NCBI RefSeq assembly: GCF_001436215.1
Contig: NZ_AYYP01000061.1
Coordinates: 33,317 to 97,316, forward strand
DNA length: 64,000 bases
Reading direction: 5' to 3'
Source of the DNA: Ligilactobacillus agilis DSM 20509
Lineage (GTDB): Bacteria > Bacillota > Bacilli > Lactobacillales > Lactobacillaceae
This document shows positions 1 to 64,000 of this stretch, one piece after another. The position numbers and the translations under genes were made by a program. How positions within the stretch are numbered: position 1 is the first letter of the stretch; every line of letters begins with the position of its first letter. Below the pieces are notes generated by a model. It saw only the letters and a list, made by a program, of their open reading frames with translations, made no database searches and was not told the origin of the DNA.

Positions 1-12
1 AGGAGAAATTAA

Positions 13-162
13 ATGGCTAAGAAAAAAGTTGCGTTAGCATGTTCAGAGTGTGGTTCACGTAATTATACATTAACCGAAAATCCTAACCGGCAAGAACGGT
101 TAGAAGTTAAGAAATTTTGTAAGTATTGCAATAAGCATACGATTCACCGCGAAACTAAGTAA
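13..162 (+). CDS. rpmG: 50S ribosomal protein L33
   Basis: Structural protein of the large ribosomal subunit, 49 residues, the usual length for bacterial L33. The sequence begins [18 protein letters not shown] and has two CxxC pairs (C10/C13 and CKYC near 36-39), so it is the zinc-binding form. The start is the ATG preceded by AGGAG at the very edge of the window. It lies 15 bases upstream of secE, the conserved arrangement. The promoter is outside the window. Confidence 0.97.
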
Positions 163-177
163 GAAAGTGGGAAAAGC

Positions 178-342
178 ATGAAGTTTTTTAAGAGTGTTGT
201 CCAAACGATGAAAGAAACAACCTGGCTAAATGCGAAGGAAACAAGACGGGATACAACGACAGTGGTTATAATGTCGATTCTGTTTGTGGCTTTCTTTGCC
301 GTGATTGATTATTTGATTCAGTTAGCCTTGAATTTACTATAA
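178..342 (+). CDS. secE: Preprotein translocase subunit SecE
   Basis: Small integral membrane subunit of the SecYEG translocon, 54 residues, typical of the short Gram-positive form. An N-terminal amphipathic part (MKFFKSVVQTMKETTW) is followed by a charged turn and a single C-terminal membrane helix (about residues 28-50, VVIMSILFVAFFAVIDYLIQ). It is cotranscribed with rpmG. In most Firmicutes nusG follows at once; here a terminator-like hairpin and a 6-kb accessory block follow, and nusG starts at 6478. Confidence 0.96.
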   Translation: MKFFKSVVQTMKETTWLNAKETRRDTTTVVIMSILFVAFFAVIDYLIQLALNLL

Positions 343-346
343 GCAT

Positions 347-373
347 TAAGCCCACCTTGATTTGGTGGGCTTA
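347..373 (+). terminator. Terminator after rpmG-secE
   Basis: A perfect 10-bp inverted repeat (TAAGCCCACC / GGTGGGCTTA) with a 7-base loop begins 4 bases after the secE stop and is followed by a weak T-rich tail. It would end the rpmG-secE transcript, so the two genes are probably not cotranscribed with nusG. Confidence 0.75.
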
Positions 374-390
374 ATTGTTGATAACTTAAT

Positions 391-437
391 AAGCAGCCCG
401 AATTCTAGGCTTATTCTTCCTAGAATTCGGGCTGCTT
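391..437 (-). terminator. Terminator of the beta-glucoside operon
   Basis: A perfect 19-bp inverted repeat with a 9-base loop lies 8 bases beyond the stop of the minus-strand phospho-beta-glucosidase gene. The arms end in AA/TT-rich sequence on both sides, so it may work in both directions. It sits between the convergent secE and bgl transcripts. Confidence 0.85.
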
Positions 438-445
438 TATTAGTA

Positions 446-3905
<3,460 letters not shown>

Positions 3906-3961
3906 AATAGCAACCTCCAATAAAAAATTTTGAGTAATAAGTGCAGTAAAGAGTTTTTTGC

Positions 3962-4037
3962 AAAAGAAAAACCCAGAAACTCATTTAGAGTACAGCTACC
4001 CCTAAGGGTAAAAGCAATCTAATTAAGTTTCTGGGTT
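3962..4037 (-). terminator. Leader terminator of the beta-glucoside operon
   Basis: On the minus strand, between promoter and PTS gene, a 12-bp arm AACCCAGAAACT (4026-4037) pairs with its exact complement at 3970-3981 and is followed by a T-rich run (3962-3970). A small inner hairpin lies in the loop. The 5' arm overlaps the antiterminator site, so terminator and antiterminator folds exclude each other. Confidence 0.82.
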
Positions 4038-4064
4038 GATGCCTAGTCGAACTAGTAACACACC
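4033..4064 (-). promoter_or_regulatory. LicT/BglG-type ribonucleic antiterminator (RAT) site
   Basis: The minus-strand leader reads GGTGTGTTACTAG, then TTCGACTAGGCATCAACCC. This fits the RAT consensus bound by BglG/LicT proteins (GGATTGTTACT...AGGCAAAACC type), and it overlaps the first arm of the leader terminator. In known systems the PTS-controlled regulator dimer stabilises this hairpin when substrate is present. The regulator here must be encoded elsewhere. Confidence 0.82.
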
Positions 4065-4078
4065 TCTTTACGGCTATT

Positions 4079-4107
4079 ATAATACCGATTACAGAAAGCG
4101 TTGTCAA
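4079..4107 (-). promoter_or_regulatory. Promoter of the beta-glucoside operon
   Basis: On the minus strand a perfect TTGACA -35 (4102-4107) is separated by 17 bases from TATTAT (4079-4084). The expected start falls just before the RAT site, giving a leader of about 170 bases. I see no convincing cre site inside the promoter itself. Confidence 0.82.
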
Positions 4108-4127
4108 TGGCATTTTTAAAAATTGTT

Positions 4128-4157
4128 GGAATAAATTTAAAAAAGCATAGTGGCTTG
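4128..4157. repeat. 30-bp direct repeat, left copy
   Basis: Thirty bases identical to 5323-5352. In the right copy the repeat is the last six codons and stop of the bile-salt-hydrolase-like gene plus nine downstream bases; this left copy is an orphan. The pair brackets 1,165 bp holding only the lipoprotein gene and its flanks. Confidence 0.93.
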
Positions 4158-4319
4158 TCCAAAAGTACTGAACTCTTCTAACCTAGTGAAAATTGAAAAT
4201 AATAAAGTATCTAAGATGATTATAAACTTTTTTTAAGCAATTAATAACTTGCAAATATATATATATATAATGTTAAGAGAAGTTTAAGATTATATAAAGT
4301 TAATTTAAAGGAGATTTTT

Positions 4320-5240
4320 ATGAAAAAGTATATTTTATTAGGTTTTAGTTTGTTAATAGTACTTTTTTCATTGACAGCTTGTAAAGATAAAGGTACTAAA
4401 ATAAATGGTCATACTGTTTATAAAACAGAAATTACATCAATTAAAACTGATAGTGATCAAGACTGGAAAATAACTGGAACTACAGACGCTCCAGACGGGA
4501 CAAAAATTTTAGCTTTTAGTAATGATAAAAGCGATTACTATAACTGGACACTTAGCTATACAGATTCTGATTGGGTTAAAGTAAAAGACGGTAAATTTAA
4601 GCTAGCAGTAGATCCTACTGAGGTTACAAATGATGATGCTTGGGATGAAGCAAATAAAGATATTAAGGTAACTATAGTAGCTGTATCAGAATATGATAAG
4701 GATGCTGATGACGAAGCACCTAAAGCTTTAGTAAAAGGTATTAGAAAGAATTTCACACCAGAGAAGTTAACTACTACAAAGAAGCAGGTTAAGTATAAAG
4801 AAAAACTTGAAGAAGAAGACAGTGATGAAGAAGATAGTGACTCTGATAGTTCTTCATCAGAAAGCAGAGATAATGAAGACGAAGATACAGATTCAGAAGA
4901 TACAGATTCATCAGTAAATACTTCGGATAAGTCGCAATACCAAAGTGTTACGTATGATCAGTTAGCTAGGACACCTGACGATTTTAAGAAAAAGCTAATT
5001 ACTATTTCAGGTACAGTTTTGCAATCAATTGTTGGTGAAGATGGGACAACTGAATTAATAGTTGACACGACTGGAAATGGTGATGTTATTGAGGTTTTAG
5101 AAATGAATAAAAGTTCAGTTCGTCATTTAGAGGGTGACAGTGTTACAATTTATGGTGTTTCTGGAGGCTTGACGTCTTATGAATCGTCTGGTAGCGGTAC
5201 AGTAACCGCGCCTTTGATAGGAGCTTATATTATTGAATAA
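4320..5240 (+). CDS. Putative lipoprotein with acidic linker and C-terminal beta domain
   Basis: I do not recognise the family. The 306-residue product has a lipoprotein signal (MKKYILLGFSLL..., lipobox LTAC, lipidated Cys21), so it should be anchored outside the membrane. Residues about 30-145 look like an Ig-like beta domain. Residues 163-205 are a low-complexity Asp/Glu/Ser linker. Residues about 206-306 (YDQLARTPDDFKKKLITISG...) resemble OB-fold domains of other Gram-positive lipoproteins. AAAGGAG at 4307-4313 supports the ATG. The gene is clearly more AT-rich than its neighbours, is alone in an islet between 30-bp repeats, and has only a weak AT-rich promoter region (TATAAT at 4266-4271). 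It is probably acquired; function unknown. Confidence 0.8.
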   Translation: MKKYILLGFSLLIVLFSLTACKDKGTKINGHTVYKTEITSIKTDSDQDWKITGTTDAPDGTKILAFSNDKSDYYNWTLSYTDSDWVKVKDGKFKLAVDPTEVTNDDAWDEANKDIKVTIVAVSEYDKDADDEAPKALVKGIRKNFTPEKLTTTKKQVKYKEKLEEEDSDEEDSDSDSSSSESRDNEDEDTDSEDTDSSVNTSDKSQYQSVTYDQLARTPDDFKKKLITISGTVLQSIVGEDGTTELIVDTTGNGDVIEVLEMNKSSVRHLEGDSVTIYGVSGGLTSYESSGSGTVTAPLIGAYIIE

Positions 5241-5262
5241 CGCTAGATAAATACTTTAATTT

Positions 5263-5309
5263 AAAAAGAAAACTATTCTTCGTATTTTTAGAAGAGTAGT
5301 TTTCTTTTT
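5263..5309. terminator. Bidirectional terminator after the lipoprotein gene
   Basis: Two 19-base arms (AAAAAGAAAACTATTCTTC and its near-exact complement, one wobble) flank a 9-base loop, with A and T runs on the outer ends. It lies between the plus-strand lipoprotein gene and the minus-strand hydrolase gene and can serve both. Confidence 0.85.
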
Positions 5310-5322
5310 ATACACTGATAAC

Positions 5323-5352
5323 GGAATAAATTTAAAAAAGCATAGTGGCTTG
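5323..5352. repeat. 30-bp direct repeat, right copy
   Basis: Identical to 4128-4157. This copy includes the last codons (QATMLF) and stop codon of the hydrolase gene at 5332-6306. A repeat copying the 3' end of a gene at both edges of an AT-rich insert is what integration at a gene end leaves behind. Confidence 0.93.
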
Positions 5353-6306
5353 CCAGGTAGATGGGAGCTGGAAAACCTTGACTGTTGGGCGGTTGAGTAA
5401 GTCTGAATTTAAACTCACCCCGAAAATTTGTGCTTGACCAACTGGCTTAAAGTAGTAGCTTAAACTTTGAGCTGAGGTAACAGTTTGATAAACCGTATAA
5501 GTAGGACGGTGGGCCTTACTTTTAGGCACGGAAACAGCGTCTAGTAGTTTAAAGGCGAGGTCCGCTGCCTCTAGCTCATTTGCTGGAACGTCAACCATTT
5601 CCTTGAGCCAAGCCGCCTTGACAAAGCGCTGGCTGGGAGTATAACCACCGCTAGGTTGCTTTTTACCGGCTTGTTTACCAGTCGTAACGTGAAAGGCACC
5701 TAAGGGACTGTTTCCAGCTAAAAATTCAGGCGTGAAGTCAAGGTAGCTGTCCATCTTAGCTAGTTGCTTTTCAAAACTAGGCATATTAGTTACGACTCCT
5801 AAAGGATTTTCAATTACCTTTAAAGGAGAGTGCGAAGGTTCAATTACAATGCTACGTCCGCTGGCGTCGCTGACAGCAAAGTGGAGTTCATCACCGCCGT
5901 GTTTTAATTGGCTTTTAAGGGCCATGAGTTGAATCGTTGGTAGTTGTTTTTCTAAATCGGCAATGGATTTAAAGTTACCAAGGGTATAAAGGACAAACTC
6001 AAAGGCGGCCAACTGGATGTTAGCATCGTTTTTTTCAGTGGTTAGGCTGGTGCCGTTAGCGAAGGTTAGTTTTTGAACGCTTAGGCCCCACTCATTGATG
6101 CCATCGCTTAAGTCGATTAGGTTTTGGTCCTGGAAACCAGTTCCTACCACGGCGTACTTGTTTTGGTAAGGACGGTGGTTATAAATAGACTGCCACTGAT
6201 AGTTGCGGGGCACAAAGATGGGACTAACATAAAGGTCGTACCAATCCATGGTTCGACCTAATAGATAACTTTTGTCGGTAGCGCTTACGAAAATGCTGGT
6301 GCACAT
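5332..6306 (-). CDS. bsh: Choloylglycine hydrolase family protein (bile salt hydrolase-like)
   Basis: N-terminal nucleophile hydrolase of the linear amide C-N family, which cleaves conjugated bile salts or penicillin V. It has 324 residues, the usual size. Cys2 (MCTSIF) becomes the catalytic residue after Met removal. R18 and D21 (LLGRTMDW), the oxyanion asparagine in VVTNMPSFE, and the arginine in SQRFVKAAW are present. No signal peptide, so cytoplasmic. It stands alone on the minus strand, divergent from nusG. Its 3' end is duplicated at 4128-4157. Bile salt hydrolase and penicillin acylase cannot be separated with confidence by eye. Confidence 0.88.
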   Translation of the reverse strand: MCTSIFVSATDKSYLLGRTMDWYDLYVSPIFVPRNYQWQSIYNHRPYQNKYAVVGTGFQDQNLIDLSDGINEWGLSVQKLTFANGTSLTTEKNDANIQLAAFEFVLYTLGNFKSIADLEKQLPTIQLMALKSQLKHGGDELHFAVSDASGRSIVIEPSHSPLKVIENPLGVVTNMPSFEKQLAKMDSYLDFTPEFLAGNSPLGAFHVTTGKQAGKKQPSGGYTPSQRFVKAAWLKEMVDVPANELEAADLAFKLLDAVSVPKSKAHRPTYTVYQTVTSAQSLSYYFKPVGQAQIFGVSLNSDLLNRPTVKVFQLPSTWQATMLF

Positions 6307-6401
6307 AATAAAACCTCACTTTCTTACGCTTATAAGTATGAAATAGATTGTTTAAAATGTAAAGTAACTTGGCTAGTTGCTAGCAATTCTAAAGAAGCTA
6401 T

Positions 6402-6409
6402 GCTATAAT
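6402..6409 (+). promoter_or_regulatory. nusG promoter, extended -10
   Basis: TGCTATAAT forms an extended -10 (TG, one base, TATAAT at 6404-6409). No good -35 stands at 17 bases, as is common for extended -10 promoters. It gives nusG its own start, consistent with its separation from secE. Confidence 0.72.
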
Positions 6410-6420
6410 TTGCATGTCGG

Positions 6421-6447
6421 AAAGCTTCACGTTGGCGAGGCTTTTTT
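6421..6447 (+). terminator. Terminator-like hairpin in the nusG leader
   Basis: AAAGCTTC (6421-6428) pairs with GAGGCTTT (6437-6444, one wobble), followed at once by a T run. It lies between the nusG promoter and its ribosome binding site, about 10 bases after the expected transcript start, so it could attenuate nusG. Confidence 0.55.
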
Positions 6448-6477
6448 ATTTTGGAAAAAATTAAAGGAGAAGAAACA

Positions 6478-7029
6478 ATGGTTGAATCAAACGAAAAAAA
6501 GTGGTACGTATTGCACACATATGCCGGTTATGAAAACAAGGTAAAAGAAAACCTTGAATCCCGGGCACAGTCAATGGGGATGGAAGAAAATATTTTTCGG
6601 GTAGTAGTGCCTGAAGAAGAAAAAGTTGAAAAGGCTAAGAACGGTAAAGAAAAAGTTGAAATGCTAAAAACTTTCCCAGGTTACGTCCTAGTTGAAATGG
6701 TAATGACTGACCAGTCATGGTATGTTGTTCGTAACACTCCTGGGGTAACAGGTTTCGTTGGTTCTCATGGGGCCGGTAGTAAGCCAGCCCCTCTGTTGGA
6801 TGAAGAAATTCAACACATCTTACACGAATTAGGAATGAGTAGCCGGCATGCAGATTTAGACTTAGAGGTAGGCGAGTCAGTTAAGATTGTAGCCGGACCA
6901 TTTACTGGTTTAGTAGGTAAGATTACCGAAATCGATACTGAAAAGATGAAATTAACAGTTGATGTAGATATGTTTGGTCGGGAAACTTCGACTGAACTTG
7001 ACTACGATCAAGCAGAAAAATTAGCTTAA
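6478..7029 (+). CDS. nusG: Transcription termination/antitermination factor NusG
   Basis: Binds RNA polymerase and modulates pausing, termination and transcription-translation coupling. It has 183 residues from the ATG after AAAGGAG. The NGN domain is residues 1-110 (KKWYVLHTYAGYENKVKENL; TFPGYVLVEM; NTPGVTGFVG). The C-terminal KOW domain is about 127-180 (VGESVKIVAGPFTGLVGKI). The gene has its own promoter and a hairpin in the leader. It is not beside secE, and rplK/rplA do not follow; a hydrolase gene starts 12 bases downstream. Confidence 0.97.
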   Translation: MVESNEKKWYVLHTYAGYENKVKENLESRAQSMGMEENIFRVVVPEEEKVEKAKNGKEKVEMLKTFPGYVLVEMVMTDQSWYVVRNTPGVTGFVGSHGAGSKPAPLLDEEIQHILHELGMSSRHADLDLEVGESVKIVAGPFTGLVGKITEIDTEKMKLTVDVDMFGRETSTELDYDQAEKLA

Positions 7030-7041
7030 TGAGAGGAAGCG

Positions 7042-7881
7042 TTGCTAATGCTAAGAAGAAAGAACCTATTGGTAGGGGGGCTTTTAGCTTTAGGAGCGCT
7101 TTTTTTGCGCAAATTTGAAGCCTGGGCCAAGCCTGATATTAGACCCCAAGTTCGGATTAGTAATCAAGTTCCGACCCTTTTTATCCATGGTTACAATGGG
7201 AACCGTTTCTCCTTTGGGCCGCTGATTGAACGTTTTGGCAAATATGGTTGGGGTAAAAAGACGGCGGTGATTGTTGTTAACCCTGATGGCAGTATGAAAA
7301 TTAGCGGGGACCCTAGCTTACCGGGAGGGTTGGTTCAGGTTTTGTTTGTGAAGAATCGTTTTCCTTTAACTAAGCAAAGTGATTGGCTTTACCGCCTAAC
7401 CTATGTGTTAAAACAAAATTATCACCTCAAATCCCTAAACATTGTAGCCCATTCACAGGGTGGAGTAACGGTACTTAATTACCTTAGCGAACATGCCAAC
7501 GACATTATGTTAACGCAAGTGGTAAAGGTAGTAACGCTCGGGGCCCCCTTCAATGACTTTGAAACCGGCAAAACTACTAAGGTTTTAGAGCGCAATGCAC
7601 CTGAGATTTTAACCCCGTTATTCAAGAAGTTAAAGAAGTCGCGCTGGCGTTATCAAAATCAAATTGAATTTCTAAACATTGCCGGTGATAAGGATGACGG
7701 GAGCTTTTCGGATGGGCAGGTCGCTTTAAGTTCGGTCTTAACCCTGGCTAATTTAATCGATGACTCGGTGAGAAACTACCAAGAGTATGTGGTTAAAGGG
7801 AAAAAGGCCGGGCATAATTACCTTTTGCGTAACCAACAGGTAGACCAAGTAATCGGGAACTTTTTATTTGACCTCAAGTAG
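7042..7881 (+). CDS. Alpha/beta hydrolase, DUF915 family, membrane-anchored
   Basis: Lipase/esterase-fold protein of 279 residues with an N-terminal hydrophobic segment (about 9-22) acting as signal or anchor, so probably extracytoplasmic. The oxyanion region is PTLFIHGYNGNRFS (44-57). The nucleophile is S138 in VAHSQGG, the acid probably lies in GDKDDGS near 215, and the histidine in AGHNYLL near 263. GAGAGG at 7031-7036 fits the TTG start; an ATG two codons in is also possible. It follows nusG by 12 bases and may be cotranscribed with it. Substrate unknown. Confidence 0.85.
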   Translation: MLMLRRKNLLVGGLLALGALFLRKFEAWAKPDIRPQVRISNQVPTLFIHGYNGNRFSFGPLIERFGKYGWGKKTAVIVVNPDGSMKISGDPSLPGGLVQVLFVKNRFPLTKQSDWLYRLTYVLKQNYHLKSLNIVAHSQGGVTVLNYLSEHANDIMLTQVVKVVTLGAPFNDFETGKTTKVLERNAPEILTPLFKKLKKSRWRYQNQIEFLNIAGDKDDGSFSDGQVALSSVLTLANLIDDSVRNYQEYVVKGKKAGHNYLLRNQQVDQVIGNFLFDLK

Positions 7882-7940
7882 TAGCTAAAAAACTCAGCTA
7901 ATTGTTATAATGGAATAAATTACCTTAAGGGGGGAAAACT

Positions 7941-9068
7941 TTGTTATTTTTAAAACTAGTAGCCACTTATTTAGTGGAACCGCTCTTTTTATTAGGTCTA
8001 GTAGCTAGCTATATCTTGTATTTGACGCGGATTAAAAGGGAGCGCCACTTTTTTAGGATTGCAGTTAACCGGGATTTTTATGAACTGAGACATTTTTTAA
8101 AGCACGGACTCTTGTTAGGAATTAGTGGGTCAATTGTAACCCTAGGATTAGGTCTAACCCTAGGCTGGCAGGTGGTAGTCATTTACCAAGCATTGGCCTG
8201 CTTAGCGTTAGTAGCAGGTATTCAAGCCAACTTGGCTTTCTTAGCCCTACTGTTGACAGGGCTTTTAGCCGGGGGAGTCGCTTACCTTAATCCTAGTTGG
8301 TGGTCCTTTGATAAAATAGTTCCTAGCCAGTTAACGGGCGTCATGTTACTAGTAGTACTTTACCTGGCTTTTAAGCTCGTTTTACTAAGGGCCCAAAAGT
8401 TTGATTGGTTTTCACCCCAAATTAAGGCGGGCAAACGGGGGCGGCGGATTGCAACTTACTTTTGGCGCGAGGTAAGTGTGATTCCACTGGTGGTATTGGT
8501 ACCAGGAAGTTGGTTAAAAGTTAGCGGGGCTTGGCCAGTGCTTACAATTGGCCACCAAAGCTACAGCCTCTTTATAATGCCCTTTTTAATAGCAGTTTCG
8601 GTTAAATTAGCTAAGCAAGTGCCGACGATGGCGTTAGGTCTATACCGGAAGCAAACCTGGCTGTTATTGGGGTTAGCCAGTGGTTTGACGGTGGTGAGCT
8701 ACTTTTATCCTAGCGCCAGCCTAGTTGGTTTTGGCAGCTTAGCCTTGCTCTGGCTCTATCAGGCCTACCGCCGGAAACAAGCCGATTTGCGGGCGGATTT
8801 TTGGTATGTTGAAACCAATCAAGGCGTGCGGGTGGTAGCAGTTAAACCTAAGACCCCGGCAGCCAAAATGAAGCTAGTTCCAGGTGACATTATTATTGAA
8901 TGTAATCAGCAGTTGGTTAATTCTGAAGCAGAGTTGTACCAAGCCCTCCAGGCCAACTCAGCTTACTGTAAGTTAAGGGTTAGGGGTTTTAATGGTGAAT
9001 TACGGTTGGCGGAAAGCGCAATCTACGCCGGCGCCCCCCATGAGATTGGTTTGATTCTGTTTCATTAG
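7941..9068 (+). CDS. Polytopic membrane protein with C-terminal PDZ domain
   Basis: The 375-residue protein has about eight hydrophobic helices in the first 275 residues, then a PDZ-like domain at about 290-365 (GVRVVAVKPKTPAAKMKLVPGDIIIE). PDZ domains bind peptide C-termini, often to guide proteolysis; no protease motif is visible, so it may be an adaptor or sensor. The TTG start follows AAGGGGGG. It ends 11 bases before the response regulator gene, so the membrane protein and the two-component system probably share a transcript and perhaps a signal. The family role is not known to me. Confidence 0.8.
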   Translation: MLFLKLVATYLVEPLFLLGLVASYILYLTRIKRERHFFRIAVNRDFYELRHFLKHGLLLGISGSIVTLGLGLTLGWQVVVIYQALACLALVAGIQANLAFLALLLTGLLAGGVAYLNPSWWSFDKIVPSQLTGVMLLVVLYLAFKLVLLRAQKFDWFSPQIKAGKRGRRIATYFWREVSVIPLVVLVPGSWLKVSGAWPVLTIGHQSYSLFIMPFLIAVSVKLAKQVPTMALGLYRKQTWLLLGLASGLTVVSYFYPSASLVGFGSLALLWLYQAYRRKQADLRADFWYVETNQGVRVVAVKPKTPAAKMKLVPGDIIIECNQQLVNSEAELYQALQANSAYCKLRVRGFNGELRLAESAIYAGAPHEIGLILFH

Positions 9069-9079
9069 AGGTGATTTAG

Positions 9080-9793
9080 TTGGTAAAGAAGATACTGGTG
9101 GTTGATGATGAATCGGCGATTGTAACGCTGTTAAAATATAATCTAGAAAATGAGGGTTATCAGGTAACGACTTGTGATAATGGGCAAGCGGCCTTTGAAT
9201 TAGCCCTAGCAAACTCGTTTGACTTTATTTTGTTAGACTTGATGTTACCAGGTTTAGATGGAATCGAGGTTACTAAGCGTTTGCGGCAAGAAAAGGTGCA
9301 AACACCAATTATTATGATTACCGCCAAAAATAGTGAGTATGATAAGATTATCGGACTTGAACTAGGGGCGGATGATTACCTCACCAAGCCATTTTCTCCG
9401 CGGGAGGTCATTGCTCGTCTAAAAGCGATTAGTCGGCGTTTACCAGTCCAAGAAGCTGGGCAGCTCAAAGTAGAAAAAGAGCGGTATCACTTTGCTGACT
9501 TTACGGTTGATTTAGCCAACGTAGCGGTTGTGGTTCACGGGCGGAAGGTGAAGTTAACACCTAAAGAATTTGAATTGCTAGCTTATTTTGTCAAGCGCCC
9601 TAACCGGGTCTTGAGTAGGGATAAGCTATTAAGTGGGGTTTGGGGTTATGATTACGCAGGCCAAACCCGGTTAGTCGATATGCACGTCAGCCACCTGCGT
9701 GAAAAAATTGAACCCAACCCTAAGCAGCCTCAATACATTCAAACCATTAGGGGCTTTGGCTATCGTTTTACGGGAGAAGTAAATGAAACTTAA
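9080..9793 (+). CDS. phoP: Response regulator, OmpR/PhoP family
   Basis: DNA-binding response regulator of 237 residues. The receiver domain (1-120) has the acidic pair D9/D10, the phospho-acceptor D53 (FILLDLMLPGLDG) and the switch lysine in ITAK. The winged-helix output domain (about 130-232) ends with TIRGFGYRF. The TTG start follows GAGGTG. Its stop overlaps the start of the kinase gene by 11 bases, showing translational coupling. Assignment to PhoP rather than another OmpR member is by resemblance; no phosphate transport genes are nearby. Confidence 0.9.
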   Translation: MVKKILVVDDESAIVTLLKYNLENEGYQVTTCDNGQAAFELALANSFDFILLDLMLPGLDGIEVTKRLRQEKVQTPIIMITAKNSEYDKIIGLELGADDYLTKPFSPREVIARLKAISRRLPVQEAGQLKVEKERYHFADFTVDLANVAVVVHGRKVKLTPKEFELLAYFVKRPNRVLSRDKLLSGVWGYDYAGQTRLVDMHVSHLREKIEPNPKQPQYIQTIRGFGYRFTGEVNET

Positions 9794-11162
9794 AAATTAT
9801 GTTTTACTGTATTGCTTAACCTGTTTGGGCTTAGTTGTTAGTGTGATTGGCTACGACTGGTATGAGGGGAGCAATTTTGACAGTCAGTGGCACAGTTTAG
9901 GCCTCTATAGTTTAGTAGTCAGTTTTGTTTTAACCAGCCTTTATTTTGGCTATGATTTATGGCAGCAAAAAAGGCAGGCGGCTGAAATCAAGTTACTAAA
10001 TGATAAATTAGTCGACTTGTTAAAAGAGGGCGCCTATCATCATGTTATTTTAAAGCCGAGTGATCCTTATTATCAGTTAGCTCAGTCAATTAATGCTATT
10101 CAAAGCAAACAAAAACGGTTTGTAAAAAATTTTGTCCGCCAACAAAGGGGTTACTTCAGCTTGTTAGAGTATCTAACCAGTGGGGTAATGTTAATTGACC
10201 AAGATAATTTGATTTATACGGCCAATCACGCCTTAAATGAAATTTTTGCAAAGGATTTGAATCAAAAACAATCCCCTTACTACTATGTCTTAGACAACTT
10301 TGAATTAATTCAGTTAATCGAGCAGGCTATCCGGACAAAAAGTGACCAGGCTAAAGAAATCAAGCACCACCAAGATGGAGAAAAACTGTTAGCGGTGCAA
10401 GTTCGCTATATTCCGTTAAGCAAACATCACTTTTTGATAATGTGCTTGGTGGATGATGTTACCCAAAAACGCAAGTTAGAGCAGCAACAAAAGGACTTTT
10501 TAGCTAACTTAAGTCATGAATTAAAAACCCCGATTACTTCAATTAGTGGCTTTAGCGAGACCTTGTTAGCGGGGGCGCTAAGCGATCAAACGGTTAGCCG
10601 GCAGTTTGTGGAGATTATCCACCGTGAAAGTAAGGAGTTAGCCGAACTAATCGAGGATGGCCTATCTCTAGCCAGAATTGAAGACGACCGGGCCTTAAAT
10701 CTGACCAGCTTTAACCTCTATGCTTTTTGTAACGCCAGTTTAGATTCTTTCACTAAGCTGATTTTTGAAAAGCAGATTAAGGTTAAGTTAGAGGTGGAAC
10801 CTGACTTAGAAATTGTCTGTGATCAGCGTAAGTTACGACACATTCTAAATAACTTACTCCAAAATGGCTTACGGTATAACCGGCCTGAGGGGAAATTAAC
10901 CATTAAGGCGAACTTGTTAGCCAATGAGTGGCAATTAATTGTTAGTGACACGGGAATCGGAATTGAAAAAGCCGAACAGAAGCGGATTTTTGAACGGTTT
11001 TATCGGGTTGACCAGTCACGGACAAAGGCGATAGTAGGAACTGGCCTAGGGTTAGCGGTTGTCAAGGAGTATGTCGAGCTACTTTCGGGAGATATTAGTT
11101 TGGTAAGTAAGCCTAATGAGGGGAGTACCTTTACCGTAACCCTCCCGCGTTTTGAACTTTAA
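9783..11162 (+). CDS. phoR: Sensor histidine kinase, PhoR-like
   Basis: Membrane kinase of 459 residues, partner of the preceding regulator. Two membrane helices (about 7-24 and 41-57) with only a short outer loop suggest sensing in or near the membrane. A PAS-like domain spans about 125-225. The dimerisation domain carries the phosphorylated H245 (NLSHELKTP). The ATPase domain has the N box (NNLLQNGLRYN), DTGIGIE and GTGLGLAVVKEY. The lack of a large outer sensor domain resembles B. subtilis-like PhoR of lactobacilli only loosely; the stimulus may come through the upstream PDZ membrane protein. Confidence 0.9.
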   Translation: MKLKNYVLLYCLTCLGLVVSVIGYDWYEGSNFDSQWHSLGLYSLVVSFVLTSLYFGYDLWQQKRQAAEIKLLNDKLVDLLKEGAYHHVILKPSDPYYQLAQSINAIQSKQKRFVKNFVRQQRGYFSLLEYLTSGVMLIDQDNLIYTANHALNEIFAKDLNQKQSPYYYVLDNFELIQLIEQAIRTKSDQAKEIKHHQDGEKLLAVQVRYIPLSKHHFLIMCLVDDVTQKRKLEQQQKDFLANLSHELKTPITSISGFSETLLAGALSDQTVSRQFVEIIHRESKELAELIEDGLSLARIEDDRALNLTSFNLYAFCNASLDSFTKLIFEKQIKVKLEVEPDLEIVCDQRKLRHILNNLLQNGLRYNRPEGKLTIKANLLANEWQLIVSDTGIGIEKAEQKRIFERFYRVDQSRTKAIVGTGLGLAVVKEYVELLSGDISLVSKPNEGSTFTVTLPRFEL

Positions 11163-11187
11163 AAAACTCTAAACTTGAGTCAAAATC

Positions 11188-11217
11188 TTGGTAACAAGGG
11201 CTCAAAGTAGGTAGAAT
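11188..11217 (+). promoter_or_regulatory. Promoter of the pspC-like/yvlD-like pair
   Basis: TTGGTA (11188-11193), an 18-base spacer and TAGAAT (11212-11217) lie 35 bases before the PspC-domain gene. It gives the pair its own transcription start after phoR. Confidence 0.6.
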
Positions 11218-11251
11218 TAAGTTAAGAATAGTGAATGTGGGAGGAAGTTTA

Positions 11252-11590
11252 ATGGCTAAGAAATTGTATCGGTCTCATAACCGCTTGATTGCCGGTGTTT
11301 GTGCCGGGCTAGCCGAGTATTTTAACATAAAAGTTAAGACGGTCCGGTTGAGTTTTGTAGCAGCTACGTTAATTTGTGGGATATTACCCCACCTTTCAGT
11401 AGTGCCGGTAGGAATTTATATCATCTTGGCGTTGGTGATGCCATTGAATCCGCAGCAAGAGCAGTTTTCATATTTTGATTTATTCAAATTATTTACTGGT
11501 CAGACTGCTAAACCAAACCAGACAAACTCTGAGTACACTAAGTCTGGGCGAAAAATTATTAAAGATGCACGGGAACGTGACATCCATTAA
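11252..11590 (+). CDS. PspC domain membrane protein
   Basis: Small envelope-stress-type protein, 112 residues from the ATG behind GGAGGAAG; an earlier in-frame GTG would cover that site. The PspC domain is at 1-65 (LYRSHNRLIAGVCAGLAEYF, then two hydrophobic segments ending in LALVMPL). A hydrophilic C-terminal tail of about 45 residues follows. In related bacteria PspC-domain proteins respond to cell-wall damage together with YvlD-like proteins, which fits the gene 17 bases downstream. Confidence 0.88.
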   Translation: MAKKLYRSHNRLIAGVCAGLAEYFNIKVKTVRLSFVAATLICGILPHLSVVPVGIYIILALVMPLNPQQEQFSYFDLFKLFTGQTAKPNQTNSEYTKSGRKIIKDARERDIH

Positions 11591-11607
11591 CTAGAGGAGG
11601 AATTATT

Positions 11608-11952
11608 TTGGGATTTTGGCAAAGGGCAGCCGTTAATGCGTTAACTTTCATTGCCTTAGCAGGCTTTTTTCCGGAAATTTTTCATGTTGGGTCAATTTGG
11701 ATGGCCTTTGTGGCAGCAGTAGTTTTAGGGGTTTTAAATATGTTTGTGAAGCCATTTTTGGTATTAATCTCGCTTCCAATTACCTTTCTAACCTTAGGCT
11801 TCTTTTACTGGGTAATTAATGCCTTGATGTTAGAAATGACATCGACTTTTGTTGGGAATGCCTTTGAGTTTGCCAACTTTAGTTCGGCCTTAATCGTCGC
11901 TTTGATTTTAAGCGTGGTAAACTTGGTTATTACCAACTATTTGGCTCGGTAA
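11608..11952 (+). CDS. Phage holin family 4 / YvlD-like membrane protein
   Basis: A 114-residue protein with four hydrophobic segments and the pattern of the YvlD/DUF360 group (VNALTFIALAGFFPE; LGVLNMFVKPFLVLISLPIT; LGFFYWVINALML). Despite the Pfam name holin_4_2, chromosomal members are linked to envelope stress rather than phage lysis. The TTG start follows AGAGGAGG. It is the second gene of a pair with the PspC-domain gene and is followed by a terminator. Confidence 0.87.
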   Translation: MGFWQRAAVNALTFIALAGFFPEIFHVGSIWMAFVAAVVLGVLNMFVKPFLVLISLPITFLTLGFFYWVINALMLEMTSTFVGNAFEFANFSSALIVALILSVVNLVITNYLAR

Positions 11953-11967
11953 GAACTTAGCGTTTAG

Positions 11968-12008
11968 ATAGTTTTTCACGACTGAGGTTGCGAGAAACTA
12001 TTTTTTTT
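11968..12008 (+). terminator. Terminator after the yvlD-like gene
   Basis: ATAGTTTTTC (11968-11977) pairs with GAGAAACTAT (11992-12001, one wobble), followed by eight T residues. It separates this unit from hprK. Confidence 0.8.
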
Positions 12009-12093
12009 ATAGCGAAATCCTTTTAGTTGGTGGTAAACCGGTTACAAAATGGTAAAATAAGATTATCGTAGTTAAATACGGGGAGTGATTAAT

Positions 12094-13026
12094 GTGAATA
12101 AAGTAAGTGTAGCTGAATTGGTAGATGCTAATGGTTTAATTGTTTATTCGGGAGGAATGTATCTAAAAGAACGGTTTATCACCACCAGTGATATTTCACG
12201 TCCGGGCCTGGAATTAACCGGCTATTTCGATTATTATCCTGAAGAACGGGTGCAATTAATGGGAATGACCGAGATTTCTTACGCCCATAAGATGGAGCCG
12301 GCTGCCAGAAAGGAAATTATGGAGCGGATGTGTGGCGAAAATACCCCTTGTTTTGTGATTTCCCGCTACCTATCGGTTCCTGAAGAAATGGAACAAGCGG
12401 CTAAAGAGCACCAGATTCCAATTTTACGGTCAAAATTGCCAACCACTAGGTTGTCATCCAAATTAACCGACTACTTAGAAAGTAAGTTGGCTGAAAGAAA
12501 ATCCCTGCACGGGGTTTTAGTCGATATTTATGGACTAGGGGTCTTAATCACTGGTGACTCAGGAGTTGGTAAGTCAGAAACAGCCCTGGACTTAATTAAG
12601 CGGGGCCACCGGTTAATTGCCGATGACCGGGTAGAAGTCTATCAACAAGATGAGCAAACTATTATTGGGGAAGCACCTAAGATTTTACAGCACCTCTTAG
12701 AAATTAGGGGAGTTGGCATTATTGATGTCATGAACCTCTTTGGGGCGGGGGCTGTGCGGACTTCTACCGATATTTCTTTGATTGTGCACCTTGAAAACTG
12801 GAGCAAGGATAAGCAATTCGATCGTTTAGGTAGTGGCGAACAATCAGTCCAAATTTTTGACGTGGCAATTCCTAAGATTACCATTCCAGTTAAGGTAGGG
12901 CGGAATATGGCCATTATTATTGAGGCAGCTGCGATGAATTACCGGGCTAAGACAATGGGGTATGACGCTACCAAGGCCTTTGAACGCAACCTTAATAGTT
13001 TGATTCAAGAAAATTCACAAGACTAA
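12094..13026 (+). CDS. hprK: HPr kinase/phosphorylase
   Basis: Phosphorylates and dephosphorylates HPr at Ser46, the central switch of carbon catabolite control in Firmicutes. It has 310 residues from the GTG preceded by GGGGAG with 8-base spacing; a GTG three codons earlier overlaps the site. The N-terminal domain is about 1-130. The catalytic domain holds H139 ([10 protein letters not shown]), the P-loop GDSGVGKS (154-161), ADDRVEVYQ and the family signature [20 protein letters not shown]. It is followed 23 bases later by lgt, the standard hprK-lgt order. Its activity should affect the PTS operon in this window. Confidence 0.96.
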
Positions 13027-13049
13027 CAAGAAAAGAGAGAAGAGCAGCG

Positions 13050-13886
13050 ATGTTAAGTGCTATTAATCCAATCGCACTGAAATTAGGTCCCCTGTCAGTT
13101 CACTGGTATGGGGTGATTATTGCAAGTGCGGTGATCATAGCGGTTACCTTAGCGGTGATTGAAGGTAAAAAACGGGGTTTAGTAGAAGATGATTTTTATG
13201 ATTTCTTGCTTTGGGCGCTACCGGTAGCTTTGATAACCGCTAGAAGTTACTATGTTATTTTTCAGTGGCCTTATTATGCCAGCCATCCCAGTGAAATTTA
13301 TCGTATTTGGGATGGAGGAATTGCCATCTACGGGGCTTTAATCGGAGCCTTAATTGTCCTAATCATTTTTTGCCGGCAAAAGCAGATTTCCGCCTGGTTA
13401 TTTTTGGATGTGATTGCCCCCACGGTAATTTTGGCTCAAGGTATCGGCCGCTGGGGGAACTTTATTAACCAAGAAGCCCACGGCGGGGTAACTAGCTTAA
13501 GTTTCTTACACCAGTTACATTTGCCAGCCTTTATTATTAACCAAATGTATATTAACGGAAATTACTACCAACCAACCTTTTTATATGAGTCACTGTGGGA
13601 TGTGTTAGGCTTTTTAATTTTAATTAGTCTCCGCCATCGGCAAGGACTCTTTAAGCAAGGAGAAGTGTTTTTAAGCTACGTTTTATGGTATTCCTTTGGC
13701 CGCTTCTTTATTGAAGGAATGCGGACGGATAGTTTAATGCTGGGAGGATTACGTGTTTCGCAGTGGTTATCAGTGGTTCTCTTTATAGTTGCTTTAGGAA
13801 TTTGGGCTTACCGGCGCTACTATAATCCACTTAATGCGTGGTATGTAGACGGTAGTAAGCAAGATACTTTACAAAAAACTAAATAA
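13050..13886 (+). CDS. lgt: Prolipoprotein diacylglyceryl transferase
   Basis: Integral membrane enzyme that transfers diacylglycerol from phosphatidylglycerol to the lipobox cysteine of prelipoproteins. It has 278 residues with about seven membrane helices. The family signature [16 protein letters not shown] is at about 130-145 and [14 protein letters not shown] follows near the C-terminus. It probably shares a transcript with hprK. The lipoprotein at 4320-5240 would be one of its substrates. Confidence 0.96.
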
Positions 13887-13895
13887 TGTTATACT
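13868..13895 (+). promoter_or_regulatory. trxB promoter
   Basis: TTTACA (13868-13873), a 16-base spacer and TATACT (13890-13895). The -35 lies within the last codons of lgt. It suggests trxB can be transcribed on its own. Confidence 0.55.
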
Positions 13896-13951
13896 AACAA
13901 AAAGTAAGTGATGTTAATGAGAGTAAGTAAATAGATTTGAAAGGTGATAAC

Positions 13952-14878
13952 ATGGCAAAAGAATATGATGTAATCGTAATTGGTGCAGGTCCTGGGGGAA
14001 TGACGGCTGCCTTATACGCTTCCCGGGCTAACCTTAAGGTTTTAATGCTAGATCGGGGAATTTATGGTGGGCAGATGAACAATACCGCGGAAGTTGAAAA
14101 CTATCCTGGTTACAAGTCAATTCTTGGTCCTGATTTGGCGGAAAAAATGTATGAAAGTACCATTCAATTTGGGGCTGAATACGCTTATGGTAACGTTGAA
14201 AGCGTCGAATTAGTAGCTGATAATTTAAAGTTGGTTAAGACTGATAGTGATGAATACCAGGCACCGGTTGTAATTATTGCAACTGGTTCGCAGCACAGAA
14301 AATTAGGTGTTCCCGGCGAAGAAGAGTATGGTGGCCGGGGGGTCTCATACTGCGCCGTTTGCGACGGGGCCTTCTTTAGGGATAAAAAAGTAGCAGTCGT
14401 TGGCGGTGGTGATTCGGCAATTGAAGAAGGAATTTACCTTACTCAATTAGCCCAAAACGTGAATGTTATCCACAGACGTGACCAACTCCGGGCGCAAGCA
14501 ATCATCCAACAACGGGCTTTTGCCAACGATAAGATGACCTTTACTTGGGATACCGTTGTCAAAGAAATTAAGGGTGACGGTCAAAAGGTAACCGGCTTAT
14601 TAGTTCACAACAAAAAAACTGGTGAAGATAGCGAAATCGAAGCTAGTGGGGTCTTTATTTACGTTGGGATTGAACCAATGACAGAGGCTTTCCAAAATCT
14701 AGGGATTACCGATGAAGCGGGTTGGATTGAAACCAACGACCGGATGGAAACGAAGATTCCTGGAATTTACGCTTTAGGTGACGTTAGAAAGAAAAACTTA
14801 CGCCAAATTACAACTGCCGTTGGTGATGGCGGAATTGCCGGGCAAGAAGCCTTTAACTACCTACAAACAATTAAATAA
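13952..14878 (+). CDS. trxB: Thioredoxin reductase
   Basis: FAD- and NADPH-dependent reductase that keeps thioredoxin reduced. It has 308 residues starting at the ATG after GAAAGGTGAT; an in-frame TTG upstream overlaps that site. The FAD motif GAGPGGMTAA is at 11-20, the redox pair is C134/C137 (CAVCDGAFF), and the NADPH motif GGGDSAIEE is near 157. The C-terminal ALGDVR is typical. It may also support the ribonucleotide reductase redoxin NrdH in this window (inference). Confidence 0.96.
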   Translation: MAKEYDVIVIGAGPGGMTAALYASRANLKVLMLDRGIYGGQMNNTAEVENYPGYKSILGPDLAEKMYESTIQFGAEYAYGNVESVELVADNLKLVKTDSDEYQAPVVIIATGSQHRKLGVPGEEEYGGRGVSYCAVCDGAFFRDKKVAVVGGGDSAIEEGIYLTQLAQNVNVIHRRDQLRAQAIIQQRAFANDKMTFTWDTVVKEIKGDGQKVTGLLVHNKKTGEDSEIEASGVFIYVGIEPMTEAFQNLGITDEAGWIETNDRMETKIPGIYALGDVRKKNLRQITTAVGDGGIAGQEAFNYLQTIK

Positions 14879-14884
14879 TTACCA

Positions 14885-14925
14885 AGCCCCCAGCAAAAAG
14901 TTTGATTGGCCTTTTGCTGGGGGCT
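14885..14925 (+). terminator. trxB terminator
   Basis: A perfect 15-bp inverted repeat (AGCCCCCAGCAAAAG and complement) with an 11-base loop, 7 bases after the trxB stop. The downstream T run is weak (TAATTATTT). Confidence 0.82.
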
Positions 14926-15049
14926 AATTATTTAACCGGCTGGTAACTGATGTAAGCCTAGGCTGACAATTAAGTTCGTAAGAAAAGAATGAAAACTTTA
15001 ACTAATTTTATTTCCAATTTTGTTTTCAAAGCCCGCAACTAAATAAATA

Positions 15050-15199
15050 TGCTATAATGTAAACGGATATATGATGGTTACGTTTTAGTATTTAGCTTAA
15101 TCAAGCGCGGTTAGTTGATGGAGTTAAATATTGAACTGATTAGTTGTATCCAGTAGACGGATATTACTTTAGGTAATAGTTAAATTAGGGAGTGATTTC
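15050..15199 (+). promoter_or_regulatory. pgcA promoter and long structured leader
   Basis: An extended -10, TATGCTATAAT (TATAAT at 15053-15058), gives a leader of about 135 bases before pgcA. The leader has GGATA (15065-15069) that can pair with TATCC (15147-15151), and an inner pairing of AGTATTTAGC with GTTAAATATT with two wobbles. ACGGATAT occurs twice (about 15063 and 15157). I recognise no known riboswitch. The stretch 14926-15049 before the promoter shows nothing I can name. Confidence 0.5.
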
Positions 15200-16927
15200 A
15201 TGAGTTGGAAAGAAACTTATAACACTTGGAAAGATTATGCAGATTTAGATGCTGAGTTAAAGGATGAACTAGCTAATTTAGCTGGTAATGACGCAGCGTT
15301 AGAAGATGCCTTTTACACCCCAATGGAATTTGGGACTGCTGGAATGCGTGGCCTTCTAGGTGCCGGAATTAACCGCATGAATATTTACACTGTTCGCCAA
15401 GCAACTGCTGGGTTAGCAGCCTTCATGTTGACTTTAGATGAAGCTACTAGAAATCGTGGGGTCGCAATCAGCTATGATTCACGGCACCATTCACAAGACT
15501 TTGCCTTTGAAGCTGCTAGGGTTTTAGGGGCACAAGGGATTCCAACCTTTGTATTTGAAAGCTTACGTCCTACCCCAGAACTTTCCTTTACGGTTAGACA
15601 TTTGCATACATACGCCGGGATTATGATTACTGCTAGTCATAACCCAAAGGAATATAATGGTTACAAGATTTATGGGGAAGATGGCGCCCAAATGCCACCA
15701 AAAGAATCAGACTTGATTACAAAGTACATTCGGGAAGTGGACGACTTATTTGCAATTAAGGTTGCTTCCAAGGAAGAATTAATTGACGCCGGTGTCTTGA
15801 AGGTTATCGGGGCCGAAGTAGACCAAGACTACCTAGACCAAGTCAAGACTGTAACGATTAACAAGGAATTAGTGGCTGAAGAAGGCAAGACGATGAAGTT
15901 AATCTTTAGCCCATTACACGGAACTGGGGCAATGCTAGGGGAAAAGGCTTTGCGTCAAGCAGGCTTTGAAAACTTCACGATGGTGCCTGAACAATCCAAG
16001 CCAGATTCAGACTTCACCACCGTTAAGAAACCTAACCCAGAAGATCCAGCCGCCTTTAATTTGGCAATTGAATTGGGTAAGAAAGAAGGGGCTGATCTCC
16101 TAGTAGCAGTTGACCCTGATGCCGACCGGTTAGGGGCAGCTGTTCGGCAACCAAATGGTGACTACCAACTCTTGACTGGTAACCAAATTGCAGCCGTAAT
16201 GTTAAATTACATTTTAACTGCACACAAGGAAGCCGGTAGTTTACCAGCTAACGCAGCCGCTGTTAAGTCAATCGTTTCTAGTGAATTTGCAACCAAGGTG
16301 GCTGCTAGCTACGGAGTAGAAATGATTAACGTGTTAACCGGCTTCAAGTTTATCGCCGAACAAATCAAGCACTTTGAAGATACCAATGAACATACTTTCA
16401 TGATGGGCTTTGAAGAAAGTTACGGTTACTTAGTACGGCCATTCGTTCGCGATAAGGATGCAATTCAATCACTAGTAATGTTAGCTGAAGTAGCTGCTTA
16501 CTACAAGAAACAAGGCAAGAACCTCTACGATGGTTTGCAAGAATTATTTGAAAAGCATGGTTACTATGCTGAAAAGACCATTTCCTTAACGTTTGATGGG
16601 GTTGAAGGGGCTAAAGAAATTGCTGACTTGATGACTAAGTTCAGAAACGATGCTCCTAGTGAATTTGCCGGCTACGAAGTGGCTGCCTTGGAAGACTTTG
16701 CTAAGTCAGAAAAACGTTTGGCAGACGGAACGGTTACAAAGATTGACCTGCCAACTTCAAACGTATTGAAATATATCTTAGCAGATGGAACTTGGATTGC
16801 AGTACGTCCATCAGGGACAGAACCAAAGATTAAGTTCTATATTGGGACCCAAGCAGATAGTTTGGCTAAGGCGGAAGAAAAACGGGCTGCCTTTGAAGAT
16901 GCAATCACTGCCTTTGTTAAAGGTTAA
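15200..16927 (+). CDS. pgcA: Phospho-sugar mutase (phosphoglucomutase type)
   Basis: Interconverts glucose-1-phosphate and glucose-6-phosphate (possibly mannose phosphates), feeding UDP-glucose, cell-wall and exopolysaccharide precursors. It has 575 residues, the normal length. Visible motifs are the phosphoserine loop TASHNPKEYNG (S146), the metal loop DPDADRLGAA near 306-315, the sugar loop GFEESYGYLV, and the phosphate-binding RPSGTEPKIKFY near the C-terminus. It is a single-gene unit with its own long leader and a strong terminator. Confidence 0.95.
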   Translation: MSWKETYNTWKDYADLDAELKDELANLAGNDAALEDAFYTPMEFGTAGMRGLLGAGINRMNIYTVRQATAGLAAFMLTLDEATRNRGVAISYDSRHHSQDFAFEAARVLGAQGIPTFVFESLRPTPELSFTVRHLHTYAGIMITASHNPKEYNGYKIYGEDGAQMPPKESDLITKYIREVDDLFAIKVASKEELIDAGVLKVIGAEVDQDYLDQVKTVTINKELVAEEGKTMKLIFSPLHGTGAMLGEKALRQAGFENFTMVPEQSKPDSDFTTVKKPNPEDPAAFNLAIELGKKEGADLLVAVDPDADRLGAAVRQPNGDYQLLTGNQIAAVMLNYILTAHKEAGSLPANAAAVKSIVSSEFATKVAASYGVEMINVLTGFKFIAEQIKHFEDTNEHTFMMGFEESYGYLVRPFVRDKDAIQSLVMLAEVAAYYKKQGKNLYDGLQELFEKHGYYAEKTISLTFDGVEGAKEIADLMTKFRNDAPSEFAGYEVAALEDFAKSEKRLADGTVTKIDLPTSNVLKYILADGTWIAVRPSGTEPKIKFYIGTQADSLAKAEEKRAAFEDAITAFVKG

Positions 16928-16942
16928 GAACTGAACTAAATT

Positions 16943-16984
16943 AAAAGGATGCACAGATGAATTGTTCATTTGTGCATCCTTTTT
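16943..16984. terminator. Bidirectional terminator between pgcA and the ABC cassette
   Basis: Eighteen-base arms starting AAAAGGATGCACA pair with one wobble around a 6-base loop, with A and T runs on the two sides. It serves convergent pgcA and the minus-strand ABC transporter genes. Confidence 0.87.
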
Positions 16985-16985
16985 G

Positions 16986-17660
16986 CTAGGCTTCTTTAGT
17001 TAAAATCCCATCGGTGATTTGGTAGATGGAGTCGGCATGCTTACGCAACCTAAGGTCATGTGTAACCACGATTACAGCCTTATTTTCTTTTTGAGCTAAG
17101 TCATGAAGCATTAAGCCAACTTCCTCAACCCGGTGACTATCCAAAGCGGCGGTAGGCTCATCAGCCAGGATAATTTCAGGGTTAGTGTAGAGGGCCCGGG
17201 CGATAGCCACCCGTTGATTTTGCCCCCCTGATAGGTTAGCAGGGTACTTATCCACTAAGTCGGCAATTTCTAGTTTAGCCAGCAAGGCATTGAGTTTAGC
17301 AGAAGAGAGGTTATTACTTTTCTTAATCCGGCTAACGAAATTAAATTGATCTTTGACCTTTAAGTAAGGAACTAAGTTGTAAGCTTGAAGTACAAAACCA
17401 ATTTTTTCTAACCGAATCTTTTCTTGTTGGCGCGAGGAAAGTTGGGCTAAATCAAGTCCATTCAGTTTGACCTGGCCACTGCTAGGGGTTTGTAAGCTAC
17501 CAAGGATTGTCAAAAAGGTACTTTTACCAGAACCGGATGGACCCAAAATTAAAATAAGTTGCCCTTTATCTGCTTTGAAATTGACGTTTTTTAAAGCAGT
17601 GACTTGACCTAAACCACTCCCAAAGGTTTTACTGATATTTATTAGTTCAATGGTTGCCAT
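16986..17660 (-). CDS. ABC transporter ATP-binding protein (MacB/LolD type)
   Basis: ATPase of 224 residues that powers the permease encoded just upstream. Walker A is GPSGSGKST (about 40-48), the signature is LSGGQNQRVAIARAL, Walker B is ILADEPTAALD, and the H-loop is VVTHD. It is the last gene of tetR-permease-ATPase on the minus strand, 21 bases after the permease. Such modules export peptides, lipids or antibiotics, or act as mechanotransmitters; the substrate cannot be told. Confidence 0.92.
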   Translation of the reverse strand: MATIELINISKTFGSGLGQVTALKNVNFKADKGQLILILGPSGSGKSTFLTILGSLQTPSSGQVKLNGLDLAQLSSRQQEKIRLEKIGFVLQAYNLVPYLKVKDQFNFVSRIKKSNNLSSAKLNALLAKLEIADLVDKYPANLSGGQNQRVAIARALYTNPEIILADEPTAALDSHRVEEVGLMLHDLAQKENKAVIVVTHDLRLRKHADSIYQITDGILTKEA

Positions 17661-17681
17661 AACTTTTTCCTTTCTATTTGG

Positions 17682-18740
17682 TTAGCTGTTGATAACTGTG
17701 ACGGGGTCGACTTTTAAGATGGTTCTAACGGGCAGTAAACTTCCAAGTAGGCTAGCAAATAAGAGGCCTGCCGCCACTAAGCCAAGCGCGACTGGGTCAA
17801 AGAAAATCGGGGCCGCCTTGGGGATGAATAGTGCACTTAACCAGGTTAAGAGTCCGCCTAAAATGGTCCCGCTTAAAGCCAGTAGCATAGCCTGGATGAT
17901 GGTAGTTGCTACTAAGGTTTTAGCCGGAATTCCTTGCGCTCGTAAAACAGCGTAGTTAGGTAGTTTTTGAATGGTAATAATGTATAAGAATACTGCAATT
18001 ATAATTAAAGAAATTACCAGCAAAAAGCCAATCATTAAGGCGAAGGTGAGGTTTTGGGCGCTATAACCAGGCAATTTATTGATTAGCTGGGTGACCGAGT
18101 AGGTCTTGAGATTGGTTGCCTTAAAATGCAACTTTTCTTTGCTTAAAAGGGCGCTAGCTGTGAAGTTGGGGCCAACGTTTTTAAGGTTTTGCCAAGCCGT
18201 TAACTGGCCGTAAGCGACTGGGGCGACATTGTATTGATGATTTTTAACGAAACCAACAATTTTAAATTTATCCTTGAGAGAATTGAGGGTGACCGTATCG
18301 TTTAAGTGGTAGCCACTATTTTTGAAGTTTTCATCGACTACTAACTGGTGTGAGTTAGTGGGCATTTTACCGGCGGTTAATTTAAGGTTGCGGTAGATGA
18401 ACTGCTGGGGCTTTAAGCCGATAAAACTAGCACCAACGTTGGCGTGGTGAGGCTTTTTTACAACAATGGAAGCCTGCCCGATTAAAGCGGTGTGGGCATT
18501 TTGCGGGAGGGTGGCAACCATTTCCTTGGTCAATAAGGATTGGTTTAAGTTAACATTGGCATCTTGATTGAGGACAATTTGCTTGAAGTGCCAGTTATTG
18601 ATGGCATTAGTGTTTTGATTAGCTAAGCCAAAGGCCAGGCCAGTCAAAATGAAAATCAGGTAGCTGATGAGTAAAAACATAACGACAATCAAGCTATACC
18701 GTAGTTTTTCGTACCGAAATTCTTTGAGGGCTAAAAACAT
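17682..18740 (-). CDS. ABC transporter permease, FtsX/MacB-like
   Basis: A 352-residue permease with the FtsX layout: one N-terminal helix (about 15-38), a large outer domain (about 45-215), and three C-terminal helices (about 228-255, 280-305, 318-338). The end, VRTILKVDPVTVINS, is typical of the family. It starts 3 bases after the tetR stop, so translation is probably coupled. The protein is shorter than two-domain BceB/MacB permeases and probably acts as a dimer. Confidence 0.9.
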   Translation of the reverse strand: MFLALKEFRYEKLRYSLIVVMFLLISYLIFILTGLAFGLANQNTNAINNWHFKQIVLNQDANVNLNQSLLTKEMVATLPQNAHTALIGQASIVVKKPHHANVGASFIGLKPQQFIYRNLKLTAGKMPTNSHQLVVDENFKNSGYHLNDTVTLNSLKDKFKIVGFVKNHQYNVAPVAYGQLTAWQNLKNVGPNFTASALLSKEKLHFKATNLKTYSVTQLINKLPGYSAQNLTFALMIGFLLVISLIIIAVFLYIITIQKLPNYAVLRAQGIPAKTLVATTIIQAMLLALSGTILGGLLTWLSALFIPKAAPIFFDPVALGLVAAGLLFASLLGSLLPVRTILKVDPVTVINS

Positions 18741-18743
18741 AAG

Positions 18744-19253
18744 CTAGACTCCTTTCAAAAAAGTGGTTAATGCTTCCTCTAACCGCGCAAGGTACAACTC
18801 TTGGTGCTCTGGCTCAAGTAAGCAGGCAAAAATAGCTTCGTGACAGAGAGTAGCAACCGCCCAGTCCTTTGAAGCCAGTTGCTTCATTGGAGAATGAAGT
18901 CTAAGGAAATAATCGTTTTGGGTAACGCTTAGGCGGATGAAGTCGTAGTAAGGACTATTTTTCGTTCCGCTTAAGAAGTTTGTGATTAGTAAGATGTAGT
19001 CCTTAGCGGTCAGTGCCTTGCTGAAATTAAGGTCTTGGTGAATGTCTGCTAGCGCTAACTGATATAGATATTGGTAGGCATCAGTTAGGTCAGTAAAATA
19101 TTTATAAAAGGCTCCGCGGGCAATTTGTGCTTGCTTAATGATTGGGGCGACTTGGGCAGTTGCCAAGGGAACGCGCGAAAATTCGTGCAATAGCGCCTGG
19201 GTGATGCGGGCCTGTTTTTCGGCGGGTAGGTTAAGAAAAGTGCTTTTTACCAT
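18744..19253 (-). CDS. TetR family transcriptional regulator
   Basis: A 169-residue repressor with an N-terminal helix-turn-helix (about 25-55; QVAPIIKQAQIARGAFYKYF is the recognition part) and a ligand-binding domain of no clear type. It is the first gene of the tetR-permease-ATPase operon. Its promoter carries two GTGACA-N3-TGTCAC-type palindromes, one over the -35 and one downstream of the -10, which it most likely binds to repress its own operon. Confidence 0.9.
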   Translation of the reverse strand: MVKSTFLNLPAEKQARITQALLHEFSRVPLATAQVAPIIKQAQIARGAFYKYFTDLTDAYQYLYQLALADIHQDLNFSKALTAKDYILLITNFLSGTKNSPYYDFIRLSVTQNDYFLRLHSPMKQLASKDWAVATLCHEAIFACLLEPEHQELYLARLEEALTTFLKGV

Positions 19254-19269
19254 AAATATAACTCCTTTG

Positions 19270-19325
19270 GTGACATTGTGTCACTTGGTGATTACAAGTA
19301 TAACTTTAAAGTGACACGCTGTCAA
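19270..19325 (-). promoter_or_regulatory. Promoter with twin TetR operators
   Basis: On the minus strand TTGACA (19320-19325), 17 bases, TATACT (19297-19302): near consensus. Palindrome 1, GTGACA-TTG-TGTCAC, is perfect at 19270-19284, between -10 and start codon. Palindrome 2, GTGACA-CGC-TGTCAA at 19311-19325, covers the -35. Their centres are 41 bp apart. Confidence 0.82.
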
Positions 19326-19409
19326 CTCAGAAAAGACAAATTAGCTGTGAAAATACGTTCGGTGTGGTATGATTATAAAGGATTTTAAGCTAGAAATGAG
19401 GGGTAAAGA

Positions 19410-21410
19410 GTGATTGAAAGACAAGCAGACCGAAAATTTGAATTAGTCTCGGATTACCAGCCAACAGGTGATCAGCCAGAAGCCATTGAAGAATTGACCG
19501 CCGGGCTTAAGGCTGGTAAAAAAGCCCAAATTTTGTTAGGGGCAACGGGAACGGGGAAAACCTTTACCATTTCAAATGTAATTAAAAATGTTAATAAACC
19601 AACCTTGGTGTTAGCACATAACAAGACCTTAGCAGGGCAGTTATACGGAGAGTTTAAGGAATTCTTCCCCAATAACGCGGTGGAATACTTTGTTTCCTAC
19701 TACGATTACTATCAACCCGAAGCCTACGTACCTTCTAGTGATACTTACATTGAAAAGGATTCAAGTATTAATGATGAGATTGATAAGTTACGACACTCGG
19801 CTACTAGTTCCCTCTTAGAGCGAAATGACGTCATCGTGGTGGCGTCCGTTTCGTCAATTTTTGGGTTAGGGGATCCGACCGAATACCGGGAACACACCCT
19901 CTCACTGCGAGTGGGGCAAGAATTGAGTCGGGACAAATTGTTACGTTCCTTGGTCGATATTCAGTTTGAGCGTAATGACATTGACTTTCAACGGGGCCGT
20001 TTTCGGGTAAGAGGCGATGTAGTGGAGATTTTCCCGGCCTCACGTGATGATAAGGCTTTGCGGGTCGAATTTTTTGGTGATGAAATTGACCGGATTCGCG
20101 AAGTCGATCCCTTAACGGGGGAAGTTTATGGTCAAAGAGAACACGTGGCTATCTTCCCTGCTACCCACTTTATGACTAATGAAGACCGGTTGAAGGTGGC
20201 AATTGATGGAATTGAAAGTGAATTAACTGAGCGAGTAGCAGAGCTAACTGCAGAAGAAAAACTTTTAGAAGCTCAGCGCTTAAAGCAAAGAACTACTTAT
20301 GATATTGAAATGCTCCGGGAAATGGGATATTGCTCGGGAATTGAAAACTATTCACGGCACATGGATGGCAGACGGCCAGGTCAGCCACCCTATACCTTGT
20401 TAGACTTCTTTCCCAAAGACTTCTTAATCGTGGTAGACGAATCTCATGTGACTATGCCCCAAGTGCGTGGAATGTATAATGGGGACCGCTCACGTAAGCA
20501 AATGTTAGTCGATTATGGTTTTAGACTACCATCGGCCTTAGATAATCGGCCCTTACAGTTGAGTGAGTTTGAAAAGCACGTTAACCAAATTATCTATATG
20601 TCGGCTACTCCTGGTCCTTATGAGATGGAACAAACCGCTACGGTGGTTCAACAGATTATTCGGCCAACTGGCTTGCTTGATCCGACTATTGATGTTAGAC
20701 CAAGTATGGGGCAGATGGATGATTTGGTAGCCGAAATTCAAAAGCGCATCGAAGCCGATGAGCGGGTCTTTGTAACGACCTTAACTAAAAAGATGGCGGA
20801 AGATTTAACCGACTACTTCAAGGAGTTAAGCATCAAGGTCCGCTACCTTCACTCAGACATTAAAACCTTAGAAAGAACCCGCTTAATTAGGGATTTACGC
20901 CTAGGAAAATTTGATGTCTTAGTGGGAATTAACCTTTTACGGGAAGGAATTGATGTGCCGGAGGTCTCCTTGATTGTGATTTTAGATGCGGATAAGGAAG
21001 GCTTCTTACGCAATGAACGTTCCTTAATTCAAACAATCGGGCGGGCTGCCCGCAATGCGCATGGACACGTGATTATGTACGCAGACAATGTCACTGAGTC
21101 GATGCAAAAAGCGATTGCTGAAACCAAACGGCGGCGGTCAATTCAAGAGGCTTACAACGAAGCCCATCATATTGTTCCTAAGACAATTAAAAAAGAAATC
21201 CGGGCTAATATTTCCGCTTCGGAAAAGGTGGCAGCTAAGTCTAAGAAAGCTGAACTTGACCTAGACTTTGTTGATATGAACAAGAAGGAACAACAGGCAT
21301 TAATCGCCAGCTTAGAGGCCCAAATGAAGCAAGCTGCCAAGCAGTTAGACTTTGAAGAGGCTGCTACTTTACGTGATACAATTTTAGAGTTAAAAGCACA
21401 ACTTGATTAA
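19410..21410 (+). CDS. uvrB: Excinuclease ABC subunit B
   Basis: DNA-damage verification helicase of nucleotide excision repair, 666 residues. Walker A GATGTGKT (44-51), the beta-hairpin region [19 protein letters not shown] that inserts between strands, the DESH box, helicase motif VI (QTIGRAARN), and a C-terminal UVR motif (about 625-660) that binds UvrA/UvrC are all present. The GTG start follows GAGGGG. An extended -10-like TGGTATGAT stands about 40 bases upstream. uvrA follows after 20 bases. Confidence 0.97.
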
Positions 21411-21430
21411 GCGAAGAGAGGGGAAAGATT

Positions 21431-24283
21431 TTGGCGCAAAATAAAATTATTGTGCACGGTGCACGAGCTCATAACTTAAAAAACATTGACGTAGAAATTC
21501 CTAAAGATAAGTTAGTGGTTGTGACTGGTTTATCCGGTTCGGGTAAAAGTTCGCTAGCATTTGATACCCTATACGCCGAGGGGCAAAGACGGTATGTAGA
21601 GAGCTTATCGGCTTATGCCCGCCAGTTTTTAGGTCAGATGGATAAGCCGGACGTTGATTCGATTGACGGCTTATCTCCAGCTATTTCCATTGACCAAAAA
21701 ACCACCTCCAAAAACCCCCGCTCAACGGTAGGAACGGTTACGGAGATTAATGACTACTTGCGTTTATTATGGGCCCGGGTTGGAAAACCGGTTTGTCCTA
21801 ATGATGGGCATGAGATTACCAGTCAGTCACCAGAACAAATGGTAAATAAGGTGTTGGCCTTGCCAGAACGGACTAAGTTAATGATTTTGGCACCGATTAT
21901 TCGGGCTAAAAAGGGGCAACACAAAAAGGTCTTAGAAAAGATTAAGGCCCAAGGGTTTGTCCGGGTAATTATTGATGGGCAAATGCATGACGTTGAAGAG
22001 CAGCTTGAATTAGATAAAAACCAACAACATACGATTGACGTAGTGGTTGACCGCATTGTCATCAAAGAGGGGATTCGCTCGCGCTTATTTGATTCCTTTG
22101 AAGCGGCCCTTCATCTCTCGGATGGATATGCTAGCGTGCAAATTATTGACGGGGAGTTACTGCAATTTTCTGAAAACTTTGCCTGTGCTTACTGTGGGTT
22201 TACTATCGGTGAGCTAGAACCACGCCTTTTTTCTTTTAACGCACCGTTTGGGGCCTGTCCTGACTGCGATGGCTTGGGGATGAAGTTGGAAGTTGACGAA
22301 GACTTGGTGGTTCCAGACCGGACTAAAACCTTACGTGAGGGGGCAATGGCACCTTGGAACCCAATTTCATCTAAATACTACCCGAGCTTGTTAGAACAGG
22401 CCTGTCAGGCGTTTGGAATTGATATGGATACGCCCTTTGAGAAGTTAGCTAAAAAAGACCAGCAGTTAGTATTATATGGTGACGACAGCCGGGTCTTTCA
22501 TTTCACCTTTGAAAGTGACTTTGGCGGCTTGCGTGACTTAGATACTAAGTTTGAAGGGGTGATTCCTAACGTTGAGCGGCGCTACCGGGAAACTAATAGT
22601 GACTTTACCAGAGACGTAATGCGTCAATATATGACCAGTTTAACTTGCCAGACCTGTCATGGTTACCGGTTAAATAAACAGGCCTTGGCAGTTAAAATTG
22701 CGGGCCAACACATTGGGCAAGTTTCTGATTATGCCATCGGTGATAGCTTGAAGTTCTTTAGCAAGTTACAATTTTCTGCGCAAGACGAACAGATTGCTAA
22801 ACCGATTTTAAAAGAAATTTGTGACCGGCTGACCTTCCTGGAAAACGTCGGTCTTGATTACTTGACCTTAAGCCGGGCTTCAAGAACCTTATCAGGGGGA
22901 GAAGCGCAAAGAATTAGGCTAGCCACTCAAATTGGCTCTAACCTCTCCGGAGTAATGTACATTTTGGATGAGCCTTCCATTGGGCTCCACCAACGAGATA
23001 ACGACCGGTTAATTGCTTCCCTAAAGAAGATGTGTGAACTAGGTAATACCTTGATTGTGGTGGAACACGATGAAGATACCATGAGAGCGGCTGATTATTT
23101 AATTGATATTGGTCCTGGAGCGGGGGCTAACGGGGGGCAAATTATGGCTGCCGGCACCCCTAAACAGGTGGCACGCTCTAAAAAGTCGCTAACCGGACAA
23201 TATTTAGCTGGAAAGAAGTTTATTCCCATTCCAGACCGACGCAGGAGTGGTAATGGCAAGTTTGTTAAAATCTACGGGGCCCAAGAAAATAATTTGAAAA
23301 AGCTTGACGTAAGCTTTCCTCTAGGTGAATTTATTGCGGTGACAGGTGTGTCAGGTTCGGGTAAATCAACCTTAGTCAACATGATTTTGGAACGAGCCTT
23401 GGCTCAAAAGCTGAACCGCGCCTCCGAAAAGCCAGGTAAATTTACCAAAATCACTGGAACTGAAGCACTCGAAAAGGTGATTAATATTGACCAAAGTCCG
23501 ATTGGGCGGACACCACGAAGTAACCCGGCAACTTATACCGGAGTTTTTGATGACATTCGAACCCTCTTTGCTCAAACCAACCAGGCCAAGTTACGGGGCT
23601 ATGGAAAAGGCCGCTTTAGCTTTAACGTTAAGGGGGGCCGCTGCGAAGCCTGCAAGGGGGACGGAATTATTAAGATTGAAATGAACTTCTTGCCGGACGT
23701 TTACGTACCGTGTGAAGTCTGTCATGGGAGTCGCTATAACTCCGAAACGTTAGAGGTTGAGTATAAGGGGAAAAATATTGCCCAAATTTTAGAGATGACC
23801 GTTGAAGAAGCCTTAGAATTTTTCGAAGCCATTCCGAAGATAAGACGCAAATTGCAGACGATTGTTGACGTAGGGTTAGGTTACGTGGCTCTGGGTCAAC
23901 CAGCTACCACCCTATCTGGGGGGGAGGCTCAACGGATGAAGTTAGCTTCTGAATTGCACCGTAAGTCTAATGGCAAGACCTTTTATATCTTAGACGAACC
24001 AACTACTGGTTTACACAGTGATGATATTAAGCGCCTATTAGAGGTCTTACAGCGCCTAGTTTCAAAGGGAAATACGGTCTTAGTGATTGAGCATAACCTA
24101 GATGTAATTAAGACGGCTGATTATCTAATTGACCTTGGACCTGAAGGTGGTGCTGGTGGTGGCACGATTGTGGCTTGCGGTAGTCCTGAGGAAATAGTTA
24201 AGGTTAGTGCTAGTTACACTGGTAAGTATCTAAAACCAATCTTAGAAAAGGGCCACTATTTTACGCCCACTGACGAGCAGTAG
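21431..24283 (+). CDS. uvrA: Excinuclease ABC subunit A
   Basis: Damage-recognition ATPase of nucleotide excision repair, 950 residues. It has two ABC modules, each with Walker A (GLSGSGKSS near 32, GVSGSGKST near 640) and LSGGEAQR signatures, and zinc-finger cysteines at CAYCGF...CPDCDG and CEACKGDG...CEVCHG. The TTG start follows GAGAGGGG. It is in an operon with uvrB in the usual B-A order. No LexA/DinR site was recognised upstream of the pair. Confidence 0.97.
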
Positions 24284-24344
24284 CCTTGCAATTTTAAGGA
24301 AAGGTGCTAGAGTAAAAAGTATCAATACTAGAGGAGTGATTTTT

Positions 24345-24815
24345 TTGGCTGAAGTAGAAAGTTTTACATTAGATCACACGGCGGTAAAAGCCCCCTATGT
24401 TCGTTTAATTACGGTTGAGCAAGGAAAGCATGGTGACGAAATTTCTAACTTTGATTTGCGCTTGGTTCAACCTAACGAAAATGCCATTCCTACAGCAGGG
24501 TTGCATACAATTGAACACATGTTGGCTGGTTATTTGCGTGACCACATGGAGGGTGTGATTGATTGTTCACCATTTGGTTGCCGGACAGGTTTTCACCTAA
24601 TTATGTGGGGAAAGCATGATACGGTAGAGGTTGCAAAGGCTCTGAAGGCTTCTTTGAACGACATTTTAAATGCTTCATGGGAAGATGTTCAAGGCACAGA
24701 CATTAAGTCTTGTGGTAATTATCGTGATCACTCGCTTTTCTCAGCCCAAGAATGGTGCAAGAAGATTTTGGCCGAAGGGATTTCTTCTGACCCATTTGAA
24801 AGAAAAGTTATTTAG
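24345..24815 (+). CDS. luxS: S-ribosylhomocysteine lyase
   Basis: Cleaves S-ribosylhomocysteine to homocysteine and the AI-2 precursor DPD, in the activated methyl cycle. It has 156 residues from the TTG placed 9 bases after AGGAG; an in-frame GTG upstream would overlap that site. Metal ligands H54 and H58 with E57 (HTIEH) and C123 (SCGNYRDHS) are intact. No pfs or other methyl-cycle gene is adjacent. It is followed by its own terminator. Confidence 0.96.
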
Positions 24816-24837
24816 GATAAGTTGCTTAATTTAAGGG

Positions 24838-24880
24838 GTGCTTAGCTTTTGGTTAAATTCAGAAGTTAGGCACTTTTTTT
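24838..24880 (+). terminator. luxS terminator
   Basis: GTGCTTAGCTT (24838-24848) pairs with AAGTTAGGCAC (24863-24873) with two wobbles, followed by seven T residues. Confidence 0.8.
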
Positions 24881-24916
24881 AAGATAGTTATTTTTTGAAG
24901 AAACACCCGGCTTGTA

Positions 24917-24925
24917 TGGTATAAT
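24917..24925 (+). promoter_or_regulatory. rapZ operon promoter, extended -10
   Basis: TGGTATAAT: TG, one base, TATAAT at 24920-24925, with no strong -35. It lies 32 bases before rapZ. Confidence 0.65.
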
Positions 24926-24957
24926 TCTTATATTGGCTTTGATTTGGAGTGATTAAA

Positions 24958-25842
24958 ATGACAGAAACACAAAGTTTGGTAATTGTAACAGGAATGAGTG
25001 GTGCAGGTAAGACGGTTGCCATGCAATCATTTGAAGATTTAGGGTATTTTTGCGTAGATAATATGCCCCCTAGCTTGTTACCTAAATTTTGGGATTTAGT
25101 TAAAGAGTCCGGTAAGGTTAAAAAGGTCGCCCTAGTAATCGACCTGCGTTCGCGGGCATTTTATGATGAAATTGGAGAAATGTTGTCTGAAATGGACGAA
25201 ACGGACTTTGTTCACAAGAAAATCTTGTTTTTAGATTCTTCAGACGAAGAATTGGTGGCACGGTATAAGGAAACAAGGCGGGCGCATCCCCTTGCAATGG
25301 AAGGCCGGATTTTAGATGGGGTTCACCTTGAACGTGAGTTGTTAGCAACGATTAAAGCCCAAGCCCAATTGGTGATTGATACCAGTAAATTGTCACCCCG
25401 CCAATTACGTGAAGAAATTTTCCACAATTTTGAAACTAATGACGTGAAGTCATTTCACGTTGAGGTGATGTCTTTTGGTTTTAAGTATGGGCTGCCAATT
25501 GACGCTGACATTGTGATGGACGTCCGCTTCTTGCCTAACCCTTATTATGTTGCTGAATTACGTAATAAGACCGGTTTGGACCAAGCAGTAAGTGAGTATG
25601 TCATGAACTCTGATACAACGGAAGAATTTTATCAAAGTTTTATTAAGGTGTTAGAAACAGTTTTACCAGGGTATAAACGTGAAGGAAAATCTAGTGTGAC
25701 GATTGCAATCGGTTGTACGGGGGGACAACACCGGTCTGTAGCATTGGCTGAAAGGATTGGCAAGGCGTTAGCGGCTAACTATCCTGTCAGAATTTCACAC
25801 CGTGATATGAATAAACGAAAGGAAAGTGTTAACCGCTCATGA
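24958..25842 (+). CDS. rapZ: RNase adapter protein RapZ (YvcJ)
   Basis: Nucleotide-binding protein of 294 residues. In Bacillus YvcJ hydrolyses nucleotides and affects competence; in enterobacteria RapZ presents a small RNA to RNase E. P-loop GMSGAGKT is at 12-19, and the C-terminal domain has [17 protein letters not shown] and [10 protein letters not shown] chose the ATG after GGAG rather than the GTG overlapping it. Its stop overlaps the yvcK start by 4 bases (ATGA), in the conserved rapZ-yvcK-whiA operon. Confidence 0.95.
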
Positions 25843-26837
25843 CAAAATTTACAAGCAAACGTAAGCGGCCTAAGATTGTGGTGATTGGTGGCGGGACAGG
25901 CTTGCCTGTGATTTTAAATAGCTTGCATAAGGAAAATGCAGATATCACCGCGGTAGTAACGGTCGCAGATGATGGAGGTTCTTCTGGAATTATCCGCGAT
26001 TATATTAACGTGGTTCCGCCCGGTGACATTCGTAATGTCTTGGTCTCCCTTTCAGATTTACCCCAGGTTTACAAGGATATTTTTCAGTATCGGTTTGAGT
26101 CAAAGGATCAATTCTTTTCGGGACACGCAATTGGTAACCTGGTGATTGCCGCTTTATCCGAGATGAAACAGGGGGATATTTTTAGCTCTGTCCAAGAATT
26201 GTCAGAAATGATGAAAGTTGATGGGCATGTTTATCCCGCTGCTAATATCCCCTTGGTTTTAAACGCCCGTTTTAGTGATGGGGCGGTGATTTCTGGTGAA
26301 GCTGAGATTACCGCGGCGGGTAAGACTATCACCGATGTTTGGGTAACTACGGGGGATGATTCCCTTCCTGAGGCGCGTCCAGAAGTAATTCAAGCCATCA
26401 TGGAGGCGGACCAGATTGTTTTAGGACCGGGCAGTTTATTTACCAGCATTTTGCCCAACTTAATGATTAGCAACGTGGGGCAAGCGGTTTGTGAAACCCA
26501 GGCTGAAGTGGTGTATATCTGTAATATCATGACCCAAAAGGGTGAAACAGAACGGTTTAGCGATGCAGACCATGTTAGGGTCTTAAACCAGCATTTGAAT
26601 AAAAAATTTATTAACACGGTATTGGTTAATACGGAACCAGTACCAACAGATTATATGGACAGGCAAAAATATGATGAGTACCTCTACCAAGTCCGCTATG
26701 ATTTTAAGGGGTTACGAGACCAGGGCTGCCGGGTGATTTCCGACAATTTCCTTTTACTACGGGACCACGGGGTATTTCATGATGGCGATAAGGTAGTAGA
26801 GGAGTTAATGCGGCTGATTGGCCAATTGCCTGTTTAG
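25839..26837 (+). CDS. yvcK: YvcK/GlmR family protein
   Basis: UDP-sugar-binding regulator of 332 residues (GlmR in Bacillus) needed for cell-wall precursor supply on gluconeogenic carbon. The N-terminal [10 protein letters not shown] binding loop is near 18-27, followed by [12 protein letters not shown] and [10 protein letters not shown], all CofD/YvcK fold signatures. [13 protein letters not shown] is near 190-205. Translation is coupled to rapZ by the 4-base overlap, and whiA follows after 21 bases. Confidence 0.94.
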
Positions 26838-26858
26838 GAAGGAAGGCTAGAGCAGTAG

Positions 26859-27788
26859 ATGTCGTATGCAAGTGAAGTGAAAAAAGAATTAACGATGCTT
26901 GAGGTCCATTTTGGAAATGCCAAGGCTGAATTGATGGCCTTAATCCGGATGAATGGCTCTTTGGGAATCTATAACCATAAATTTGTGCTCAATGTTCAAA
27001 CAGAAAATCCGGCGATTGCCCGGCGAATTTATAAGTTATTGAAACAGTTCTATGATATTGATAGTGAGCTATTGGTTAGACGCAAGATGAAGTTAAAAAA
27101 GAATAATCTTTATATTGTGCGCCTAAAGACGGGGTCTGACCATGTTTTAAAGGACCTGGATATCTTGGATGGATTTCAGATTAAGGAGACAGTCCCGCTG
27201 AAATTCTTAGATGATGATGCGAAGGTCCGCTCTTATTTACGGGGAGCGTTTTTGGCAGCAGGTTCGGTTAATAATCCGGAAACAAGTCGTTATCATTTAG
27301 AAATTTATTCCTTGTACGAAGATCATAATAATACTATTTGCGAAATGATGAATCGCTATGGTTTAAACGCCAGAAAAACGGAGCGGCGTAGCGGCTATAT
27401 TACCTACCTAAAGGAAGCTGAAAAAATCGCTGACTTCTTATCCTTAATAGGGGCGACTAATTCCATGTTGAAGTTCGAGGATATTAGGATTGTCCGGGAT
27501 ATGCGCAATTCAGTTAACCGGATTGTTAACTGTGAAACGGCTAATATGAATAAAGTTGCTGACGCGGCGCGAAAGCAGATCGAAAATATTGATTATATTG
27601 AGCGGACGGTCGGACTCAGTAAGTTGCCGGATAAGTTACAAGCGGTAGCCCAGGCAAGAAAGGCCCACCCAGAGGTGTCGTTAAAGGAATTGGGTGAGTT
27701 GGTGGCAGGGGGGCCTATCTCTAAATCCGGCGTGAACCACCGCCTACGTAAGATAAATGAATTTGCCCAAAAATTGCAGGTAAATTAA
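26859..27788 (+). CDS. whiA: WhiA sporulation/cell-division regulator homologue
   Basis: DNA-associated protein of 309 residues with a LAGLIDADG-like N-terminal domain ([23 protein letters not shown] at about 127) and a C-terminal helix-turn-helix ([20 protein letters not shown]). In non-sporulating Firmicutes it affects cell division and chromosome segregation. It is the last gene of the operon. The endonuclease-like fold is catalytically dead in this family. Confidence 0.95.
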
Positions 27789-27801
27789 TGTTCAAGCAAG
27801 T

Positions 27802-27841
27802 GGTCAAAAAGTTTGACGTTCTTTGACCAATGTATTAAACT
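27802..27841 (+). promoter_or_regulatory. CtsR operator and clpP promoter
   Basis: On the minus strand GGTCAAA-GAA-CGTCAAA (27812-27828) matches the CtsR heptad direct repeat with one mismatch. A third heptad, GGTCAAA, lies at 27802-27808 on the plus strand. The boxes cover the probable clpP promoter TTGACG (27813-27818), 17 bases, TAAACT (27836-27841). CtsR binding should repress clpP until heat or protein stress. Confidence 0.85.
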
Positions 27842-27902
27842 AGCAGTAAAGTCATGAGAGTTCTAAAACATGACGGATAAAAATACTGGGAGGTTTCTCA
27901 CT

Positions 27903-28493
27903 ATGAATTTAGTTCCAACAGTTATTGAACAATCATCACAAGGTGAACGTGCCTATGATATTTATTCACGTTTATTAAAAGATCGAATTATTATGGTTTC
28001 TGGGGAAGTTAATGACGACATGGCTAACGCAATTATTGCGCAGCTTTTGTTCTTAGATGCCCAAGACCCTGAAAAAGACATTTACATGTACATTAATTCT
28101 CCAGGTGGCTCTGTTTCAGCTGGATTAGCTATTTACGATACCATGAACTTTGTCAATGCTGACGTGCAAACAATCGTAATGGGGATGGCTGCTTCGATGG
28201 CCTCTGTGCTTGCAACAGCCGGGACTAAGGGCAAGCGCTTTGCTTTACCTAACTCTGAAATTATGATTCACCAACCACTAGGTGGAGCCCAAGGGCAATC
28301 AACTGAAATTCAAATTGCAGCCGAACACATTTTGAAGACAAGAAAGTTGATTAACCAAATTTTAGCTGATGGATCAGGCCAAGACATTGAAACCATCAAT
28401 AAAGATACTGAACGTGATAACTTCATGACAGCTCAACAAGCGGTAGAATATGGGTTGATTGACGGAATCATGAAAAACAAGAAAAAAGCTTAA
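27903..28493 (+). CDS. clpP: ATP-dependent Clp protease proteolytic subunit
   Basis: Serine protease that forms the double-heptamer chamber used with ClpC/ClpX/ClpE. It has 196 residues from the ATG after GGGAGG; an earlier in-frame ATG is out of line with that site. The catalytic triad S98 (GMAASMAS), H123 (MIHQPLGG) and D172 (TERDNFM) is complete. It is a single-gene unit with a CtsR-controlled promoter and its own terminator. Confidence 0.97.
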
Positions 28494-28503
28494 GCTTTAG
28501 GTT

Positions 28504-28540
28504 AAAAAAGACGCGGGCTAATTTAGTCCGCGTCTTTTTT
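28504..28540 (+). terminator. clpP terminator
   Basis: A perfect 13-bp inverted repeat (AAAAAAGACGCGG / CCGCGTCTTTTTT) with an 11-base loop and T run, 10 bases after the clpP stop. Confidence 0.9.
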
Positions 28541-28569
28541 AGGCCCAACTTTTTGTTAAGCGTTTTATA

Positions 28570-28578
28570 TGGTATAAT
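28570..28578 (+). promoter_or_regulatory. Plus-strand extended -10 upstream of tRNA-Arg and rpoN
   Basis: TGGTATAAT with TATAAT at 28573-28578. It is the only good plus-strand promoter before rpoN. A transcript from it would run antisense through the whole tRNA-Arg gene before reaching rpoN about 185 bases later. Confidence 0.5.
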
Positions 28579-28590
28579 ATCTAAGTTAAT

Positions 28591-28617
28591 AAAAAAGGCT
28601 AGCACTTACTGCTAGCC
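28591..28617 (-). terminator. tRNA-Arg terminator
   Basis: On the minus strand GGCTAGCA (28610-28617) pairs with TGCTAGCC (28597-28604), followed by six T residues (28591-28596). It ends the tRNA transcript 8 bases after the mature 3' end. Confidence 0.85.
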
Positions 28618-28624
28618 TGAGTTA

Positions 28625-28696
28625 TGCGCCACGGGGGAGTCGAACCCTCATTTCAAGAACCGGAATCTTGCGTGCTATCCATTACACTAGCGGCGC
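28625..28696 (-). tRNA. tRNA-Arg (anticodon CCG)
   Basis: The minus strand folds as a complete 72-base cloverleaf: acceptor GCGCCGC with GTGGCGC (one G-U), D arm around AATGGATA, anticodon stem CAAGA/TCTTG with loop TTCCGGT (anticodon CCG, reading CGG), and T loop GGTTCGACTCC. CCA is not encoded. A terminator follows directly. It lies between clpP and rpoN, opposite to both. Confidence 0.93.
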
Positions 28697-28769
28697 GTAC
28701 TCTTATTATATTATCGTAAGTCATGTAAAATTACAAGTATAAAAATAAATTTTTTTTGGAGGAATTTTA

Positions 28770-30083
28770 ATGGCCCTAGAACAAGGCTTTAGTCAAGAGC
28801 AAAGACAGGTGCAAAAACTAGCGATGACGCAGCGGATGCAACAGTCAATTCAAGTATTACGCTACAATGCTGAAGATTTACAAGCTTACCTTAAACAACA
28901 GGAACTAGATAACCCTTTTATCAGTGTCAATTTAGCTACCAACTATAATTCCTCACAGGCTGGCGCTGAATCTAAGGATGATTGGCAAACTTATACCAGT
29001 GTGCGTAAGCAACAGTCACTGTTTGAGTACTTGTTGGATCAGATTCACTTAACCATGCGTGCAACGCCAATTAGGAAATGGGTCATCTATTTATTAGAGC
29101 ATTTAGATTCTAACGGTTACCTCCGGTTAGATTTAAAGACCGTTAGCGAAGAACAAGGTGTTAGTGAGATTACTTTACTAGATGCTTTAACTTTACTTCA
29201 ACGTTTAGACCCACCGGGAGTAGGGGCGCGTAATTTACAGGAATGCTTGTTGCTTCAAATTGAAAATGACGCCCATGCTCCCAAGTTAGCCCAGCAAGTG
29301 ATTAAAAACGAGTTTGAAGCCTTCGCAGACCGGAAGTGGGAACAAATCGCGAAAAAATTAGGGGTAAGGCTAGCAGAGATTCAGACGGTATTTGATTACG
29401 TTAGGACCTTGTCTCCTGCGCCAGGAGCCGCCTATGACCAAAATCAAGTGGGTTACATAATTCCTGATTTAGTCTTGATTGAAACGAACCAACAGCTGGA
29501 ATTAAAAACAACCAAGTATACGCAACCCCAGCTTGAATTCAAACAGTCATACTATGATCGCTTAGCCAAACAAGATGACCAGGAGGTCAAAAAGTATTTA
29601 GCCCAAAAACAAAAGGAATATGAACACCTATATAATGACTTGCTCCAAAGAGGACAGACGCTTTTGCGGGTGGGCCAAGAAATTGTTGACTATCAAAGGG
29701 ATTTCTTTATAAAAGATGAACACCCCTTAAAGCCACTCTTATTAAGGGATGTTGCCCACAAGTTACAGCTGCATGAATCAACCATCAGCCGGGCGGTTAA
29801 CGGCAAATATATGCAGACTAGCTTTGGGACCTTTGAACTGAAACACTTCTTCTCACAGGCGGTCAATTATCAAACTGAAACGGGCGAGTCTGTAAGTAGC
29901 GATGATGTTCATAAGTATATTAGCGAGCTGGTTGCTAATGAGGACAAGCGCAAGCCTCTATCCGATCAAAAGCTCAGTGAATTATTGAAACAAAAAGAAC
30001 TAACTGTTTCACGTAGGACGGTTGCTAAATACCGGGAGCAATTAAATATTCCTAGTTCCAGTAAGAGAAAACGGTTTGATTAG
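28770..30083 (+). CDS. rpoN: RNA polymerase sigma-54 factor
   Basis: Alternative sigma factor that needs an AAA+ activator and reads -24/-12 promoters; in Lactobacillaceae it mainly drives mannose-class PTS operons. It has 437 residues. The N-terminal activator region (QKLAMTQRMQQSIQVLRYNAEDL) is at 13-36, the core-binding domain in the middle, a helix-turn-helix near 330-350 (LQLHESTISRAVNGKYMQT), and the RpoN box VSRRTVAKYREQL near 412. ATG follows GGAGG. Neither an activator gene nor a clear -24/-12 site was found in this window. Confidence 0.95.
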   Translation: MALEQGFSQEQRQVQKLAMTQRMQQSIQVLRYNAEDLQAYLKQQELDNPFISVNLATNYNSSQAGAESKDDWQTYTSVRKQQSLFEYLLDQIHLTMRATPIRKWVIYLLEHLDSNGYLRLDLKTVSEEQGVSEITLLDALTLLQRLDPPGVGARNLQECLLLQIENDAHAPKLAQQVIKNEFEAFADRKWEQIAKKLGVRLAEIQTVFDYVRTLSPAPGAAYDQNQVGYIIPDLVLIETNQQLELKTTKYTQPQLEFKQSYYDRLAKQDDQEVKKYLAQKQKEYEHLYNDLLQRGQTLLRVGQEIVDYQRDFFIKDEHPLKPLLLRDVAHKLQLHESTISRAVNGKYMQTSFGTFELKHFFSQAVNYQTETGESVSSDDVHKYISELVANEDKRKPLSDQKLSELLKQKELTVSRRTVAKYREQLNIPSSSKRKRFD

Positions 30084-30205
30084 CCTTTTAACAGAATTTA
30101 TTTTGAAATTCAAAGTTAGAGATTATTTGTTAATCGACTAGGAAGTAGGGAAAATGTTCGTTCTTTTAGCTTGAAAGGAAACAAGTTTAAAGTAAAATTC
30201 GGGAA

Positions 30206-30248
30206 AACTGGTAAATGCTTAATTACTTTAAGTATTTACCAGTTTTTT
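30206..30248 (+). terminator. rpoN terminator
   Basis: AACTGGTAAATGCTT (30206-30220) pairs with AAGTATTTACCAGTT (30230-30244, one wobble), followed by T residues. The 120 bases between the rpoN stop and this hairpin show nothing else I can name. Confidence 0.82.
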
Positions 30249-30271
30249 ATGAGATTAAAGCGGTCTTTGGC

Positions 30272-30300
30272 TTGCAAAATATTTCTTTTGTTGCTATAAT
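30272..30300 (+). promoter_or_regulatory. Promoter of the cggR-gap operon
   Basis: TTGCAA (30272-30277), exactly 17 bases, perfect TATAAT (30295-30300). It gives a leader of about 130 bases before cggR. Confidence 0.85.
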
Positions 30301-30378
30301 TTTAATCGTAATTGAGGTGTGGTAACAATTTAACTGATAGGTAGCGATTGTTATTATACTTTGTTTTTTTAACTTACT

Positions 30379-30413
30379 GGGTCGCTAGACGACACTGTTG
30401 GACGTCGAATGTC
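30379..30413 (+). promoter_or_regulatory. Candidate CggR operator
   Basis: GGAC-N6-TGTC (30400-30413) matches half of the known CggR operator (GGGAC-N6-TGTC repeated). A degenerate partner, GGGTC-N6-CGAC (30379-30393), precedes it. It lies about 80 bases after the promoter, inside the leader of cggR, so repression would be by blocking elongation as in Bacillus. Confidence 0.5.
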
Positions 30414-30434
30414 CCGCGAGAAAGAGGCCATAAG

Positions 30435-31463
30435 ATGCACCAGGAATTAGAATGGATCGAGTTAATCGCCCCTGATATGGTTGATGTTATGAGCCAGCGT
30501 TTTATAATCTTGCGTAATATCAGTTGGGCACAGCCGGTTGGTAGACGTTCGCTTGCACAGACCTTAGGAATGAGTGAGCGGGTTTTACGGACCGAGACTG
30601 ATTTCTTAAAGAAGCAGGAGTTAATCTCTGTCACTAAGTCGGGCATGATTTTAACTGCTAAGGGTCAAGAAACCATTTATGGTTTGACCGGCTTGATGGA
30701 CCAGCTGTTAGGGCTCCAACAGATGGAAAGAAGATTAAGCAAAGCACTTCACATTAAACGATGCTTGATTGTGTCGGGTGATAGTGATAAACAGCCTCAA
30801 GTCATTGATAATATGGGTAAATTAGTCAATGACACTTTAAAAATGTTATTACCTGAAGGACCGAATACGATTGCGGTGATGGGTGGGACAACAATGGCCC
30901 AGGTCGCTAATTGTTTGAGTCCCGACTTAAGTAACCAACGTCAGTTAACCTTCGTCCCAGCACGAGGGGGAATTGGTGAACGGGTTGAAATTCAGGCTAA
31001 TAATGTTTGTGCTCAGATGGCGCTTAAGACCGGGGGTAAACACCGGGCTTTGTATGTGCCAGAGCAGGTGAGCGAGGAAGCTTACCGACCTTTGTTGAAA
31101 GAACCTGCTATCCAGGAGGTTGTTTCCTTGATTAGGTCAAGTAATGTTGCAATTCATAGTATTGGCGAGGCAATCCACATGGCCAAGAGACGGGCAATGT
31201 CTCCAGAAATAATTGCAATGTTGACTAAGCAAAAGGCGGTAGGTGAGGCCTTTGGATATTTCTTTGATGAAACCGGCAAGATTATTTACCGGATTCCAAG
31301 AATTGGGCTTCAATTAGAAGACCTCGCTTCAATGGATTGTGTATTCGCGGTTGCGGGTGGCTCATCCAAAGCTAAGGCAATTCGCGCTTACATGCAACTT
31401 GCTCCTTCAAATACATGTCTAATTACGGATGAAGGAGCTGCCAAACTGATTTTAAAAGAGTGA
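30435..31463 (+). CDS. cggR: Central glycolytic genes regulator
   Basis: SorC-family repressor of the gap operon, released by fructose-1,6-bisphosphate. It has 342 residues from the ATG after GAAAGAGG, close to the usual length; the reading frame stays open upstream but that part is unlike CggR. The N-terminal winged helix-turn-helix is about 25-75 ([26 protein letters not shown], split here). The sugar-binding domain begins with [11 protein letters not shown] and ends with [15 protein letters not shown]. First gene of the cggR-gap-pgk-tpiA-eno operon. Confidence 0.94.
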
Positions 31464-31485
31464 TGTTATAGTCGCGTCACTTTTT
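31459..31485 (+). terminator. Intercistronic hairpin between cggR and gap
   Basis: AGTGATG (31459-31465) pairs with CGTCACT (31475-31481, one wobble), followed by five T residues, starting at the cggR stop codon. It may be a partial terminator or a processing/stability hairpin, as known between cggR and gapA in Bacillus. Confidence 0.55.
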
Positions 31486-31524
31486 AAAATAAATTTTTTA
31501 TTTCCTAAAGGAGGAAATTTTAGT

Positions 31525-32538
31525 ATGACTACTAAAGTAGGTATTAATGGTTTTGGCCGTATCGGTCGTTTAGCTTTCCGTCGTATTGCTGAAGTATCAA
31601 ATGATTTGGAAGTTGTTGCTATCAACGACTTAACTTCTCCAGCAATGTTAGCACACTTGTTGAAGTATGATACAGCTCATGGCCAATTCGATGCTGAAAT
31701 TTCAGCAACAGAAAACGCTTTGGTTGTTAACGGTAAGGAAATCCCTGTATACGCAGAAGCAGATGCACGTAACATTCCTTGGGTTAAGAACAACGGTGTT
31801 GACTTAGTTCTTGAATCAACTGGTTTCTACACATCTGAAGAAAAAGCTTCAGCTCACTTAGAAGCTGGTGCAAAGAAAGTTTTAATTTCTGCTCCTGCAG
31901 GTAAGGTTAAGACTATCGTTTACGGTGTTAACGATGACACATTGACTGCAGACGACAAAATCGTTTCTGCTGCTTCATGTACAACAAACTGCTTAGCACC
32001 ATTAGCTAAGGCTGTTAACGATGCCTTCGGTATCAAAGCTGGTACTATGACAACTATCCACGCTTACACAGCTACTCAAAAATTACAAGATGGTCCTGAC
32101 CGTGGTGGTAACGTACGTAACGCACGTGCAGCTGCTCAAAACACAATTCCTCACTCAACTGGTGCTGCTAAGGCTATCGGTTTAGTTGTTCCTGAATTGA
32201 ACGGTAAGTTAGATGGTCACGCACAACGTGTTCCAGTTATCACAGGTTCATTAACTGAATTAGTTGCAACTCTTGACAAGACTGTTACAGCTGAAGAAGT
32301 TAACGAAGCTGTTAAGAAAGTTACTGAAGGTAACGCATCATTCGGTTACAACGCTGATGGTATCGTATCTTCAGACATTATCGGTACAGAATTTGGTTCA
32401 GTATTTGACCCAACACAAACTCAAGTTGTTGGTGAAGGTGAAGGCCAAGTTGTTAAGACTGTTGCATGGTACGACAACGAATCAGGTTTCACTGCTCAAA
32501 TGATCCGTACATTAGAAAAATTTGCAAGCATGCTTTAA
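31525..32538 (+). CDS. gap: Glyceraldehyde-3-phosphate dehydrogenase
   Basis: NAD-dependent glycolytic enzyme, 337 residues. The Rossmann motif [10 protein letters not shown] is at 6-15, the catalytic C152 in [12 protein letters not shown], and the partner histidine in [10 protein letters not shown] very strong GGAGG precedes the ATG. Codon use is highly restricted (GGT, GCT, AAC, TTC, CAA), unlike neighbours outside the operon, a sign of very high expression. Hairpins stand on both sides of the gene. Confidence 0.98.
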
Positions 32539-32580
32539 AATTTAGCGCTTAGCTAAGATTAAAGTTACTGCAAGTTCGAG

Positions 32581-32612
32581 GCGGGGGGAGGCAAAACTCC
32601 TTCCGCTTTTTG
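32581..32612 (+). terminator. Intercistronic hairpin between gap and pgk
   Basis: GCGGGGGGAG (32581-32590) pairs with CTCCTTCCGC (32597-32606, two wobbles), followed by a T-rich tail. As a leaky terminator or 3' stabiliser it would leave more gap than pgk message. Confidence 0.7.
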
Positions 32613-32644
32613 TTTTTCAATCATATATTGGAGGTTTGCTATCA

Positions 32645-33835
32645 ATGGCTAAACTTATTGTTTCAGATTTAGATGTTAAAGACAAAAAAGTCTTAATTCG
32701 TGTTGATTTTAATGTTCCTATCAAAGACGGTGTTATCGGTAACGACAACCGGATTGTGGCAGCTTTACCAACAATCAAGTATGTTATCGAAAACGGTGGT
32801 AAGGCTATCTTATTCTCTCACTTAGGTCGGGTTAAGACTGAAGATGACAAGAAGAAGTTATCACTTCGTCCAGTTGCAGAACGCTTAGCTGACTTATTGG
32901 GCAAGCCTGTTACATTTGTACCTGTAACACGTGGCGCTCAATTAGAAGAAGCTATTGCTGAATTAAATGACGGTGATGTTTTATTAGTTGAAAACACTCG
33001 TTTTGAAGACTTAGATGGTAAGAAGGAATCTGGTAACGACCCTGAATTAGGCAAGTACTGGGCTTCATTAGGTGACGTATTCGTAAACGATGCTTTCGGG
33101 ACAGCACACCGTTCACACGCATCTAACGTTGGTATTGCAAGCAACATGACTCAAGCAGCTGCTGGTTTCTTATTAGAAAAAGAAATCAAGTTCTTGGGTG
33201 AAGCAGTTGACGAACCAAAGCGTCCATTCGTTGCTATCTTGGGTGGTGCTAAGGTTTCTGACAAGATTGGCGTTATCAACCACTTATTAGGCAAGGCTGA
33301 CAAAGTTATTGTTGGTGGTGGGATGACTTACACATTCTACGCAGCTAAGGGTATCAAGATTGGTAACTCTTTAGTTGAAGAAGACAAGATTGAATTAGCT
33401 AAGGAATTAATCGAAAAAGCTGGCGACAAGTTAGTTCTTCCAATCGACAACGTTGTTGCTGAAAAATTCGACAACGATGTTCCTAACCAAGTAGTTGAAG
33501 GCGATATTCCTGATGGCTACATGGCTTTAGATGTTGGTCCTAAGTCAGTTGCTTTATTCGAAGATGTTCTTAAAGACGCTAAGACAGTTGTTTGGAACGG
33601 ACCTATGGGTGTCTTTGAAATGAGCAACTACGCTAAAGGTACTTTAGAAGTAGGTAAGTTCTTAGGTGAATTATCTGACGCAACTACAATCGTTGGTGGT
33701 GGGGACTCAACTGCTGCCGTTCAACAATTAGGTGTAGCTGACAAGTTAACTCACATCTCTACTGGTGGTGGTGCATCCCTTGAATACCTTGAAGGTAAGA
33801 CTTTACCAGGGATTGCTGCCGTTTCTGACAAATAA
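32645..33835 (+). CDS. pgk: Phosphoglycerate kinase
   Basis: Makes ATP from 1,3-bisphosphoglycerate, 396 residues. The N-terminal signature [15 protein letters not shown] is near 16-30. SHLGR, the substrate arginine in [13 protein letters not shown], and the nucleotide motif [13 protein letters not shown] near 350 are present. The ATG lies 11 bases after GGAGG; an in-frame TTG upstream is less likely. Codon bias is as strong as in gap. Third gene of the glycolytic operon. Confidence 0.98.
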
Positions 33836-33849
33836 TTAATTTGGATTAA

Positions 33850-34626
<777 letters not shown>

Positions 34627-34680
34627 TATTTTAACGAAATTAATTGAAAGTCTAAAGGAAAACCTTTAGAATAAAATTGA

Positions 34681-36051
<1,371 letters not shown>

Positions 36052-36087
36052 TTGATTGACATATAGGTGGGAAACCACCAACTTATA

Positions 36088-36121
36088 AGGGGGCTGGGAT
36101 TATTTTCCAGCTCTCTTTTTT
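36088..36121 (+). terminator. Terminator of the glycolytic operon
   Basis: AGGGGGCTGG (36088-36097) pairs with CCAGCTCTCT (36107-36116, with G-U pairs), followed by T residues. A small GGTGG-GAAA-CCACC hairpin precedes it. Confidence 0.8.
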
Positions 36122-36146
36122 ACATATTAATGATAGAGGTCGGACG

Positions 36147-37700
36147 ATGGAAGAAACGCACAAGAAATTATTATTTGATGTTACGCGCTTACGTTTTATT
36201 TTAAAGGGAATTGTGGTTGGTATTTTAGTCGGAATTGTCGTGAGCTTATTTCGGTTAGCGATTGAAAAGTTAATCCTAGTCTCTAAGTGGGGCTTTGCAC
36301 AAATTCATAATCAACCGTGGTTGGTATTAGTGTGGTTGTTAGTGGCTGTGCTAATTTCTTTTATCGTGGGCAAGCTCATTCAAGGTGATATTGACATTAT
36401 GGGTTCAGGGATTCCTCAAGTCGAAGGCCAACTTGCCGGTGAGTTAGAAATGAATTGGTGGTCAGTCTTATGGCGAAAGTGGCTCGGGGGCGTCTTGATG
36501 ATTGGGGCGGGCCTATTCTTAGGAAGAGAGGGTCCGTCCATCCAACTAGGCTCCGCCGTGGGTCAAGGCTTTGCTGAAAAGACCTGCCACGAGGGCACAG
36601 GACGAAGGGTCCTAATAGCCGGGGGGGCTGCCGCTGGCTTATCCGCCGCCTTTAACGCCCCAATTGCGGGGACACTGTTTATCCTCGAAGAAGTCTACCA
36701 TAATTTTTCTCCCCTGGTGTGGACCACGTCTTTAGCTGCAGCTTTGACCGCCAACGCGGTTTCGATGGCCTTTTTTGGCTTAACACCAGTCTTACACATG
36801 ACCTACCGAACTTCCCTGCCGCTAAAGTATTACCCGTGTTTATTGCTGATGGGGGTTGTTTTGGGGCTTTTAGGTTATCTCTACCAATACCTAACCCTCA
36901 ATGTAAACAAGGTCTATGCCAAATTAAAGTGGCTTCCCCGGCAGTTTGATTCTCTAATTGCCTTAGCCTTGTTATTACCAATTGGGTTATTGTGGCCTAA
37001 TACGCTGGGGGGCGGCAACAGTTTAATTATTAGTTTAGGTCACGCTAAGTTGAGCCTGCTAGTTTTATTCGGGTTGTTTGTGCTCAGACTAGGTTTTTCA
37101 ACCATTTCTTACGGTTCAGGGGTTCCCGGTGGGATTTTCTTACCGATTTTAACCTTGGGAGCCGTGTTAGGAGCCCTGATTGGGAAAGCCTTTTGCTTAC
37201 TGGGAATTTTTCCTGACTACTTGATTGTCAATTTTATAATTTACGCAATGGCCGGCTACTTTGCATGTATTAGTAAGGCCCCGTTTACCGCCATCTTGTT
37301 AATCACGGAAATGGTGGGATCTTTGTCTCACTTGATGCCACTAGCAGTAGTGTCAATCATTGCCTACACCGTGGTTGACGTCTTACGGGGGCGGCCAATT
37401 TATGAGGCCATGCTAGCTAATTTACGTCCTAACCCAGATCAAATTCACGGCACGTATGAGGACCGGCTAGAGTTTCCTGTGTTAGCGGGTTCTAAACTGC
37501 AAGACCGGCAGGTTAGAGACATTAAGTGGCCTAAGGATTGCCTATTGATTTCGATTAGACGGGGGGAAAATGAACAGATTCCTCATGGCGACACTGTCAT
37601 TAGGTCAGGCGACACCTTGATTATTTTGACTAACTATGAACAGCGGGCCAAAATTAGAAAACAGATTAATTTTATTACCCAAAATTTAAGCGCCAAGTAA
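36147..37700 (+). CDS. ClC-type chloride channel or proton antiporter with TrkA-C domain
   Basis: Membrane anion (chloride or fluoride) channel or exchanger, 517 residues, about ten or more helices up to residue 415. The ClC signature loops are GSGIPQVEGQL (near 90), GREGPSIQLG (near 129) and GSGVPGGIFLP (near 325). Residues about 440-510 form a TrkA-C-like cytosolic domain (ISIRRGENEQIPHGDTVIRSGDTLIIL), which in some members binds a nucleotide. It is a single-gene unit between eno and secG. Channel versus exchanger cannot be decided here. Confidence 0.92.
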   Translation: MEETHKKLLFDVTRLRFILKGIVVGILVGIVVSLFRLAIEKLILVSKWGFAQIHNQPWLVLVWLLVAVLISFIVGKLIQGDIDIMGSGIPQVEGQLAGELEMNWWSVLWRKWLGGVLMIGAGLFLGREGPSIQLGSAVGQGFAEKTCHEGTGRRVLIAGGAAAGLSAAFNAPIAGTLFILEEVYHNFSPLVWTTSLAAALTANAVSMAFFGLTPVLHMTYRTSLPLKYYPCLLLMGVVLGLLGYLYQYLTLNVNKVYAKLKWLPRQFDSLIALALLLPIGLLWPNTLGGGNSLIISLGHAKLSLLVLFGLFVLRLGFSTISYGSGVPGGIFLPILTLGAVLGALIGKAFCLLGIFPDYLIVNFIIYAMAGYFACISKAPFTAILLITEMVGSLSHLMPLAVVSIIAYTVVDVLRGRPIYEAMLANLRPNPDQIHGTYEDRLEFPVLAGSKLQDRQVRDIKWPKDCLLISIRRGENEQIPHGDTVIRSGDTLIILTNYEQRAKIRKQINFITQNLSAK

Positions 37701-37701
37701 A

Positions 37702-37730
37702 TTGACTAGCATTTTTTAATATTTTATGCT
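37702..37730 (+). promoter_or_regulatory. secG promoter
   Basis: TTGACT (37702-37707), 17 bases, TATGCT (37725-37730), 47 bases before secG. Confidence 0.65.
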
Positions 37731-37777
37731 AAATTAGAGTAGATGTAGATTACCTATACGGGTGAGGAGGGTATTAA

Positions 37778-38014
37778 TTGTACAGCACACTCTTAACGTT
37801 ATTAATCATTGTATCAGTGTTAATCATCATTGCCGTGATGATGCAGCCAGCTAAAACAGACAATGCGTCAAGCGCACTTTCAGGTGGGGCGGCTGATTTA
37901 TTTAGTAAACAGAAACCTCGAGGCTTTGAAGCATTCATGCAAAAAGTAACCGCCGTGTTAGGTGTGATCTTCTTTGTTTTAGCATTTGCTTTGGTTTACA
38001 TTTCATCAAACTAG
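37778..38014 (+). CDS. secG: Preprotein translocase subunit SecG
   Basis: Small SecYEG subunit of 78 residues with two membrane helices (about 3-20 and 52-74) and the loop SGGAADLFSKQKPRGFE between them. The TTG start follows GAGGAGG. It is followed by a terminator and then rnr and smpB, the conserved secG-rnr-smpB order. Confidence 0.95.
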   Translation: MYSTLLTLLIIVSVLIIIAVMMQPAKTDNASSALSGGAADLFSKQKPRGFEAFMQKVTAVLGVIFFVLAFALVYISSN

Positions 38015-38024
38015 ACACAATCAG

Positions 38025-38058
38025 ACCTCCTGCATAGTTCTTTCAGGAGGTTTTTTTA
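38025..38058 (+). terminator. secG terminator
   Basis: ACCTCCTG (38025-38032) and CAGGAGGT (38044-38051), a perfect 8-bp stem, then seven T residues. Confidence 0.85.
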
Positions 38059-38091
38059 ACTATGACAGATTTAAGCAAAATGAGGAATTAG

Positions 38092-40473
38092 ATGGAAAAC
38101 GAAAAATTAAAACAATTATTGATGAAGCGCTTTGAAGAAGAGCCGGATAATGAATTCACCGTCAAAGAATTAGTAGAATACTTACATATGACTTCGACTG
38201 GCCAGTTTAAGTTTGTAGTCAAAGCGTTAGCAGAATTAGAACACGACAAGCTTTTAACATTAAATCAATCTGGGGCATTTACACTTGCAAGGAGTAAGCA
38301 ACTGCCAACCTACCAAGGTATTTTCCACTCAAACGACCGGGGCTTTGGCTTTGTAACCGTTGAGGAATTAGAAGATGACTTCTTCGTCAATCCAACCCAA
38401 ACAATGGCCGCTTTAAATGGAGACGAAGTTGAAGTGCAAATGCTAACCCCAGGGGATGCGGCCAAGGGAATGCGGCCTAATGGGAAGGTGGTCCAAATCT
38501 CGGGGCATGCTTTAACCCAAGTAGTGGGTGCATTTAATAGTGCACCTGACCAAAATCTACCTAAGGGAATTTTAGGAACCATTCACCTTAAGGATAAGAA
38601 ACTAGCTAACTACACCTTCTTACTAGAAGAAAATGGCTTGCATCCGGTGGATGGGGAAGTGGTTTTATGCGATATTACTTCCTATCCTGATGCCCACCAG
38701 CCTGGAATCTTAAAAGGGGTAGCGGTTAAGGTCATTGGTAATGTTAACGATCCAGGGATGGACATCCTAGAGATTGTTTACCAACATAACATTCCAACCG
38801 AATTTCCAGAAGAAGTACTGGAACAAATTGCCCAAATTCCGGACTACGTTACCCCGGAAGAAAAAGTCGGGCGCAGGGATTTGACGGACCAACAGCTAGT
38901 TACGATTGATAGTATAGAATCTAAGGACTTAGACGATGCGGTGACCGCCTGGAAACTACCTAACGGTAACTTCCATTTAGGGGTCCACATTGCTGATGTG
39001 TCCCACTACGTTCGGCCTAAAACCCCGCTGGATAAGGAAGCCTTTGAACGGGGAACTTCCGTTTACTTAACCGACCGGGTAATTCCAATGTTGCCGCCTA
39101 AGTTATCCAACGGAATCTGTTCTTTAAATCCCAAGGTTGAACGGCTGGCAATGTCATGTGAAATGGAGATTACACCTGAAGGACAAGTGGTCAAGCATGA
39201 GATCTTCCCATCAGTAATCAAGACTACGGAACGGATGACCTACGTTGCGATTAACAAGATTTTAGAGTCCCATGATGAAAAAATGATGGCCCGTTATCAA
39301 GACTTAGTGCCAATGTTTGAAACGATGCATGAACTCCACAAAATCTTAGTTAAGATGAGAAAGCGGCGGGGGGCAATTGACTTTGAGTACCCTGAAGCTA
39401 AAATTATCGTGGACGAAGCAGGCCACCCAACCGACATTCAGATTCGGGAACGGGGCATTAGTGAACGGATGGTTGAATCCTTCATGTTAGCAGCCAATGA
39501 GACAGTTGCAGCCCACTATAACAAACTACACGTACCGTTTGTTTACCGGATTCACGAAAATCCTGAAGAAGATAAGATTAAGAATTTCTTTGAAATGTTG
39601 TCAGGCTTAGGGATTGAAGTGACCGGGAAGGCGGATGCTGTTAGTCCGAAGATGTTGCAAAATATTTTGAAGAAGGTTGCTGGTAAGCCAGAAGAACAAA
39701 TGGTTCAAACCATGATGCTTCGTTCGATGCAACAGGCCAAGTATGCACCTACGCCGGTGGGACACTTTGGGTTAGGGGCAGAAGATTATACTCATTTCAC
39801 CTCACCAATTCGGCGTTACCCCGACTTAATGGTGCACCGGTTAATTCGTTACTATGAAGACCACGGTAAGAATAATGATTACCAAGAAAAACTGCCTGAA
39901 ATTACCACCCATAGCTCAGAGATGGAACGGCGTGCAATTGATGCTGAACGCGATACCGATGCGATGAAGAAGGCCGAGTACATGGCCGACCACGTAGGTG
40001 AAGAATTTGACGCAGTTGTCAGCTCTGTAACTAAGTTTGGGATGTTTATTGCCCTTCCGAACACGGTTGAAGGCTTAATTCACATTAGTGAGCTGCAAGG
40101 GGATTTTTACGTCTTCTTAGAAAAGCAGTTAGCTTTAGTCGGACGTCGGACCAAGCGGACCTTTAGAATTGGCCAATCTGTTAGGGTTAAACTTACCAAC
40201 GTCAACGTTGAGCAAAAGGAAATTGACTTTAGCCTCTTAGATGCAGACAAGGCCCCTCAGACCAATTTATTAGACGGAGTCGAACTTCCGGCTGAACCAA
40301 AGCGGCGCTTCAACCGTAACCGGGATGACAAGCGCTATAATGGTAACCGCAAAAATGACCGGGGCAATAAGCGTTACGGCAATAACCGCAACGCAAACCG
40401 GTCAAATAATGGCGGAAAAAACAAGAAGCCTTTTTACAAGGGCAATAAGAAGGCTAATAAATTCCACAGATAG
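38092..40473 (+). CDS. rnr: Ribonuclease R
   Basis: 3'-to-5' exoribonuclease of 793 residues that degrades structured RNA and works with SmpB/tmRNA. It has an N-terminal winged helix (about 1-65), cold-shock domains (80-240), an RNB catalytic domain with the metal aspartates in [11 protein letters not shown] (near 280), and an S1 domain (about 640-720). The last 60 residues are a disordered, strongly basic Asn/Arg/Lys/Gly-rich tail likely to bind RNA. smpB follows after 11 bases, so the pair is cotranscribed. Confidence 0.97.
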
Positions 40474-40484
40474 GAGGAATTTTA

Positions 40485-40955
40485 ATGGCTAAAAAAAGCA
40501 GTCCAAAAGACAAGCCCTTAGCCCAAAATAAGAAAGCTAGTCATGACTACCATATCTTAGACACGATTGAAGCCGGAATTGTCTTAACCGGTACAGAAAT
40601 CAAGTCGATACGGGCAGCGCGAATCAACCTTAAGGATGGCTTTGCTCAAATTAAAAATGGCGAAGCTTGGTTAATGAACGTGCACATTTCTTTGTATGAT
40701 CAAGGTAACCAGTTCAACCATGACCCTTTGCGCAACCGGAAGCTGCTCTTGCATAAAAAGCAAATCAACCAGCTAGCCGGTGAAATTAGCAAGAAGGGGG
40801 TCACCTTGGTGCCTTTAAAAGTCTATATCAAAAACGGCTTTGCCAAGGTGCTCTTAGGGCTTGCTCAAGGTAAGCACGACTATGATAAGCGCGAATCAAT
40901 CAAGAAACGCGACCAAGAACGAGAAATTCGGCGGACGCTTAAAAACTACCGGTAG
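40485..40955 (+). CDS. smpB: SsrA-binding protein SmpB
   Basis: Binds tmRNA and brings it to stalled ribosomes, 156 residues. Motifs: [23 protein letters not shown] (near 21-43, split) and [16 protein letters not shown], with a basic C-terminal tail [18 protein letters not shown] after GGAGG. It ends the secG-rnr-smpB region and is followed by an unusual perfect palindrome. The tmRNA gene itself is not in the window. Confidence 0.97.
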
Positions 40956-40959
40956 TAGT

Positions 40960-41011
40960 AAATAAGCCACCACTTAAAGTAAGAATTCTTACTTTAAGTG
41001 GTGGCTTATTT
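40960..41011. terminator. 52-bp perfect palindrome, bidirectional terminator
   Basis: Two 26-base arms meet at the centre AAGAA|TTCTT with no unpaired spacer. The outer ends are AAATAAGCC / GGCTTATTT, giving T-rich tails both ways. It lies between convergent smpB and the acetyltransferase gene. Confidence 0.88.
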
Positions 41012-41018
41012 TCATGGC

Positions 41019-41591
41019 TTAGATAGCCCGCATTAGGTGATGGTAACGGTGGCTACCAATTTGTAAAGTGTCGGTTTGCTTGAAGCCAAGCTTGCGATAA
41101 AGCTTCTTAGCCTTGGGGTTGGTGAGGTCGACATCGAGGCTGACCTTAGTTTTGCCACAGCGAGCCGCAATTTTAGGCAAACGTTTTAAAAGGGCGGTGG
41201 CGATTCCTAGCCCCCTAAACTTAGGTTTAACGGCTAAAGAATCTAGGTACCACTCGGTTTTAGTCAGTTGACTATCATCGTTGTCATAGAGGCTCTCATA
41301 GGCGGGAAGCCCGACTTTAGGGAAGTAGTGACAGAGTAGTTCGTCAATGTCACCATCGGCTTGGCTAGGGTAACCAAAGGCCATCCCGGCCACTTCGCCA
41401 TCAACTTCGGCTACAATGATTTGACCCTTGCTTAGGCGGCACTCCTTAGTTTTAAAACTTAATTCTAAAGCTAAATTGAGGCGCTGCTGGTTGAGATTGC
41501 GCAGCTTTTTGAGTTCCATTTGCTTGAGAATAATCCTAAAGAGTGCCCGTATCTGGGGGGCGTCGTCGCTAGTAGCTGGTCTAATTAACAA
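41019..41591 (-). CDS. GNAT family N-acetyltransferase
   Basis: Acetyl-CoA-dependent transferase of 190 residues. The GNAT fold is seen in MLIRPATSDD at the N-terminus, the acetyl-CoA loop VKPKFRGLGIATALLKRL (about 127-144), and the end ...AKKLYRKLGFKQTD. The start is a TTG with a weak site. It is the last of three minus-strand genes (Cof hydrolase, LURP-one-like, GNAT). Substrate unknown. Confidence 0.85.
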   Translation of the reverse strand: MLIRPATSDDAPQIRALFRIILKQMELKKLRNLNQQRLNLALELSFKTKECRLSKGQIIVAEVDGEVAGMAFGYPSQADGDIDELLCHYFPKVGLPAYESLYDNDDSQLTKTEWYLDSLAVKPKFRGLGIATALLKRLPKIAARCGKTKVSLDVDLTNPKAKKLYRKLGFKQTDTLQIGSHRYHHLMRAI

Positions 41592-41629
41592 AATAATTCG
41601 CTTCTTTCTGATTAAAGTTTATAATTAAT

Positions 41630-42154
41630 TTAATGAATATAACTGAGGTTTAGGAGGGGGTCATTTTCTTTAGAGCCACCTTTTAGGCCACCTTTAGCCC
41701 AAAAATCTAAGATGGCGACGATGCACAGGCAGAGGGCCTCATCGTTTATGTCGGCAATCGTTAATTCGAGGTAGTTGCCACTTGCCAGTTCGACCTCGTG
41801 TAAACTAAGAACGCACCGACGGCCATGGTAGATTTTATAATTAAAGGTTAAGGAGTTGCCTAAGATGAGCCAATTGAGTTTTTTAACAAAGAGCATCTCG
41901 GTCCCTAAGCCGTAGTAACGCCTTAAAGATCCGACTAGCTTACGGTCGGAAAACAGCTCAAACTTAGGCCAAAAACCTAGGGAACGTTGTTTGATTTCGG
42001 CCTTTAAGTCGCCATTACTGGAGTAAACAGATAAGACGGCAGGATGCATCCCCCAGCGTCCCGTCAAAAAGTAGCAGGCCAAGCCGCGTTCATCTTTAAC
42101 CGTAGTTGTTCCGGTGCCTGTTAAGTTTTCACGTTTGGTATAGAGATTACGCAC
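41630..42154 (-). CDS. LURP-one/Tubby-like domain protein
   Basis: A 174-residue protein that resembles the LURP-one-related (DUF567, YxjI-like) family: an N-terminal MRNLYTKRENL strand, then repeated beta strands such as ERGLACYFLTGRWG and LSVYSSNGDLKAEIKQR, and a hydrophobic C-terminal helix (EALCLCIVAILDFWA). The fold is related to Tubby and phospholipid scramblases, but the bacterial role is unknown. It lies 18 bases after the Cof hydrolase gene on the same strand. Confidence 0.65.
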   Translation of the reverse strand: MRNLYTKRENLTGTGTTTVKDERGLACYFLTGRWGMHPAVLSVYSSNGDLKAEIKQRSLGFWPKFELFSDRKLVGSLRRYYGLGTEMLFVKKLNWLILGNSLTFNYKIYHGRRCVLSLHEVELASGNYLELTIADINDEALCLCIVAILDFWAKGGLKGGSKENDPLLNLSYIH

Positions 42155-42172
42155 AGCTAGCCCCTCACTTTC

Positions 42173-43039
42173 CTAGTTTTCTGCTAAGACTTCTTTAATC
42201 GCGTGGCCTACACCATTGTCAGTATTTTTCTTGGCTAGGCGCTTAGCAATTTGCTTAACTTCGGTGCTCCCATTGCCCATAGCGTATGAAACTCCGGCCA
42301 CTTCCAGCATAGAAACGTCATTATTGTTATCGCCGATAGCCATGACGTTATCCATTGGAATGTTCAAACTATCAGCAAAGGCTTGGAGAGCCACCCCTTT
42401 TTGGGCGTTGATATGATTGATTTCAATGTTGGAATCGGAAGAAGAAGTGACTTTTAAGGCTGGGTTAGCTGATAATTCTGCCCGAATTGGATCTAAGACT
42501 GGCCGCCCTTCTTGACTAAAGGCAACAATCTTTAAAATTGGCATGTGGGGATCGTCAATTAAAGTAAAGTAGTCATCAATATAATTGATATTCATCAATT
42601 CTAGGCGGGCAGAAGCTAGGGTGACCGCCAGTTTATAAGGTGTGTCGGGGTTGACCCTAGTTAAAAGTTCTGCAAAGTTAGCAATACGACTAGCCTTATT
42701 ATCTGAGTAAACGCCCGTAGAGGTAACTAGCTCAAAGTATAGGCCCTTTTTCTTGAGCTTGAGGCAAATTTTTCGGGCTAGTTGGTCTGGTAAGGCAACG
42801 GTATTTAAAAGCTTGCCCGCTGCCGTGAAGGTTTGGGCCCCATTAATCGTGATTAGTGGACAGGTTAGGTCGACCTTGTCTAAGAGGGGTTTAACCTCCG
42901 CGTAAGCCCGGCCTGTAGAAACGATAAAATGCACACCTTTGGCTTGGGCTTCCTTGATTGCAGCTGCATTAAAGTCAGAAATCACCATTTCATCGTTTAG
43001 CAAAGTACCATCCATATCTGAAGCAATAATTTGAATCAT
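42173..43039 (-). CDS. Cof-type HAD hydrolase
   Basis: HAD phosphatase of 288 residues, likely acting on sugar phosphates or a flavin/pyridoxal phosphate. The nucleophile aspartate is in IASDMDGTLLN at the N-terminus, motif II is VSTGR, and motif IV is GDNNNDVSML with YAMGNG following. I start it at the ATG after GAGGTTAG; the frame is open further upstream but that part lacks family similarity. First of three minus-strand genes, divergent from ung. Confidence 0.92.
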   Translation of the reverse strand: MIQIIASDMDGTLLNDEMVISDFNAAAIKEAQAKGVHFIVSTGRAYAEVKPLLDKVDLTCPLITINGAQTFTAAGKLLNTVALPDQLARKICLKLKKKGLYFELVTSTGVYSDNKASRIANFAELLTRVNPDTPYKLAVTLASARLELMNINYIDDYFTLIDDPHMPILKIVAFSQEGRPVLDPIRAELSANPALKVTSSSDSNIEINHINAQKGVALQAFADSLNIPMDNVMAIGDNNNDVSMLEVAGVSYAMGNGSTEVKQIAKRLAKKNTDNGVGHAIKEVLAEN

Positions 43040-43178
43040 AACTCTAACCTCGCTTATTTGAAGTATATACTTATATTTTAACATGAACGTGGCTTTTTTT
43101 TAACTGAAGCAATTTTGCCGCGAGCGGACACTGATTTTTAAGCAAATTTATGTTAGAATTAAAGGCGAGGTGTTCATA

Positions 43179-43868
43179 ATGAAAACGTTTATCCACAATG
43201 ATTGGCAAGAGGTATTAGGCTCACAATTTGAATCAGCCTACTATGCTCATTTGCACAATTTTTTAAAAAGTGAATATCAGCATTATACTATTCATCCTGA
43301 TATGTATCATATCTTTGAAGCGTTCGAGTGGACGCCTTTTTCCAAAGTTAAAGTGGTTATCTTGGGACAAGACCCATATCATGGTCCTAACCAAGCTCAC
43401 GGCTTGAGCTTTTCGGTTTTGCCGGGGGTAAAAGTACCACCATCATTGCAAAACATTTATAAGGAATTGCAGGCAGATTTAGGTTATCCACCGGTAAATC
43501 ATGGTTACTTAGAAAAATGGGCAAAGCAAGGGGTATTGTTGTTAAACTCGGTTCTGACCGTGAGGGATGGTCAGGCCTTTTCCCACCGCAATCAAGGTTG
43601 GGAACAGCTGACTGATGCAGCGATTGCAGCCTTATCAGCCCGGCCTAAACCAGTGGTCTTTATTTTATGGGGGAAAGCGGCGCAAGCTAAGCAAGCCTTG
43701 ATAGATCAAAGCCAAAATATTATCATCAAGTCAGCTCACCCGAGCCCACTTTCTGCTAACCGGGGCTTTTTTGGTTCGCGTCCGTTCTCAAAAACCAATG
43801 ATGCTTTGATGGCAATGGGAGAAAAGCCGATTGATTGGCAGTTGCCCGCAGAGGTAACGGCTAAATAG
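43179..43868 (+). CDS. ung: Uracil-DNA glycosylase
   Basis: Removes uracil from DNA, 229 residues. The catalytic motif [14 protein letters not shown] (D65) and the C-terminal HPSPLS motif are intact. The ATG follows GCGAGGTG; an upstream GTG overlaps that site. It is followed 23 bases later by pta and then tsaE, a common lactobacillus order. Confidence 0.97.
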
Positions 43869-43891
43869 TCTTATTTTTTGGAGGGATTTTC

Positions 43892-44878
43892 ATGGACTTA
43901 TTCGATAGTTTAAAAGAAAAAATTCGCGGAAAAAATATTAGCTTAGTTTTTCCAGAAGGAGATGACACCCGGATTGTCACGGCTGCTGTTCGCTTAGCCA
44001 AGGAAAAATTAGTTCACCCGGTAGTTTTGGGAAATAAGGATGAGGTTAAAAAGTTGGTTGAATCCAACGGTTATACCCTAACTGATGATGTAGAAATCCT
44101 AGATCCAACCACCTATCCTGAAGCCGATTTTGAAGCCATGGTCCAAGCCTTTGTAGAAAGACGTAAGGGCAAAAATACGGCTGAACAAGCGCGCCAAATG
44201 TTACGGGACGTTAACTACTTTGGAACTATGTTAGTTTATATGAAAAAGGTGGATGGCTTAGTTTCTGGGGCTAAACATCCAACTGGAGATACGGTTCGTC
44301 CCGCCCTCCAAATTATTAAAACCCACCCAGGGGTTAGCCGGACTAGTGGGGCCTTTATCATGTCCCGCAATGATGGTAAGGAACGCTATCTATTTGCCGA
44401 CTGCGCCATCAATATCAACCCAAATGCCCAAGAATTGGCTGAAATTGCAGTTGAAAGTGCTAAGACAGCCCGCTTATTTGACATTGAACCAAGGGTAGCC
44501 ATGCTGAGCTTTTCAACCAAGGGATCTGCTAAGTCAGATGAAGTTACCAAGGTGGTAGAAGCTACGAAGTTGGCCCATGAATTAGCCCCTAACGAAGAAA
44601 TTGATGGGGAATTACAATTTGACGCAGCCTTCGTGCCAGTTGTCGCTGCGCAAAAGGCTCCTCATTCAGAAGTAGCGGGGAAGGCTAACGTCTTTGTTTT
44701 CCCAGAACTACAATCGGGTAACATTGGCTACAAGATGGCACAACGGTTTGGGGGCTTTGATGCAGTTGGTCCTATCTTACAAGGGTTAAATGCCCCTGTG
44801 TCCGACCTTTCACGGGGTTGCAATTCCCAAGAAGTCTTTGACGTGGCCTTACTTACAGCTGCACAAGCAACGGTTTAA
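43892..44878 (+). CDS. pta: Phosphate acetyltransferase
   Basis: Converts acetyl-CoA and phosphate to acetyl phosphate for ATP production by acetate kinase, 328 residues, the standard single-domain form. Recognisable segments are VFPEGDDTRIV, GAKHPTGDTVRPALQIIKT, SFSTKGSAKSDEV and FPELQSGNIGYKMAQRFGG. ATG after GGAGGG. It is between ung and tsaE; acetate kinase is not in the window. Confidence 0.97.
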   Translation: MDLFDSLKEKIRGKNISLVFPEGDDTRIVTAAVRLAKEKLVHPVVLGNKDEVKKLVESNGYTLTDDVEILDPTTYPEADFEAMVQAFVERRKGKNTAEQARQMLRDVNYFGTMLVYMKKVDGLVSGAKHPTGDTVRPALQIIKTHPGVSRTSGAFIMSRNDGKERYLFADCAININPNAQELAEIAVESAKTARLFDIEPRVAMLSFSTKGSAKSDEVTKVVEATKLAHELAPNEEIDGELQFDAAFVPVVAAQKAPHSEVAGKANVFVFPELQSGNIGYKMAQRFGGFDAVGPILQGLNAPVSDLSRGCNSQEVFDVALLTAAQATV

Positions 44879-44894
44879 TTGAGGATGAGAGAGT

Positions 44895-45353
44895 ATGAGA
44901 ATAGTTGCAACTAATCCTGATCAAACCCAGGCCGTCGGTAAAAAGTTAGCTGCCTTACTCCAGCCAGGGGATTTAATCCTCTTAGCCGGGGATTTAGGGG
45001 CTGGCAAAACGACTTTTACTAAGGGCTTGGCGCTAGGTCTAGGGATTAAGCGTAATATTAAAAGCCCAACCTTTACTCTGATCAGGGAGTATAAGGAGGG
45101 GCGGCTTCCCCTTTATCATATGGATGTCTACCGGTTAGAAGACGGTGGAGCCGAAGATTTAGGTTTGGAAGAATACTTCAATGGTGACGGTGTCAGTGTC
45201 GTTGAATGGGCTAGCTTTATTCCCGAAGAACTACCAGCTGAATATTTAGAAATTCGGTTAAATAAAGACGAAACTGATGACAATAAGCGTTATATAGACT
45301 TTAACGCCCAGGGTAAGCATTATGAGAAGTTAGTGGCTAAATTAGCCGAATAA
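44895..45353 (+). CDS. tsaE: tRNA threonylcarbamoyladenosine biosynthesis ATPase TsaE
   Basis: ATPase required for t6A37 modification of ANN-decoding tRNAs with TsaB, TsaC and TsaD, 152 residues. Walker A GDLGAGKTTFTKGL (near 34-47), SPTFTLIREY, YHMDVYRLE and VVEWA are the family motifs. It starts 16 bases after pta and is followed by a terminator. Confidence 0.96.
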   Translation: MRIVATNPDQTQAVGKKLAALLQPGDLILLAGDLGAGKTTFTKGLALGLGIKRNIKSPTFTLIREYKEGRLPLYHMDVYRLEDGGAEDLGLEEYFNGDGVSVVEWASFIPEELPAEYLEIRLNKDETDDNKRYIDFNAQGKHYEKLVAKLAE

Positions 45354-45356
45354 AAG

Positions 45357-45400
45357 AAAGTGGGTCGTGGATTATGGCTAATCTGCGGGCCACTTTTTTA
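45357..45400 (+). terminator. tsaE terminator
   Basis: AAAGTGG (45357-45363) and CCACTTT (45390-45396) frame a hairpin with a T run, starting 4 bases after the tsaE stop. Confidence 0.7.
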
Positions 45401-45494
45401 TAAATGAGATGTTTATAAAAGTTTTACAGTTACGGTTAAGATTTTTTTATATAATGGTAAGGGAAGGTTAAAATTTAAAAAAGGAGGAGACACT

Positions 45495-48098
45495 TTGAAA
45501 AACTTTTTCGTAAAGGCTAAGCTAGCGCTAGAAAAACGCTTAACGCTCTTGAAAATTGTTTTTGTGTTATCAGTGTTAGTCTTTGTCATTAATGCAATTA
45601 GTCGCATTTTGAAGGGAACGGATTGGCAGTTAGTCAGTCAACAACTGATGGGGCGCTCACTAGGGCAGTTAGCCCTCCTATTATTTGGGGGCTTGCTGGC
45701 GGTCAGCCCGATGCTAATCTATGATTTTTCAATTGTTAAATTTTTACCGGGAAAATATTCCCGCGCCTATATTATTAAAAGTGGCTGGATTACAAACACG
45801 ATTACAAACATTGCTGGCTTTGGTGGGGTATTAGGGGCTACCTTGCGCGCTAGTTTTTATAGTAAGGGTGCTAGTAAAAAACAGATTTTTTACGCCTTAT
45901 CTAAGATTGCCCTCTTCTTATTAGCGGGCTTATCGCTGTTGTCATGGCTAGCCTTACTGTTAATTTATGGCTTTGATTTAGGCGAGCACCTGGCTAATTA
46001 CGGCTTATGGTTAATCGGAGGGGCCCTGTATTTTCCCTTGCTGTTTATTGTAACTAAGTTTAAGAACAATGGCTTTTTTGCCGATTTAAGTTTACGGCAG
46101 GAATTGACCCTCACGGTGGGATCGACTTTAGAATGGTTATTTGTGGCTGGCTTTTTCTTATTAGTTGGGCGCATTTTAGGGGTTAACCATGATTTAACTG
46201 CCATTTTTTGTCTGTATATTATCGCTTCGATTTTAGGGATTGTCTCGATGTTACCAGGGGGGTTAGGCTCTTTTGACGTCTTCATGTTAATTGGGATGGC
46301 AACCTTTGGTATTAACCGGGAGTTAGCTTTAACCTGGTTATTATACTTCCGGATTTTCTATTACATTGTGCCCGTAATGGTTGGGCTAGCCTTTTTGGTT
46401 CACAGTATGGGTGGTCGGATTAATGACTACTTTGATGGGATTCCGCAGACCTTTTTGGCGACGCTGGCCCACCGGATTTTAACAATCTTCCTGTATTTTT
46501 CAGGGATTTTTATGTTGATGGAATCGGCGGTACCAAGTCTAACCGTTTCAAACAAGGTCTTGGTTAGGTTTTATCCCTACACCTTTTTCTTCTTGCACCA
46601 ACTAACCAATATCTGCTACGCCTTTATTCTCTTAGGGCTAGCACGGGGGATTCAAGCCAAGGTAAAAAAGGCCTACTGGCCGATGTTAGCCGTCCTATTG
46701 GTTGGCATCATTAACACCTTATTCCAAGATTGGAGCTTGAGTTTAACCATCTATTTGGGGATTGTGTTGGCAATCACGCTCTTTTCCAAGAAGGCCTTAT
46801 ACCGGCAAAAGTTCCAATACTCGTTAGGGTCATTGGCCTTTGACGGCGTTATCTTTATCGGCAGCTTCTTACTGTATGTCGTTATCGGGGTGATTAACGC
46901 GCCTGCTTACAGTAATAAGCATAAAATTCCGTCCGTGCTCTTTTTTCCCGGTCAACAGTTATGGCTGTCCGGCCTAATCGGGATTGGAATTGCGGTGATT
47001 ATTTTATACTTTATCATGCAGTATCTAACTACTGGCCGCGATCCTTTTGTTGACCGTGACTTTGAAAGTGAACGGGTTAAGCAGGTGATTGAAACCTTTG
47101 GGGGAAATGAGACTAGTCACCTGGCCTTCTTGCGGGATAAGAACTTTTATTTTTACCAAGTAGACGGAGTCGACCAGCTTTTTTTCATGTACCGGCGTAA
47201 AAACGATAAGCTCATCATCATGGGTGAACCGGTAGGTAACCAAGCTTATCAAGAAGAAGCCCTGCAAAGTTTCTTACACCAAGCTGATCTTTATGGCTAT
47301 GAGTTAGTCTTTTATGAAGTGGGTAAGGACTACACCATGCTTTTACACGAGTACGGCTTTGACTTCCTAAAGACCGGGGAAGATGGGTTAGTAGAATTGG
47401 ACAAATTTACCTTGGTCGGGAAAAAGCAGCGGGCGCAACGGGCCTTGATGAATAAGTTTGAGCGGGAAGGCTATGTCTTTTCGCTAGCACCTAACCCTTT
47501 GTCTAACGAATTACTAGCAGAAATGAAGCGCGTTTCAGATGAATGGCTTAACGGTCAAGTCGAAAAGGGCTTTTCTTTAGGTTTCTTTGATGAATACTAT
47601 TTAAACCAAGCACCGGTGGCATTAGTCCGAGATGCTGAGGGGACCCTGGTTGCCTTTGCTAGCATGATGCCAACTGGGGGAAAAGAAATTCTAACGATTG
47701 ATCTGATGCGGCACAGCAAGGACGCGCCCTCAGGGATTATGGACGAAATCTTCATTAGCCTCTTTAAGTATGGTCAAGAAGAGGGCTACACTTATTTTGA
47801 CTTAGGGATGGCACCTTTATCAAACGTGGGCCAATCTAAGTTCTCCTTTATCGAGGAACGAGTTGCTCACCTAATTTATCAATATGGCTATAAGTTATAT
47901 GGTTTCCAAGGGTTGCGGGCTTACAAGAACAAGTACGCAACTGGATGGCACCCTAAATATACGGCCTACCGTAAGAAGAGCTCGCTACTATCCACAATGT
48001 GGCAAGTAATTATGGTGGTTAACCAGCGGGCTGATTACCGGACCGCTAACGGGGGGAAAAAGCAGCTGCCATTTATCCCTAAATTTTTACAACCTTAG
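45495..48098 (+). CDS. mprF: Phosphatidylglycerol lysyltransferase MprF
   Basis: Membrane protein of 867 residues that adds lysine (or another amino acid) to phosphatidylglycerol and flips the product, lowering surface charge and giving resistance to cationic peptides. The first 510 or so residues hold about fourteen helices, including the flippase part (GGLGSFDVFMLIGM). The rest is the cytosolic transferase domain (RDKNFYFYQVDGVDQLFFMYRR; EIFISLFKYGQEEGYTYFDLG). The TTG start follows AAGGAGGAG. A small membrane protein gene follows after 11 bases. Confidence 0.94.
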   Translation: MKNFFVKAKLALEKRLTLLKIVFVLSVLVFVINAISRILKGTDWQLVSQQLMGRSLGQLALLLFGGLLAVSPMLIYDFSIVKFLPGKYSRAYIIKSGWITNTITNIAGFGGVLGATLRASFYSKGASKKQIFYALSKIALFLLAGLSLLSWLALLLIYGFDLGEHLANYGLWLIGGALYFPLLFIVTKFKNNGFFADLSLRQELTLTVGSTLEWLFVAGFFLLVGRILGVNHDLTAIFCLYIIASILGIVSMLPGGLGSFDVFMLIGMATFGINRELALTWLLYFRIFYYIVPVMVGLAFLVHSMGGRINDYFDGIPQTFLATLAHRILTIFLYFSGIFMLMESAVPSLTVSNKVLVRFYPYTFFFLHQLTNICYAFILLGLARGIQAKVKKAYWPMLAVLLVGIINTLFQDWSLSLTIYLGIVLAITLFSKKALYRQKFQYSLGSLAFDGVIFIGSFLLYVVIGVINAPAYSNKHKIPSVLFFPGQQLWLSGLIGIGIAVIILYFIMQYLTTGRDPFVDRDFESERVKQVIETFGGNETSHLAFLRDKNFYFYQVDGVDQLFFMYRRKNDKLIIMGEPVGNQAYQEEALQSFLHQADLYGYELVFYEVGKDYTMLLHEYGFDFLKTGEDGLVELDKFTLVGKKQRAQRALMNKFEREGYVFSLAPNPLSNELLAEMKRVSDEWLNGQVEKGFSLGFFDEYYLNQAPVALVRDAEGTLVAFASMMPTGGKEILTIDLMRHSKDAPSGIMDEIFISLFKYGQEEGYTYFDLGMAPLSNVGQSKFSFIEERVAHLIYQYGYKLYGFQGLRAYKNKYATGWHPKYTAYRKKSSLLSTMWQVIMVVNQRADYRTANGGKKQLPFIPKFLQP

Positions 48099-48109
48099 GA
48101 GAAATTTGT

Positions 48110-48373
48110 ATGAAAAAGAACTGGTTACAAATCCTTAACCAAGGCTCAATTCTCTTTGTTTGCCTGGTAATTGTAGATTGCTTACGGGGCATTTTACTAA
48201 TCAAGGGCAACGGAAATATCGAGACCTTGCTAGGAATTAAACTCAGCTTAATTAGAACCGCTAGCCAAAGTTCTTTTAATCTTAGTGGAACTTGGACGAT
48301 TGTTATTTATTATGGCTTGTGTCTGGGGTTAGTTTGGTTAGTTATAACAATTAAGTCCCCAAAACGGGGCTAA
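48110..48373 (+). CDS. Small membrane protein of unknown function
   Basis: An 87-residue protein with two hydrophobic helices (about 11-30 and 60-80) and a basic N-terminus (MKKNWLQ). I do not recognise a family. The ATG follows TAGGAG. The 11-base spacing suggests cotranscription with mprF, so a role in lipid or envelope modification is possible but only inferred. Confidence 0.75.
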   Translation: MKKNWLQILNQGSILFVCLVIVDCLRGILLIKGNGNIETLLGIKLSLIRTASQSSFNLSGTWTIVIYYGLCLGLVWLVITIKSPKRG

Positions 48374-48415
48374 GAAAAATGGTAGTCAGTATCAGTACTG
48401 ATTACCATTTTTTAT

Positions 48416-48446
48416 TTGACTTGGACCTAACTCCAAGCTGTATACT
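48416..48446 (+). promoter_or_regulatory. MerR-type promoter with 19-bp spacer
   Basis: TTGACT (48416-48421) and TATACT (48441-48446) are 19 bases apart, and the spacer region holds the palindrome CTTGGA-N6-TCCAAG (48420-48437). Overlong spacers with central dyads are the mark of promoters untwisted by MerR activators. Confidence 0.88.
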
Positions 48447-48477
48447 AAGGGTGAATTTGACAAAGGAAGTGAGTAAG

Positions 48478-48924
48478 ATGGCTGATTTAACCATTACCCA
48501 AGTAGCCGCTAAATACAATATCAATCCCGACACAGTGAGGTACTATGAGCGGGTCGGCTTAATTCCTAAGGTGCCGCGTAAAGCAAATGGCAACCGCTAC
48601 TATCCTGACAGCCTACAGCATTGGTTAGAAATGTTGGTTTGCCTGCGACACTCAGGTGTTTCCGTGGAGGTCTTGCATGATTATACCGAATTAATCTTAC
48701 AGGGTGATGCGACCTTAGAGACAAGAAAAGAACTCTTACAAGAACAAGTTACGGTCCTAAAGCAGCGTCAAGCCGATATTCAACGGTCGATTGAGCGGTT
48801 GGAACATAAGATTTCTCTTTATGAAAGTGGTGAAATTAAACAAGACAAGAGTTATTTCAAAGAGTATAAGATTGCAGAACAAATTGCTAAAGAAAGGGGG
48901 GAGAGTGGTGAGTCAAAAGCTTGA
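48478..48924 (+). CDS. MerR family transcriptional regulator
   Basis: A 148-residue regulator with an N-terminal winged helix-turn-helix (ITQVAAKYNINPDTVRYYER) and a coiled-coil dimer helix (about 80-125). There is no heavy-metal cysteine set, so it resembles the aldehyde/stress-sensing members more than metal sensors. ATG after AAGGAAGTGAG. Its own promoter has the 19-bp spacer dyad, so it should control itself. The only gene downstream in the transcript is a truncated amidohydrolase, so its original target may have been lost. Confidence 0.9.
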   Translation: MADLTITQVAAKYNINPDTVRYYERVGLIPKVPRKANGNRYYPDSLQHWLEMLVCLRHSGVSVEVLHDYTELILQGDATLETRKELLQEQVTVLKQRQADIQRSIERLEHKISLYESGEIKQDKSYFKEYKIAEQIAKERGESGESKA

Positions 48925-49020
48925 TGCTTTTGCGCATATTTTGCCGCCAGATTTTTACCAACGGATGTTGGCGTTAGAACCAATTTTGCTCAAGCTAAGG
49001 GATGGTTATAGCCACAATAA
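48908..49020 (+). pseudogene. N-terminal remnant of an amidohydrolase-family gene
   Basis: A GTG start behind GGGGGGAG, overlapping the merR stop, opens a frame reading MSQKLDAFAHILPPDFYQRM. This resembles the start of metal-dependent amidohydrolases of the aminocarboxymuconate-semialdehyde decarboxylase type (xxDxxAHILPP). Only about 37 residues remain; the frame then runs into the hairpin shared with nrdF. Full members have about 300 residues, so most of the gene is missing. Similarity is judged by eye. Confidence 0.6.
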
Positions 49021-49062
49021 AAAAGGTGTTGCTTGCACGTTTTCATGCAAACAACACCTTTT
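49021..49062. terminator. Bidirectional terminator between the merR unit and nrdF
   Basis: AAAAGGTGTTGCTTGCA (49021-49037) pairs with TGCAAACAACACCTTTT (49046-49062, one wobble). A and T runs flank both sides; it lies 8 bases beyond the nrdF stop. Confidence 0.87.
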
Positions 49063-49070
49063 GTTAGTTA

Positions 49071-50051
49071 TTAGTCTTCATCATCATCGAATCTGAAGAG
49101 GTAATCTTCATCTTCCATGGCTTCCACGTTACCTAACAAGTAACCATTCCCAACTTGGGAGAAGAAGTCGTGGTTAGAAGTCGAAGTGGAGATACCGTTC
49201 ATGACAACGGGGTTAACGTCTTCGGCTGTATCCGGGAAGAGGGGATCTAAGCCCAGGTTCATCAAAGCCTTATTGGCATTGTAGCGTAGGAACACCAAGA
49301 CATCGTCGGTCCAACCAACTTGATCGTAGAGGCTAGCGGTATATTTTTCTTCGTTTTCGTAAAGGTCATAGAGCAAATCATAAATCCAGGCCTTTAATTC
49401 CTCTTGTTGTTCTTCGTTAAGCTCGTTAAAGCCTAGTTGGAACTTGTAGCCAATATAAGTTCCGTGAACTGATTCATCCCGTAAAATTAGCTTGATGATT
49501 TCAGCAACGTTAGGAAGCTTATTGTGGCCTAACCAGTATAAAGGAGTGTAGAAACCGGAGTAAAACAAGAAGGTTTCTAAGAAGACGGACGCTACCTTTT
49601 TTTCAAGCGGATTACCGTGTTGGTAAAGGTCGTTAATCTTTTGGGCCTTATATTGAAGCAGTTCGTTGGAATTGGTCCAAGCAAAGATTTCATCAATTTC
49701 AGCCGGGGTATTTAGGGTTGAAAAGATGGAGGAGTAACTCTTAGCGTGAACTGATTCCATAAATTCAATGTTATTTAAGACCGCTTCTTCGTGTTGAGTC
49801 CGGACGTCTTTTTTCAAAGAGGCCATCCCGTCTTGGGATTGGAGGGTATCAAGTAAGGTTAAGCCCCCAAAAACCTTAGCCACTACATCCTTATCAGCTT
49901 CCGTTAGGGTCCGCCAATCAGCTAGGTCATTAGAGAGAGGAATTCTAGTATCTAACCAAAATTGTTCCGTTAATTTTTCCCAGGTGGCTTTGTCGATTTC
50001 ATCTTCGAGTTTATTCCAGTTAATGGCTGTATAGTTTTCCAAAAAAATCAC
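49071..50051 (-). CDS. nrdF: Class Ib ribonucleotide reductase beta subunit
   Basis: Carries the dimetal site and tyrosyl radical that NrdE needs, 326 residues. Metal ligand and radical-region segments are visible: QDGMASLKKDVRTQHEEAVLNNIEFMESVHAKSY contains the E/H ligands, and LRDESVHGTYIGYKFQ the second set. It ends in an acidic tail (EDEDYLFRFDDDED). Fourth gene of nrdHIEF, 3 bases after nrdE. NrdI upstream points to a manganese cofactor activated by NrdI flavin chemistry. Confidence 0.96.
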   Translation of the reverse strand: MIFLENYTAINWNKLEDEIDKATWEKLTEQFWLDTRIPLSNDLADWRTLTEADKDVVAKVFGGLTLLDTLQSQDGMASLKKDVRTQHEEAVLNNIEFMESVHAKSYSSIFSTLNTPAEIDEIFAWTNSNELLQYKAQKINDLYQHGNPLEKKVASVFLETFLFYSGFYTPLYWLGHNKLPNVAEIIKLILRDESVHGTYIGYKFQLGFNELNEEQQEELKAWIYDLLYDLYENEEKYTASLYDQVGWTDDVLVFLRYNANKALMNLGLDPLFPDTAEDVNPVVMNGISTSTSNHDFFSQVGNGYLLGNVEAMEDEDYLFRFDDDED

Positions 50052-50054
50052 TCC

Positions 50055-52226
50055 TTAAATTGTGCAACTTTCGCACTCGTTAACCCCAATTTCACCGTTA
50101 TTGTCAGTAAAGGTCCGAATGTAATAGATCGACTTAATCCCCTTACTGTGGGCATAGTTTCGTAAAATTGACAGGTCACGGGTTGTCATTTTGTTATTGC
50201 CTGCTTTCTTCCAAGGGTAAAGTCCTGCTGGAATCTCAGAACGCATGAAGAGGGTTAAACTCATCCCCTGGTCGACGTGTTGTTGAGCGGCTGCATAAGT
50301 GTCGATGACCTTAAGCATTGAGGTGTCGTAAGCGGACTTGTAGTAAGGAATGGTTTCGTTAGACAGGTAAGGAGCAGGGTAGTAAATCTTACCAATCTTT
50401 CGTTCCTGCCGTTCTTCAATCCGGTTAATGATTGGGTGAAGGCTAGCGGTGGTGTCATTAATATAAGAAATTGACCCATTAGGAGCAACGGCTAAGCGGT
50501 TTTGGTGGTACAAGCCATCAGTCATGACCGCTTCTTTTAACTGAGCCCAGTCAGCTGCAGTTGGGATGAAGACGTGCTCAAATAAGGCTTTAACCTTAGC
50601 GGTCTTAGGGCCAAAATCATTAGCTAAATACTTGTCAAAGTAAGTCCCGTCAGCGTACTTGCTCTTAGCAAAGTCTACAAAGGTGGTGTGCCGTTCGCGG
50701 GCAATCTTGTTAGAGGCAACCAGTGTCCAGTAATTAAGGAGCATGAAGTAGACACTAGTGAAATCGAGGGCTTCTTTTGAACCGTATTCGATTTGGTTTT
50801 TAGCCAAGAAGGCGTGTAGTCCCATCGCCCCTAAACCAATAGTGTGGGCCTGAGCGTTACCTTTTTGAACAGAAGGAACCACTTGAATGTCTGAATGGTC
50901 GGTAACAAAGGTCAAAGCCCGGACCATTGTTTCAACTGACTGTCCAAAATCGGGGGCAACCATCAGGTTAACGATGTTGGTTGAGCCGAGGTTACAACTA
51001 ATATCTGTTCCCAGTTCATCAAATTCTTGGCGGTCGTTGACAATTGAGGGCTTTTGGACCTGCAAGATTTCTGAACACAAGTTACTCATGATAATCTTAC
51101 CCGCAATCGGGCTGGCTTCATTGGCAGTATCAATGTTGACCACGTAAGGGTAGCCTGATTCTTGTTGTAACTTACTGATTTCGGTTTCGAGTTCCCGGGC
51201 CTTAATCTTCTTTTTAGGGATAGCGGGGTTAGCCACCATCTTGTCGTATTCCTTAGTGATGTCGACGTAAGAGAATGGTTTACCGTAGACGCGTTCCACT
51301 CCCCAAGGGTCAAAGAGGTACATGTCTTCGTTGTTAGCGACTAGTTCATAATATTTGTCGGGCACGATTAGGCCTAGTGATAAGGTCTTGACCCGGATTT
51401 TTTCGTCGGCGTTTTCCTTCTTAGTAGAAAGGAAGGCTTCAATATCTGGGTGGAAGACGTTAAGGTAAACGGCCCCAGCCCCTTGGCGTTGTCCTAACTG
51501 GTTAGAGTAAGAGAAACTATCTTCTAATAGCTTCATAACGGGTACGACCCCGGAAGCAGCCCCTTGGATATCTTTAATAGGAGCCCCTGCGCCCCGGAGG
51601 TTACTCAAGGTAATCCCAACTCCGCCCCCAATTCGGGAAAGTTGGAGGGCAGAATTAATTCCCCGCCCGATTGAGTTCATGTCGTCGGTCATTTGGATTA
51701 AGAAACAAGAGACCAATTCACCCCGGCGTTTACGGCCCGCGTTTAAGAAACTAGGGGTAGCCGGTTGGTAGCGTTGGTTGACCAATTCGTCAGCTAATTT
51801 TAACGCTAACTCTTCGTTGCCATCCGCAAAGTAAAGGGCGTTAATGGCTACCCGGTCGATAAATGATTCCAAGTAGTAAGCACCATCATTAGTCTTTAAA
51901 GCGTACTGAGCGTAAAATTTATAGGCAGCCATGAAGGTCTTAAAGGTAAAGTTGGCTGCCGTTAGTTTAGCGTATAACTTTTCGATAAAAGCAAAGTCGT
52001 ATTTAGCTAAAAATTCACTTTCGAGGTAATCGTTAGCAATTAAATAATCAAAACGTTCCTTTAGGGAGTTAAACTTCATCGTGTTGGGGATGACATTTTC
52101 CTTCAAGAAAGCTGCTAAGGCTTCCTTATCTTTGCCTAATTGGATTTGACCATTAAGGGGCAAGTTAATTTCATTATTTAAGTCGTAATAAGTAACTTGG
52201 TTAGGATCAATCGTTTTGAGACTCAA
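50055..52226 (-). CDS. nrdE: Class Ib ribonucleotide reductase alpha subunit
   Basis: Catalytic subunit reducing ribonucleoside diphosphates, 723 residues. It lacks the N-terminal ATP cone of class Ia, as expected. Cysteines in the RRGELVSCFL and NLCSEI regions and the C-terminal redoxin-interacting ECESCTI are present. It overlaps the end of nrdI by 20 bases, which suggests coupled translation. Expression is probably governed by the NrdR boxes upstream of nrdH. Confidence 0.97.
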   Translation of the reverse strand: MSLKTIDPNQVTYYDLNNEINLPLNGQIQLGKDKEALAAFLKENVIPNTMKFNSLKERFDYLIANDYLESEFLAKYDFAFIEKLYAKLTAANFTFKTFMAAYKFYAQYALKTNDGAYYLESFIDRVAINALYFADGNEELALKLADELVNQRYQPATPSFLNAGRKRRGELVSCFLIQMTDDMNSIGRGINSALQLSRIGGGVGITLSNLRGAGAPIKDIQGAASGVVPVMKLLEDSFSYSNQLGQRQGAGAVYLNVFHPDIEAFLSTKKENADEKIRVKTLSLGLIVPDKYYELVANNEDMYLFDPWGVERVYGKPFSYVDITKEYDKMVANPAIPKKKIKARELETEISKLQQESGYPYVVNIDTANEASPIAGKIIMSNLCSEILQVQKPSIVNDRQEFDELGTDISCNLGSTNIVNLMVAPDFGQSVETMVRALTFVTDHSDIQVVPSVQKGNAQAHTIGLGAMGLHAFLAKNQIEYGSKEALDFTSVYFMLLNYWTLVASNKIARERHTTFVDFAKSKYADGTYFDKYLANDFGPKTAKVKALFEHVFIPTAADWAQLKEAVMTDGLYHQNRLAVAPNGSISYINDTTASLHPIINRIEERQERKIGKIYYPAPYLSNETIPYYKSAYDTSMLKVIDTYAAAQQHVDQGMSLTLFMRSEIPAGLYPWKKAGNNKMTTRDLSILRNYAHSKGIKSIYYIRTFTDNNGEIGVNECESCTI

Positions 52227-52593
52227 GTTTCTTCACCGCTTTCTTAAAATTAGTTACATCTTTAGGGGTGCCGTTAAATTCAAAGGCATAAATAATAGGG
52301 ACCTGGTAGTCACGAGCCAAATCGCGCGCTGTAAAGATGAAGAGTTGCGCAAAGTTGCGATTGCCAGTGCCTACGATCCCCTTTAAATAAGTTGCATTTG
52401 CACCGGTGTCTAAGAAGTCACGCACCGGTTCGGTAATGTTATCTTCGTAGGTCGGAGTGATGAGCACAAAGGGTTCATCAAACTCCTTAAAAGCGCCAGT
52501 CGGGTCGATTTCGTAGACTTCATCAGCTGGAAGGGCCAACTTTTTGATGAAGCGCCGGGTTTGCCCAGTGACGCTAAAATAAGCTATTTTCAT
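52207..52593 (-). CDS. nrdI: NrdI flavodoxin-like protein
   Basis: Flavodoxin that supplies oxidant for assembly of the manganese-tyrosyl radical in NrdF, 128 residues. The FMN phosphate loop is SVTGQTRRF (near 7-15), followed by LITPTYEDN and the glycine-rich GTGNRNFAQLF. It lies between nrdH and nrdE; the 20-base overlap with nrdE and a 21-base gap from nrdH fit one operon. Confidence 0.95.
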   Translation of the reverse strand: MKIAYFSVTGQTRRFIKKLALPADEVYEIDPTGAFKEFDEPFVLITPTYEDNITEPVRDFLDTGANATYLKGIVGTGNRNFAQLFIFTARDLARDYQVPIIYAFEFNGTPKDVTNFKKAVKKLESQND

Positions 52594-52614
52594 GAGTGTG
52601 GATCCTTTCCAGTT

Positions 52615-52845
52615 TTATTGAGCAACAATTTTTTTCAATAAATCTGGTCTAAACCCCCGGATAATTGGATTGTTGTCTTGTTCTAGGACAGGGACAGATT
52701 GAAAGCCCTTGTTCTTTAAGTAATCGATGTATTCTGGATTTTCGTTAACGTTTCTTTCTTCAAATGCAATGTCATGTTGCATCAGGAAGTTTTTAGTCAT
52801 TTTGCATTGGATGCAGTTATTTTTAGTATATAATTCTAAACTCAT
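52615..52845 (-). CDS. nrdH: Glutaredoxin-like protein NrdH
   Basis: Redoxin that reduces NrdE, 76 residues from the ATG after GAAAGGAAG. The frame is open 16 codons further but that part is not NrdH-like and lies over the site. The active-site motif is CIQCK (C11 and C14), with VNENPEYIDYLK and GFQSVPVL following. It is normally reduced by thioredoxin reductase, present here at 13952-14878. First gene of nrdHIEF. Confidence 0.95.
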   Translation of the reverse strand: MSLELYTKNNCIQCKMTKNFLMQHDIAFEERNVNENPEYIDYLKNKGFQSVPVLEQDNNPIIRGFRPDLLKKIVAQ

Positions 52846-52881
52846 TTTTAAGACTTCCTTTCGTGGTAATTTGCAATTTTT

Positions 52882-52931
52882 AGTATACAACATTGTTGTA
52901 ATTAATCAAGTAAAAACACAACATATAGACA
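52882..52931 (-). promoter_or_regulatory. nrd promoter with paired NrdR boxes
   Basis: On the minus strand TTGATT (52904-52909), 16 bases, TATACT (52882-52887). Two imperfect palindromes of NrdR-box type, ATACAACATTGTTGTA (52885-52900) and ACACAACATATAGACA (52916-52931), start exactly 31 bp apart, about three helical turns, which is the known NrdR arrangement. One overlaps the -10. They should repress nrdHIEF when dATP is high. Confidence 0.8.
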
Positions 52932-53006
52932 AAATTTCATAGAAAGCAACCGACATGTTGTGGTTAAGCTTTTTTTGGGATTAGCAGGATTTTTAGGCTG
53001 AAATAG

Positions 53007-53035
53007 TTGCTTTTAAGCCTTATTATCCGTATCAT
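53007..53035 (+). promoter_or_regulatory. Promoter of the rsmC-like gene
   Basis: TTGCTT (53007-53012), 17 bases, TATCAT (53030-53035), 31 bases before the start codon. Confidence 0.55.
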
Positions 53036-53066
53036 AGAAAGTGACTTAAGAAAGTGAGCGGAGTAA

Positions 53067-53675
53067 ATGACGAATTATTATTATACCAAAAATCCCGATG
53101 TGGAACATAATGAACAAAACTTTAATTTTACCCTCTTAGGAAATGAATTAAACTTTACCACTGATAACGGGGTCTTTTCCAAGCGCCGGGTTGACTTTGG
53201 TTCCTGTGTGCTACTAGCAGCTTTAGACCAACCGGCTTTTCAGCCACGTAAGCTACTAGATGTTGGGTGCGGCTACGGTCCGCTAGGGTTAGCGGTAGCC
53301 AAGAAGTTTCCCCAAGCCCAAGTTGATATGGTTGACGTTAATGAATTGGCTTTGAGTCTAGCTACTAAAAACGCAGCGGCTAACCAAATTAAGAACGTTA
53401 ACATTTGGTCGTCTGATCAATATCAAACCGTAACTGCTAAAGATTACGATGCCATTATCACTAACCCCCCAATCCGGGCCGGTAAAGAAGTGGTCCACGG
53501 AATCTTGAGCCAGGCTAAGGACCACTTAGTAGTAGGTGGCACCTTGACGGCAGTGCTTCAAAAAAAGCAAGGCGCCCCCTCTGCTAAAAAGAAGTTAGAA
53601 GAAGTTTTTGGTAACTGTCAGGTCCTCAAAAAAGACAAGGGTTACTTTATTTTACAAAGTATTAAGGAAGTTTAA
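53067..53675 (+). CDS. Class I SAM-dependent methyltransferase, RsmC-like
   Basis: A 202-residue methyltransferase resembling the catalytic half of 16S rRNA G1207 methylase RsmC. The SAM-binding motif LLDVGCGYGPLG is near 70-80 and the catalytic N6/N2-type motif ITNPPIRAGK near 134. Gram-positive members of this short type (YbxB) are common, and the exact target is not proven. tadA starts 1 base after its stop. Confidence 0.9.
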   Translation: MTNYYYTKNPDVEHNEQNFNFTLLGNELNFTTDNGVFSKRRVDFGSCVLLAALDQPAFQPRKLLDVGCGYGPLGLAVAKKFPQAQVDMVDVNELALSLATKNAAANQIKNVNIWSSDQYQTVTAKDYDAIITNPPIRAGKEVVHGILSQAKDHLVVGGTLTAVLQKKQGAPSAKKKLEEVFGNCQVLKKDKGYFILQSIKEV

Positions 53676-53676
53676 C

Positions 53677-54141
53677 GTGGACCAGGAGCAAAAAGAATAT
53701 TTTATGAATGAGGCCTTAAAAGAAGCGAAGCTGGCCTTTGATGCAGGTGAGATTCCAATCGGGTGTGTGCTAGTTTACAAAGGGAAAATTATCGGCCGGG
53801 GCCATAACTTACGCCAGGCTAGCCAGCAGGCGATTGATCACGCGGAAATTTTAGCCATTAGTCAAGCTAACCGGCAGCTAGCAAGTTGGCGCTTAGCAGG
53901 CTGCCAGCTCTTTGTTACCTTAGAGCCGTGTCCGATGTGTGCCGGGGCTATTTTAAATGCGCGGATTGACGAGGTTTATTATGGGGCAGCCGACCTTAAG
54001 GCGGGAGTGGCAGGTACTTTGATGAACCTTTTGAATGATGGGCGCTTTAACCACCAAGCCTATATCGAAAAGGGCATCTTAGAGGATAAGTGCCTCGGTA
54101 TCTTACAAACTTTTTTTAAGCAGGTCCGGAAAGAAAAATAA
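53677..54141 (+). CDS. tadA: tRNA-specific adenosine deaminase
   Basis: Deaminates A34 to inosine in tRNA-Arg(ACG), 154 residues from the GTG after AAGGAAGT. Zinc ligands H55 and E57 (HAEILAI) and C85/C88 (PCPMCAG) are intact. The frame is open upstream inside the methyltransferase gene, but the GTG next to the site gives the usual N-terminus. It is followed by the SRP RNA gene and dnaX, the standard order. Confidence 0.95.
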   Translation: MDQEQKEYFMNEALKEAKLAFDAGEIPIGCVLVYKGKIIGRGHNLRQASQQAIDHAEILAISQANRQLASWRLAGCQLFVTLEPCPMCAGAILNARIDEVYYGAADLKAGVAGTLMNLLNDGRFNHQAYIEKGILEDKCLGILQTFFKQVRKEK

Positions 54142-54199
54142 TAAGAAAATTTGGGGAAAGACTGGTAATTTTTGATAATATCGTGTATTATTAATATTG

Positions 54200-54303
54200 C
54201 CGTTAGGCCTTGGAGCAATAATGGCCTTACGAACCGTGTCAGGTCTGGAAGGAAGCAGCACTAAGTTTGGTTCGTTATGTGCTTCAAGTTATGAAGAATG
54301 TGA
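54200..54303 (+). ncRNA. ffs: Signal recognition particle RNA, small bacterial type
   Basis: The conserved helix-8 core GTGTCAGGTCTGGAAGGA followed by AGCAGCAC is at 54236-54261. Flanking arms pair: CGAACC with GGTTCG, and TTGGAGCA with TGCTTCAA. Length about 100 bases fits the short 4.5S-like form without an Alu domain. The exact ends are estimates. A terminator follows, and the place between tadA and dnaX is the conserved one. Confidence 0.9.
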
Positions 54304-54305
54304 AC

Positions 54306-54329
54306 CCCGATCTATGATCGGGTTTTTTT
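54306..54329 (+). terminator. SRP RNA terminator
   Basis: CCCGATC (54306-54312) and GATCGGG (54316-54322) form a tight stem with a 3-base loop, followed by seven T residues. Confidence 0.85.
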
Positions 54330-54377
54330 ATTGAATGAATAAGCTAAAATCTTAGATGGAAGGACTATGAGTAGTTA

Positions 54378-56087
54378 ATGAGTTACCAAGCATTATACCG
54401 GGTTTGGCGCCCGCAAAAATTTAGTGAACTTGTTGGTCAAGAAATGGTCACCAAAACCTTAAGGCATGCTTTGATGACTCACCAAACGACGCATGCTTAC
54501 CTGTTTACCGGCCCTCGGGGAACAGGGAAAACCTCGGCCGCTAAGATTTTTGCCAAGGCCATAAATTGTCACCAGCAAACGGATGGGGAGCCATGCAATG
54601 AGTGTGAACTGTGTCAAGCAATCACAGCTGGCCGCTTAAACGATGTAATTGAAATCGATGCTGCCTCTAATAACGGGGTGGAAGAAATCCGTGATATTAG
54701 GGATAAGGCCAAGTATGCGCCCACGGTGGCTGATTATAAAGTCTACATTATCGACGAAGTTCATATGTTATCAACCGGGGCTTTTAACGCCTTGTTGAAG
54801 ACCTTAGAAGAACCACCGGCAAATGTCGTCTTCATTCTAGCAACCACTGAGCCCCATAAGATTCCGGCAACCATCATCTCGCGGACACAGCGGTTTGATT
54901 TTCGCCGGATTACCCCCCAAGATATTTTGGGGCGGATGGAATACATTTTAAAGCAAAAAGAAGTCAGCTACGATGATAGTGCGCTAAAGGTAATTGCCAA
55001 GGCAGCCGAAGGGGGCATGCGGGATGCCTTGAGTATCTTGGATCAGGTGATTTCTTTTGGCGAGGACGGTCAAGTTACTTTCGACAACGCCTTACTAGTT
55101 ACCGGGACGGTTACCAGGCAAAAGCTGACCGCCTATTTAAAGCAAGTCTTTGCTCAAGATACGTCGGCGGCCTTAGAAACTATTCACACGATTGTTAACG
55201 AAGGTAAGGATGCCAAGCGGTTAATTGAGGATTTAATTGGCTATTGTCGAGATTTATTGCTCTATAAACAGGCTCCCAAGTTAGTCGAGGAAAGTGAACT
55301 AGGGTTGCTTGATGCCGACTTTAAGGAGTTTGCACAAAAGATTGATAGCCAGGTTTTATATCAAGCAATTAACATTTTAAATGAGCAACAAGAAAATATG
55401 CGCTACACCTCGCATGAGACTGTGTACCTCGAGGTCTTGACCATTAAGCTATCGCAATCGGTTAGCCAAGGTCAAGCTAAGGCGCCGGTGGCAACAGAAA
55501 ATAGCGCGGACCATGAAGAAGTAGTGCGGCTGGCTAAACAGGTGGCCCAACTCCAAGAGCAGTTACAAACCTTAAGCCAGGCTGGCCCTAAGCAGGTAAG
55601 TGCCCCTGCTAAGCGGCCAAGGCCAAGCCAGGCTAGCTCTGGGCAGTTTAAGGTAAACTTAAACCAGTTATTGCCAATTTTAAATAAAGCTAAAAAGGAA
55701 AATCTGTTACAATTAAGAGAGGTTTGGGGTGACTTGTTAAACATGCTCAACCCAGCTCAAAGGGCAATGTTGCGTTCCTTTGAACCGGCAGCGGCCAGTG
55801 ACGACGGCTTAATCTTAAAGGGAGCCTACCCTTATTTGTGCCAGCGCGCTCAAAGTAGTCAAGAATTACAGGATGCAATCGGTAATGGGCTTAGTCGGCT
55901 CTTACCCCAAGCACCAAGTCTACACTTTGTGCCAAAGGAAAACTGGCAGGAGATTCGCCAGGAATTTTACCGGCAAAATCAACCGCAAACAGAGGAAAAA
56001 GCCCCTAAAAAAGAGGAAGTTGCCCCAATTGTACTTACAGCCCAAAAACTTTTTGGCAAAGAAAATGTTGAAATAAAAGCAGATTAG
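54378..56087 (+). CDS. dnaX: DNA polymerase III subunits gamma and tau
   Basis: Clamp-loader ATPase of 569 residues. Walker A is GPRGTGKT (45-52), zinc cysteines lie in CHQQTDGEPCNECELC, the DEVH Walker B is near 125, and the SRC-like sensor is ISRTQRF. A Gln/Ala/Pro linker (about 370-420) leads to a tau-type C-terminal domain that binds polymerase or helicase. It is first in dnaX-ebfC-recR-yaaL. Confidence 0.96.
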   Translation: MSYQALYRVWRPQKFSELVGQEMVTKTLRHALMTHQTTHAYLFTGPRGTGKTSAAKIFAKAINCHQQTDGEPCNECELCQAITAGRLNDVIEIDAASNNGVEEIRDIRDKAKYAPTVADYKVYIIDEVHMLSTGAFNALLKTLEEPPANVVFILATTEPHKIPATIISRTQRFDFRRITPQDILGRMEYILKQKEVSYDDSALKVIAKAAEGGMRDALSILDQVISFGEDGQVTFDNALLVTGTVTRQKLTAYLKQVFAQDTSAALETIHTIVNEGKDAKRLIEDLIGYCRDLLLYKQAPKLVEESELGLLDADFKEFAQKIDSQVLYQAINILNEQQENMRYTSHETVYLEVLTIKLSQSVSQGQAKAPVATENSADHEEVVRLAKQVAQLQEQLQTLSQAGPKQVSAPAKRPRPSQASSGQFKVNLNQLLPILNKAKKENLLQLREVWGDLLNMLNPAQRAMLRSFEPAAASDDGLILKGAYPYLCQRAQSSQELQDAIGNGLSRLLPQAPSLHFVPKENWQEIRQEFYRQNQPQTEEKAPKKEEVAPIVLTAQKLFGKENVEIKAD

Positions 56088-56108
56088 CTCTGAAAGGATG
56101 ATTTAATT

Positions 56109-56423
56109 ATGATGCGTGGAATGGGAAATATGCAAAATATGGTGAAACAAATGCAAAAGCTACAAAAGCAGATGCAAAAGGATCAAGAAGAACTACATAG
56201 TACAGAATTTACAGGGCAAGCCCCTGATGAAGCGGTAGTGGTTAAGTTCACTGGGGACCGCAAGATGGTCGACATTGCCATCAAGGAAGAAGCAGTTGAT
56301 CCAGATGACGTTGAAATGTTACAAGACTTGGTTATCGCTGCGGTTAACGATGCCATGGACCAAATTGAAACCCAAACGCAAAAGACAATGGGTAAGTACT
56401 CCCGCAATATCCCTGGCCTTTAA
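56109..56423 (+). CDS. ebfC: Nucleoid-associated protein, YbaB/EbfC family
   Basis: Small DNA-binding dimer of 104 residues. A Met/Gln/Lys-rich N-terminal helix ([20 protein letters not shown]) is followed by the beta-sheet core and a C-terminal helix ([21 protein letters not shown]). Always between dnaX and recR in Firmicutes, as here. Two adjacent ATG codons make the start uncertain by one residue. Confidence 0.95.
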
Positions 56424-56451
56424 AATTAATAATTAGAAAGAAGTGCGTGGA

Positions 56452-57051
56452 ATGCAATACCCAGAACCAATTGCCAAATTGATTGATAGTTATATGAAAT
56501 TGCCCGGAATTGGTGCTAAGTCAGCAACGCGCATGGCCTTTTACACGATTGATATGCCGGCCGATGATGTGACTGACTTTGCCAAGGCCTTAATTTCGGC
56601 TAAGCGGGACCTGCATTATTGCAGCATTTGTGGCAATATTACTGAAAATGATCCCTGCGTAATTTGTGCTGACAAGACCCGGGACCAAAGTAAGCTGATT
56701 GTTGTCGAACAACCTAAAGATGTAATGTCACTAGAAAAGATGCGGGAATATCATGGCTTATATCATGTTTTACACGGGGTCTTATCACCAATCGAAGGTA
56801 AAGGGCCGGAGGATTTAAATATTACTAGCCTAGTTAAACGGCTCCAAGATAACGAAGCTATTCAAGAAGTTATCTTGGCTACCAATGCAACTCCAGAAGG
56901 AGAAGCAACGGCGATGTATATTTCCCGCCTATTAAAACCAGCGGGACTTAAGACAACCCGGCTAGCACACGGGTTAGCCGTTGGGAGTGATATTGAGTAC
57001 GCAGACGAAATGACCTTGTTTAAAGCGATTGAAGGTAGGACGGAGATTTAA
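56452..57051 (+). CDS. recR: Recombination protein RecR
   Basis: Works with RecO/RecF to load RecA at gaps, 199 residues. The helix-hairpin-helix is [15 protein letters not shown], zinc cysteines are [16 protein letters not shown], and a Toprim domain begins at [16 protein letters not shown] chose the ATG giving [12 protein letters not shown], the family N-terminus; a GTG three codons earlier is an alternative. yaaL starts 1 base after its stop. Confidence 0.96.
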
Positions 57052-57052
57052 G

Positions 57053-57307
57053 ATGTTTGGCAGAAATAAGCAAAAGTTGCGGAGAACCTATGATGACCTG
57101 CTGTTAGCAGATGTTGAGCAGGCAAAGGTGGACTGGGATAATGCTAAGTTAACGCAAAAATCAGTTTATGACGCTGATGATGAGTTAGAAGCCGAGACTA
57201 AGTTGGCCAAGGCAAAATACCAGTTGCTCTTTAGGGAAGCGCGGTTACGCAGAATTAAGGGGCATCTCCAAGCAACAATGATTAAGGTCAACGAATTTAA
57301 TAATTAA
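57053..57307 (+). CDS. yaaL: YaaL-like protein, DUF2508
   Basis: An 84-residue, mostly helical charged protein (MFGRNKQKLRRTYDDLLLAD...) of the DUF2508 family found after recR in Firmicutes. No function is established. It starts directly after recR and is followed by a hairpin with a T run, so it closes the dnaX operon. Confidence 0.88.
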   Translation: MFGRNKQKLRRTYDDLLLADVEQAKVDWDNAKLTQKSVYDADDELEAETKLAKAKYQLLFREARLRRIKGHLQATMIKVNEFNN

Positions 57308-57315
57308 CCATTTGG

Positions 57316-57360
57316 CAGCAAGTTTAGGCAAGATACTTTTTTTGCGGCTTGCTGTTTTTT
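57316..57360 (+). terminator. Terminator after yaaL
   Basis: CAGCAAG (57316-57322) and CTTGCTG (57348-57354) with a 25-base loop, then six T residues. Confidence 0.7.
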
Positions 57361-57389
57361 AATAAAAACTTTGACGGTGGTGGAAAAAA

Positions 57390-58034
57390 GTGACTGGTTT
57401 TTTAGTAACATTTGAAGGAACGGATGGTTCGGGCAAGACGAGCGTTATTAACGGGCTAACAGAGAAATTAGAGCAGTTAGGCTACCAAAACCGCTACCTT
57501 GTAACTCGTGAACCAGGTGGAAATAAAATTTCGGAGGCAATCCGGCATATCTTATTAGACGAAGAATATGAAGGGATGGACCCTAAAACGGAGGTCTTAT
57601 TATACGCTGCGGCTAGGAGGCAACATTTGGTTCAAACCGTGTTACCTGCGCTTAAAGCTGGTAAAATTGTATTATGTGATCGCTATGTTGAGAGTTCTTT
57701 AGTCTACCAAGGAGTGGGACGCAAGGTGGGAATTGAGCCTGTACTTGCAATTAACAACTTTGCGACCGATGAATTAAAAGCAGATTTGACCTTTGTATTA
57801 GATATTGACCCTGAAGTAGGGTTAAAGCGGATTGCCAATAACCGCTTAGATGAGGTTAACCGGATGGACAAGGAGCGCTTGGAATTTTATCAAGCCATCA
57901 GAAGAGCCTACCTTAAACTAGTAGCTAAAGAGCCACACCGGTTAGTAGCGATTGATGCCAACCAAGAGTTAGCCCAGGTTCAAAGTGATGTTTGGCAAGT
58001 TTTTGAAAGTAAAATTTTAGCAACCAACAATTAG
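57390..58034 (+). CDS. tmk: Thymidylate kinase
   Basis: Phosphorylates dTMP to dTDP, 214 residues. P-loop GTDGSGKT is at 10-17, DR(Y/H)-type motif CDRYVESSLVYQG near 96, and TREPGG near 45. GTG start. First of tmk-darA-holB-yabA-rsmI, a conserved Firmicute block. Confidence 0.96.
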   Translation: MTGFLVTFEGTDGSGKTSVINGLTEKLEQLGYQNRYLVTREPGGNKISEAIRHILLDEEYEGMDPKTEVLLYAAARRQHLVQTVLPALKAGKIVLCDRYVESSLVYQGVGRKVGIEPVLAINNFATDELKADLTFVLDIDPEVGLKRIANNRLDEVNRMDKERLEFYQAIRRAYLKLVAKEPHRLVAIDANQELAQVQSDVWQVFESKILATNN

Positions 58035-58047
58035 TGGGGTGGTCAAC

Positions 58048-58377
58048 ATGAAATTAATTATTGCAATTGTCCAAGACAAAGACAGTAGTAAGTTAAGCAA
58101 TGCTTTAGTTGAAGCGGACATTCGGGCAACTAAACTCTCGACAACCGGCGGTTTTTTACGAGCGGGGAATACCACCTTTTTAATCGGGGTGGAAGAAGAT
58201 AAGATTGAAACGGTACTGGCGATTATCAAGGAATCTTCCCAAAAGCGGGAACAATACATGGCGCCACCAATTAACCTTGATTCGCCAATGGAAGCAACCC
58301 ATACTTACCCAATTGAGGTGCAAGTTGGGGGCGCGACTGTGTTCGTCTTACCAGTCGATAGTTTTTATCATTTTTAA
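58048..58377 (+). CDS. darA: Cyclic di-AMP receptor, DarA/PstA (YaaQ) family
   Basis: PII-like protein of 109 residues that binds c-di-AMP. MKLIIAIVQDKDSSKLSNAL begins the ferredoxin-like fold, STTGGFLRAGNTTFLIGVE holds the ligand loop, and the end VGGATVFVLPVDSFYHF is typical. Downstream partner unknown even in studied species. The ATG is chosen over the GTG three codons earlier. Conserved place between tmk and holB. Confidence 0.93.
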   Translation: MKLIIAIVQDKDSSKLSNALVEADIRATKLSTTGGFLRAGNTTFLIGVEEDKIETVLAIIKESSQKREQYMAPPINLDSPMEATHTYPIEVQVGGATVFVLPVDSFYHF

Positions 58378-58386
58378 GGACGGAAG

Positions 58387-59382
58387 ATGGAAGTAGAAGT
58401 AAGAAAAACGCAAACCCAATTAGTAGAGCACTTTACTAAGCTGGTGGCTAAACAACAGCTAGTGCATGCTTATTTATTTTCCGGGCCAGCCGGAGTCGGT
58501 AAGATGCAACTGGCTTTGTATGTGGCCCAAGCGGTTTTTTGCCAGCAAAAGGAGGCAGGCAAGCCCTGTCTTAAGTGTCCAGAGTGTCGGCGGATTGCGG
58601 AAAATAACCACCCGGATGTGGTCCGGATTATTCCCGAGGGCTTGTCGATAAAAGTTGAACAGATTCGCTATCTTAAGACCGAGTTTTCTAAAAGTGGGGT
58701 TGAAGGTAAGCAAAAAATCTTTATTATCCAAGATGCCGATAAGATGACGGTTGGGGCTGCCAATAGTTTACTAAAGTTCTTGGAAGAACCTAGTGGTCAG
58801 GTGACAGCCTTCTTACTGACTAGTCATCTAAACCAAATTCTACCCACCATTATTTCCCGCTGTCAGTTAGTAGAGCTGTCGTCGTTGACGGTTAAACAAC
58901 TGACAGCCAAGTTGGTAGAACAAGGACTGCCGCCAGACAAGGCACAGTTACTCGCGCACTTAACGGGCGACTTAAAGCTGGCTAAGCAATTAGCGGCGGA
59001 TGACGCCTTTAACCAAGTCATTCAGAGCGTGTGGGAATGGTACCGCCTCATCTTAAAAAACGATTTACAGGCATTTGTACTTGTGCAAACTAAGTTAATG
59101 ACTTATGCTGAAACTAGGGCCGAACAAGAAGTGTTGTTGCAGCTATTGGTATTGATTGTTAGGGATGCCATGTTGTTGCATTATCAGCGCGATGATGAAG
59201 TGGCATTTAGCATGTACAAAACAGAATTGAGTCAACAAATTCTGCCATTAAGCGCGACTAAGTTGGTAGCGGCAATGGAATTGGTGTTAAAGTCCTGGCC
59301 CGAAATGGCGCTTAATGTTGCTTTTCAAAATATTTTAGAAGAATTAACCTTGAATTTGTGTAATTGTTATCATCAGCGATAA
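58387..59382 (+). CDS. holB: DNA polymerase III delta' subunit
   Basis: Clamp-loader subunit of 331 residues. The P-loop-like segment reads GPAGVGKMQ, with Met where ATP-using homologues have Thr or Ser, in line with delta' not hydrolysing ATP. Zinc cysteines are CLKCPECRR, followed by PDVVRI and a sensor motif IISRCQLVEL. yabA follows after 11 bases. Confidence 0.94.
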   Translation: MEVEVRKTQTQLVEHFTKLVAKQQLVHAYLFSGPAGVGKMQLALYVAQAVFCQQKEAGKPCLKCPECRRIAENNHPDVVRIIPEGLSIKVEQIRYLKTEFSKSGVEGKQKIFIIQDADKMTVGAANSLLKFLEEPSGQVTAFLLTSHLNQILPTIISRCQLVELSSLTVKQLTAKLVEQGLPPDKAQLLAHLTGDLKLAKQLAADDAFNQVIQSVWEWYRLILKNDLQAFVLVQTKLMTYAETRAEQEVLLQLLVLIVRDAMLLHYQRDDEVAFSMYKTELSQQILPLSATKLVAAMELVLKSWPEMALNVAFQNILEELTLNLCNCYHQR

Positions 59383-59393
59383 GGGGTGATTTT

Positions 59394-59726
59394 GTGGATA
59401 AACGTGAGATTTATGACAGTTTTGAAAAAATGGAACAACAAACCCGCACTGTCAGTGAGATGTTAAGTAAGATAAAGGAAGAACTTACTCAAGTTTTGGA
59501 AAAAAATGCGGAATTAGAAATTGAAAATCAACACTTACGCGAACGCCTGCAAGAAATAGAACTGCCCCAACATAAAGAAGAACCGGGCTTATCTAAATCA
59601 CGCCAAAACTTAGAAAAACTCTACAAGGAAGGATTTCATGTCTGCAATGATATGTATGGTTCACGGCGGGTTAATGATGAACCATGTATTTTTTGCCAAG
59701 ATGTGATTTACGGTGAAAGGCATTAA
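59394..59726 (+). CDS. yabA: Replication initiation control protein YabA
   Basis: Negative regulator of DnaA that links it to the sliding clamp, 110 residues from the GTG after AAGGGGTG. An N-terminal coiled coil (about 1-58) forms tetramers. The C-terminal zinc-binding tail has H82/C84 (FHVCNDMYG) and C98/C101 (CIFC). Its stop codon overlaps the rsmI start by one base. Confidence 0.95.
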   Translation: MDKREIYDSFEKMEQQTRTVSEMLSKIKEELTQVLEKNAELEIENQHLRERLQEIELPQHKEEPGLSKSRQNLEKLYKEGFHVCNDMYGSRRVNDEPCIFCQDVIYGERH

Positions 59727-60610
59727 TGTTGATTGAAAGGACAAGTAGCTTTAAAGGGGTAACCACTAGTGGCCGCTTATACCTAGTACCGACACCTATC
59801 GGTAACCTAGGTGATATGTCTCCCCGGGCGGTAACGACCCTTCAAGAAGTGGATTTAATTGCGGCTGAAGATACCCGTAACACGGCTAAATTATTAAATT
59901 ATTTCGAGATTAAAACGCCCCAAATCAGCTTTCACGAACACAACACCATGGAGCGGATTCCGTTGTTGGTAGATAAGCTACTGGCAGGGCAAAATCTCGC
60001 TCAAGTTAGTGATGCGGGGATGCCGTCAATTAGTGATCCAGGCCAAGAACTAGTCAAAGCTTGTATAGAAAAGCAAATTCCGGTTGTACCCTTGCCCGGG
60101 CCAAACGCCGCTTTGACCGCCTTAATTGCTTCGGGAATTACCCCCCAGCCCTTTACCTTTTATGGGTTCTTGCCCCGTAAAAACAAGGACCTAAAGGCAG
60201 AACTAGCGACGTTGGCTAATGAGCGCTATACCTTGATTTTTTATGAAGCACCGCACCGCTTGAAAAAGACCCTTAAGGCATTACTCGAGGCCTTCGGTGG
60301 AGATCGTCAGGTTGTTTTATGCCGGGAGTTAACTAAGCAGTACGAGGAATTTTTACGGGGGGATTTACAAGCCGCTTATGACTTTAGTTCTACCGAGGAA
60401 GTTCGGGGGGAATTTGTCTTAATTGTTGCGGGTAATTCGACGCCTAACCAAGCTGAGCAAGTAGAACAAGACACAAATTTAAGTTTAAAGGCACAGGTAG
60501 AAGCATTGGTGGCAACTGGTTTGAAGCCCAATGCCGCCATCAAAGAGGTTGCTAAACGCAATAACTTAAAAAAACAGGTCGTCTATAACGACTACCATGA
60601 AATTAATTAG
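59726..60610 (+). CDS. rsmI: 16S rRNA 2'-O-ribose C1402 methyltransferase
   Basis: Methylates the ribose of C1402 in the decoding centre, 294 residues. LYLVPTPIGNLGDMSPRAV is the family start, AAEDTRNTAKLL and SDAGMPSISDPG the SAM-binding segments, and a C-terminal helical extension (NAAIKEVAKRNNLKKQVVY) is present. It is coupled to yabA by a one-base overlap. Confidence 0.96.
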   Translation: MLIERTSSFKGVTTSGRLYLVPTPIGNLGDMSPRAVTTLQEVDLIAAEDTRNTAKLLNYFEIKTPQISFHEHNTMERIPLLVDKLLAGQNLAQVSDAGMPSISDPGQELVKACIEKQIPVVPLPGPNAALTALIASGITPQPFTFYGFLPRKNKDLKAELATLANERYTLIFYEAPHRLKKTLKALLEAFGGDRQVVLCRELTKQYEEFLRGDLQAAYDFSSTEEVRGEFVLIVAGNSTPNQAEQVEQDTNLSLKAQVEALVATGLKPNAAIKEVAKRNNLKKQVVYNDYHEIN

Positions 60611-60621
60611 GGGTGAACTAA

Positions 60622-61350
60622 GTGGCACAAGAGTTTAGTGAACAACACCGGGTTGTTTATTACGACACCGAGGTAACCGGGGAAATGGGAATCGGTAAGC
60701 TAGTCGATATGATGATGCTAGCTTCAGAAGATCACAGCGACTCAGTTGGGGTTACCACCCAAAAAGTCTTGGGTTTAGGTCTAGGCTGGGTAATTACCCA
60801 ACACCTATTAGAAGTTAAACGACTGCCCAAGACTAATGAAGTGGTCACGGTAAGCACCAAGGCAGCCAGTTATAATCCGTATTTTTGTTACCGGGACTTT
60901 TGGGTAGAGGCAGCTGATGGGGAAATGTTAGCCAAGATGCACACGGTCTTCGTCTTAATGAATCAAGCCAAGCGCAAGATTACACGGATTTTACCCGAAT
61001 TAGTAGCTCCGTTTGAATCGGAATACACTAAGAAAATTGAGCGCAATCCCCTACCTATGGCCCCTAAACAGCCAACTGCGAGCAATGATTATGGGGTCCG
61101 CTTTATGGATATTGACAGTAACCACCACGTCAATAACGTTCACTACTTTGACTGGATGCTAGACGTTTTGGGAGCTGACTTCCTAACTAGTCACCGGCTC
61201 AAAAAGATGAACATTCAATATAAACAAGAGGTTCGTTATGGTCAGGTAGCTACCAGTGAGGTAGAAATAGCAGACCTAACTAGCTACCATCAAATTAAGG
61301 TCGGGCAAGACCTCTCCTGCGTAGCCCAATGTGAATGGGAATTACGTTAA
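60622..61350 (+). CDS. Acyl-ACP thioesterase (FatA/FatB type)
   Basis: Hotdog-fold enzyme of 242 residues that releases fatty acids from acyl carrier protein. Two hotdog halves are visible; the second holds the catalytic-region motif DIDSNHHVNNVHYFDWMLD (about 166-184, Asn/His). Bacterial members are common in lactobacilli, where the physiological role is unclear. GTG start, 11 bases after rsmI, so probably cotranscribed; followed by a terminator. Confidence 0.92.
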   Translation: MAQEFSEQHRVVYYDTEVTGEMGIGKLVDMMMLASEDHSDSVGVTTQKVLGLGLGWVITQHLLEVKRLPKTNEVVTVSTKAASYNPYFCYRDFWVEAADGEMLAKMHTVFVLMNQAKRKITRILPELVAPFESEYTKKIERNPLPMAPKQPTASNDYGVRFMDIDSNHHVNNVHYFDWMLDVLGADFLTSHRLKKMNIQYKQEVRYGQVATSEVEIADLTSYHQIKVGQDLSCVAQCEWELR

Positions 61351-61362
61351 TAAGTAAGTAAT

Positions 61363-61397
61363 AATCGGTTTATCTAAGTAGATAGACCGATTTTTTT
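61363..61397 (+). terminator. Terminator of the tmk-thioesterase block
   Basis: AATCGGTTTATCT (61363-61375) pairs with AGATAGACCGATT (61380-61392, one wobble), with a T run. From 61398 to 61579 the sequence is AT-rich and shows nothing I can name. Confidence 0.85.
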
Positions 61398-61579
61398 ATA
61401 AAAATGGGTCAAAGTCTAAAAAGTGTCTCTTTTTCAAATTATATTTTGATTAAAAATACAAGGTATATACAAGTTATTTTACCTAAGATAAAGTGTTTAT
61501 AAATGAAGGTTTTGGAAAATGATATTTTTTAAATTTTACGTAAAAGAATACAAGTTGAATAGATTTTGGACAATTTTTA

Positions 61580-61608
61580 TTGCAGTCTGGACTTGTCTTA
61601 GTTATAAT
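61580..61608 (+). promoter_or_regulatory. Promoter upstream of the adhesin gene
   Basis: TTGCAG (61580-61585), exactly 17 bases, perfect TATAAT (61603-61608). It stands about 270 bases before the adhesin start, leaving a long untranslated stretch. Confidence 0.72.
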
Positions 61609-61614
61609 AACAAC

Positions 61615-61805
61615 TGTTGTTAGGTTATATAGCTTGTCTGCTTTTATGAGGGTAAAAGTGACGGCTAATTAGGATTTTTCTAAATAAGAGTAGTAACTAC
61701 TCTATGCATTAGTAACAATTTAATCGTATAAGGTGAATAAGACCAAGCAACTCCTATTACTCATCTATTGCAATTGAATCAAGCTGATACATAGGGTCTT
61801 TTTTT
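61615..61805 (+). ncRNA. Candidate small RNA or attenuator leader before the adhesin gene
   Basis: Between a strong promoter and a terminator-like end lie about 190 untranslated bases. AAGACC (61739-61744) pairs with GGTCTT (61795-61800), followed by five more T residues. Other hairpins: CTTTTA/TAAAAG near 61641-61658, AGAGTAGTAACTACTCT near 61688, and AGCTTG (61631) with CAAGCT (61780). I recognise no known family. It could be a separate RNA or a leader that limits adhesin expression. Confidence 0.35.
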
Positions 61806-61876
61806 ACACTTATTTTTATAATTTTATTATCATTTAGATGAGTTATTTATTATTAGGTTTAGAAGGGATGGAAAGT

Positions 61877-63504
61877 ATGTTTAGGGATAAGTCAAATAAG
61901 GACTTAAAGTTTGCGATTAGGAAAAAGAAAAACGGTGGCGGCGCGGCCTCCTTTATCATCGGCAGTGTTGTGCTTGGTGGGTTAATGGTTTCAGGCATCA
62001 CTAATGCCAGTGCTGATACAACCACTACGCCAGACAGCACTTCAGCTAGCACAACTAGTGCAGCGAGTTCAAGTGCAACTGATAAAAACGAGGTTACTTT
62101 AAATAGCACTGCGACCCCAGCAACCGCCAGCTCAGAAGAAACAAGTGTAGCCGAAACGACGACTGCTGCGCCAGCTAGCGAAGCAACACCTGATTCAAGT
62201 TGCAACTGACACTAGCGCTTCTTCGGCTACCGCTACTTCAGAAGAAGCCCCAGTTGAAGAAGGAAAAGTGGTTGTTAAGTATGTTGATGAAAGTGGTAAC
62301 CAAGTGGGGATGCCTAAATTTTTGACAGGCAACGTTGGTGAAAGCTATGACACCACTGCCGTTGAATTACCAGCTGGTTATGCTCTAGCCGGTAGCACGA
62401 GCATTGAAAATGCTACGGGTACATATACTAAGGACCCAATTACTGTAACTTACACAGTTAAAAAGATTTCTAATACTGAAGCGGCTACACAAGCCTTAGA
62501 TAGGGTGGCAGCTGTCCCAACTGACCAATTAGCGACTAACAAGGTTTCAATCAGTAACGTCCACTTTAATAAGAGTGTGGTTAAAGAATCACAGGGCTTA
62601 GACATTGACTATGCTTACGACTGGACAGGTAAAGGCTTAGTCAAGGGTGATACCCTAGTTTCTGAAATGCCAGCTGCATTCACTTCCATCACCAAGTTGG
62701 TAGAAACACCATTTTATTCCGGCAACGATGAAATTGGGGTCTTAGTATTAGATTATACTAACCACAAGATTTACACCCGTTTTACCGGGGAAATGGACCC
62801 TAACAAGATTTATAACGGTAGCATCAACATTGCTACTTTCGTAGACCGGAATCATTTCAAAGAAGTTGAAAACGATGAAATGATTCAGTTGCAAATGCCA
62901 GATGGGACAACGGTTGAACGGCCACTGCACGTTACTTTTGACGCGGCCCAAATTAGTCCGCAATTAACCTTAGTGTCTGTGTATGCTAACGAATCAAAGG
63001 ATAATCCAGACAAATCCATGGATGTTAAGTGGGCTACAACGATTAACAAGGCTGGGATCGACTTAAACGAAGCCGTGGTTTACCTAAGTCCGGATACGGT
63101 TTTAGGAATCGACCCAGAGTTTACCAAGCTGGGCTATGACCGTGAAGGAAATCTAATTGGGGATCCAAGTTCCTCATACAAGGCTATCAACCCCGAATAC
63201 GATGGTAACGCTTTATATAAAATCAATAAGGATAGTATTGAAGTTTATGAGGCTAACATTCATGACAGTATGGGTTACGAAGTCACTAAGAAGTTAGTAG
63301 CCGGAACGGACTACAAGCTTGTTGAAAATAGCTCCAGCCCCAATGCCTATGTAATCGAGTTTATCGGAGATTATGTTAAGACTAACAAGTCCTTTGTGAT
63401 TACTTACGGCGGGCGGGTAGCTGATAGTAGCAGTGACCGGGTAGCTATTAACCAAGCGGTAACCGATTCTCTCCTAGCTTACTATGAGGGACCATACAGT
63501 CAAC
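61877..63504 (+). pseudogene. YSIRK-like signal adhesin with MucBP domain, frameshifted and IS-interrupted
   Basis: Cell-surface protein gene. The signal MFRDKSNKDLKFAIRKKKNG, then GGAASFIIGSVVLGGL, is of the YSIRK/GS type. A Ser/Thr/Ala-rich stretch follows. Reading stops at TGA 62207-62209; the next frame continues at once with TDTSASSATATSEEAP, a MucBP-like domain (KVVVKYVDESGNQVGMPKF), and about 350 residues resembling SdrG/fibrinogen-binding adhesin modules. Removing one T from the TT at 62194-62195 restores one frame. The product is cut off after YYEGPYSQ by an IS605-type end, so no cell-wall anchor motif remains. Start could also be the ATG at 61868. Confidence 0.8.
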
Positions 63505-64000
63505 TACCCCTCACTAAAGTGAGAGGCTTGTAGATCACGACCTTACGGTCAGTGGTCATAACGCAATTAATTGCTTCCACACTATACGTGGCTACATCAT
63601 TGGGTGGTTGACAGCACCCACTTAACTAACACGTTTACGCGTTAGTTGTTAATTCAAATTTAGGTTGTTCTTGCCCACTAATATATTGCGTACCCAATAA
63701 TTGGATATTCATTGCACCTAAGCGGTCATCATTAGAGCGATAACCACAATTAGTGCAATAATACTCATGTAAGTCGTGATTCCGGTTAGATTTTTTAATC
63801 GTTCTGCATTTAGGACAACGTTGCGAAGTATATTGAGCTGAAACTTCAATTACTTCACTGTTATTTAAGTGTGCTTTGTAGGTTAAGAATTGTGCTAATT
63901 GATAAAACGCCCAGGATTTATTTTGATTACGTAAGGCTTTGGGCAAATCAGTGCGTTCAAAGGAAACACCTGTTAAGTCTTCTAAAACAAATAAGGTGTT
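63505..64000 (-). mobile_element. IS200/IS605-type element, right end (partial)
   Basis: The adhesin similarity stops near 63504 and is followed by about 130 noncoding bases rich in small hairpins (CTCACTTTAGTGAG near 63510-63523; ACCTTACGGT near 63540; GTGGGTGCTGTCAACCAC on the minus strand near 63602-63620). Beyond them is a minus-strand tnpB gene running off the window. Subterminal hairpins without terminal inverted repeats are typical of this family. On the minus strand the end reads GAGGGGTAGTTGAC; the exact cut is an estimate. Confidence 0.75.
63635..64000 (-). CDS. tnpB: RNA-guided endonuclease TnpB, C-terminal part
   Basis: Only the last 121 codons lie in the window; the frame is open to its edge. 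A RuvC glutamate is in LFVLEDLTGVSF at the edge. The zinc finger is CPKCRTIKKSNRNHDLHEYY followed by CTNCGY, and the last RuvC aspartate is in SNDDRLGAMNIQ. TnpB cuts DNA guided by an RNA made from the element's right end, which helps the element persist. Whether a tnpA transposase is present upstream cannot be seen. Confidence 0.9.
   Translation of the reverse strand, partial: NTLFVLEDLTGVSFERTDLPKALRNQNKSWAFYQLAQFLTYKAHLNNSEVIEVSAQYTSQRCPKCRTIKKSNRNHDLHEYYCTNCGYRSNDDRLGAMNIQLLGTQYISGQEQPKFELTTNA

Follow-up and report, generated by a model that had tools for sequence, protein, structure and literature searches.

A one-gene islet between perfect 30-bp repeats at a hydrolase gene end in Ligilactobacillus agilis, a probable remnant of a temperate phage

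Introduction

How does a single lipoprotein gene come to lie between two perfect copies of a 30-bp sequence, one of which forms the end of a neighbouring hydrolase gene? The question is raised by a small islet in the genome of Ligilactobacillus agilis DSM 20509, found within a stretch of 64 kb that was analysed as a whole and is called here the window. An earlier note had proposed three origins for it: a decayed integrative element, a minimal cargo moved in trans, or a product of duplication.

Comparable remnants have been described. An element that keeps both attL and attR after the loss of its integration and transfer genes is known as a CIME (PMC5704250), and the composite islands reported for Streptococcus salivarius at the 3' ends of protein genes include CIMEs of 1.2-13 kb, single CIMEs being beyond the reach of the method as that survey describes it (PMC7563491). 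The decay of prophages by deletion has been reviewed (PMC6379469), and prophage remnants of Oenococcus oeni are described as carrying putative exclusion genes (PMC8074189). Ltp, a lipoprotein encoded in the lysogeny module of the Streptococcus thermophilus phage TP-J34, is reported to block DNA injection (PMC3952083).

A perfect repeat at the end of a hydrolase gene

The identity claimed for positions 4128-4157 and 5323-5352 (both read on the plus strand) is exact over 30 bases, the two copies being spaced by 1,195 bp from start to start. This direct repeat heads those listed for the window, where the sole other family measures 20 nt. When the search is confined to a 5-kb range, the longest exact direct repeat of the window is 30 bp, falling to 15 once the right copy is masked, and the longest found in each of 50 random sequences of equal length, drawn from a first-order Markov model, averages 14.4 and reaches 18 at most; the repeat is therefore not due to chance. 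A wide dispersal of the sequence, which would have spoken against the earlier note, is not seen either: with up to three mismatches allowed, there are exactly two copies in the genome itself (2.06 Mb in 72 contigs), and a 25-mer of the core, searched at the same tolerance in 397 genomes of the family, finds this genome and one three-mismatch match near tRNA genes in another (G109), which we take as chance.

Seen from the left, the right copy holds 9 nt beyond a stop codon, the stop itself (5332-5334) and the last six codons (5335-5352) of a gene on the minus strand (5332-6306), as had been claimed. This target gene is intact and encodes a protein of 324 aa. Its description as bile-salt-hydrolase-like holds as far as the choloylglycine hydrolase (CBAH) family, to which it is assigned by Pfam (1.8e-57); the name bsh is unproven, since the protein reaches neither the NCBIfam cut-off for bile salt hydrolase nor that for penicillin V amidase. 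The database representative of this hydrolase ends in Y, whereas the protein studied here ends in F, as does an 87% identical relative; this change falls within the core and so speaks neither for nor against an element that brought its own core. The CBAH gene has no match in the plasmid DNA searched. Within a limited search, the literature found on prophage sites does not name bile salt hydrolase, and we do not claim the site as unreported.

A promoter-like site lies some 20 bp beyond the left, att-like copy and faces a beta-glucoside-type PTS IIABC gene (1932-3905, minus strand), for whose product a 90% identical protein is named for Lactobacillus agilis. In an empty site, the stop of the hydrolase gene would thus sit near this promoter. 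The leader of the PTS gene (3945-4050 of the window, minus strand) folds into a hairpin of very high stability (-37.5 kcal/mol, z -5.9) with a U-rich tract behind it, an arrangement compatible with a terminator that an antiterminator controls.

One AT-rich gene between the repeats

The 1,165 bp between the copies agree with their earlier description as a single AT-rich lipoprotein gene with its terminator. Only one long open frame, at 4320-5240 on the plus strand, is read as a gene, with a frame of 66 aa inside it on the opposite strand. The gene is self-contained, being preceded by a sequence like a ribosome-binding site and followed by a terminator-like hairpin at 5262-5310 (plus strand; 20-bp stem, 9-nt loop, -23.7 kcal/mol, z -6.7), which is missing from the list of a consensus terminator scan because it is poor in GC. 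The non-coding parts beside the gene, 162 bp upstream (4158-4319, plus strand, AT-rich) and 82 bp downstream, match nothing beyond chance, the upstream region having been compared among the loci retrieved, and contain no recognisable phage DNA or integrase fragment. A search of Rfam returned a single match, far below the gathering score.

The islet has a GC content of 31% as against 42% for the window, and the third-position GC of the lipoprotein gene (0.195) is the lowest among the 42 open frames of at least 200 aa in the window. In overall GC the islet is unlike its surroundings and close to two phage-like modules of the same genome (0.32 and 0.34), which we recognised by eye and whose integrases were identified by Pfam.

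No recombinase and no conjugation or mobilization gene occurs among the open frames of the islet. The three points on which the earlier note had built its case, namely a footprint like that of att sites, a target gene left intact and the absence of a recombinase, all hold. We also considered a module flanked by Xer/dif sites (pdif) and rejected it: the best match to a Firmicutes dif sequence is 14/28, and 500 shuffled sequences give a mean of 13.5 and a maximum of 17.

Could the second copy have arisen from repair, template switching or slippage during the capture of foreign DNA, with no site-specific recombinase involved? The absence of a recombinase from the islet and of any dif-like character from the repeat would agree with such an event. 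However, a chance repeat of this length is not expected from the random sequences above, and integrases are known to produce just such a pattern, a 30-bp duplication at the end of a gene that stays whole, here around phage-linked cargo (see below). We take an origin of this sort to be distinctly improbable.

The lipoprotein and its phage relatives

The protein of 306 aa starts with a signal-peptide-like segment and a lipobox-like LTAC motif, both recognised by eye. Its structure model (mean pLDDT 77, pTM 0.51, built from an alignment of 17 sequences) suggests an N-terminal domain that is mostly beta, a linker of low confidence rich in acidic residues and Ser, and a C-terminal domain that we read as OB-like. 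No structure in the PDB matches the model at an E value of 0.001 or better; the matches listed at the top, all weaker than this, are aminoacyl-tRNA synthetases and SSB, which we read as OB-folds. Among viral structure models, five pass the same threshold of 0.001, two of which are named as lipoproteins. The protein stays below the cut-off of every Pfam family, and the Ltp domain (host cell surface-exposed lipoprotein) is absent by the same search.

One link to phages is phrog_5319, to which ORF22 of Lactobacillus phage A2 belongs and which matches residues 166-303 (2.3e-15). By tblastn, relatives occur in 20 of 50,697 phage records, all except one named for Lactobacillus, Lacticaseibacillus or Oenococcus; none of the 20 covers 80% of the lipoprotein in one place, and most match only its C-terminal 29%. 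A search for distant DNA similarity in phages gave short matches only, the best with an E value of 0.2.

In A2, the gene order is cI-ORF22-xis/int. In Sha1, the homolog comes after the repressor and the integrase lies several genes beyond it, and a record from L. zeae with phage genes has the order S24 repressor, homolog, integrase. In the Oenococcus phage phi9805, one end carries attL and int, and the opposite end carries two genes matching the C-terminal and the N-terminal halves of the lipoprotein, which are separated from attR by 0.9 kb and two small genes.

A phage-like module of the L. agilis genome itself, beside a tRNA-Ser gene, encodes a membrane-anchored protein (L232:5587-6243) between repressor-like genes and an integrase. 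This protein matches phrog_806 and phrog_7237, the latter matched by ORF22 of A2 as well; it differs from the lipoprotein of the islet, so the same phage region houses varied surface proteins.

Homologs in bacterial genomes

The lipoprotein has a match in 58 of the 397 family genomes, its own included. The family search returned 29 loci from other genomes with 1.5 kb of flanking DNA, and larger flanks were available for 20 of them. An integrase gene lies downstream on the same strand within 1.5 kb of the homolog at 11 of the 29 loci and within 1.8 kb at 13, the latter count excluding one integrase at 2.6 kb (L159) and drawing on the larger flanks where these exist; around the hydrolase genes of congeners, taken as a control, there is none at seven loci. 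These counts rest on seven seeds. For the set with larger flanks they give 10 of 20, L159 included, when frames from 50 aa are considered, and two seeds with frames of at least 90 aa give 9 of 20. Five out of five integrases tested at these loci pass the Pfam cut-off, and all three repressors tested have a Peptidase_S24 domain.

The other 16 loci, five of them viewed with flanks of 1.5 kb only, have no integrase within 1.8 kb, the closest homolog (39% in alignment A1) among them, so the family of the lipoprotein is not phage-only. This bears on a second reading, where the islet would be what is left of a conjugative or mobilizable element (ICE or IME), that is, a classical CIME instead of a phage remnant. 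The 16 loci are compatible with it, and CIMEs of this size, devoid of all recombination genes and located at the 3' ends of protein genes, are reported in streptococci (PMC7563491, PMC5704250). Against it, the domains of the cargo occur in temperate phages, beside phage repressors and integrases, and no gene for conjugation or mobilization is present in the islet. With a cargo linked to phages, unlike that of a CIME, an ICE or IME origin is not indicated, and we regard it as unlikely.

A homolog also occurs in the Weissella cibaria plasmid pNH9449-6 (L043; NZ_CP061508.1, 1-1526), a circle of 1,526 bp where it is the sole annotated gene and the only open frame of at least 60 aa. About 150 bp of this plasmid (1163-1316) are common to other Weissella plasmids and might serve as an origin that depends on a co-resident plasmid acting in trans.

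Such a minimal replicon, on which the homolog travels as the sole frame of that size, brings us to a third reading: the islet as a minimal cassette moved in trans by the integrase of an unrelated phage, or in other words an exclusion gene on borrowed att sites. Two perfect repeats around a gene unit that is complete and has a hairpin of its own would suit a cassette of this type. However, none of the 11 loci that have larger flanks and no seed integrase shows flanking direct repeats of at least 20 bp (for L165, one of the 11, the flank on one side spans only 0.4 kb), which is evidence against a family of one-gene cassettes mobile in trans. Furthermore, the genome has no second copy of the repeat outside the islet or of the cassette, and a helper is not apparent: there are five integrase-domain matches in the genome, one of them beside tRNA-Ser, and no near copy of the core was found in the stretches around three of the five (best 20/30). 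We therefore hold a cassette moved in trans to be very improbable. A separate observation in the same genome is a short integrase-like frame of 186-191 aa (L234:9824-10384) with no obvious phage neighbours.

Some individual loci deserve a comment. A homolog at L162:7350-8560, next to an integrase and another lipoprotein-like gene, is flanked by a direct repeat of 42 bp that may be a duplicated terminator or gene; this is the sole long flanking repeat among the 20 loci with larger flanks. Pairs of a 16-bp repeat at L167 were taken as chance. L174 was set aside as a candidate for a lipoprotein at a phage end: its contig stops just after the lipoprotein gene, and the seed scores of its repressor and lipoprotein equal those at L154, which has an integrase after the lipoprotein gene; trimming thus probably accounts for the end of the contig. 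In the loci examined, the architecture of the islet is found at this site only.

Occupancy of the site and search for a parent

A CBAH protein match is present in 21 of the 26 genomes of the genus (its own included), the best of the others being 55% identical; closer hydrolases, 78-87% identical, are known from the protein tables (P0093 and P0094). None of the seven best other CBAH loci, retrieved as stretches of 8.6-10 kb, has the PTS gene or the nusG of the window adjoining. An empty site could not be read, because no other strain of the species and no relative sharing this gene order was found. Protein clusters offer an indirect view: the 90% cluster of the lipoprotein has 4 member sequences, and those of the flanking hydrolase and PTS protein have 249 and 164, which hints that most strains lack the islet or that its occupancy varies, bearing in mind that members are distinct sequences and that a recently arrived gene would vary little. 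The contigs column, with 11 for the lipoprotein representative and 1 for each of the flank representatives, does not repeat this contrast.

The att-like repeats are present, and no phage with the same core was found in the viral contigs and the 397 family genomes searched; nor did these hold an element that could use the core for accretion. In the viral contigs, a 21-mer of the core has no exact match, and a 16-mer has three, apparently by chance; none of the three is accompanied, in the DNA seen, by an integrase or repressor resembling the seeds, and one lies in a GC-rich contig. A degenerate pattern of the gene end found one match in the same contigs, unrelated.

Origin of the islet

Among the three origins first proposed, a decayed integrative element fits best, because the domains of the cargo belong to proteins of temperate phages, and both the cargo moved in trans and the product of duplication fit less well. 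A 30-bp duplication at a gene end, which leaves the gene whole and surrounds phage-linked cargo, is what integrases make. We conclude that the islet is probably what remains of a temperate phage, or of an element like one, after its reduction to the attachment repeats and one accessory gene.

An incoming element whose core matched the 30 bp at the gene end would have recombined there, leaving the core at both junctions and keeping the stop of the hydrolase. From an order like that of phi9805 (attL-int-...-lipoprotein-attR), one internal deletion would give the islet, and two would be needed from an order like that of A2 (cI-lipoprotein-int-att). The lipoprotein gene may have been kept since a lipoprotein on the surface of the lysogen would hinder infection by other phages; phage exclusion is suggested here by analogy of position. 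With the integrase lost, we predict no mobility for the islet, except where a phage or element that shares its site inserts next to it and takes it along.

By anatomy, the islet is a known kind of remnant at its small end: a single CIME or a "grounded" prophage remnant. With the CIMEs described in streptococci it shares att-like repeats (exact over 30 bp and in two genome copies, from which we infer a true att site), the 3' end of a protein gene and a cargo, here one lipoprotein gene, without genes for recombination or transfer (PMC5704250, PMC7563491); its size is at the low end of the 1.2-13 kb reported, and no integrase-bearing element adjoins it, whereas the CIMEs of that survey are described as found in tandem with one (PMC7563491). 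With grounded prophages such as those reported in O. oeni, it shares decay, att-like boundaries and a gene of a phage family, in line with their possible retention of putative phage-resistance genes (PMC8074189, PMC6379469). It differs in its length of about 1.2 kb with a single gene and perfect repeats, the O. oeni remnants being given as 5.2-19.5 kb (PMC8074189, PMC6379469), and in its site, a hydrolase gene end instead of the tRNA sites reported there (PMC8074189).

The cargo can be compared likewise. The C-terminal domain is homologous to ORF22 of A2, and the N-terminal half lies outside that match. As for Ltp of TP-J34 (PMC3952083), both proteins are lipoproteins and relatives of the islet's protein are located in lysogeny modules, but no Ltp domain was found in the latter. 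Moreover, unlike ORF22 and Ltp, it is found outside any recognisable phage.

Concluding remarks

The islet is real, largely explained, and a very small case of a known kind of remnant. A bolder view, to which we give very little credence, would place it among the smallest att-bounded passengers, as a self-contained one-gene exclusion cassette that borrows the integrase of incoming phages and thereby protects its host. As a probable phage remnant, the islet illustrates how far an integrated element may shrink, down to a pair of attachment repeats with one accessory gene. Standing alone, such islets escape surveys that rely on signature genes, as exemplified by the method described in PMC7563491, for which single CIMEs were out of reach. 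Should the lipoprotein exclude phages, remnants with a single gene would be a neglected component of the phage resistance of a strain, and their perfect repeats would expose them to being picked up by later phages using the same site.
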